Positions 1 to 36,752 of a DNA stretch of 36,752 nucleotides are shown here, in pieces. Source of the stretch: Microcaldota archaeon (GTDB taxonomy: Archaea; Micrarchaeota; Micrarchaeia; Micrarchaeales; CABMGC01); contig JAJZKP010000008.1 in assembly GCA_021804105.1 (NCBI GenBank), forward strand, positions 1-36,752, in the 5' to 3' direction. The number at the start of each line of letters is the position of its first letter. The stretch's first letter is position 1. Made by a program: the position numbers and the translations under genes. Under the pieces are notes generated by a model. It worked only from the letters and a program-made list of their open reading frames with translations, did not search any database and had not been told where the DNA came from.

Positions 1-2485
1 TTGTCGAGAGTGCCGTGTTGCTCGATGTGACAGGTCCTACCACGAACTGCAATGTGTCTACAGTCTTAGCCAGATCGAATGTATCGGTCGTTGGCGTGAT
101 TGATGCCACAGTGCTTCCGCGTTCTGTCCTGAAGCCTGACCTCACTGCAAATGAGCCTGCGCCTGTTGAGCTGGTGTACGTCACGTTGTTGTGCTGCGTG
201 CCACCTGCGGTGTAGTTCACCTGGAAGAGCGGCTCTGCAGTGTTCCCTCCAGTGTTGTTGAAGAGACCAAAGCTTAGCTGATCCTCTGCAAGCGAGTTTG
301 TTGGCACCGCAAGTTCGTTCACAGAATATGTGAAGTACTGCCCTACGCCCACGTTAGGCTGCGTTCCAGTAGCATTAGCTGCTATAGTGAACGGCTGGCT
401 TGGCTGCCCAGGCTGGTTGTAGTTCACAGTGTTGCCCGTGGCAAGTTCCTCGTAAGGATAGTTCTTGCCTGAGACCGAGTAGAGCACCGTAGGGCTTGCT
501 GCGTTTATCAGCTTTGCCATAGTCACCAGCGAGTTTGTAGCTCCTTCAACCGTCACACTCAACCCTCCTGGAGGGAGCGGACCTGATGGGATCAGCTTTA
601 TTCCAGTCACGTTGTACATGTTGGTCGTTGCAAGATTCTGAGTCTGGCTGTTCGAGGTGAACGTGACCGTTCCCTGAACGCCGGAGCCAGTAGAGGTTGT
701 ACCGAGTACCTGGACCTGAAGCTGGTGGGTCGGTGTAACGTAGTTGCCTGCAACTCCATTGCCGGCTACATACGAGAGCACCACTGCTAGAGCATTGCCT
801 CCGGTAAGCCCGTTTGCAACCTGGCTGAAGACATATGGAGTCAAGTCATATGTCACGCTGCTGCTCGAGGTACCTGCGAATGTGAACGCGTTTGGTATCT
901 GGCTTGTCACTGTGAGCAGCTGTGCAGGTTCTGTTACGTTTGTTGCTCCTGCAGCCGTTGCGCCAACGTAGCTTGCACTTGTGCCAAGGTTGTCAGTGTA
1001 CTGCTCGGTTGCCTGGTAGCTTGTTGAGAATGTCACAGGGTCGTAGTTGTTGCCCAGTGTGTCACCAACGAATGTTACCTTGTACCTTGCAGGGTTCGGT
1101 ATGAAGGTGAAGCTCTGCCCGGGAGACAGTGTCGTAGGCGAAGTGTTGTATAGCACTATGCCCTGAAGTGCGTCACCAGCTCCGCTCGTCGATGTGTTTG
1201 TCCAGAGCAGGTTTACGTCCCATCCCTTGTCTCCAGTCTGGTTGAAGGCTGAACCATCCCTTACCTGAACCAGGTTGGAGTAGAGCTGAACCTTAGCCCA
1301 CTTCTGGTATGCGTACAATCCAGCAAAGGTCTGGTTCACGTGCACATAGAGTACATGTCCAGTGACATTGAACTTCTGTGTAGTGAACGGAGCCATCTGC
1401 GTTACGTTGGTTAGAACGCCGTTGTAGTAAACGTTGAGAGCTGCATTGGACAAGCCATTCGAGTTAGGCTGACCCAAGTCAGTAACCTGGACGTTGAATC
1501 CACCAACGCTTGAGTTGGATACGTTCTGGCCCACATATACTGTGTGGAGAGGCGTCAATGAAGATGCCAGCCACATGGATCCGCCATGTTCTACATTCTG
1601 GTTAGCTACAGTAGTCTTACTGCCAGTTGCATTGACTATTGTCCAATTCTCGCCGAGGAGCTGGATTGGCACGTTTATGTTTGTTGCGCCATTCGTCGAT
1701 GTGTTCTGTATTGGCTTTGAGAACGTTGCTTCGTATGCACCGCCAGTGTTCAGGAGCTGGAAGTTGTTCACTCCAGACTGCTGGTTGAACACAGGGAATC
1801 CTGTTAGCCAGAGTTCCTCGCTCTCTCCGTTTCCTCCAAAGTTGCTCGCAAGAGCAGGGAGCTGTGCGCTCGTTACCTGGAGGATGTTATCATTGTTCGG
1901 TGAGCCCGATGAGAATGAGCTAAACGTGACTCCGCCACCATTGTAGTTATATACTACTGAAGTTGATGTAGGCACGCTTCCCGCACTTGTGTACGGGCTT
2001 GCAGCAGGAGATGCTGTCAATGACGTTGACTCTGGGTATGCATATTGCGCCGAAGATGTCTGCAATGACTTTGTGTATTGCAGCGCGTTCAGCTGGACTG
2101 CCCTGTTGAGGACAGAACCTATCAGCGCTTGGAATCCATATGATCCGCTAGGCGCAGACAAGCCCTTCTCTCCGAGCCAGACCTGCTGGTTTGTTATCTT
2201 GCACGTAGGTGTTCCGCCGCAGCTCAGAACGCTATTCGCGTTTGTAACTGTTGCGGTGACATTCTGCGTAGTCAGCGCGAGGTTTCCTATGACTGCAGCT
2301 ATGTTAGCCGCAACCACTCCGTCGGAAGGCGCTGCCGCATGTCCCACGACAATCTGCACTACTGGTTGCCCTTGGTTGTTTATTATCGGCACGTTACCAA
2401 ATGTAACGCCCTGTCCTGCAACCGCAAGACCCATTACCAAACTGGCCGCTACCGCGGCTATTCTCTTCGCGTTTAGACTTTTCAT
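1..2485 (-). CDS. S-layer-like surface protein, C-terminus beyond the left window edge (partial)
   Basis: Minus-strand ORF starting ATG at 2485 and reading to the window edge (about 828 codons in the translated stretches). N-terminus MKSLNAKRIAAVAASLVMGLAVAGQGVTFGNVPIINNQGQPVVQIVVGHAAAPSDGVVAANIAAVIGNLAL resembles archaeal S-layer N-termini (signal peptide, then VVG..A..SDGV.AANIAA.IG). Body is rich in N, T, S, G and sequons. Absent from the ORF track because no stop lies in the window. Confidence 0.85.
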   Translation of the reverse strand, partial: MKSLNAKRIAAVAASLVMGLAVAGQGVTFGNVPIINNQGQPVVQIVVGHAAAPSDGVVAANIAAVIGNLALTTQNVTATVTNANSVLSCGGTPTCKITNQQVWLGEKGLSAPSGSYGFQALIGSVLNRAVQLNALQYTKSLQTSSAQYAYPESTSLTASPAASPYTSAGSVPTSTSVVYNYNGGGVTFSSFSSGSPNNDNILQVTSAQLPALASNFGGNGESEELWLTGFPVFNQQSGVNNFQLLNTGGAYEATFSKPIQNTSTNGATNINVPIQLLGENWTIVNATGSKTTVANQNVEHGGSMWLASSLTPLHTVYVGQNVSNSSVGGFNVQVTDLGQPNSNGLSNAALNVYYNGVLTNVTQMAPFTTQKFNVTGHVLYVHVNQTFAGLYAYQKWAKVQLYSNLVQVRDGSAFNQTGDKGWDVNLLWTNTSTSGAGDALQGIVLYNTSPTTLSPGQSFTFIPNPARYKVTFVGDTLGNNYDPVTFSTSYQATEQYTDNLGTSASYVGATAAGATNVTEPAQLLTVTSQIPNAFTFAGTSSSSVTYDLTPYVFSQVANGLTGGNALAVVLSYVAGNGVAGNYVTPTHQLQVQVLGTTSTGSGVQGTVTFTSNSQTQNLATTNMYNVTGIKLIPSGPLPPGGLSVTVEGATNSLVTMAKLINAASPTVLYSVSGKNYPYEELATGNTVNYNQPGQPSQPFTIAANATGTQPNVGVGQYFTYSVNELAVPTNSLAEDQLSFGLFNNTGGNTAEPLFQVNYTAGGTQHNNVTYTSSTGAGSFAVRSGFRTERGSTVASITPTTDTFDLAKTVDTLQFVVGPVTSSNTALST

Positions 2486-2562
2486 TCTATCACTTAATAT
2501 TCGGTTTTAATAGGAAATGTAAGGTTTTTAAACCCTCCGCAATATTTAACTTTTTGTTAACA

Positions 2563-2682
2563 TATTGTTCGTCAATTGTTCCATGCCTGTTCACTAGACA
2601 GCGTAGAAAACGCGTAATTTGGCTCTTTCTCACGCTTGCAGAGGATCTTGATTGCGACATGTACAGCGATTGACGAACAGTA
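2563..2682 (+). ncRNA. candidate structured RNA (long-range 18-bp stem with internal hairpins)
   Basis: TATTGTTCGTCAATTGTT (2563-2580) pairs with AACAGTA-side arm AGCGATTGACGAACAGTA (2665-2682); the core GTTCGTCAAT/ATTGACGAAC is perfect. G-U pairs form only if + strand RNA is made. Smaller hairpins lie inside. Confidence 0.35.
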
Positions 2683-2780
2683 ACGGTTAGACGATTCACG
2701 TTGCTTATGCCCATTGCATCGATACATATTGTTACAATGATGTATATAAGCATGTCAGCATGCGCAGGGAACCTGCAAAA

Positions 2781-2789
2781 GGTTAAATA
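2781..2789 (+). promoter_or_regulatory. TATA-like element for pth2
   Basis: GGTTAAATA about 27 nt upstream of ATG 2812, consistent with leaderless initiation. Confidence 0.4.
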
Positions 2790-2811
2790 GATTCCTTTGG
2801 AAAGGCTAACC

Positions 2812-3177
2812 ATGGAGAGAGGAGAGGAACTCAAGCAAGTCATAATCATAAGGAAGGATCTCAATATGGGAATGGGAAAGACGGTTGCGCAGGGATCCCA
2901 TGCCTCGCTGATGAGCTACCTCGAGGCAACAAGAATTGACGGTAAGATTGCAAGTGCCTGGATAGCTGCAGGGGAGAAGAAGATAGTGCTTAAGGTGGAG
3001 AGCGAAGAGGCTTTGAAGAGGCTCTCTGAAGCATTCAAGTATAAGAAGATACCATGCGCCCTGGTCACAGATGCGGGCCTTACCGAACTGCCTCCTGGCA
3101 CTGTTACCGCGCTTGGGATAGGACCTTGGAGAAGCAGTGAGATAGACATGTTCACTTCGGGGCTGAAGCTGCTCTAG
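2812..3177 (+). CDS. pth2: peptidyl-tRNA hydrolase, Pth2 family
   Basis: KQVIIIRKDLNMGMGKTVAQGSHASLMSYL and LVTDAGLTELPPGTVTALGIGP are Pth2 hallmarks. The ORF track starts at TTG 2797, but ATG 2812 fits the upstream TATA better. Confidence 0.93.
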   Translation: MERGEELKQVIIIRKDLNMGMGKTVAQGSHASLMSYLEATRIDGKIASAWIAAGEKKIVLKVESEEALKRLSEAFKYKKIPCALVTDAGLTELPPGTVTALGIGPWRSSEIDMFTSGLKLL

Positions 3178-3601
3178 GCTTTTCATGAGACGCAGCTTTG
3201 TTCATAGCATCCTCTACAGAATTGATACGCAACAGCTCCCCGCCTTCTTTACGCACTGTAGCATCAATTATTCTCTTCTTCTCACTTATCTTCTTGAGCT
3301 CTTCTGCCAGCACATATAGGCCGCGTATCTTGGGGCCGAACTTGAGGCTGGCTTTCAGTTCCGCGTGCTCATCGTTTGGCCGCCTCTCGGCATATTCTGC
3401 ACGGTCAGCGATCAGGTCGGTAAGGTACCTGAATTCCCTCGGAGGAAGGTACTTCCTAGCAGTATCGATCTCTTCAATGGTTAGAGGGGTATCCCAGGAC
3501 CTTGCACTGGGAGCCGCTTCTGATCTAGGTGCAGGCAGCGTAGCTTCAGGAGCTCTCGAGCCTTGCCCAGCGCCAACCGATCGCATTACTGTTCCGGCCA
3601 T
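3152..3601 (-). CDS. hypothetical protein (Ala/Pro-rich N-terminus, helical charged C-terminal region)
   Basis: 149-aa ORF with plausible composition; convergent with pth2 with a short 3' overlap. No family recognised. Confidence 0.55.
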   Translation of the reverse strand: MAGTVMRSVGAGQGSRAPEATLPAPRSEAAPSARSWDTPLTIEEIDTARKYLPPREFRYLTDLIADRAEYAERRPNDEHAELKASLKFGPKIRGLYVLAEELKKISEKKRIIDATVRKEGGELLRINSVEDAMNKAASHEKPRAASAPK

Positions 3602-3663
3602 ACCAATCTACTGATAGTTGCTTGGATATGGCGCTTTATAAGAATTTTCTGCGAATGCCTTGT

Positions 3664-4572
3664 TCACACGTAAGTAAGCCATTGTGCATATTCGCTCTCC
3701 CTGCCATGCACTATTCCAGAGAACTTGTCCGCAAGCATCTTCGTTATCGGACCCTGCTTTCCATTGCCAATCTTCCGCGAGTCCACGGATACTATAGGGG
3801 TTATCTCTGCTGCCGTTCCGGTGAAGAATGCCTCATCGCATGTGTAGAGTTCCTCCCTGTGGATCATGCGCTCCTCGGTTTCCAGGCCCATCGATTCCGC
3901 TATCTTCAGCATAGAGTCACGCGTTATGCCGAGCAATATGTCAGAATCCTTGGACGGGGTCAGCACCCTGCCATCCTCTACAAGGAAGATATTCTCGCCT
4001 GGGCCTTCTGCCACATACCCGTCCGGGGAGAGAAGTATGGCCTCATCGCTTCCGGAGAGCTTTGCCTCAAGCGATGCAAGTATAGAGTTTGCATAATTTC
4101 CAGAGAGTTTGGCTTCTGGTGGCAGCACATACGAGTTCATCCTCTGCCATGACGAGATCTTGCACCTTATCCCTTTATCCTTGTCAGTGAAATAGTTCCC
4201 GAATTCGAGAGCGGCAATGGCGACGCTCACCTTCTTTCCCAGGACGGAGAGCCCTATCCTGTTGTCGTTGTAGAACGCGAACGGCCGTATGTAACAGCTC
4301 TGGAGTTTGTTCTTCCTTACTACAGATATTATCGCTTCCTCAATCTCGTGTTGACTCATTCCCAGATCCATGCCAACTATCTTGGCGCTGCGCATGAATC
4401 TTCTTGAGTGCTCGCCGAGCCTGAAGATTGCAGGACCCTTGTCTGTAGAGTAGGCGCGTATTCCCTCGAAGACCCCGCTGCCGTACTGCAGCGAGTGCGT
4501 AAGAAGATGCACATTTGCCTTTCTGAAATCAACGAACTTGTTGTCCATCCAGACATACTGCTTGTTTGCCAT
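3664..4572 (-). CDS. ilvE: branched-chain amino acid aminotransferase (class IV PLP aminotransferase)
   Basis: MANKQYVWMDNKFVDFRKANVHLLTHSLQYGSGVFEGIRAY... and EGPGENIFLVEDGRVLTP...GITRDSMLKIAESMG are BCAT motifs. ORF can extend to 4587. Confidence 0.92.
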   Translation of the reverse strand: MANKQYVWMDNKFVDFRKANVHLLTHSLQYGSGVFEGIRAYSTDKGPAIFRLGEHSRRFMRSAKIVGMDLGMSQHEIEEAIISVVRKNKLQSCYIRPFAFYNDNRIGLSVLGKKVSVAIAALEFGNYFTDKDKGIRCKISSWQRMNSYVLPPEAKLSGNYANSILASLEAKLSGSDEAILLSPDGYVAEGPGENIFLVEDGRVLTPSKDSDILLGITRDSMLKIAESMGLETEERMIHREELYTCDEAFFTGTAAEITPIVSVDSRKIGNGKQGPITKMLADKFSGIVHGRESEYAQWLTYV

Positions 4573-4688
4573 GCTTCCATCTCCCAAACAAAGGATAAAA
4601 GGCTTTCTGCACGCATGCTGCTCTTCTCCTACCGTTTAATATTTCTTATTACATATACTATAACTGCACAAGATGGCATGGTGTATTA

Positions 4689-5339
4689 ATGGAAGAGATA
4701 GAATGGATAGGGCATGCCTCGTTCCTGCTCAGGATAAATGGGAAGAACGTGTACATAGACCCGTTTAAGCTTGACAGCGTCAATGACCATGCTGACATTA
4801 TCCTTATAACGCATCCCCATTTCGACCATTTCGACGTAGAGAGCATAAGGAAAGTGGCTGACAAGAATACGCTTGTATTTGTTCCAAAAGAGATAGTGGA
4901 TAAGGTGCCTGTCGGAAAGGCCACAGGAGTTGAGCCTAACAAGAAGTACAGTGCATTGGGCATAGAATTCAGGACGGTGCCAGCATACAACGTAGTTAAG
5001 GAGAGGCTGGACAAGCATCCAAAACAGAACGGTTGGGTAGGTTACATAATAAATGTGAATGGAAAGTTGCTTTACCATCCTGGCGACACTGACTTCATAG
5101 AGGAGATGAAGGGCCTAAAAGTAGACATTGCGCTTTTGCCGATGAGCGGTACTTATACAATGGATGTAAACCAGGCGATAGATGCTGCAAAAGCCATCGA
5201 GGCTGCGCAATACATACCCATGCATTACAAGATGGTCCTTGGAAAGGACGGATCGAGGAAAGCCGAGAAGCTTTTTAAGGAGAAGGTGGGTAAAGCGGTC
5301 TTCTTGGAAGAGGTGCAGGAGGCCGAGTACTCTTTCTGA
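4689..5339 (+). CDS. UPF0173-type metal-dependent hydrolase (metallo-beta-lactamase fold)
   Basis: EWIGHASFLLRINGKNVYIDPF, THPHFDHFD, LYHPGDTDFIEEMK, IPMHYKM motifs. Confidence 0.9.
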   Translation: MEEIEWIGHASFLLRINGKNVYIDPFKLDSVNDHADIILITHPHFDHFDVESIRKVADKNTLVFVPKEIVDKVPVGKATGVEPNKKYSALGIEFRTVPAYNVVKERLDKHPKQNGWVGYIINVNGKLLYHPGDTDFIEEMKGLKVDIALLPMSGTYTMDVNQAIDAAKAIEAAQYIPMHYKMVLGKDGSRKAEKLFKEKVGKAVFLEEVQEAEYSF

Positions 5340-5348
5340 ATTCAATAT

Positions 5349-5747
5349 CTAGAGATATCTTATCTTCTCGTTCTTGAGGCAACTGAAGTCTTTATCCCTT
5401 GTCATTAGGAGCTCGCTATGGGAAAGGGCAATGCCTGCTATAAGTATATCGTTTTCATTTATTTTTTTTCCTTGTCCACCTAAATTCCTGTATATTCGTG
5501 AGGATTCTGCAGCAGCTGCGCTGTCGAAAGCATATATCTTGACCGCTGACAGAAACTCTTGCGCTACTTCTCTTTTCAACATGTCAGGATGCCTTGTGAG
5601 TTCATATTCGGTAATTGCAGTGGTTGAGAGTTTCTCTTCTTTAGCATATGCTTTTATTATTTCTACAATGCCCTTGTCGCCTTTCAGGTAGTCTATTATA
5701 ACACTAGTATCTAAGCAGACCGTATTACCACCAACATCACCAATCAA
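5349..5747 (-). CDS. vapC: PIN-domain ribonuclease toxin, VapC-like
   Basis: CLDTSVIIDYLKGD, ITEYEL, NENDILIAGIALSHSELLMTRDKDF: PIN acidic residues in order. Confidence 0.85.
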   Translation of the reverse strand: MIGDVGGNTVCLDTSVIIDYLKGDKGIVEIIKAYAKEEKLSTTAITEYELTRHPDMLKREVAQEFLSAVKIYAFDSAAAAESSRIYRNLGGQGKKINENDILIAGIALSHSELLMTRDKDFSCLKNEKIRYL

Positions 5748-5967
5748 ACTCCCTTCCAGAATTTCTCTTCCTCTCTTCGGCTATGGTCTTCTTGAGTGCC
5801 GTAAGTTTTTGGCTGTCTTTTTTGAGCGCTCCGGCAAGCTCCATTACTTTCTTATTGTCCTTGTCAAAGCCCACTCTCTCTTTTATGAACTCGGAAAAAC
5901 TCTTATCCCCCTTAAGTCTTGATAATTCTTCATATACGTCATCCGATATAGATATTTGCCTGGACAT
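5737..5967 (-). CDS. vapB: VapB-like antitoxin
   Basis: MSRQISISDDVYEELSRLKGDKSFSEFIKERVG resembles archaeal VapB/DUF217 antitoxins; overlaps the downstream PIN gene by 11 bp. Confidence 0.8.
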   Translation of the reverse strand: MSRQISISDDVYEELSRLKGDKSFSEFIKERVGFDKDNKKVMELAGALKKDSQKLTALKKTIAEERKRNSGREFDW

Positions 5968-6017
5968 TTTATCGTGTATGTATATGTATACATGAGTATT
6001 TATATATTTCGGCAGGA

Positions 6018-6788
6018 TCAGATTCTGGAGACAATCTCTGTTGAGAGTTCGGATAGCTGACTCGGTCGGAGCTTGAAGACTCGCTGGTCCTTCAGGCTTA
6101 TGGTTTCCATTATCCTTGACATTTCATCTTTTGTCTTCCCGAAGGAACTCCTGCTGTCCATCATCGCGCTCCTTATGGTCTTCTTCTTGTGCTGCATGAG
6201 CGCACTGATAATTGGCAAGGTCTTCCCATCGATCGCAGTGCCTAAGGGCTTGATATATATTATGGAGGAATCGACTAGTGGAATAGGCCTGAAATTGCCC
6301 CTCGGCACGTCGATTATCTTTGTAACGCGGAATGAGAGCGCAGTTATTACGCTGAGTCTAGAATATTCATGGGTATCCTCCTTGGCCAGCATGTGGTTAA
6401 CGAATTCCTTCTGCAGGCAGAGCACAGCCTGCATCTGCTTCTTTGAGAGCCATTCAATGACATAGCTGGAGAGCTGATATGGTATGTTAGCTATCATGAT
6501 GTCTATCTGGCCAGGGCCGAGGTCTTCGTCTGATATGTCAAGGAAGTCTTTGTTGATCAGCTTTAGTTTCTTGGACTTTATGCTTGCTGCAAGCGAATTA
6601 TAGAGCATCCTGTCCTTCTCAACTGCTATGACTTTCCTTGCTTTCTTCAGCAATGCCTTTGTAAGCATGCCCGGGCCCGGTCCTATCTCGAGTACTCTCT
6701 TCCCTATCGCATGCTCGGCCTCTATCTCAGCTATGTGCTGGTTGATGAGAAAGACCTGGCCGGTGCGGTGAATCCTTCTGTTCCTCAT
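6018..6788 (-). CDS. ksgA: rRNA small subunit adenine dimethyltransferase KsgA/Dim1
   Basis: GQVFLINQHIAEIEAEHAIGKRVLEIGPGPGMLTKALL, IMIANIPYQLSSYVIEWL, VDSSIIYI motifs. Confidence 0.93.
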   Translation of the reverse strand: MRNRRIHRTGQVFLINQHIAEIEAEHAIGKRVLEIGPGPGMLTKALLKKARKVIAVEKDRMLYNSLAASIKSKKLKLINKDFLDISDEDLGPGQIDIMIANIPYQLSSYVIEWLSKKQMQAVLCLQKEFVNHMLAKEDTHEYSRLSVITALSFRVTKIIDVPRGNFRPIPLVDSSIIYIKPLGTAIDGKTLPIISALMQHKKKTIRSAMMDSRSSFGKTKDEMSRIMETISLKDQRVFKLRPSQLSELSTEIVSRI

Positions 6789-6793
6789 GATTT

Positions 6794-7477
6794 CTATTTC
6801 ATGTAAGTTAGTATATATGTTATTCCGAAAAAGAACTCGCTGCTCTTAGCTTTATGGAAGTGCTTTGCCGAAAGAACCTTGAGGAATCCCTTTTTGTCGA
6901 ATGAGTTGGTGCTTCCCGGGAGCCACTTGTAGAGCTTCTTTCCGGTGAGCCATCCAAATATGCCCATGTATCCCAGGTATATGCGGAACATGGCCCTGTT
7001 GAGAAGGCCTTCAGGGGCAGATATGTCTGCTATGACCAGTATGCCGCCTTTCCTCAGCACGCGGTAGGACTCGCTGGCGAATCTTTCAAGGTCAAGGTTC
7101 TTCAGCGCAAACGTGCACACCACTGCATCGAAACTTCCGTCAGGATATTTCAGGCGTGATGAGTTGCCTTCCTCGAAATGCACGTTATCAAGGCCTTCTT
7201 TGCGGGCCTTGGCCTTGGCAGTGGAGAGCATGCGGGCATTTGCATCCATTGCAGTTACAGTAACGCTCTTGCCTATTGCATGCGCTGCCTTAGCCACGAG
7301 CATTGCGGTATCGCCGGTGCCAGTTGCTATGTCGAGCACCTTTCCGGGCTTTGCCTTCATGACCTCTTCTGCGACCCTCTTCCTCACTGATGAATCGGTG
7401 AAGAAGCTTAGGAGGTGGTTCGTGAAGTCATAGCTTTCGTGAGCCTCGGAATACATGGCCATGTTTTCCTTGTCCAA
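6794..7477 (-). CDS. UbiE/MenG-family C-methyltransferase (copy 1)
   Basis: YDFTNHLLSFFTDSSVRKRVAEEV..KVLDIATGTGDTAMLVAK and VVCTFALKNLDLERFASESYRVLRKGGILVIADIS. Confidence 0.88.
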   Translation of the reverse strand: MDKENMAMYSEAHESYDFTNHLLSFFTDSSVRKRVAEEVMKAKPGKVLDIATGTGDTAMLVAKAAHAIGKSVTVTAMDANARMLSTAKAKARKEGLDNVHFEEGNSSRLKYPDGSFDAVVCTFALKNLDLERFASESYRVLRKGGILVIADISAPEGLLNRAMFRIYLGYMGIFGWLTGKKLYKWLPGSTNSFDKKGFLKVLSAKHFHKAKSSEFFFGITYILTYMK

Positions 7478-7485
7478 TAGCGCAC

Positions 7486-8181
7486 CTACTTGTTTCCGGT
7501 AACAATGAATGCGGCTCCGGTTATCTCGTTGCCGAGCCTTATGTTCTTGAACCCGGCTTCCTTTAGTACCCTTACGAAGTTGGCTTTGTCGAATCTGCTA
7601 GTGCTATACACAAGCCAGTCGAATGCGTTCTTGTCCTCTAGTGCGCCTATCCAGCTGATTGCACCCCAGTATGCGCGGATGACTGCCCTGTTCAATGGAG
7701 TATCAGGCCTGCCCATATCCATGAAGACGAATTTTCCGCCGGGTTTGAGCACACGCCTTGCCTCGCTGGCAAACTTCTCCAGACTGTCCACGTTGCGCAG
7801 CGCAAACGTAGAGGTAACTACATCGAAACTGTTGTCAGGATAGCGAAGCTTCATGGCATCGCCGCGCTCTATTGCTATATTAAGCCCCAGCCGCTTGGCC
7901 TTTCCCTTTGCAACTGAGAGCATGTTCTTGTTGAAGTCCATCGCAGTTATGCTTATCTCCTTGCCTCTCTTCCCGGCTAGCCTTAATATTTCCAGTGGAA
8001 GCTCTCCTGTGCCTGTTGCTATGTCGAGCAGTTTGTAGCTCTGCTTGCCTATCATAGCCTGTGATGCCGCATCCTTGCGCCAGAGCTTAATGATGCCCAG
8101 GCTCGATACCGTATTGACACGGTCGTAACCCTTTGCCACGTCCGTGAATATTTTGTCTATTTTTTTGCTCATGCAAGTCAC
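7486..8181 (-). CDS. UbiE/MenG-family C-methyltransferase (copy 2)
   Basis: FTDVAKGYDRVNTVSSLGIIKLWRKDA, LLDIATGTGELPLEIL, TSTFALRNVDSLEKFASEARRVLKPGGKFVFMDMG. Confidence 0.9.
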   Translation of the reverse strand: MTCMSKKIDKIFTDVAKGYDRVNTVSSLGIIKLWRKDAASQAMIGKQSYKLLDIATGTGELPLEILRLAGKRGKEISITAMDFNKNMLSVAKGKAKRLGLNIAIERGDAMKLRYPDNSFDVVTSTFALRNVDSLEKFASEARRVLKPGGKFVFMDMGRPDTPLNRAVIRAYWGAISWIGALEDKNAFDWLVYSTSRFDKANFVRVLKEAGFKNIRLGNEITGAAFIVTGNK

Positions 8182-8182
8182 T

Positions 8183-9079
8183 TCATATTGCCAATAAGTA
8201 TGATGCTGATAAGATTATTGCAAGGGCAAACGATGCAAGCGTGTGCGCACTGAGATATGCCCCGTACTTCTTTGAGTTGCCCTTGTACAGGCCGTTGAAC
8301 ACGTAGTATGTTACCGGCACGGCAAGGAAGCATGCGATTGCAAAGAAAGGCACTGCACCCATGTATATTCCTGCAAGAAGGATCACGAATGCCATTGATT
8401 GCGTAACAAGGTAATAAAGCCCTATGTTCTTGCTTGTCTTAAGCATTATTGCGGTGTGCCTTGCCCCGTACTTCTTGTCTATGTCCTTGTCAGGCACGGA
8501 ATTCACGAACAGGGCGTTCCCGCCGAGCATTATGCCTGCAGGGATAAATGAGAAGAGGAGCCCGTATGCCAGGGATGATGCAGTGGCAAGAACGATAAAG
8601 CTGCCGAATGAGATTAGTATGTAGTTGAATGAGCAGAGAACCTCGGAGAGATACGGCACCCTCTTAATGTATCGCGCGTACATGAAGATCGAGAGCGCGG
8701 CTGTTATAATTATTGGCAGTATGTAGGTTCTTGCAAGCAACAGGTATATCCCTATTATCGCTGCCGCGGCAAGCGTGGCAAGGCCAGCAGCAAGCGTAGT
8801 GCCGGGCCTGATCATTCCTTCGGCTATGAGGGAACTTCCGCCGCTAAGTTCATCGGATTTCCTCTTCGCCAGCTCTTTGTCAAGGCCGCTGGTATAGTCG
8901 AAATAGTCGCTTATGACGTTCACCGAGATCTGCGCCAGCACCACTCCCACTATGACCAACATTGCGTAAAGGAAGGAGAAGTGGCCGTAATAATAAGCGG
9001 CAGAGACGCCAAGCAACGCAAGCGAGAGCCCATACAGGAGCGTGGGCTCGAACATCTCTATGAGGTAGTATTTGTTCAT
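8183..9079 (-). CDS. UbiA-superfamily prenyltransferase, MenA-like
   Basis: Polytopic membrane protein with ISVNVISDYFDYTSGLDKEL (NxxxDYxDxxxGxD-like site) and NSVPDKDIDKKYG second Asp motif; adjacent to two UbiE-family genes. Confidence 0.85.
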   Translation of the reverse strand: MNKYYLIEMFEPTLLYGLSLALLGVSAAYYYGHFSFLYAMLVIVGVVLAQISVNVISDYFDYTSGLDKELAKRKSDELSGGSSLIAEGMIRPGTTLAAGLATLAAAAIIGIYLLLARTYILPIIITAALSIFMYARYIKRVPYLSEVLCSFNYILISFGSFIVLATASSLAYGLLFSFIPAGIMLGGNALFVNSVPDKDIDKKYGARHTAIMLKTSKNIGLYYLVTQSMAFVILLAGIYMGAVPFFAIACFLAVPVTYYVFNGLYKGNSKKYGAYLSAHTLASFALAIILSASYLLAI

Positions 9080-9141
9080 TGCTAATGAAATGGCATATTA
9101 GGCTTATATTTATATCTTAGCCACCAATCCCTATTGCTGTT

Positions 9142-9594
9142 GTGGTGCAGATGGGCAGGGTAGTCGTGTATATAGGCAGCGACCATAGGGGATTCCTGCT
9201 AAAGTCAGCCATAAAAGAGCACCTCGCAGGCAGGGGATGCAAAACCCTTGACATGGGCCCTCTTGGCTACGACAAGGATGACGATTTTATAGACTATGCC
9301 GGAGCAGTATGCAAGGAGACGCTTAAAGGGAGAGGCAGGGGCATACTGGTCTGCGGCTCTGGGCACGGCATGTGCATAGCTGCAAATAAGATAAAGGGCA
9401 TACGCGCTGCCCTCTGCTGGAACGAGAAGTCGGGGAGATGGGCCAGGGAGCACCAGGATGCGAATGTGCTCTGCCTTGCAGGTCAGATAAGCAGCGTATC
9501 AGAAGCAAAGGGCGCTGTTGACGCATGGCTTGACTCAAGATTCAGCGGCGAGGAACGGCATGCAAGAAGAATAAGCAGGCTAAACGAGATGTAG
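9142..9594 (+). CDS. rpiB: ribose 5-phosphate isomerase B (RpiB/LacAB family)
   Basis: VYIGSDHRGFLLKSAIKEHL, ILVCGSGHGMCIAANKIKGIRAALC, REHQDANVLCLAGQ. Confidence 0.92.
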   Translation: MVQMGRVVVYIGSDHRGFLLKSAIKEHLAGRGCKTLDMGPLGYDKDDDFIDYAGAVCKETLKGRGRGILVCGSGHGMCIAANKIKGIRAALCWNEKSGRWAREHQDANVLCLAGQISSVSEAKGAVDAWLDSRFSGEERHARRISRLNEM

Positions 9595-9602
9595 GTTCTT
9601 TA

Positions 9603-10481
9603 ATGAGAATTCTTGGAGGATCAGCTGCAGGCAGCATGGGCAGGACTATTGCCGGACTTCTCGGTGTAGAGTATTCAGCCATAGAGCTTAAGAAATTCCC
9701 GGATGGCGAGTTCGCGGCAAAGGTGCCTTTCAATGCGTATGGAGAGGACATAATAGTAGTACAGTCCACCTATGCACCGCAGGACCGGCACATAATGGAG
9801 CTTTTATTCATTGCTGATGCGCTGAAGGAGATGAAGGCAAAAAGCATAAAGGCCGTGATACCTTACCTTGCATATATGCGCCAGAACAAGAGCTTCACCG
9901 AGGGCGAGTCAGTAAACGCCAATGTAGTAATGAAGATGCTGAGCCAGTCCGGCATTGATGCAATAATTACGGTGCAGCCCCACAAGGCAGAGCCGCTTTC
10001 TGCATTCAGGGGCAAGGCAGTCGCTATCAGCCCGGTGAGGACACTGATAAAGGCTGCTGCCAAGAACTTGAAAGATCCATATGTGCTTGCCCCTGATAAG
10101 GGTGGCCTTGAGCTGGCGCGGAGTGCAGCCGCGATCCTGGGATGCGGGTATACGCATGTGGACAAGGAGCGTGACCCGATAACCGGTGCGGCGCACATAA
10201 GGAACGTGCCTTCCGAACGATTCGAGGGCAAGCAGGTAATCATAGTCGATGATGTGATAAGCACCGGGGGCACCATAGCGCTTTCTTCCCATTTCGCATA
10301 TTCCCGCGGTGCAGAGTCAGTAGTAGCCGCTGCGGTACACCTTGTAATGTCAGATGATGCACACCACAGGATGAGCGAGGAAGGCGTAAGGAAGATCTAT
10401 GGCACCAATACGATACCTTGCGAGAACGCAGATCTTGTGGATATATCTAGAGACATAGCAGAAGGAATACCTGGGCTATGA
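9603..10481 (+). CDS. prs: ribose-phosphate pyrophosphokinase
   Basis: FPDGEFAAKVPFNAYGEDIIVVQST, IPYLAYMRQNKSFTEGESVNANVV, VLAPDKGGLELA, VIIVDDVISTGGTIA (PRPP-binding loop). Confidence 0.95.
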   Translation: MRILGGSAAGSMGRTIAGLLGVEYSAIELKKFPDGEFAAKVPFNAYGEDIIVVQSTYAPQDRHIMELLFIADALKEMKAKSIKAVIPYLAYMRQNKSFTEGESVNANVVMKMLSQSGIDAIITVQPHKAEPLSAFRGKAVAISPVRTLIKAAAKNLKDPYVLAPDKGGLELARSAAAILGCGYTHVDKERDPITGAAHIRNVPSERFEGKQVIIVDDVISTGGTIALSSHFAYSRGAESVVAAAVHLVMSDDAHHRMSEEGVRKIYGTNTIPCENADLVDISRDIAEGIPGL

Positions 10482-11147
10482 GCCTGCCCTTGACTTCTCC
10501 CTGACTTTCTGGAGCAGGTATGAGTACCTATCAGCCCTGGTCTCGAACTTGCGTATCCTAGATGACCTTATTTCTATAATCCGCTTGAGCGAGGTAATCT
10601 TGCTTTTCCTGAAGAACCGGAATATGCTGGAGCTGTGAAGTATCAGCCTTGCAGATGCGTTCTGCATAGATTCGCCTTCCTTGGAGATCCTTACACGGTA
10701 GTGGTTCTGCCTCTTCTCAAGCTTCTTAAGCAGCAGCGAGGTATAGCGCGATGCGGAATGATGGTCCCTTGCCTTCTTAGGCATGCCAAGCATCATTACG
10801 CTTGCGAACTCAGGTCCGAAAAGGTGGGTGCTGCCCAGGGCTATGGCCTCCAGGTGCGCAAGATACTGCTTCCTTTCCTCCCGTGACATTCGGGCAGTAT
10901 TAGCCACAACTATCGGCATGCTTGCAATCTCATACTCATACGAGCTTAGTATCCTTCGCATGTTCATTGCGTGTTCGTCAAGCTCATACACTGCCTCTTT
11001 GCTCCTTTCCTTGCCGTCCTTCTCCTTTGATGGGAAACCTTCCTTCCATGCTTCCCTTATGACATTCTTGAGTATGTTCCCTTCAAACGTGTCGTGCTTC
11101 AGGTCAGCAGGGGGTTTTTCATTATTAATCAGTAGGTTGGACAACAT
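10476..11147 (-). CDS. hypothetical protein (basic, helical C-terminus)
   Basis: 223-aa ORF starting MLSNLLINNEKPP; no family recognised. Confidence 0.6.
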   Translation of the reverse strand: MLSNLLINNEKPPADLKHDTFEGNILKNVIREAWKEGFPSKEKDGKERSKEAVYELDEHAMNMRRILSSYEYEIASMPIVVANTARMSREERKQYLAHLEAIALGSTHLFGPEFASVMMLGMPKKARDHHSASRYTSLLLKKLEKRQNHYRVRISKEGESMQNASARLILHSSSIFRFFRKSKITSLKRIIEIRSSRIRKFETRADRYSYLLQKVREKSRAGS

Positions 11148-11152
11148 AACAC

Positions 11153-12877
11153 CTATAAGGATATGAACGCCATCTTTTCCTTGTCATCAAGCCTGAAGTA
11201 GCCCAGCTTCTCGAACTGCACTACGTCGCCGCGCCTTAGCCCGGATGCGTAGCCCTCAGCATAGCCGCTGATGCGCTTTATGCTATCCCTGTCGAATTCC
11301 TCCCCTTTCAGGAGGTTGCCTACTATATATAGCTCGCATTTCACTGCATCATCCCTTGTAATCCATTGAATGCGTGACAGTTTGCCCGGATTGTCGCCCT
11401 TGTATCCTGCCGTTACCCTTTCTCCGACGTCATATACTTCAACGTCGAATGCATCCTTGAGCCTTACTGTGTCGCCTTTATGAAGTACCTTTCCGTCCAT
11501 AGCATTTATAAATAATTCTCCCTTCACCGTGTAATTCCTGTAATCGTTGCCGTTGCCCGGATATAGCTTCATGGAGACTTTAATTCCACTGGTGCCTGAG
11601 ACTTCCATTTCCATTGGTTTCTCTATGAAGAACAGGCGCTTTGCCGATGCATCTACAATCTTCCTGTTCATGCTGAGCAGCAATTCAATGTCCGCTATAC
11701 TCTCGGACTTGCCCATCCCAGAGCCCAGCGCGAACTCCCGTATAGCCTGTGCAGTTATGCCCCTTCTCCTTAGCGCGCGTATGGTAACCAATCTGGGATC
11801 GTCCCATCCAGTTATCAATCCTTCGGCTATCATGGACCTTATCTTCCTCTTGGAAGTGACATTATTTGCTATCTCAAGCCGGGATATGCTCGTTATCCGT
11901 GGTTTCCTAAGCCCTAGAAGGTCAAGGATGGCAAGATGCAGCTCATCGCGCATCTCATACTCCTTGCTTCTTATTACGTCTGTTATGCCATTGGCAGAAT
12001 CAATGACTGGTGTACAAAAATCATAATTTGGCCAGACGAAATACTTTTCCCCCTGACGGTAGTGCACTGCATGCTTTATCCTGAAGAGCGTCGGGTCCCT
12101 CATAGATGTGTTTGCAGCCTTCATATCGCCATTCCACCGCAGTATTGCTCCGCCATCTCCGAAAGATCCTTCGAGCATTTTCTTCCATAATTCCTCGTTC
12201 TCGCGTGCTTGCTGTGCCTTGTGCCTGCACGCGATGCCGGAGAGCCGGTTCTTCTTGGTCTCTTCGCCGCTGCAGGTGCATACGTATGCGCCTTTGCGCC
12301 TTATAGCTTCGAGAGCATATCCATATAGCATTTCCAGGCTATCGCTGGCATAGTATTCCCTGTCGAAAGAAAGCCCCAGCCATTTCAAGTCTTCGATGAA
12401 CGCATCGACGAATTCCTGCTTCTCGTTGTCTGGATTGGTATCGTCGAAATAGAGAAAGAGCTTTCCGTCGTAAGCGTGTCTCAGCTCATCTTCTATGAAC
12501 AGTGGTTTCGCGTGGCCTATGTGCATGTAGCCGCTGGGTTCCGGAGGGAACCGGGTTACAAACTTGCCTTTCTCGGCGCCCTCAATGCCAAATCGGTGCC
12601 TTGAAGACTTCTCGGCTTTCTCCTTCTCCAGGCTCTCGAATTCTTCAGCATATCTTGAATACTCGGACTCCAACTCCTTCTTGCCCATCAGGTTTATCTT
12701 GGTGACTACTGCCTTAACAGCTCGGGAGAGTTCTTCCATATAGGGCTTCAGTTCGGGGTGCCTCGCAAGCACCTTAGAGATTATTGCGCCCTCCTTGGCG
12801 CTTCCGTAGTCGATGGCATTCTTAAGCGCAAGTTTCCTTGCCAGATCCATCGTTTCCTCGCTTATCGCCACGGTCAC
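11153..12877 (-). CDS. gltX: glutamyl-tRNA synthetase, archaeal/GlxRS type
   Basis: TRFPPEPSGYMHIGHAKPLFIEDEL, LFLYFDDTNPDNEKQEFVDAFIEDLKWLG, ANNVTSKRKIRSMI, GWDDPRLVTIRALRRRGI. GTG start overlaps the upstream stop (GTGA). Confidence 0.95.
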   Translation of the reverse strand: MTVAISEETMDLARKLALKNAIDYGSAKEGAIISKVLARHPELKPYMEELSRAVKAVVTKINLMGKKELESEYSRYAEEFESLEKEKAEKSSRHRFGIEGAEKGKFVTRFPPEPSGYMHIGHAKPLFIEDELRHAYDGKLFLYFDDTNPDNEKQEFVDAFIEDLKWLGLSFDREYYASDSLEMLYGYALEAIRRKGAYVCTCSGEETKKNRLSGIACRHKAQQARENEELWKKMLEGSFGDGGAILRWNGDMKAANTSMRDPTLFRIKHAVHYRQGEKYFVWPNYDFCTPVIDSANGITDVIRSKEYEMRDELHLAILDLLGLRKPRITSISRLEIANNVTSKRKIRSMIAEGLITGWDDPRLVTIRALRRRGITAQAIREFALGSGMGKSESIADIELLLSMNRKIVDASAKRLFFIEKPMEMEVSGTSGIKVSMKLYPGNGNDYRNYTVKGELFINAMDGKVLHKGDTVRLKDAFDVEVYDVGERVTAGYKGDNPGKLSRIQWITRDDAVKCELYIVGNLLKGEEFDRDSIKRISGYAEGYASGLRRGDVVQFEKLGYFRLDDKEKMAFISL

Positions 12878-13485
12878 ACCTGGGTTCTACTCACGCTGAG
12901 GTTCCCGTATATGGATCCATTCTGGGTCAGGAGCGCCGACACCTTTACAGGTACGGACATGCTCAGATTCTGCGAGAGAGTAACCGGTAGCGTGTAATAC
13001 CTGCTGCTGTTCTGCAGGATCACAGGGACCTTCTGCGTCCCAACTGTGAAAGTCATCGCAGATGGCAGCTGCACTATTTCCCCAGTATAGAAAGCGGCGC
13101 AGGCAGAGGCACTTGCATTAAGCTTTGAGTGTTCGTACAGATATATCTGCAGCGTGTTGGCATTGCCCGATTCTATGGAGATGTTGTGCTGTATGGGGAA
13201 AAATATCGATACAGAGTTATTTGCTTCAAGAAGTGCAAGGCTGTTCGACATGTAGGAGAAGACTGATGCCGACAGCGTGGAGTTCTTGCACGCAACAGTT
13301 ATATTGAGTGATGGGGAGAACCCGGTGACGAGTGCGTTTGCATCAGATGTTGCAAATGCAGTTGGCTGCACCTTTACCGTTGTTGTACTTGTTGTCTGAC
13401 CTATGTTTAACCCTATGGAGGAATAAGATACTATGAATATAACTGCCAGAAAGATAGATATTATTACCATTGTAAGCTTGTTCAC
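12874..13485 (-). CDS. hypothetical secreted/membrane-anchored protein
   Basis: N-terminal hydrophobic segment MNKLTMVIISIFLAVIFIVSYSSIGL followed by a Thr/Ser/Asn-rich extracytoplasmic region with many sequons. Confidence 0.7.
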   Translation of the reverse strand: MNKLTMVIISIFLAVIFIVSYSSIGLNIGQTTSTTTVKVQPTAFATSDANALVTGFSPSLNITVACKNSTLSASVFSYMSNSLALLEANNSVSIFFPIQHNISIESGNANTLQIYLYEHSKLNASASACAAFYTGEIVQLPSAMTFTVGTQKVPVILQNSSRYYTLPVTLSQNLSMSVPVKVSALLTQNGSIYGNLSVSRTQV

Positions 13486-13624
13486 ATAACCACGTTGTGG
13501 TGCGCTTCAGCAGAAGGGAGCTCACTGAATGCGGCACCATTTTTTATACTTTATGTTGCACAATTAATATGCTTTCGGTTGGCATATCGTAGCGCGCTTT
13601 AGGCACGGTTGCATCGTTTGCGTA

Positions 13625-14326
13625 ATGATTGGTGATATTGTGAGCTTCAATAATGGAGATTTCATAAAGGTCGAGTATAGTGCGTGGAGGGCTTCTGATG
13701 GTGCAATGGTCTACACCACGCAGAAGGATGTTGCGGAGAAGAATGGCATTTATAACAAAGACAGAGCATACAGCCCTAGTCTTGTCATAATAGGCAAGCA
13801 CACCGTGATAAAGGGCCTTGAAAGTGCCATCAGGGAGATGGGAATCGGAGAGAGCAGGAAGGTTGATGTCTCAGCAGAGGATGCGTTTGGGGAGAGGAAC
13901 CCGGATCTCGTACGCGTGATGCATGCGTCTGATTTCAAGAAGAGGGATATAGACCCTAGGCCGGGCATGCAGATAGACCTTGACGGAACTGTTGCCGTAA
14001 TAACCGCAGTCAACTCTGGGAGGGTTACAGTAGATGCAAATCACCCACTTGCAGGAGAGAGGCTGACATATGAGGTAAAGGTTGTTTCTAAAGTAGATAA
14101 GGAGGATGAGCGCATAGCAGCATTGGCTGAGATGAGCGGACTTAGAGCAGACTCGGTAAAGACGGAAAGTAGTACTGCAGAGCTCTTATTCAAGGAGGAT
14201 ATAGAAAAGAATGCAGACTATTTTGTCAACAAGACAGCAACCGTAAACGCAATACTTGAGTACATGCCCGGGATCCGCAGGGTTGTTATAAGGGAAGAGT
14301 ACGCAAGGAAAGACGAGAAAAAGTAA
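13625..14326 (+). CDS. FKBP-type (SlyD-like) peptidyl-prolyl cis-trans isomerase
   Basis: GDFIKVEYSAWRASDGAMVYTT, VIKGLESAIREMGIGESRKVDVSAEDAFGERNPDLV, VDANHPLAGERLTYEVKV. Confidence 0.93.
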   Translation: MIGDIVSFNNGDFIKVEYSAWRASDGAMVYTTQKDVAEKNGIYNKDRAYSPSLVIIGKHTVIKGLESAIREMGIGESRKVDVSAEDAFGERNPDLVRVMHASDFKKRDIDPRPGMQIDLDGTVAVITAVNSGRVTVDANHPLAGERLTYEVKVVSKVDKEDERIAALAEMSGLRADSVKTESSTAELLFKEDIEKNADYFVNKTATVNAILEYMPGIRRVVIREEYARKDEKK

Positions 14327-14340
14327 GCAGGAGAAAAGCG

Positions 14341-14348
14341 TATATATT
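14341..14348 (+). promoter_or_regulatory. TATA-like element upstream of the small-membrane-protein/ATPase module
   Basis: TATATATT about 36 nt upstream of GTG 14381. Confidence 0.4.
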
Positions 14349-14380
14349 CAGCGGTGCAATAGGTATTGTTCTCTTTCTAG

Positions 14381-14602
14381 GTGCGCAGTAAAGTCCGGCA
14401 AGGAATCTTGATGTTTTGGGTATCAGGGCTTGCCGAAGCCGCGATAAATGCAAGCGCAATAGCCTCAGCAGTTCTTATAGACGCCACAATAGTAAGCAGG
14501 CTGGCGGGAAGAACCAGGGAGGCAGACTTACTGGCAGCAAAAGGAATATCCTTGCTGGTCCTGCTGCTCATATCCGTATCCGTGAGAATGGTGATGGGAT
14601 GA
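14381..14602 (+). CDS. small membrane protein, pilin-subunit-like topology (two hydrophobic segments, charged loop)
   Basis: 73 aa: MRSKVRQGILMFWVSGLAEAAINASAIASAVLIDATIVSRLAGRTREADLLAAKGISLLVLLLISVSVRMVMG. GTG start after a TATA; stop overlaps the next ATG (ATGA). Confidence 0.65.
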   Translation: MRSKVRQGILMFWVSGLAEAAINASAIASAVLIDATIVSRLAGRTREADLLAAKGISLLVLLLISVSVRMVMG

Positions 14603-14874
14603 ACCTTGGCAGGAGCATATATGCAGGCTCTTCGCGCAGGAGGCATGTGCTCTTGGTGTCTTCCGTGATGGGAGTTGCGTCTTCTGTCTTGTCTGTGGGG
14701 CTCATCCTGGGTCTTGGCATAGTGATCCAGGCGCTTGCCGCAGCCTTGGCTGTTATACTGATTGCAGTAGTTTTATTGAAAGGAAGTAATATTGATAGGA
14801 TAGATCCTGCTCGTGTCTTCGCACTCGCTGCACTCAATGTGCTGATCCTGGCCCTGATAGTTATGCTTGGCTGA
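14599..14874 (+). CDS. small polytopic membrane protein
   Basis: MNLGRSIYAGSSRRRHVLLVSSVMGVASSVLSVGLILGLGIVIQALAAALAVILIAVVLLKGSNIDRIDPARVFALAALNVLILALIVMLG. Internal ATG of ORF-track entry 14416..14874; ATGA overlap upstream and 8-nt overlap with the ATPase downstream. Confidence 0.68.
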   Translation: MNLGRSIYAGSSRRRHVLLVSSVMGVASSVLSVGLILGLGIVIQALAAALAVILIAVVLLKGSNIDRIDPARVFALAALNVLILALIVMLG

Positions 14875-17086
14875 TTTTGTGGTATTTCGCACTTATGAGA
14901 TAGATTCACTTCCTACAGAGATAGACCTTGAAGCCTTCCTCGGGGCCATGCTCGGCTCTCAGTTCATGCTCTGCCATGATTTTAAGGAAGGCAGGACATA
15001 CGTAGCATTCGAGGATGCTGATACGTATGTACGCATCAAGCACGCAGTGGCAGGCATAATCATGCACGAAGCAGGCATTGCAGGGCGCAGGCTCAATCAC
15101 CCCCGCTATGCCGTAGGATATTCTGCTACGCGGGTAGACAGGGACGGGAAAGTTTTGGAGATTTTTAGGGATCTTTACGGTATACTTTCGCATTCAGGCG
15201 CAATGTTTCTCGTGTCATTTGTTCCGGCTTCTACCGGGCAGGTAGACGCTGCAAGGCTTAGGGTCGAGGAAATGGCCAGCGGGAAGAGCATAAGGCTTAC
15301 CAGGAACCTCGGAAGTAGGAATGGATCGCCATCTGCGACAGATTCGATGCAGATGGAGCTTTTCTACGAATCTGATGAGAGAAGAATGTTGCTCTCTCTC
15401 CTCGAGTCTTTGAATGCTGCATCGATGAGGAACGGGATTGCTTATAGGATAAGCATTATCTTTGAGAACAATGACCAGGTCAACGAGTATATTAAGGCAA
15501 GGCTTTTCGTTTTCGAGAATCGTGGGATAAATGTTGGCTCGGTGAATGACGCATATGAGTTTGCAAAGCATGCGGATGCGCTTCCGCTCTCCCATTCGTG
15601 TGCTGCAGGATATCTCTCTTTCTCGGACCGAATAGACAGGCATGGCACTATCGCGACAAGATATGGCGGAGGCAACGGCGGCAACATTGAATTAGGAGAG
15701 TACCTGCATGGATCGGTTACAGGAAGGGGCGAGACCCTGCGCTTGGATTATAGAACCTTCAACCTCGGGACCATAATATCCGGGCTCCCCGGAACTGGAA
15801 AGACCGCAACTGCAATGAACTTGATAAGACAGCTTTCCAGGGAATCGGATGCAAGTATAGTGGTGCTATCCCCGACTGGCGAGTGGAACGCTTTTGGAAG
15901 AAGGGCAGGCGCCAGGATAATCAGGCTGTATGACGAGACTGTTAGGCTGAATTTCTTTAAGTGCGATTCCGAAATAAACATCGAGCGATTTTACGAAAAC
16001 CTGGCCATGCTCATAGCCTCGGCATCCAATGCTGGCCCATATAGGAATTCGTTGGAGAAGAGCCTGCTTTCTGCATTCAGGAAGTCTTATGCGTTTACAG
16101 TATCTCCGGATCCAGCTGAGGTCTACGCGTGCATTGAGAATGCAGTAATAGAGCAGCATGGCAAGAGGAGCAATGTTGGTGTTAAACTCACAAAGCACGG
16201 AGAGAATGTAATGGCCGCGCTGCAGAACCTCAGGCTGCTGCTGATGAATCCGCAGTTTGCATATTGCGACGGGGAAGACTTCTTGGGCCTGCTGAAAGCG
16301 GGAGTAATATTTGACCTGTCGCTGGTTAGCAACAGCATGAAGCCGTTCTTCTATGCGCTGATACTGAATCAGGTATACAGTTTTGCCGATATGCTAGACA
16401 CCAACGGCAATGATGAGCTCAGGATGCTGCTGTGCATCGAGGAGGCACAGCTGATGCTAGACAAGGAGGGTGAATCGGCAGCGACCCTTGACCTCGAGCA
16501 GCGAATACAGGACTTCAGGAAAAAAGGAATAGGGCTGATGCTCATAGCGCACAGCGTAACTGACATAAGTCCAGGAATAAGGCGGCTCTGCCAGACAAAG
16601 GTATATTTTAGGCAAAGTGCAGACGTGGCTAAGTACGCATGCGGCGATCTTGTCTTCGGCGAAGAGGAAGCCAGGCTGGTTACTGACAAGTTGAAGAGCC
16701 TGCCCCAGAGGAGGTGTGCTGTTAGCTACATTGCCATAGAAGACGGTATGCGTATGCCAAAGGGATCGGTATTTGTAGAGGCAATGTTTTCCCAAAGCCC
16801 TGAAGAAGCACAGCCAGAGGTAAAGATGAGCAAAAGGCGTGCCAAGGCAACTGCAATAACAGTGACAGAAAACGCAGCCCCTAGAGCTGGTGCAGCAATA
16901 CGAATGATTTACGTTGGCGAAACGGTATTTGAAGGGATGACTGATGCAAGAGGACGCGTAGTTGCGGAAGGGCTTCTGGAAGGCAGGACGTACAAGATGC
17001 TTGTGCTTGGCGCAAAGAGAAGCGAGACCAGGGAATTCTCTATAATTGGAGGCGTTGACACGGAACTGAAATGCGCGGAACCTTAG
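14867..17086 (+). CDS. HerA/FtsK-superfamily (VirB4/CedB-like) ATPase with extra C-terminal beta-rich domain
   Basis: Walker A IISGLPGTGKTATAMNLI, Walker B MLLCIEEAQLML, DFRKKGIGLMLIAHSVTDISPGIRRLCQTKVYFRQ; large N-terminal domain; C-terminal GETVFEGMTDARGRVVAEGLLEGRTYKMLVLGAKRSETREFSI resembles carboxypeptidase-regulatory/Ig-like repeats. Confidence 0.85.
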   Translation: MADFVVFRTYEIDSLPTEIDLEAFLGAMLGSQFMLCHDFKEGRTYVAFEDADTYVRIKHAVAGIIMHEAGIAGRRLNHPRYAVGYSATRVDRDGKVLEIFRDLYGILSHSGAMFLVSFVPASTGQVDAARLRVEEMASGKSIRLTRNLGSRNGSPSATDSMQMELFYESDERRMLLSLLESLNAASMRNGIAYRISIIFENNDQVNEYIKARLFVFENRGINVGSVNDAYEFAKHADALPLSHSCAAGYLSFSDRIDRHGTIATRYGGGNGGNIELGEYLHGSVTGRGETLRLDYRTFNLGTIISGLPGTGKTATAMNLIRQLSRESDASIVVLSPTGEWNAFGRRAGARIIRLYDETVRLNFFKCDSEINIERFYENLAMLIASASNAGPYRNSLEKSLLSAFRKSYAFTVSPDPAEVYACIENAVIEQHGKRSNVGVKLTKHGENVMAALQNLRLLLMNPQFAYCDGEDFLGLLKAGVIFDLSLVSNSMKPFFYALILNQVYSFADMLDTNGNDELRMLLCIEEAQLMLDKEGESAATLDLEQRIQDFRKKGIGLMLIAHSVTDISPGIRRLCQTKVYFRQSADVAKYACGDLVFGEEEARLVTDKLKSLPQRRCAVSYIAIEDGMRMPKGSVFVEAMFSQSPEEAQPEVKMSKRRAKATAITVTENAAPRAGAAIRMIYVGETVFEGMTDARGRVVAEGLLEGRTYKMLVLGAKRSETREFSIIGGVDTELKCAEP

Positions 17087-18300
17087 CCATTGGCAAGCAA
17101 GGACTTCTGGTAGAGCGCCCTGCGCAGCAGGGAGCTGTTCTTTATCCATGAGCTAACAGGTATGTCCATCTTCGCAGATACAAACATCAGCGCCTGATGC
17201 AGGTTGTCAAGCGATACGGGCTCGGTCTTTAGCGTTGCCCTAACGTGCTCCCTTACATTCCACACACCTACAGGCATTATATAGCCGGGATGTGCCTCCC
17301 TGAGGATCACCACCTTGGCCTGGCCCTTCACCTTGTCCAGCAGTTCCGATGATGCAAGCCTTGCAGCGTAGTAGCATCCTCCGATCTCGGCGTACTTTGT
17401 CCTTCCTTCGAAGGGCTCGTATGAAGAATAAATGGCTATGTCTGGGTTGTTCTTATTCCAAGTGGTGTTTGGATACCACGCTTCCACCAGTTCATACTCC
17501 CAGGATCCGGGCAGCATCACTATTGCCCACCTATTGTCCAGTGCCTCGCTGTAGTATACCTTTACTGAGTCTATGGCTTCGTACTGCTTCACTTCCTTGA
17601 GCCGGTGCTTTCCCAAGGTATCGTCAACTGCGGTTATGCTCCAACGCGTAGGCACAAACTTCCTGCGCTTTGATGTTCCCAATATGCCCGCAGAGAGAGA
17701 CTTCTGGATCTTAGAGACCATTATGCCGCGCTCGTACAGCTCTATTATCGCATCCTTTGCAGGCAGAGCGGTATCACTGTACGCTTTCTCTATATGAGGA
17801 TTTGCCTTTATGTTGCCCAAGCTCATGTCCACCATCTTTGCGCTGGGCCCGTACGGTTGGCTGTTCTCGTCGAAGCTAACGCCGAGCTTTGGCCTGTGGA
17901 AGAGCTTCTCCTCCACGCCGCCATAATTGTCTGCCAGCGCAAGCTCCTTAAGCATCTCTTCTATCCTTCCATTGTCCGCTTTGGTTACTTTGGTACGGTA
18001 CATGCCGCGTATTAGCATGGAACGCATCTCTACTATCTTGGGTATTGACATGCCTATCCAACGTTCCGGCTCGCTCATTATTGAAGTGTCGCCGAATTGC
18101 GGAGGCACGAGAGGCCCGACATAGACGTTGGGATAGCCATGCCTTCCAACAAATATGTCCGGAGGTGAGGAGCCATAGACCTCATTGCTCTGCAACTTCT
18201 CGAGTGTCTTGAAGTTATAGTAGGCCTTAAGCATATACGGATTCTGCATGTTCTGGTAGACCTGATTTGTCCTCCGTATTGCGATGGTTTCTGCGGACAT
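17083..18300 (-). CDS. nreA: archaeal DNA repair protein NreA-like
   Basis: IFVGRHGYPNVYVGPLVPP, MRSMLIRGMYRTKV, KRRKFVPTRWSITAVDDTLGKHRLKEVKQYE, REAHPGYIMPVGVWNVREHVR are Nre-family signatures. Confidence 0.9.
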   Translation of the reverse strand: MSAETIAIRRTNQVYQNMQNPYMLKAYYNFKTLEKLQSNEVYGSSPPDIFVGRHGYPNVYVGPLVPPQFGDTSIMSEPERWIGMSIPKIVEMRSMLIRGMYRTKVTKADNGRIEEMLKELALADNYGGVEEKLFHRPKLGVSFDENSQPYGPSAKMVDMSLGNIKANPHIEKAYSDTALPAKDAIIELYERGIMVSKIQKSLSAGILGTSKRRKFVPTRWSITAVDDTLGKHRLKEVKQYEAIDSVKVYYSEALDNRWAIVMLPGSWEYELVEAWYPNTTWNKNNPDIAIYSSYEPFEGRTKYAEIGGCYYAARLASSELLDKVKGQAKVVILREAHPGYIMPVGVWNVREHVRATLKTEPVSLDNLHQALMFVSAKMDIPVSSWIKNSSLLRRALYQKSLLANG

Positions 18301-18371
18301 GGTTTCCCAAATTGTTTGTCTTTTATATTATATAAACCCGCACGGATGAATGTTTACTGCTGGTAGTTGCT

Positions 18372-18824
18372 ATGGAAAAGCGCAAGTATAGGGTCATCAA
18401 GGCAGACGGCATTGCCGCAATAATAATAAATGAGGGTAAGGTGCTGCTCTTCAAGAGGCGATCCCTTCCGTTCCTAAAGAATGCCGGGGCGTGGAGCTTT
18501 ATCCTAGGGCATAAGGAACGAGGAGAGAGCTATCTTCAGACAGCATACCGCGAGATAGGAGAGGAAGCTGGCATCGGCCAGGAACACCTTGACTTGCTTG
18601 GGAAGGGATTTGCTGTAACCCTGTTTGATGAAAAGAGAGGCATAAAATGGCGCAACGTTATGTTTATCTTTAGATCTGACACTGCATGCGTAAAGAAGGA
18701 CATTGAGAACGCTGCATTCAGGTGGGCTACGATAGAAGATATCAAGAGGCGGGAAAGATATACCAACATTTTTATGGCTGAAGAGCAGATTCTTAAGAAG
18801 CTAAGCGTGCATATAGATGGATAG
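18372..18824 (+). CDS. NUDIX hydrolase
   Basis: GHKERGESYLQTAYREIGEEAGI matches the Nudix box pattern Gx5Ex7REUxEExGU. Confidence 0.92.
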   Translation: MEKRKYRVIKADGIAAIIINEGKVLLFKRRSLPFLKNAGAWSFILGHKERGESYLQTAYREIGEEAGIGQEHLDLLGKGFAVTLFDEKRGIKWRNVMFIFRSDTACVKKDIENAAFRWATIEDIKRRERYTNIFMAEEQILKKLSVHIDG

Positions 18825-19911
18825 CAAGGCAATAAAGGATAGGGCAACAAGAGTGCTTGATGCAGCCAAGGTTGACAGGATACTGCTTGCCAACACAAAC
18901 TCTGAAGACCCAAACTTTGTTTACATAACGGATCTCATTGGAGGATTGTTTGAAGGCAACTTCCTTCTCATCAAGAAGGACAGCATAACGCTCTTTACAT
19001 CTCCGCTCGAATATGAGCTGGCCAGGGAGCAACTAGGCACGCGGATAGGCATAGTCAACCTTGACAGCCAGAAAAAGGTGGAGATGCTCGTAAAAGAGAT
19101 AAAGGGCAGGTCCGTTGGCATAAACGGCAACTTCCTGCCGTACAATAGTTACATGCGCATTAGGAAGAGAATGAAGATGCGAAAGGTAGTTGACGCATCA
19201 ACGGCATTCGAGAAGGCAAGGGAAGTAAAAGGCATATTGGAGATTTCCAGGATAAGGAAGGCCAATAGGATAACGAAGTTAGCAATAGCAGATGTACAGA
19301 AACGCCTTAAGGTAGGCATGACTGAGAAGGAAGCTGCAATGATGTTCGAGAATCGCATACTTGAGTTAGGTGCAGACGGAACTTCATTTGATTCGATAGT
19401 GTGCTTTGGGAGAAATGCTGCACTTCCCCACCACAGCCCAGATTCTACAAAGCTCAGATACGGGGACATGGTGCTTATGGATGTTGGAGTGAGGATAAGC
19501 AACTATTGCTCTGATGTAACACGAACCATGATATTCGGGAATGACAAGAAAAGAATAAGGGATTATGAGAGGAAGCAGAGGATAATAGATATAGTCAGGG
19601 AAGCTCAGGCTGCAGCAATAGCGGCAATAAAACCAGGCATTCTAGGAGAGAAACCACATATGATAGCGCAGAGCATTATAGACAATGCCGATAATGGAAG
19701 ATACAAGGGCACATTCATGCATGCGCTAGGCCACTCCATAGGCATTGAAGTGCATGATGGTTCAGGGAGATTCCTCTCTCCAGGATCCAAGCTTATGCTG
19801 AGGGAGGGTATGGTAAGCTCGGTAGAGCCTGGCATATACATACCCGGATTTGGCGGCGCAAGGATAGAGGATGATGTAGTAGTTACAAGAAATGGCGCCA
19901 TAATACTTTGA
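18817..19911 (+). CDS. pepQ: Xaa-Pro dipeptidase/aminopeptidase (M24)
   Basis: VLMDVGVRISNYCSDVTRTM, GTFMHALGHSIGIEVHDG, EGMVSSVEPGIYIPGFGGARIEDDVVVT: M24 metal ligands. Confidence 0.92.
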   Translation: MDSKAIKDRATRVLDAAKVDRILLANTNSEDPNFVYITDLIGGLFEGNFLLIKKDSITLFTSPLEYELAREQLGTRIGIVNLDSQKKVEMLVKEIKGRSVGINGNFLPYNSYMRIRKRMKMRKVVDASTAFEKAREVKGILEISRIRKANRITKLAIADVQKRLKVGMTEKEAAMMFENRILELGADGTSFDSIVCFGRNAALPHHSPDSTKLRYGDMVLMDVGVRISNYCSDVTRTMIFGNDKKRIRDYERKQRIIDIVREAQAAAIAAIKPGILGEKPHMIAQSIIDNADNGRYKGTFMHALGHSIGIEVHDGSGRFLSPGSKLMLREGMVSSVEPGIYIPGFGGARIEDDVVVTRNGAIIL

Positions 19912-19918
19912 CCTTTAA

Positions 19919-19992
19919 GGGGAGTTCTGCTAGCTTGGTCAGGCTACCACCTTCGGGAGGTGGTGACCCGTGTTCAAATCACGGACTCCCCG
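19919..19992 (+). tRNA. tRNA-Pro (anticodon CGG)
   Basis: GGGGAGT/ACTCCCC acceptor, CCACC-TTCGGGA-GGTGG anticodon arm (34-36 CGG), CCGTG-TTCAAAT-CACGG T arm. D stem weak. Confidence 0.9.
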
Positions 19993-20395
19993 TATTGTCT
20001 TTGGGGTTATATACAGAATTGACATTTTGAACACTTTCAGAGAATAGACTTATAGGTCTAAAGAGAATCACAGTCTAATATGCTGTAGAAACCAATAAAA
20101 AAGCCAATTCACGGATTATTCACACAGATTCCCCACATGCCCTTAGTTGTCCATTATTTGATATTTGAACTTTCGCACATAGCGTATATGCTGAAATAAC
20201 GTTTCCTGTTGCCGTGTGATGTTGCCTTGATGTCTTTCCTTGTACAGGATACTTACAGGACATACGTTCTTAGCCTATTCTACGTTTTTGTATGATGTCC
20301 AGACTTAAACTTATCCAGTGTGCATAAGATTGGGGTACTAACAGGGCAGATTTATAACTTTATATGGGCTGAGTATCACATTTGCAGTCAGCACT

Positions 20396-21427
20396 TTGGT
20401 GTACAGTATGAAAGAGTATAGCTACATAAAGAAGACCTTGCTGAGGGAGCTCAGCTCTGATTCCTCCTGTTCCATCACGGAGCTTGCCCACAGGATAAAG
20501 TGCTCAAGAAGTACAGTAATGAGTAATATGGAGTTTCTGGAAAGGGAATTTGGTATGCATTACACCATAGAGTTCAATAGAGAAGTCCTTGGGTTTGTAA
20601 AGAACCAGATAGTCTTAGTTAAGTTCGGGATAAAGCCAGAGAGAGAACAGGTAGAGGAGATCTTTGCTGGAAACAAGTTCCTGCCTTTTGTTGCAGAAAC
20701 GGTAGGTGATTTTGATATGCTTATAGGCATAGTGTATAATACTACAGACGAGTTCCTTCGTTGGAGAAGTAGGGCACTACACAAGCTACTCAGGTTCAGG
20801 CCGTCATTAAGGGCATCGTATGTTACAATGATCAATGCGGGTTTCCTGGCAATACCGAATGGGGTGCTGGAGAAGCTATCCTTGAACCTATTGGGACTTG
20901 ATTCGCTTGACACCAAGATAATACTGCAGCTAAATGAGAATGCACGGCTAACTAACATTAAAATAGCCGAGAAGCTCGAGGTAGATGTGGAGACTGTGCG
21001 ATACAGGATAAGGAAGATCCTTAAGACAAATCTCATAAGCAGATTCACGATAGTCCTGACAAAACCGCCTACACAATTCAATGTGGCGTTTGCGCTTGAC
21101 TACTCGCTTGGACCAAGCACTACTTCAGCATATTACAATAGCATGTCATATTACAAGAGCGTAGATGGAAAACTCCCAGTAGTGAACGCATTTCCATATC
21201 TTGCTGCGGTAAGTGGAAGGTATTACTTCTTCGGTATTGGCTGCTTCTATAGTGAGGAGGAGGCCGTGAGGAACGTGGTGCTAAAACACAAGGAGATCTT
21301 CAAAGATGACAACCTTGAGATGGCATATGCACGCATAACAAATGTTATATCTGGGTACCTTCCTATAAGAAACATGAACCAAGACAGAGGACTTACAGTA
21401 ATGGATATGGAGGGCCTCATTGGCTAA
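20396..21427 (+). CDS. Lrp/AsnC-like transcriptional regulator with two HTH-containing halves
   Basis: N-terminal ITELAHRIKCSRSTVMSNMEFLE HTH and second LDSLDTKIILQLNENARLTNIKIAEKLEVDVETVRYRIRKILKTNLISRFTIVL (AsnC-type HTH). Start may be ATG 20408. Confidence 0.82.
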   Translation: MVYSMKEYSYIKKTLLRELSSDSSCSITELAHRIKCSRSTVMSNMEFLEREFGMHYTIEFNREVLGFVKNQIVLVKFGIKPEREQVEEIFAGNKFLPFVAETVGDFDMLIGIVYNTTDEFLRWRSRALHKLLRFRPSLRASYVTMINAGFLAIPNGVLEKLSLNLLGLDSLDTKIILQLNENARLTNIKIAEKLEVDVETVRYRIRKILKTNLISRFTIVLTKPPTQFNVAFALDYSLGPSTTSAYYNSMSYYKSVDGKLPVVNAFPYLAAVSGRYYFFGIGCFYSEEEAVRNVVLKHKEIFKDDNLEMAYARITNVISGYLPIRNMNQDRGLTVMDMEGLIG

Positions 21428-21534
21428 AGTGGTGCCGTATCTGAAACCATACAAATACGTAAGAATTCTTTATTCATTGGTCACTATTCGGCTTTGTTTT
21501 AATATCTTATTTACAGACTAGACACAGGGGGATG

Positions 21535-21565
21535 CGGGGGCGTGCCTGTCGTGGGCAGGCCCCCG
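21535..21565. other. GC-rich hairpin (sRNA, terminator or leader element)
   Basis: CGGGGGC-G-TGCC-TGTCGTG-GGCA-G-GCCCCCG: 7 bp + 1x1 G/G + 4 bp, in an ORF-free AT-rich intergenic region. Confidence 0.5.
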
Positions 21566-21631
21566 ATATAAGTTTGTTATAATTTGGTTCCTGCACGCAT
21601 GCTAATATAATTAAAGCACACATGTTGATGC

Positions 21632-22588
21632 ATGGCACTTAGGCTAGAGGATATCGGAGAACGTAGGTCGATAGAAGTCATGCGCAACATGTACCAGTAT
21701 TCATGGCCGGACGATGATTGCTATCACTTCATATCAGGAGGCAAGCATATGCTAATCACTACTGACTCAGTGATCCCGGATCGGCATCTTCCCAAGGAGG
21801 CCGACGTAAGAAGGATGGGGTATTTCTTTGCAGCCACTAACCTGAGCGACATTGCGGCTATGGGAGGCAAACCAAGGTATTTCATGACGGCATTGACTAT
21901 GCCCAGGCATACCAGCATTAAGTATCTAAAGGAACTTGAGAGAGGAATTAATAAGTGCCTGACTAGATACGGTGCACGGATGGTTGGAGGCGACTTAAAA
22001 GAAGGCAGCATTGCAATGACGGGAATAACAATAGGTGAAGCGGGGAAAGGTAGGCTTCTTCGTCGCGAAGGCACGCGAGTGGGTGATTTGCTCTGCGTTA
22101 CCGGTGAGCTGGGGAAGAACGCCTGCGCATACGAATTATGGAAGAGGCGCAGGACCAGGGAATGGGCAAACATCATGATTGAAGTTGAACCGCGTATACG
22201 CGAGGGTCGGATCATTGCAAGGGCAGGAGCCACAGCTGCTATGGACCTCTCTGATGGAGTCAACGCAGCAACATATCAGTTAGGCAAGATAAACGATTGT
22301 GGCTTTGAGATAGATTATTCGGCTTTGCCAGTACATAAACTTGCACGGAAGGTCAGCGCGCGTTTCGGGAGTTCCATCGAGTACCTTGCCCTTGACTTTG
22401 GCGGGGAATACGAACTGGCATTTACAATAAGCAGAAGAAACTTTGTTAAGTTGGCAGCGGAAATGGAACGACAGGGTATGCGTGTAACGGCCATTGGCAG
22501 GGCAACCAAGTCAGGCAGAATGTTAATAAAGAATGGCAAGCGAATTAAAATAAGCAGCAGGGGATATGAACACTTCCTGAGGATGTGA
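21632..22588 (+). CDS. thiL: thiamine-monophosphate kinase
   Basis: LITTDSVIPDRHLP, NLSDIAAMGGKPRYFMTALTMP, MVGGDLKEG, AAMDLSDGVNAATYQL. Confidence 0.93.
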   Translation: MALRLEDIGERRSIEVMRNMYQYSWPDDDCYHFISGGKHMLITTDSVIPDRHLPKEADVRRMGYFFAATNLSDIAAMGGKPRYFMTALTMPRHTSIKYLKELERGINKCLTRYGARMVGGDLKEGSIAMTGITIGEAGKGRLLRREGTRVGDLLCVTGELGKNACAYELWKRRRTREWANIMIEVEPRIREGRIIARAGATAAMDLSDGVNAATYQLGKINDCGFEIDYSALPVHKLARKVSARFGSSIEYLALDFGGEYELAFTISRRNFVKLAAEMERQGMRVTAIGRATKSGRMLIKNGKRIKISSRGYEHFLRM

Positions 22589-22594
22589 TGGTAT

Positions 22595-23245
22595 ATGGCG
22601 CTTAGGCTACACGGCACTTACGGAATAACATCTGACAAATACAATGGACTTTCCCACTTGGATAGCGCGCGTGTATTCCTTGAAGGAGGGTTCAAGATCA
22701 TACAGTACAGGGGCAAAAGACCAGACGGAACAGAATTGCAGGTAAGAGAGCAGATAAAACAGGCTTTAGAGATAAAGGAGCTCTGCCGCAGTTACGGTGC
22801 AGCATTCATAGTCAACGACAGACTTGACGTAGCACTTGAAGTAGATGCCGATGGATTACACATAGGCCAGGATGACATTCCCATGAAGACTGCATCAAAA
22901 GCATTTAATGGTGTAATAGGCATCTCGGTGAGTACTGCAAAACAGGCCATGCTTGCAGAACATGATGGCGCATCATACCTTGGCGTGGGCACGATATTTC
23001 CAAGCGGTACAAAGAAAGAGGGCGAGCCCATAATAGGATTGGAAGGATTGGCAGACGTCTGCAGGCTTAGTCCGCTGCCTAAATTTGCTATAGGCGGCAT
23101 TGAAGTTAGTTTGCTGCCGTCTATTCGTAAGGCAGGTGCGGATGGTATTGCAGTAATATCTGCAGTGCTGCGCCACGAATCTGGCTACGAACGGGTAGCA
23201 GCGGCAAGAGAATTCGTAAGAAAATGGGCAGCGCTTGAAGTATAG
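22595..23245 (+). CDS. thiE: thiamine-phosphate synthase
   Basis: FLEGGFKIIQYRGK, AAFIVNDRLDVALEVDADGLHIGQDDIP, YLGVGTIFPSGTK, FAIGGIE. Confidence 0.94.
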   Translation: MALRLHGTYGITSDKYNGLSHLDSARVFLEGGFKIIQYRGKRPDGTELQVREQIKQALEIKELCRSYGAAFIVNDRLDVALEVDADGLHIGQDDIPMKTASKAFNGVIGISVSTAKQAMLAEHDGASYLGVGTIFPSGTKKEGEPIIGLEGLADVCRLSPLPKFAIGGIEVSLLPSIRKAGADGIAVISAVLRHESGYERVAAAREFVRKWAALEV

Positions 23246-23249
23246 CAGG

Positions 23250-24449
23250 TCAGGCAATTGTTATTCTCTTATGGTAATACTCTGAGAAAAGCAATGATAT
23301 CTTGCTTTTCAGTTCCTCCCTCTCTTTGACTATCTCGCCGGCCCTCTTTCTAAGCGATGCAAGCGTAGATTCTTTCTCTGCTTCCCCGTTTACCATGCCT
23401 TTGAGTTCTCCCACCATACGCTCTAGGTCTCTTATCTCGTTTTCCAGTGGAATGCGATTAGACTGCGCCTCAGCCATTCTATAGATAAGCTCTTTTATCT
23501 TTCCGGAAAGAATTTGGTCAATCGCACCATTCACCTCGATTTCGTTCTTCACGGAGATGACCTTGTTCCCTATCTCTGTTTTCATCTCAGCCACTTGCTC
23601 ATAGAATTGGTCGTATACATGCGGTTGCGCGAGCTGCCCCGGCGAGGCAAGAATGTGTATCAGCTTCGGTTTGTACATAGATAGATAGTCATGTTTCCTT
23701 GCAGGCTTGTCAATTATGCCAAGTATTACGCCAATCTCTGCATTAAACTCGGATGACCTGTGGTCCAGGGCTTTACGAGCGTCCTTTAGTTCCATTACCT
23801 TATCCTCAAGGCTCTTTATCTCAGCATGGGCATCTACATTCCTCGGGATTCCGCCCTCCAGCCCTTTTATCTCAGAATTTATGCTAGCCTGTTCGTCTGC
23901 CAGGGCTGCAAGGGAACGTATGTGACCTTGGAGCAGGGTAAATTCCCTTACTTCCCCATTCCTGGACTCTACCTCTGCCTTGAGCATGCGCCAGCCGCTC
24001 TCTAGCAAGGAGAATGCTTTCTTGAATGCGCCGAGATGGTTCGGATATGCATCTAGCACCATCTTAAAAGTTGTGTTGGCTTTGAGTATCTCACTTAGCA
24101 ACACCTCGGTATCCTGCATTCTTGAGTAGTAAAAGTCATATGTACCATCCCCGTCAACTCTACCGTGTGAGGATAAGATACGCTCCAGCAAGTTTGCGTA
24201 GGCTTCTTTTTGGTCGGAGATATAGGTAATGCTTGATGCCCTTATGAAGTCAGTATCGGGGTCATTGTTCAATGACCTAAAAGCTTTACATGCCTTTCCC
24301 AATTCCGCCTTAGAACGTTCTATGCTTTCCAGGATCCTAGACGCCTTTGAGTCTAAACCTGACAGTTTTTTGTTGAAATTCTCGGCCAGTGCGCTTTCCA
24401 GGTCCTGCACAGATACCTCATGCGTACTTTTATCCCTTCCGAAGAACAT
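23250..24449 (-). CDS. coiled-coil protein of unknown function
   Basis: 399 aa with long heptad-rich charged helices; no catalytic motif recognised. Confidence 0.7.
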   Translation of the reverse strand: MFFGRDKSTHEVSVQDLESALAENFNKKLSGLDSKASRILESIERSKAELGKACKAFRSLNNDPDTDFIRASSITYISDQKEAYANLLERILSSHGRVDGDGTYDFYYSRMQDTEVLLSEILKANTTFKMVLDAYPNHLGAFKKAFSLLESGWRMLKAEVESRNGEVREFTLLQGHIRSLAALADEQASINSEIKGLEGGIPRNVDAHAEIKSLEDKVMELKDARKALDHRSSEFNAEIGVILGIIDKPARKHDYLSMYKPKLIHILASPGQLAQPHVYDQFYEQVAEMKTEIGNKVISVKNEIEVNGAIDQILSGKIKELIYRMAEAQSNRIPLENEIRDLERMVGELKGMVNGEAEKESTLASLRKRAGEIVKEREELKSKISLLFSEYYHKRITIA

Positions 24450-24487
24450 TTATATAATCACGATATGCTATATGGGTGTGAATCTTT

Positions 24488-25507
24488 ATGAAGATGCAGT
24501 CTGCCATAGAGTTTCTATCTACATATGGCTTCGTCTTCATAGTTATTGCGGTTGTGATAGCAGTAATATTTTTCCTCGCAACATCTGCGCAGGCAAACTT
24601 TTCGGTCCAATGCTCTGGCTTTGGGGGCTTTACCTGCAACTATGCTTCTTACTACGCCAACAGGACTTATGCATATACGGTGGCGACAATATCGCTTAGC
24701 AACTCGCAGAGCGTTCCACTCAATATATCCAACATATCCATGACTGTTGGAAGCACTACGGTAAACGGGCTCTGCTCGCCCACGTTAATTTATCCAGGGG
24801 AGGTAGGCGTATGTGCTGCTGTGTTCAACAGCATCTCATCGCCAGGGGCATTGGTGCGCGGATACTACTCTGTGGGGGCAAAGTACTGCAATGGCGGCAT
24901 AAGCTCACTCAGGCAGGGGAACTGCACGCAGCCGGTACTATACACTGGTGCGTTTCTTGCACAGACGACGTCACTGCGCTCAGTAGTGTTCGGCTCTGAG
25001 GTCGCACTGGGATCCGGGGGTGCCGGATTACCTTCATATGCATCGTTAGAACCGATGCACATTCCTGCGAATTTCGTAATAGCCCAGGACGGGGATTGGA
25101 ACACGAATGGCACGTCGGGCAATATTCTTTATTCGTTTGGAACTTCTGGCTATATAGGTGCAGGTTACCTGGGCACAAACGCAGTGGCATTCCCGCAGAG
25201 CACATCGATGCTTAATAACGTGTCTGCGTGCTCCGCTTCTTCCAGCCCGATGATATCCATGGCATACACCACAGTGTATTTACACGGAACTGAAAATAGC
25301 GAGAGTATAGAAACATCAAACGCAATGGCATTGTACTATGATACCCACAGTACACCATGGACTGCAATTCTAGGAAGTGCATCGTGGTCTAGCCATGGTC
25401 TTGCCCAGTATGCTTCCAGCACGGCATTTGGAAATGGGCTTTATGGCATATATGTCGAGTGGTTCAGCCCGTGTGGGCAAGGGCTCCAGGCATTGAACAT
25501 ATCCTGA
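24488..25507 (+). CDS. secreted/surface protein with class III (pilin-like) N-terminal signal
   Basis: MKMQSAIEFLSTYGFVFIVIAVVIAVIFFLATSAQA: short basic leader, QSAIEF with Glu+5, hydrophobic helix; then a Cys- and sequon-rich ectodomain. Confidence 0.8.
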   Translation: MKMQSAIEFLSTYGFVFIVIAVVIAVIFFLATSAQANFSVQCSGFGGFTCNYASYYANRTYAYTVATISLSNSQSVPLNISNISMTVGSTTVNGLCSPTLIYPGEVGVCAAVFNSISSPGALVRGYYSVGAKYCNGGISSLRQGNCTQPVLYTGAFLAQTTSLRSVVFGSEVALGSGGAGLPSYASLEPMHIPANFVIAQDGDWNTNGTSGNILYSFGTSGYIGAGYLGTNAVAFPQSTSMLNNVSACSASSSPMISMAYTTVYLHGTENSESIETSNAMALYYDTHSTPWTAILGSASWSSHGLAQYASSTAFGNGLYGIYVEWFSPCGQGLQALNIS

Positions 25508-26527
25508 TCATATTGCTGCAATGTCCTTGAAGCCCTTTAGCTGTATCCCTGCATCGTCATCTGAATTGAATATCTCTATCTTCACATTTCTCCTGTCAGC
25601 AAGGTCAAGCACATCCCTTACGGCAGGATCATTTATTACAGAATCATTGACTATTACAGCTTCTGGACTTGACTCGTTTATGCTCCTTGAAACATTATCC
25701 ACACCATATGTGGCAGCGCCTACGCGCAGCTCGGCAAGGAACTTGTTAAGGTACTCAAATTCCTTTTTCACGTGTTCATTCTCGAGCAGGCTACCTACTG
25801 CAGAGCTTCTCATTACTTCACGTATCCCAGATCTCTCAGCATCGCTTGCGGGTACATAGAAAAGCCTCTTCTTGACCTCTCTGTTGTTATCGGATATGTA
25901 CTTCTTAATATCGTCCTTAGTGAATCCCGGCCCTGCCAGGATTACTATGTCTACCGACATATTCTCAATTGCCTTAAGTATGTCATTGAAATACTGGATG
26001 CGCTGTTGTCCGTAGTCTTTCTCCTTCATCCTCTTGCTCAGATGGCTATACAATTCCGTGACAATGTCTATCCCGTACCCCCTTATATAAGACACAAGCG
26101 CCTTCTCGTCGTCAAGAACAATCACGCCAAGCCTAGGTTTTCGCGATTCCTTCTGCGCCTGCTTGAGTCGCTTCAGCATATAATCCCTCCATTCATCCTT
26201 GAACATGTCTATTACATCTCCAGGTGCGATGTTTATCGTGTGATGACTTCCTAGGGTCACAAACTCGGCTGGCCTGCCCTCTTTTATGGTGCCCATCAGC
26301 CTTAGCCTGCCTGCTGACTTATCTATCTCGACCTTGTCTATCACGATCTTTACCGTTATCTCCTTTTGCTCTCCCACATCCTTTTCGCTGGCCTTGAATC
26401 TCCTATAGCTGTGGCCTTCGGCCATATCGCCCTTTGAGAGCATAATGGCAAGCAGGTATAAGTCATCAAAGGAATCCGGCTCCACTTTGACAGCATTGGA
26501 TACTGGATTGAACCTTATCAGGCGCAT
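25508..26527 (-). CDS. pelA: Pelota (Dom34), mRNA surveillance/ribosome rescue factor
   Basis: DSFDDLYLLAIMLSKGDMAEGHSYRRFK, TLGSHHTINIAPGD, LAGPGFTKDDIKKYI, eRF1-like C-terminal domain. Confidence 0.94.
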   Translation of the reverse strand: MRLIRFNPVSNAVKVEPDSFDDLYLLAIMLSKGDMAEGHSYRRFKASEKDVGEQKEITVKIVIDKVEIDKSAGRLRLMGTIKEGRPAEFVTLGSHHTINIAPGDVIDMFKDEWRDYMLKRLKQAQKESRKPRLGVIVLDDEKALVSYIRGYGIDIVTELYSHLSKRMKEKDYGQQRIQYFNDILKAIENMSVDIVILAGPGFTKDDIKKYISDNNREVKKRLFYVPASDAERSGIREVMRSSAVGSLLENEHVKKEFEYLNKFLAELRVGAATYGVDNVSRSINESSPEAVIVNDSVINDPAVRDVLDLADRRNVKIEIFNSDDDAGIQLKGFKDIAAI

Positions 26528-26584
26528 ATTATCTGACCTTTTATTTCAAGCAAGCTTTAAAATACCGGCGAACCATATTCCATC

Positions 26585-27217
26585 ATGTCAAACGCAACGC
26601 AGGCACTTGCGGGGTTGTCCGGATTGTCCTCATCGCTGATGGGCATTATAACTTCTCACGCATATATTGGCATACTTATTCTAATGCTTCTCGAGTCTGC
26701 ATCTCTGCCGATCCCTAGCGAGATAATACTTCCGGCAGTAGGGGAGCTTGCTGCAACAGGTACGCTTAATGTATGGTTGGGGCTAATTGTTGCAATAGCA
26801 GGAAGCATGATAGGCATAATGATAGATTACTACATAGCATATTTCGTGGGCAAGGATATAGTGTACAAGCACCTTGGGGTCTTTCACATAAAGAAGGGCA
26901 CGCTTGATGCGTTTGACGCATGGTTCAGCCGCAACGGACCTTTCGCGGTATTCGTATCAAGGTTGATACCTGTTGTTAGGGGCCTGATAAGCTTCCCCGC
27001 AGGGTTTGCCGAGATGCCTAAAGGTCAATTCTTACTCTACTCGTTTGCAGGCACCGTGATCTGGGATGCGGCTCTCATATTCTTTGGGTATTATGCGCTC
27101 TCAACAAAGAACGTAACGCTGCTCTTTGCAGCTGTAGCCGGATTTGCAGTAGTGCTTTACCTGATATACGTTTTTGCACTAAGGGGAATAAGGAGGACAG
27201 GAAAGACACAGGCATGA
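26585..27217 (+). CDS. DedA-family membrane protein
   Basis: MLLESASLPIPSEIILPAVGELA, FSRNGPFAVFVSRLIPVVRGLISFPAGFAEMPKGQFLLYSFAGTVIWD. Confidence 0.92.
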   Translation: MSNATQALAGLSGLSSSLMGIITSHAYIGILILMLLESASLPIPSEIILPAVGELAATGTLNVWLGLIVAIAGSMIGIMIDYYIAYFVGKDIVYKHLGVFHIKKGTLDAFDAWFSRNGPFAVFVSRLIPVVRGLISFPAGFAEMPKGQFLLYSFAGTVIWDAALIFFGYYALSTKNVTLLFAAVAGFAVVLYLIYVFALRGIRRTGKTQA

Positions 27218-27330
27218 CTGCGCCGGAAGCTTGTGCGACATACTGTAAGGGATCGTGTCAGATCTGCGATAACAGAAACGAAGCGAGAGACCGCAGGGTA
27301 ATGCATTATTCCCTGGGCTCTATTATATAG
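27214..27330 (+). CDS. cysteine-rich mini-protein (38 aa)
   Basis: ATGA-overlapped with the DedA stop; MTAPEACATYCKGSCQICDNRNEARDRRVMHYSLGSII with C-x3-C-x3-C-x2-C. Below the ORF-track cutoff. Confidence 0.4.
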   Translation: MTAPEACATYCKGSCQICDNRNEARDRRVMHYSLGSII

Positions 27331-27620
27331 TTCCTGACTATTTTTATGACCTGATCTATTGCCTTCTTTATGTCGGCTTCAGTCTTCGCACCAGTGCAGA
27401 TTATCTTCCCGTTCTTGAAGAGAAGCAATGCGGTCTTAGGCTCGTGGATCTTGCATATAGCTCCAGGAAACTGTTCCGGTTCGTAATCGACATCGGGAGA
27501 AGCCTTTGCTATTCCATACAGATCAAGCTCGACGCCCAGGTCGGCACTTGCCACTATGTTCTCTATCTTGAACTTTGGGTTAAGATTTACCCTTTTACTT
27601 GAGGGTTTTGTTTTTGCCAT
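27306..27620 (-). CDS. single-repeat TATA-binding-protein-like protein
   Basis: FKIENIVASADLGVELDLYGIAKASPDVDYEPEQFPGAICKIHEPKTALLLFKNGKIICTGAKTEADIKKAIDQVIKIVRNY matches one TBP repeat; ORF ends without the second repeat. ORF track start is GTG 27629. Confidence 0.88.
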   Translation of the reverse strand: MAKTKPSSKRVNLNPKFKIENIVASADLGVELDLYGIAKASPDVDYEPEQFPGAICKIHEPKTALLLFKNGKIICTGAKTEADIKKAIDQVIKIVRNYIIEPRE

Positions 27621-27645
27621 TTGTATCACGTGATTCCTTTTACCC

Positions 27646-27655
27646 TATTTAAATA
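27646..27655 (-). promoter_or_regulatory. palindromic TATA element of the TBP-like gene
   Basis: TATTTAAATA (self-complementary) about 26-35 nt upstream of ATG 27620. Confidence 0.5.
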
Positions 27656-27754
27656 CTAAGGGGAAGGTATTTATATATTGATATACTATACGTACTGTCA
27701 AAGCTTTTGTGCGCCTTTGGGGCGGCACGTCAGATTATATATAGGTGAGCATTC

Positions 27755-28054
27755 ATGGGAGCCAGATCACATGGTTTATTCTCGGGCAGGTCAAGACACC
27801 TATCCAGGCATGGAAAACTCTCGACATTAGGACTAAGCAAGCTTATAAACAAGTTTGAGAATGGAGACACCGTAGTGATAGCGCCACACGGAAACTTCAG
27901 GAACATACCACATCCAAGGTACAAGGGAAGGATAGGCACAGTAGTTGGAAACAGAGGAAGTGCCTATGTGGTTGAGGTAGCAGCTTCAGGGCCGGAGAAA
28001 GTCACGCTAATTGTGCGGCAGGAGTATCTTGGCAGGCTAAGCGCCAAGCAGTAA
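27755..28054 (+). CDS. rpl21e: 50S ribosomal protein L21e
   Basis: FENGDTVVIAPHGNFRNIPHPRYKGRIGTVVGNRGSAYVVEV...VRQEYLGRL; SD-like AGGTGAG 7 nt upstream of ATG. Confidence 0.9.
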   Translation: MGARSHGLFSGRSRHLSRHGKLSTLGLSKLINKFENGDTVVIAPHGNFRNIPHPRYKGRIGTVVGNRGSAYVVEVAASGPEKVTLIVRQEYLGRLSAKQ

Positions 28055-28120
28055 AAAGTGACATATCCACACATATGAATGGCGTGGAACTTCCCGCGCA
28101 CTCTGTTAGAAGAATCTTGT

Positions 28121-29011
28121 TCAAAGATCGATTACGTCACCGTCCTTTGCAGCAACAGAATTGGGAAATACTTTTCTTGCTTCGGTTTCCAGGCCGCTTG
28201 CGCTTTTATATCTTGCGCTGAAGTGTATTAGCTCGAGCTTCTTTGCTTTAGCCTTCTTCGCAATCATTGCTGCCTCGTATGCGGTCGAATGGCCCCTGTC
28301 TCTGGCAAGTCCGCTCTCCGCATCTGCGTAAGTCGACTCGTGAATCAGCATGTCTGCGCCTCTCGCTGCATTTGCTGTGGAGCTCGTTGGGCGTGTATCA
28401 GAAGCGTACACCACCTTCTTCCCCAGGCTTATCGTAGTGACATCGGTGAGCCTTATTGTCCTCTTCCCCAACCTTATGCTCCCCCTCTTCTGCAGAATCG
28501 AGAACATTTCACCATAAATTCCGAGCCTCTTCGCCTTGTCCCCCATGAATCTCCTCTTGTTGTTTATCTTGAATACATAGCCATAGCTTGAGATGGTGTG
28601 ATCGAGCTTGAATGCCGAGACGGTGAAGTCCTTGCCTTCGTATATCAGTCCTTTCTGCACGCCTTTTATCTCAATAGGATAGGTGAGTGCGGCCTTGTCA
28701 AATTCAATAAGATTGCGCACAACGCCCTCTGACCCTCTTGGCGCGAAGACCTTCAGGGGCTCCTTCCTGCCATTGAGCGCGAGGGTACGCACAAGCCCTG
28801 CCAGACCTATCACATGGTCCCCGTGTGCATGGCTGATGAATATGGCGCGTATGCGCGAAGAGTTGACACCATACTTCAATATCTGCATCTGGGTGCCCTC
28901 CCCACAATCGAACAGAACGACGTCGCCGTCGTATGCAAGAGCCACGCTAGTCAGATTCCTCTGCTTCGTCGGCGACGCGCCGGCAGTGCCAAGTATTGTT
29001 ACTCTGATCAT
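28121..29011 (-). CDS. rnz: ribonuclease Z (tRNA 3' processing)
   Basis: ILGTAGASPTKQRNLTSVAL, LFDCGEGTQMQILKYG, ISHAHGDHVIGLAGL, YASDTRPT, HESTYAD. Confidence 0.94.
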   Translation of the reverse strand: MIRVTILGTAGASPTKQRNLTSVALAYDGDVVLFDCGEGTQMQILKYGVNSSRIRAIFISHAHGDHVIGLAGLVRTLALNGRKEPLKVFAPRGSEGVVRNLIEFDKAALTYPIEIKGVQKGLIYEGKDFTVSAFKLDHTISSYGYVFKINNKRRFMGDKAKRLGIYGEMFSILQKRGSIRLGKRTIRLTDVTTISLGKKVVYASDTRPTSSTANAARGADMLIHESTYADAESGLARDRGHSTAYEAAMIAKKAKAKKLELIHFSARYKSASGLETEARKVFPNSVAAKDGDVIDL

Positions 29012-30138
29012 TCGAGTTCAACTTCTATTGTAATAGTCTTATTCTTGAGATCCAGCCCTTTTATCCTTAAGCCCTTGAATGTTGACCTGATCTCGTCAAG
29101 CGTGGCGCGCCTGTTCTGTGCCATGTATCCTATCAGAGAATTTACCTCATCCATCTTTGTCATCAGAATTGTCCCTGCTTTACGATAAGTCTCTGCATCA
29201 GACTTCAACCGGATGACGAGCTCCTCTTGCTTCTTTATGTTTGCCATGAGTTCTGCGATGCGCTTCTCGCCTTCCACATTGCTTACGCTGGACCTCTCTG
29301 TGGAGTGCAGCGCATCGAACATCTCGCTTACGCTTTCGAACCGGGTTATTTCCATCCCCTGCTCTTCGTACTTCTTTATAGGCAGTATTGCATAGTCTGT
29401 GGTGCTCTCAGACCTGTAGATCCTTGGATCAGGCGTGTTTGACTCGACTGCAAACGCGCTTATTACTTTTGCCAGGCTCTCCGCCCCCCTCTCGTCTGTT
29501 ATCATGCCTTTTGGATTGATACCTGCGAGGTTGAACAGGTTTTCAAGGTAAAGCGGGCCCACGTCTATGGTTCTTGAGAGTTCCGACATGGCCTTGGCCT
29601 TCCCGATTGCCGGCTCTATCGACTCCAATATAATGGATTCGCTTGTTCCCCATATGTCAAGTGCATCGGACTTTGGAAACCTGTATTCGGCCCTAGGCCT
29701 TATCTCCCGGTCCTTGAAGGAAATGCTTGAATGGCATAATTCTATGATGCCGTTCGGGTCAATCAGCACCATGTTACCCTTACCGAACATCTCTATTATC
29801 AGCTTCCTTATACCGCCGTCCGAAAATATCTCGAGGATTATTATGCGGTCTGTGCCATGCTGCCCCAGGGACTTGACCTTGCAGCCCTCTATCCTTTTCC
29901 TAATCCCCATTGCGAACTGTGTTGGTTCACCTGCATTCTCAGTAAGTCTTGTCTCGTTGAATGTCTGGAGAAGCTTGCAGTACACGGTGGTGCTCTTGCC
30001 CTCCTTGTGGAATCCTAGCTTGAAAGCTCCGTCGCCAAGGTCGTAGAACTTCTTCACGAACCCGCCCACTATCTTTGGCTGCAATTCGTTTATCAAGGAA
30101 TGGATCTCGACAGATGCAATCTGGCGCAAGGACATCAC
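29008..30138 (-). CDS. NFACT-family (Rqc2-like) protein, short form
   Basis: SLRQIASVEIHSLINELQPKIVGGFVKKFYDLGDGAFKLGFH, MGIRKRIEGCKVKSLGQHGTDRIIILEIF, YLENLFNLAGINPKG; ends before the usual C-terminal NFACT-R region. Confidence 0.88.
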   Translation of the reverse strand: MMSLRQIASVEIHSLINELQPKIVGGFVKKFYDLGDGAFKLGFHKEGKSTTVYCKLLQTFNETRLTENAGEPTQFAMGIRKRIEGCKVKSLGQHGTDRIIILEIFSDGGIRKLIIEMFGKGNMVLIDPNGIIELCHSSISFKDREIRPRAEYRFPKSDALDIWGTSESIILESIEPAIGKAKAMSELSRTIDVGPLYLENLFNLAGINPKGMITDERGAESLAKVISAFAVESNTPDPRIYRSESTTDYAILPIKKYEEQGMEITRFESVSEMFDALHSTERSSVSNVEGEKRIAELMANIKKQEELVIRLKSDAETYRKAGTILMTKMDEVNSLIGYMAQNRRATLDEIRSTFKGLRIKGLDLKNKTITIEVELE

Positions 30139-30927
30139 TCACTTGCCAAGCCTCTTCCTACCCTCCTCCTTAAGCAACTTTGCGAAGATTTCGGTGTGCT
30201 TCCTCACTTGGTCGCTTCCTTCAAGGGCTGTCCCTATCTGTACGCCGTCAGCACCGCTCCTTATCGTGCTGGCAAGCGAATCTCTATCCTTAATACCGCC
30301 GGCAACTATGTACGGCACGTTTACGGCGCTCTTCACGGCTTTTATCATGTCGGAAGGCACTGGCCCGCCGCCTTGTAGTTGCGGGTTTGAGCCTACGTCT
30401 GTGACTATAAACCTATTGCCCAGGTACTCTCCTGCAAGGGCCAATGCCGCTGCTATTCGGGGCTTCTCCCGGGGAACCATATTTGCATCGCCAACCCAGC
30501 CCACAGTGCCTCCTGGCGAGACTACGATGTAGCCTACTGGCAAAGGTTCTATGTTCATCTGTTTTATAATCGGTGCAGAGAGCATCTGTGCTTGGGTTAT
30601 CCAGTATGGATTGCGCGCGTTTAGCAGGGACATGAAATACACAGCGTCGGCATACCGAGTCAGTGTGGCTATATTGCCAGGAAAGAGCACGACCGGGGTA
30701 TCTGTGGCATCCTTTATTCCCTTGGTAACGTAATCGAGAAGCTCTCCCTGTGCGCCTATGCTGCCGCCTATGAGCACTATATCTGCTCCGCCTTCTGCTG
30801 CTTCCCTGCCGGTCTTCATTGCCAGCTCAGGAGTCTTGTAATCCACAGGATCTATGAGCGTTAGCAGTATGGCTCCATTTTCGTCGAGCCTCTCGTGTAT
30901 ATATTTCTCGACCTTTCCCATTTTCAT
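30139..30927 (-). CDS. geranylgeranylglyceryl phosphate synthase
   Basis: HERLDENGAILLTLIDPVD, ADIVLIGGSIG, PVVLFPGNIATLTRYADAVYFMSLLNARNPYWI, YIVVSPGGTVGWVGD, IVAGGIKD. Confidence 0.94.
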   Translation of the reverse strand: MKMGKVEKYIHERLDENGAILLTLIDPVDYKTPELAMKTGREAAEGGADIVLIGGSIGAQGELLDYVTKGIKDATDTPVVLFPGNIATLTRYADAVYFMSLLNARNPYWITQAQMLSAPIIKQMNIEPLPVGYIVVSPGGTVGWVGDANMVPREKPRIAAALALAGEYLGNRFIVTDVGSNPQLQGGGPVPSDMIKAVKSAVNVPYIVAGGIKDRDSLASTIRSGADGVQIGTALEGSDQVRKHTEIFAKLLKEEGRKRLGK

Positions 30928-31892
30928 GCAATTAACCTCTTCTCTGAATATCTCTGTCTACCATTGAAAGCTTCTATAAGTTCCCTTATGCCTTTCTCTA
31001 CGCCAATCTTAGGCTTGTACCCCAGCTCCTTTAGCGCCCTTGATATATCTATCCTCCTGTTGCTTGTAAGGAATCTCAATTCGTCGCTGTCGATGTCCTT
31101 GGTCTTAGCCATCAAGTTCATTATTATATTGCTTATCTGCCTGTTAGGCTTTTGCACATGCAGCAGTTCCGCAGTCAGAGAGAAGAGCTGCTTTTGCGTG
31201 TGATCTTGCCCATCGGAAATGTTGAATGTCTTACCGTTCGATGCATTCTTGTCCATTGCAAGTATGAACCCCTGCGCGATATCGCTCACGTGGACTATGG
31301 AGAGATAGTTATCACCATCGCCTATAAGATAGGCCTTCCCATCTTTTATAAAGGATATGAGCTTGAAGAATGAGTCCTCGAAGCCAGGTCCGTACGCAGC
31401 CGCAAGTCTTATTATGGCATAGTCCATTGATTCGCTTTCCTCCCGAACCAGGTTCTCGGCCAGCATCTTGCTGTAACCATACTTGTCAGTTGGCTTTAGC
31501 TCAGATTCCTCATTGAGTCTTTCCTTCCGCCATCTTCCGTATACGTCTACTGTGCTTGGAAATATGAATTTCTTTACTCCGTTGTCCTTGCAGGCATCGA
31601 GCAATGTTCTTGTACCCACAACATTGGTATTGAGTATCTGCTCTGTAGTAGCTTTATATTCGCTGACAATGGCAGCGAAATGCATAACTACGTCGACATC
31701 ATGGCATGCAGCCTCTACTACTTTCTGGTTATTTATATCGCCAAGGTAGGGGACAGTGCCTGCCGGCAATGTGAGTGCGTGCTCCTTGTTCTGCACCAGG
31801 GAATGAACTATGTGCCCTTTTTCGATCAGAATCCTGGCAATATACCTGCCCATCCTGCCGCTTGCCCCGGTAACCAGTATCCTCTTTGCCAT
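30924..31892 (-). CDS. NAD-dependent epimerase/dehydratase (extended SDR)
   Basis: MAKRILVTGASGRMGRYIARIL, VMHFAAIVSEY, YGYSKMLAENLV, IIRLAAAYGPG. Start 31892 preferred over track start 31943. Confidence 0.9.
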   Translation of the reverse strand: MAKRILVTGASGRMGRYIARILIEKGHIVHSLVQNKEHALTLPAGTVPYLGDINNQKVVEAACHDVDVVMHFAAIVSEYKATTEQILNTNVVGTRTLLDACKDNGVKKFIFPSTVDVYGRWRKERLNEESELKPTDKYGYSKMLAENLVREESESMDYAIIRLAAAYGPGFEDSFFKLISFIKDGKAYLIGDGDNYLSIVHVSDIAQGFILAMDKNASNGKTFNISDGQDHTQKQLFSLTAELLHVQKPNRQISNIIMNLMAKTKDIDSDELRFLTSNRRIDISRALKELGYKPKIGVEKGIRELIEAFNGRQRYSEKRLIA

Positions 31893-31896
31893 ATTA

Positions 31897-32820
31897 TCAC
31901 ACGATACTCTTTTCACCGGCATTATCCAGCAATTTGCCTGCAAGGAACCGCATATATTTCTCTGGTACGTTGTTCATTGCATATGCCTGCCAGTCCTTAC
32001 CGAAAGGCAGGTAGATGCTGGTCCTTGCGCCCCTCTTGGCCAGCTTCTTGATCTTCTTGCTGCTGTCACCGAATCTGAACTCGAATATGACAGTCTTGCC
32101 ACTTTTTCCGCCAGATAGAATGCGCTTTATTAGGGAGTCAGGAGGGGAGAGCATAACAGTATTTGATGAGCTGTCGCAGATATTCACAAATCTTTTTTCG
32201 AGAGCCATCTCCTTGGCCTTATCAGTCTCAATGTTGTCGAATATGGCCTTAAAGGATTTGACTCCCTTATGGCTTTTCGCAACCCTTGCCATGTCAATAG
32301 CCTGAACAGCCATCCCGAACCCTTTTGAGTCGTCAAATCTGTTGTCCAAGAATGCGTTTCCGAGGGGTACCTCCGCCCATACGAATACGCCATACTTGTT
32401 GCCTGCCTTGATTATTTCAGCCAGGTTTTCTGATGCAGTAGCCTCGTCTATGTCGAGCCCGAGCTGATTGAGCGGCGCCTGTATGCTGGCTTTTAGTCCT
32501 AGCCTGGATATCTGTCTGACCAATTCCAGATAGGTTGTGGTGATGTATTTGGTTTTCTGCCTGTTCGCTACGCTGTTGCTAAGGAAGGTTATAGACACAT
32601 GCATGTTCTTGCTGTTGAGTTCCTTGGCTTTTTCCAGCGCAGAGCTCATAGTAGTTCCTGAAACATGTTTCTTCACCAGCCCGTATAGAATCCTTTCAAC
32701 GAAAGAGTCGTCCTTCAAGCATACCACTCGCAAGCCGCATGGCCAGTGTTTCTTCTTGATAGTATGTAGCCTTATGCTAATATATATTGCTTGCTGATAT
32801 CTTTTAATAACGAGTCGCAT
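31897..32820 (-). CDS. proline dehydrogenase (PRODH)-like protein, start uncertain
   Basis: VKKHVSGTTMSSALEKAKELNSKNMHVSITFLSN, LKASIQAPLNQLGLDID, IYLPFGKDWQAYAMNNVPEKY resemble the PRODH barrel pattern. The track start overlaps the truD ATG, so the true start is probably internal. Confidence 0.72.
   Translation of the reverse strand: MRLVIKRYQQAIYISIRLHTIKKKHWPCGLRVVCLKDDSFVERILYGLVKKHVSGTTMSSALEKAKELNSKNMHVSITFLSNSVANRQKTKYITTTYLELVRQISRLGLKASIQAPLNQLGLDIDEATASENLAEIIKAGNKYGVFVWAEVPLGNAFLDNRFDDSKGFGMAVQAIDMARVAKSHKGVKSFKAIFDNIETDKAKEMALEKRFVNICDSSSNTVMLSPPDSLIKRILSGGKSGKTVIFEFRFGDSSKKIKKLAKRGARTSIYLPFGKDWQAYAMNNVPEKYMRFLAGKLLDNAGEKSIV
32778..32787. promoter_or_regulatory. possible bidirectional TATA element between PRODH-like gene and truD
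   Basis: CTAATATATATTG region; suitable distance from ATG 32819 and from internal starts of the minus gene. Confidence 0.35.
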
Positions 32821-34063
32821 GCTTCATTTATCTAATGCTGAGGGCACTGGGGGAACGATAAAGTCAAACCCGTCAGACTTCATTGTAAAGGAGATAACCG
32901 GCAGGGGGAAAGTGCTGGAACCTGGCAGGCAGTACGCCTGTACGGATCTTGAAGAGGAGCAGGCATCAGAGGGCAAGTTCGCTACCTTTGTACTGCAGAA
33001 AACAAATTGGAACACGGTACAGGCACTTGTCAGTATAGCGAAAGTGCTTGGCAGGGGCAAGAAGTCTATAGGTTACGCAGGGACGAAGGACAGAACATCT
33101 GTCTCTGTGCAGCTAGCAAGCATATACGGAGCTGAACCTGAAAGGCTCCTTGCGCTGCACTTGAAAGACATATCGATAAACGGAGCATGGAGGAGCAATG
33201 GGATAGAACTGGGTAGTAATCTCGGCAATGCGTTTGACATAGTGATAGAAAGTGTGAAGAGCATAGGCAACGCCGAGACTGCTATAGCTTCGCTAAATGG
33301 AAGATTTCCAAACTATTTCGACAGGCAGAGGTTTGGATCAAGACTGAACAATGCCAGGGTAGGCATCTCAATAATGCGCGGCGACTTTGAAGCGGCTGTA
33401 TTTGCCATACTGACAGACACTTCCGGGGAGACAAACAAAGGCGCAGTAGAGGCAAGGGAAAGACTCTCAAACGAGAGAGATTTCAAGGCTGCACTCTCCT
33501 ACTTCCCCAGATACCTCAAGAATGAGTCTTACATGATGAATTATCTTGCATACCATGAAAACGACTATGCCGGGGCGCTGCGAAGGATTCCTCGGGGCAT
33601 ATCGATGATGTTCATACACGCCGTGCAGTCACTTGTGTTCAATCTCATTGTTGAGGAAAGGATACGCAATGGCAATTTCAACTCTGGGATATGGTGCAGG
33701 AGTAACTCTTATGGCTTCCCTGATCTCGAGAACGTGACAGTTGATAGTACATGCTTTCCGGTGATTCCACTCATAGGCTATGAGACAATGGATAAGCACA
33801 TAAGCGAACTGGATAGAGGCATACTGGAGGATTTGGGGATAAGTAAGGAATCGTTCAGGATAAGAAGCATGCCGGAACTCAGCATGAAAGGTGCATACAG
33901 GACCATGCTCGCGCCATTCAAGGACTTAATTATAAGCGGGGATGAAGACAAAATGCGGCTCTCTTTTTCGATACCGTCAGGGGCATACGCTACCGTGCTT
34001 ATAAACGAGGTGACAAAGTCCGATGACCTGAGCCTTGACCTCCTTGCTCCTCGGAAATTGTAA
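32819..34063 (+). CDS. truD: tRNA pseudouridine synthase D
   Basis: SDFIVKEITGRGKVLE, FVLQKTNWNTVQALVSIAKVLGRGKKSIGYAGTKDRTSVSVQLASIYG (catalytic Asp), FPNYFDRQRFGSRLNN. Confidence 0.94.
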   Translation: MLHLSNAEGTGGTIKSNPSDFIVKEITGRGKVLEPGRQYACTDLEEEQASEGKFATFVLQKTNWNTVQALVSIAKVLGRGKKSIGYAGTKDRTSVSVQLASIYGAEPERLLALHLKDISINGAWRSNGIELGSNLGNAFDIVIESVKSIGNAETAIASLNGRFPNYFDRQRFGSRLNNARVGISIMRGDFEAAVFAILTDTSGETNKGAVEARERLSNERDFKAALSYFPRYLKNESYMMNYLAYHENDYAGALRRIPRGISMMFIHAVQSLVFNLIVEERIRNGNFNSGIWCRSNSYGFPDLENVTVDSTCFPVIPLIGYETMDKHISELDRGILEDLGISKESFRIRSMPELSMKGAYRTMLAPFKDLIISGDEDKMRLSFSIPSGAYATVLINEVTKSDDLSLDLLAPRKL

Positions 34064-34108
34064 GAATAAAGGTTAGGCAGTTTGGCAATTGACCCGCGCA
34101 AGTAAATA

Positions 34109-34208
34109 CGCCGGGGTAGGGATTTGAACCCTAACTTCCTTGCGGAAACCAGATCTCGAGTTTCGCCTGCATAACAACTGGCGCGTTACCGGATTCCGCC
34201 ACCCCGGC
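34109..34208 (-). tRNA. tRNA-Ser (anticodon CGA) with 16-nt noncanonical intron (34162-34177)
   Basis: GCCGGGG/CCCCGGC acceptor, G73, class II arm TTCC-GCAA-GGAA, T arm TAGGG-TTCAAAT-CCCTA. Removing TTGTTATGCAGGCGAA restores CCAGA-CTCGAGA-TCTGG. Confidence 0.85.
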
Positions 34209-34348
34209 GCAGTACGAACTTATTATGCAGCTATGGATTTATATTGATGGCACAGACTCTGCGCGATTTTGGAAAGCACAAACCGGGGAACCGACGAAAG
34301 TATATAAAAGAGATTGGTATAATGTAGAGTATCAATGGGTTTAAGCTA

Positions 34349-35899
34349 ATGGAAGTTACGTTAGGAGATTATAGGATACGTTTCCTGGGCATAATAATGT
34401 TTTCCGTGCTCACTGCAATGGGCCTGATATTCTCTGTTTATCTGCTCCTTAATGCGCAATCCGCATATACATATGCCATAGCCATTATGTTCTTCTGCCT
34501 GTCTGCATTATCTGGGGTATTCAACATCGCGTCATCATATTGGTATTATCGCTCATATTTCTATGACGTGCACATAGATAGTATTACTAAATCGCTAAAG
34601 CCCCTCTCTAAATTTCCCACAGTTGCAATAGCAGTACCTACATTCAATGAAGATCCGGATATGGTCATTGAGAACATGAAGATCCTCAAAGGCATGAACT
34701 ATCCAAGTGACAAAAAGCATTACTACCTGCTTGATGACTCGACAAATGCTGACACAAGGTCAAAACTCAGCAGCTTCAGCAAGAAGAATGGCATTACTTA
34801 TCTGCATAGGAATAGCAGAAGGGGTTACAAGGCGGGTGCATTGAACAACATGCTTAAGCACTCAAAAGAAGAGTTCGTCGCGGTTTTCGACTACGATGAA
34901 ATGCTCACAGACAGGAACTTCCTAATGGAAACACTGCCCTATTTCAGTGATGCAAGCGTATCTTACGTGCAGACCGAGAAAAGATATGCAAAGGGCACCC
35001 TGTTCTCCGATACAGTAGACCTTTTCGACGCTTTCTTCTTCAAATTTATACAACCTGCAAGGGCACTCAATAATACTGCAATCTTTGCTGGCTCATGCGG
35101 TATAATAAGGAGAGATGCGATAGACAGCATTGGCGGATTCCCAGAATACATAATAGAGGACACGTTCTTCAGCTTTGAGTCGGACATTAACAAGTACAAG
35201 AGCTTATACGTCCCGAAGGTATATGCGCTTGGCAAGCCCATAAATACATTCAGCGAGCTTGCGAAACAGCAATGGAGATATAATTATGGTGATACGCAAT
35301 TCCTGAAATACTTCTTCACACGTAAGAAAAGTGAAAACAAGAAGCTGCTTTCGCCGCTCTCTAAGATAGATTACATGACCCATGGTTTTGGACTCAATTA
35401 CCTATCTACGATACTTCTATTGTTTACTATAATATCTGTTTTCATTGTCTTCTCAACATTCCCGGTATCACATATCACCTTGAAAAACCTCTTTGCCACG
35501 AACAACCTGAATATTTACCTTGAGCTATTCGGAGTGTCGGCACTGCTCGTATCGATATTGACCCCCGTTATACTTACTAAGCTCTACTTCAATTCTGCAA
35601 AGAAGGGCTTTATGATATTTATAGTGAACTTCGCTCTTGTACTTGTTAGGACTAAAGCTGCAATAAGCGCAGTATTCAGCATAAATCCAAAGGCCAGGTG
35701 GGTTCGTATAAATACGAGGGATGAAATGAGTCTCACACGTGCAATCAAGAACTCGCTTGCAGAAGTGAGTTTCTCGGCATTATTGGTATCTCTCGGTGCC
35801 GTGGCTATATTTATAGATAACTTCTCAGGGGGAGTATGGCTGCTCTGGTATGGGCTTCTCTACAGCTCGACGTTCTTCTTCTTTTACAAGTATGGTTAG
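34349..35899 (+). CDS. family 2 membrane glycosyltransferase (cellulose-synthase-like)
   Basis: VAIAVPTFNEDPDMVIENM, YYLLDDST, YKAGALNNMLKHSKEEFVAVFDYDEML, EDTFFSFE, KQQWRYNYGD (QxxRW-like), multiple TM helices. Confidence 0.92.
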   Translation: MEVTLGDYRIRFLGIIMFSVLTAMGLIFSVYLLLNAQSAYTYAIAIMFFCLSALSGVFNIASSYWYYRSYFYDVHIDSITKSLKPLSKFPTVAIAVPTFNEDPDMVIENMKILKGMNYPSDKKHYYLLDDSTNADTRSKLSSFSKKNGITYLHRNSRRGYKAGALNNMLKHSKEEFVAVFDYDEMLTDRNFLMETLPYFSDASVSYVQTEKRYAKGTLFSDTVDLFDAFFFKFIQPARALNNTAIFAGSCGIIRRDAIDSIGGFPEYIIEDTFFSFESDINKYKSLYVPKVYALGKPINTFSELAKQQWRYNYGDTQFLKYFFTRKKSENKKLLSPLSKIDYMTHGFGLNYLSTILLLFTIISVFIVFSTFPVSHITLKNLFATNNLNIYLELFGVSALLVSILTPVILTKLYFNSAKKGFMIFIVNFALVLVRTKAAISAVFSINPKARWVRINTRDEMSLTRAIKNSLAEVSFSALLVSLGAVAIFIDNFSGGVWLLWYGLLYSSTFFFFYKYG

Positions 35900-35902
35900 T
35901 AG

Positions 35903-36211
35903 ATGATATATCTTAGACTTCATGAGACAGATAGGGGCGCGATAGTTGCAATGTGCGACAAAGAGCTCCTTGGGAAGGTCTTTAGCGAAGGTAAGCACGA
36001 GATAGATCTTAAGAAGTATGCAGATTTCTACAAAGGCGACCTTTTGGATAGAAATGCCGCAGAGAAGATGATATCTAAGGAGAGCATATATACCGCCAAC
36101 ATAGTAGGGAAGGAATCGGTAGGCATATGCGTGGATAAGGGCCTGGCATCAGAAAGCGATATAGCCATGATCTCAGGGGTGCCTTATCTGCATATATACA
36201 GGATCGCTTGA
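35903..36211 (+). CDS. DUF424-family protein
   Basis: YLRLHETDRGAIVAMCDKELLGKVFSEG...LDLxxYxxFYKG...ANIVGKESVGICVDKGL resembles archaeal DUF424. Confidence 0.82.
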   Translation: MIYLRLHETDRGAIVAMCDKELLGKVFSEGKHEIDLKKYADFYKGDLLDRNAAEKMISKESIYTANIVGKESVGICVDKGLASESDIAMISGVPYLHIYRIA

Positions 36212-36216
36212 TTTTG

Positions 36217-36483
36217 TCAGAGTCTTCGTGCCCGAAGCACAGGCGCAGGATCCATTATCGCCTTTGAGTCTTGTACTGAAGTTGGTTTGATATGCGACGG
36301 CATGGTCGGTCTTGGCATATACCTGAAAGGGTTAGTGCCAGGGCCATACAGGAGATGGGTTATGTCATCCTTGTGATATCTCTGGTTGTGCGACTCAGCG
36401 TGTTCCTCTCTTCTTTCCAATTGCCGTATCTGATCCACCAAACCAGACTCTCGGGGTTGTCTTTTTCCAATTCTTATCTTCAT
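36217..36483 (-). CDS. small hypothetical protein
   Basis: 88-aa ORF MKIRIGKRQPRESGLVDQIRQLERREEHAESHNQRYHKDD..; AT-rich upstream promoter-like region. No family recognised. Confidence 0.45.
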   Translation of the reverse strand: MKIRIGKRQPRESGLVDQIRQLERREEHAESHNQRYHKDDITHLLYGPGTNPFRYMPRPTMPSHIKPTSVQDSKAIMDPAPVLRARRL

Positions 36484-36689
36484 TCTCTCGCCTAATTTAA
36501 AAAACTAATATCCAATTGGATATGGCTTTATTTAAATATTTTGTCAGAATATTTGTATGAAAGATAACTAGCAGATATGAAATAACGTGGGTTAGGGGCA
36601 GATAAGGACCGGATCCGGCTTACTCCATGCTTATCTTAGGTATCGTCAAACCTTGCCAAGGTTTATAAAGATTATTGCCACTAATATTA

Positions 36690-36752
36690 GGTTTGGTGCT
36701 TCTGTGGCCACCAAGAGCTTGTAGAGGATAAGTTCTCGAGAGCTACTTTTGC
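36690..36752 (+). other. possible 5' end of a structured RNA or gene running off the window
   Basis: TATA-like GTTTATAAAG (36659-36668) followed by TTGGTG-...-CACCAA hairpin and a GTAG...CTAC arm. Confidence 0.2.

What the first reader, a model, noticed from the sequence alone, without database searches (positions are those of the whole stretch)
14381..17086. Three-gene overlapping module: two tiny membrane proteins plus a VirB4/HerA-like ATPase, a candidate DNA-transfer or secretion/pilus system
Seen directly: a TATA element, a 73-aa two-hydrophobic-segment protein, an ATGA overlap, a 92-aa polytopic protein, an 8-nt overlap, then a 739-aa ATPase with Walker A GLPGTGKT and Walker B. The order small pilin-like, small membrane protein, large FtsK/HerA-superfamily ATPase mirrors virB2-virB3-virB4 of type IV secretion and is reminiscent of CedA1/CedA/CedB DNA import in Crenarchaeota (established systems). 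Inference: a minimal, undescribed Ced/T4SS-like apparatus in a DPANN archaeon, potentially for taking up DNA or contacting a host.
Basis: partly seen in the sequence, partly recalled or inferred. Interest (0 to 1): 0.8.

Follow-up and report, generated by a model that had tools for sequence, protein, structure and literature searches.

The report
Micrarchaeal DNA-transfer-type machine, detached part
Three overlapping genes in a tiny-genome archaeon (Micrarchaeota) are the detached last part of a conserved nine-gene operon that looks like a type IV secretion / DNA-import machine, a kind of system that we found described in other archaea but not in this lineage.

Summary
The trio is real and conserved: a ~63-73 aa two-helix membrane protein (G7), a 91 aa three-helix membrane protein (G8) and a 739 aa ATPase (G9). 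In most relatives it is the 3' end of one operon, G1-G9: a VirB2/TrbC-like pilin with a signal-peptide-like start, a ~350 aa polytopic (VirB6/CedA-like) protein, a two-helix protein in the place of the VirB4 N-terminal part, a VirB4/CedB-type motor, two accessory proteins, then the trio. The break point differs between species (inside G4, after G6, after G8), and G7/G8 stay with either side, so the parts form one system. G9's N-terminal domain matches only VirB4 (TrwK, R388) among solved structures. G9 forms a clade apart from HerA-like ATPases and from G4. A deeper relative carries G9 beside a PrgI-VirB4 protein. Most likely role: energising a chromosomal DNA-transfer (import/exchange) apparatus; cargo and direction untested. 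New variant of a known kind; no earlier description found in the papers searched.

The parts
14341..14347 (+). TATATAT promoter-like element upstream of the trio
   Evidence: Read directly; this element is identical in sister species G008
14411..14602 (+). G7: small two-helix membrane protein, 63 aa from ATG 14411 (73 aa if GTG 14381 is used)
   Evidence: Hydropathy; homologues at the same place mostly 55-73 aa; family recognisable by HMM; dN/dS 0.11
14599..14874 (+). G8: 91 aa membrane protein with about three hydrophobic segments, ATGA overlap with G7
   Evidence: dN/dS 0.53, fast evolving
14867..17086 (+). G9: 739 aa ATPase of VirB4 type, TTG start, 8-nt overlap with G8
   Evidence: Conserved in relatives; AlphaFold model pLDDT 87.6; Foldseek best hits VirB4/TrwK of R388
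14867..15766 (+). G9 N-terminal domain (residues 1-300), VirB4-like
   Evidence: Model pLDDT 84.9; all 11 PDB hits with E<=0.001 are TrwK/VirB4 (R388 T4SS) chains, no HerA
15782..15805 (+). G9 Walker A GLPGTGKT (residues 306-313)
16436..16450 (+). G9 Walker-B-like IEEAQ (residues 524-528; E526 invariant)
16850..17074 (+). G9 C-terminal beta domain (about residues 662-736), an addition after the motor
   Evidence: Model secondary structure: strands; conserved YLGE...D..G...GK.Y pattern

Best explanation
The trio is the distal module (G7-G8-G9) of a chromosomal, nine-gene type IV secretion/Ced-like system of Micrarchaeota. Shown: G1-G9 lie in one operon in most relatives, and G9 is a VirB4-type ATPase with a VirB4-like N-terminal domain. 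Inferred mechanism: G1 pilin subunits build a short filament on a membrane pore made by G2. G3 (two helices, in the place of the VirB4 N-terminal part) plus G4 (motor) make one VirB4/CedB-like ATPase that handles pilin and works at the pore. G9 is a second, full-length VirB4-type ATPase, held at the membrane by G8 and G7, acting as the companion or coupling motor (compare CedD beside CedB, or VirD4 beside VirB4) that moves the cargo. The cargo is most likely DNA, imported or exchanged between cells and used in homologous repair. In the window's species the distal module sits apart from the rest, which is missing from the incomplete assembly or lost.
For: Operon order G1-G9 found again across two families of the order. 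Break points differ (G4 | G4C-G5..G9 in G010/G036; G6 | G7-G9 in G006; G8 | G9 in G011/G027), with G7/G8 remaining on either side. G2 and G9 co-occur: 41 both, 4 and 5 single, 10 neither; Fisher p=2.7e-5, genomes not independent. G1 members match T4SS_pilin (20/30, best 4e-7) and TrbC/VirB2 (19/30). G4: best NCBIfam CedB 6e-13, Pfam AAA_10, TrwB, TraG. G9 N-terminal domain hits only VirB4 in the PDB; G9 is its own clade, SH-aLRT 100. In another family (G075) a G9 homologue lies downstream of a PrgI-VirB4 protein. No relative in viral contigs, no full-length plasmid match. Purifying selection on G7 and G9.
Against: G1, G2 and G4 are not in G000's assembly (74.6% complete) nor, for G1 and G2, in sister G008 (63%), so in this species the partner genes are unseen. 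G2 and G3 have no database homologue: their VirB6/CedA and VirB4-NTD roles rest on topology, gene order and kinship with the second system. G3 and G9-NTD are not similar by profile. Nothing shows that the cargo is DNA. Five relatives have G2 without a detected G9. The Foldseek TM-scores are low (about 0.3-0.4), so the VirB4 match rests on E-value and consistency.
Confidence: 0.7

Rival explanations
1. The same T4SS-like machine exports proteins or mediates contact with the host archaeon (an effector or attachment device of an epibiont), not DNA uptake.
For: Micrarchaeota are thought to be host-dependent (established knowledge); in nanohaloarchaea VirB4/TraG ATPases are proposed to deliver effectors to the host (PMC10266531); in f2 genomes the membrane protein before G7 has an Ig-like-looking ectodomain (sequence); no relaxase found.
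Against: No effector or adhesin seen in the operon; archaeal conjugation plasmids lack recognisable relaxases as well (PMC12857230), so that absence is not informative; the closest archaeal systems (Ced, Ted) move DNA.
Confidence: 0.25
2. G9 is a HerA-type DNA repair translocase and the small ORFs are incidental.
For: Motor domain is of the HerA/FtsK superfamily (DUF87 just over cut-off); HerA structures are high in the Foldseek list of the full model; the next gene is a convergent Nre repair gene.
Against: N-terminal domain hits only VirB4; separate clade from the HerA-like rows; overlap with conserved membrane genes; found with a T4SS operon; Nre is convergent, so not co-transcribed, and near G9 in only 38 of 102 loci.
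Confidence: 0.04
3. In the window's species the rest of the operon is truly lost and the trio now serves the second T4SS-like system (system B) of the same genome, or is on its way out.
For: G1 and G2 of this system missing in both G000 and G008; system B (pilin-like on C16, several VirB6-like, VirB4 motor) is present in G000.
Against: Both assemblies are incomplete (75%, 63%), chance of both missing one locus about 9%; the next relative G006 has the same split with G2-G6 elsewhere; G7 and G9 are under purifying selection.
Confidence: 0.25
4. The operon is a conjugative or integrative mobile element passing through.
For: T4SS components in general are typical of such elements.
Against: No relative among viral contigs, only short weak hits in plasmids, no PF03432 relaxase, same order in two families, conserved convergent Nre neighbour, gene tree separates the families except one row.
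Confidence: 0.06

Closest known systems
Ced system of Sulfolobales (CedA, CedA1, CedA2, CedB, CedD)
   Same: Archaeal, chromosomal; pilin-like two-helix protein, polytopic protein, two HerA/VirB4-type ATPases; no relaxase; G4 best matches CedB
   Different: One nine-gene operon; pilin has a signal-peptide-like start (as in TedC, not CedA1); one ATPase looks split (G3+G4) and the other is full-length VirB4-like with a C-terminal beta domain; extra genes G5-G8; scores far below the CedB/CedD cut-offs
Ted system of Thermoproteales (TedA, TedB, TedC)
   Same: Pilin with signal peptide next to a polytopic protein and a VirB4-like ATPase
   Different: Ted is described with one VirB4-like ATPase; no counterparts of G5-G8 named
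VirB4/TrwK of bacterial T4SS (R388)
   Same: G9 model matches over N-terminal domain and motor
   Different: About 12% identity, added C-terminal beta domain, accompanied by small three-helix and two-helix proteins
PrgI-VirB4 systems (MPF-FATA type) in monoderms and archaea
   Same: A distant G9 homologue stands beside a PrgI-VirB4 protein in G075
   Different: In the window's order the VirB4 partner appears split into G3 and G4

Membership tests
Type IV secretion / conjugation-like systems | VirB4-type ATPase | tested here: met
   G9 N-terminal domain and motor; G4 motor
Type IV secretion / conjugation-like systems | VirB2/TrbC-type pilin in the locus | tested here: met
   G1 in relatives: T4SS_pilin and TrbC hits in 20 and 19 of 30 members at E<=1; the one member whose table is shown is below the curated cut-off. 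Not found in the window's own assembly except the pilin-like gene of system B
Type IV secretion / conjugation-like systems | Polytopic VirB6/CedA channel protein | tested here: inconclusive
   G2 has 6-8 hydrophobic segments and the right place, but no database homologue
Type IV secretion / conjugation-like systems | Moves DNA or protein between cells | not testable with these tools
   Needs experiment
Ced system | ATPase recognised as CedB or CedD by the curated model | tested here: not met
   G9: CedD 37 bits against cut-off 600; G4: CedB 48 bits against 700
Ced system | Two VirB4-like ATPases in the system | tested here: met
   G4 and G9 in one operon; joint use is inferred
Ced system | Induced by DNA damage, imports DNA | not testable with these tools
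   Needs experiment
HerA (NurA-Mre11-Rad50 repair) | HerA-type N-terminal domain and grouping with HerA | tested here: not met
   N-terminal domain finds no HerA; separate clade from HerA-like ATPases of the same genomes; no match over the curated HerA cut-off exists in these genomes, so the rows are HerA-like, not proven HerA
VirB2 pilin (claim for the 63-73 aa protein) | Homology to VirB2/CedA1/TedC pilins | tested here: inconclusive
   No Pfam or NCBIfam hit; weak profile similarity to G1, 20%; same two-helix hairpin
Conjugative mobile element | Relaxase or plasmid/viral context | tested here: not met
   (PF03432 only; archaeal conjugation plasmids lack known relaxases)

The most novel reading that the evidence does not exclude
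Micrarchaeota carry their own class of DNA-exchange machine in which one VirB4 ATPase is split into two genes and a second full-length VirB4-type ATPase with private membrane partners (G7, G8) acts as the translocating motor: a two-motor, DPANN-specific relative of Ced/Ted that lets an epibiont with a minimal genome take up or swap DNA.
Probability: 0.35. Interest if true: 0.75.

Novelty: new variant of a known kind. Interest (0 to 1): 0.6.

Why it matters
How ultra-small archaea gain genes, repair their genomes and touch their hosts is open. A conserved T4SS/Ced-like operon present in most genomes of one order gives named genes to test, and shows that a two-motor layout like CedB plus CedD occurs outside the Crenarchaeota.

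Tried and rejected
Reading the 63-73 aa protein as the VirB2 pilin: set aside because G1 fits far better. Reading the trio as complete: set aside because relatives have six further operon genes. HerA: rejected on the N-terminal domain and the tree. Mobile element: no support in viral contigs, plasmids or relaxase search. CedD as best NCBIfam hit of G9: not used as evidence of membership, since the HerA-like control ATPases of the same genome also hit CedD. PDB sequence searches with G1, G2 and G3 profiles gave nothing significant. A single-sequence search for G5 in the own genome found nothing but is insensitive, since the G5 profile finds a relative in system B.

Full report
The window (contig C32 of an 805 kb, 74.6% complete assembly) contains a TATATAT element at 14341-14347, a GTG ORF of 73 codons ending at 14602, an ATGA overlap, an ORF of 91 aa (14599-14874) and, with an 8-nt overlap, a TTG-started ORF of 739 aa (14867-17086) with Walker A GLPGTGKT (residues 306-313) and a Walker-B-like IEEAQ. 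The first protein probably starts at ATG 14411 (63 aa): relatives are mostly 55-73 aa and AAGGA precedes that ATG. Between this species and its sister G008 the substitutions are of the coding kind: 17 of 24 changes in the first ORF fall on third codon positions; dN/dS is 0.11, 0.53 and 0.14 for the three genes. The middle gene is little constrained.

Who it is. A scan of genome contigs found 103 relatives of the ATPase, the 80 kept being MAGs titled Micrarchaeota or Micrarchaeaceae (a few Marsarchaeota). Of 116 genomes of the phylum sampled, 47 have it, all but two in two families of the window's order, the two others in another family of the class.

The larger system. In most relatives the three genes are the end of one operon, here called G1-G9: G1 about 125 aa, signal-peptide-like segment plus two hydrophobic helices; G2 about 350 aa with 6-8 hydrophobic segments; G3 about 240 aa, two N-terminal helices and a coiled-coil-rich soluble part; G4 about 375 aa P-loop ATPase; G5 about 225 aa soluble; G6 about 200 aa, one helix; G7, G8, G9 the trio. 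G1 members match Pfam T4SS_pilin (20 of 30, best 4e-7) and TrbC/VirB2 (19 of 30). G4 matches AAA_10, TrwB and TraG domains and, best in NCBIfam, CedB. G2 and G3 have no database match; they are related to proteins of a second T4SS-like locus of the same genomes, and their VirB6/CedA-like and VirB4-NTD-like roles are inferences from topology and place.

One system, several break points. In G006, the nearest relative with the same separate trio, G2-G6 are on one contig and G7-G9 on another. In G011 and G027 G1-G8 stand together and G9 lies elsewhere without G7/G8. In G010 and G036 the core G1-G4 is at one place and a separate C-terminal piece of G4 with G5-G9 at another. G7 and G8 thus stay with either half, which is hard to explain unless all belong together. 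G2 and G9 co-occur across 60 genomes (41 both, 4 G9 only, 5 G2 only, 10 neither; Fisher p=2.7e-5, phylogeny not corrected). In the window's genome and in sister G008 (63% complete) G1 and G2 of this system are missing, as is G4 in G000; incompleteness or loss cannot be told apart (about 9% that both would miss one locus that is present).

The ATPase. The AlphaFold model (pLDDT 87.6) has its best PDB matches in VirB4/TrwK of R388, with HerA close behind because the motors are of one superfamily. The N-terminal domain modelled alone (pLDDT 84.9) has eleven hits at E<=0.001, all from TrwK/VirB4 structures, none HerA; TM-scores are low. In a motor-domain tree G9 is one clade (SH-aLRT 100), apart from a clade of HerA-like ATPases and from G4 with the system-B motors (quick search, long branches). 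In a more distant relative (G075) the G9 homologue lies downstream of a protein with PrgI, TraC and TraG domains. G9 ends in a beta-strand domain that TrwK, from general knowledge, does not have.

What it does. Shown: gene order, co-occurrence, VirB4-type ATPases, VirB2-type pilin. Inferred: G3+G4 act as VirB4/CedB; G9, held by G8 and G7, is a companion motor as CedD is for CedB. CedD is needed for DNA import in Saccharolobus, and CedB/CedD are thought to replace VirB4 together (PMC11868833); Ced and Ted are homologous to conjugation machines (PMC9905601). DNA import or exchange is therefore the best guess for the cargo, ahead of protein delivery to the host. The convergent Nre repair gene next to G9, kept in 38 of 102 loci (some loci counted in two collections), marks an ancestral chromosomal location; being convergent it is weak evidence for a repair role.

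Known or new. No paper found in the searched library describes a T4SS-like operon in Micrarchaeota; nanohaloarchaea have VirB4/TraG proteins proposed for host contact (PMC10266531). Against Ced the defining model scores are not met, so it is not filed as Ced; it is a new variant of the T4SS/Ced/Ted kind.

Noticed in passing
G000:C3 (L076), G000:C8 (L078), G000:C16:28792-29034: A second T4SS-like locus in the same genome: four tandem VirB6-like proteins, two G3-like proteins, a 500 aa VirB4/CedB-like motor, a G5-like protein and a separate pilin-like gene; it occurs in most relatives, also those without the operon described here. C3 and C8 carry near-identical copies.
   Followed up: partly
L209:6920-15596 (G075): PrgI-VirB4 protein of 890 aa between a 314 aa membrane protein and a 1076 aa G9 homologue: a possible ancestral arrangement.
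   Followed up: partly
window 17083-18300: Archaeal Nre (DNA repair family) convergent with G9; the same neighbour, nearly always convergent, in many relatives of two families.
   Followed up: partly
L044, L047: The split-off module G4C-G5-G9 lies near an 1130 aa SMC-like gene; the C-terminal domain of G4 is there a 90 aa gene of its own.
   Followed up: no
L046, L073, L075, L009 downstream of G9: Small gene pairs that look like toxin-antitoxin (PIN-like) modules lie just downstream of G9 in several relatives.
   Followed up: no
L056, L059, L060 (f2 genomes): The gene in G6's place has a predicted ectodomain of Ig-like look between two helices, longer than G6 of the window's family.
   Followed up: no
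window 20396-21427: 343 aa protein with two AsnC/winged-helix matches.
   Followed up: no
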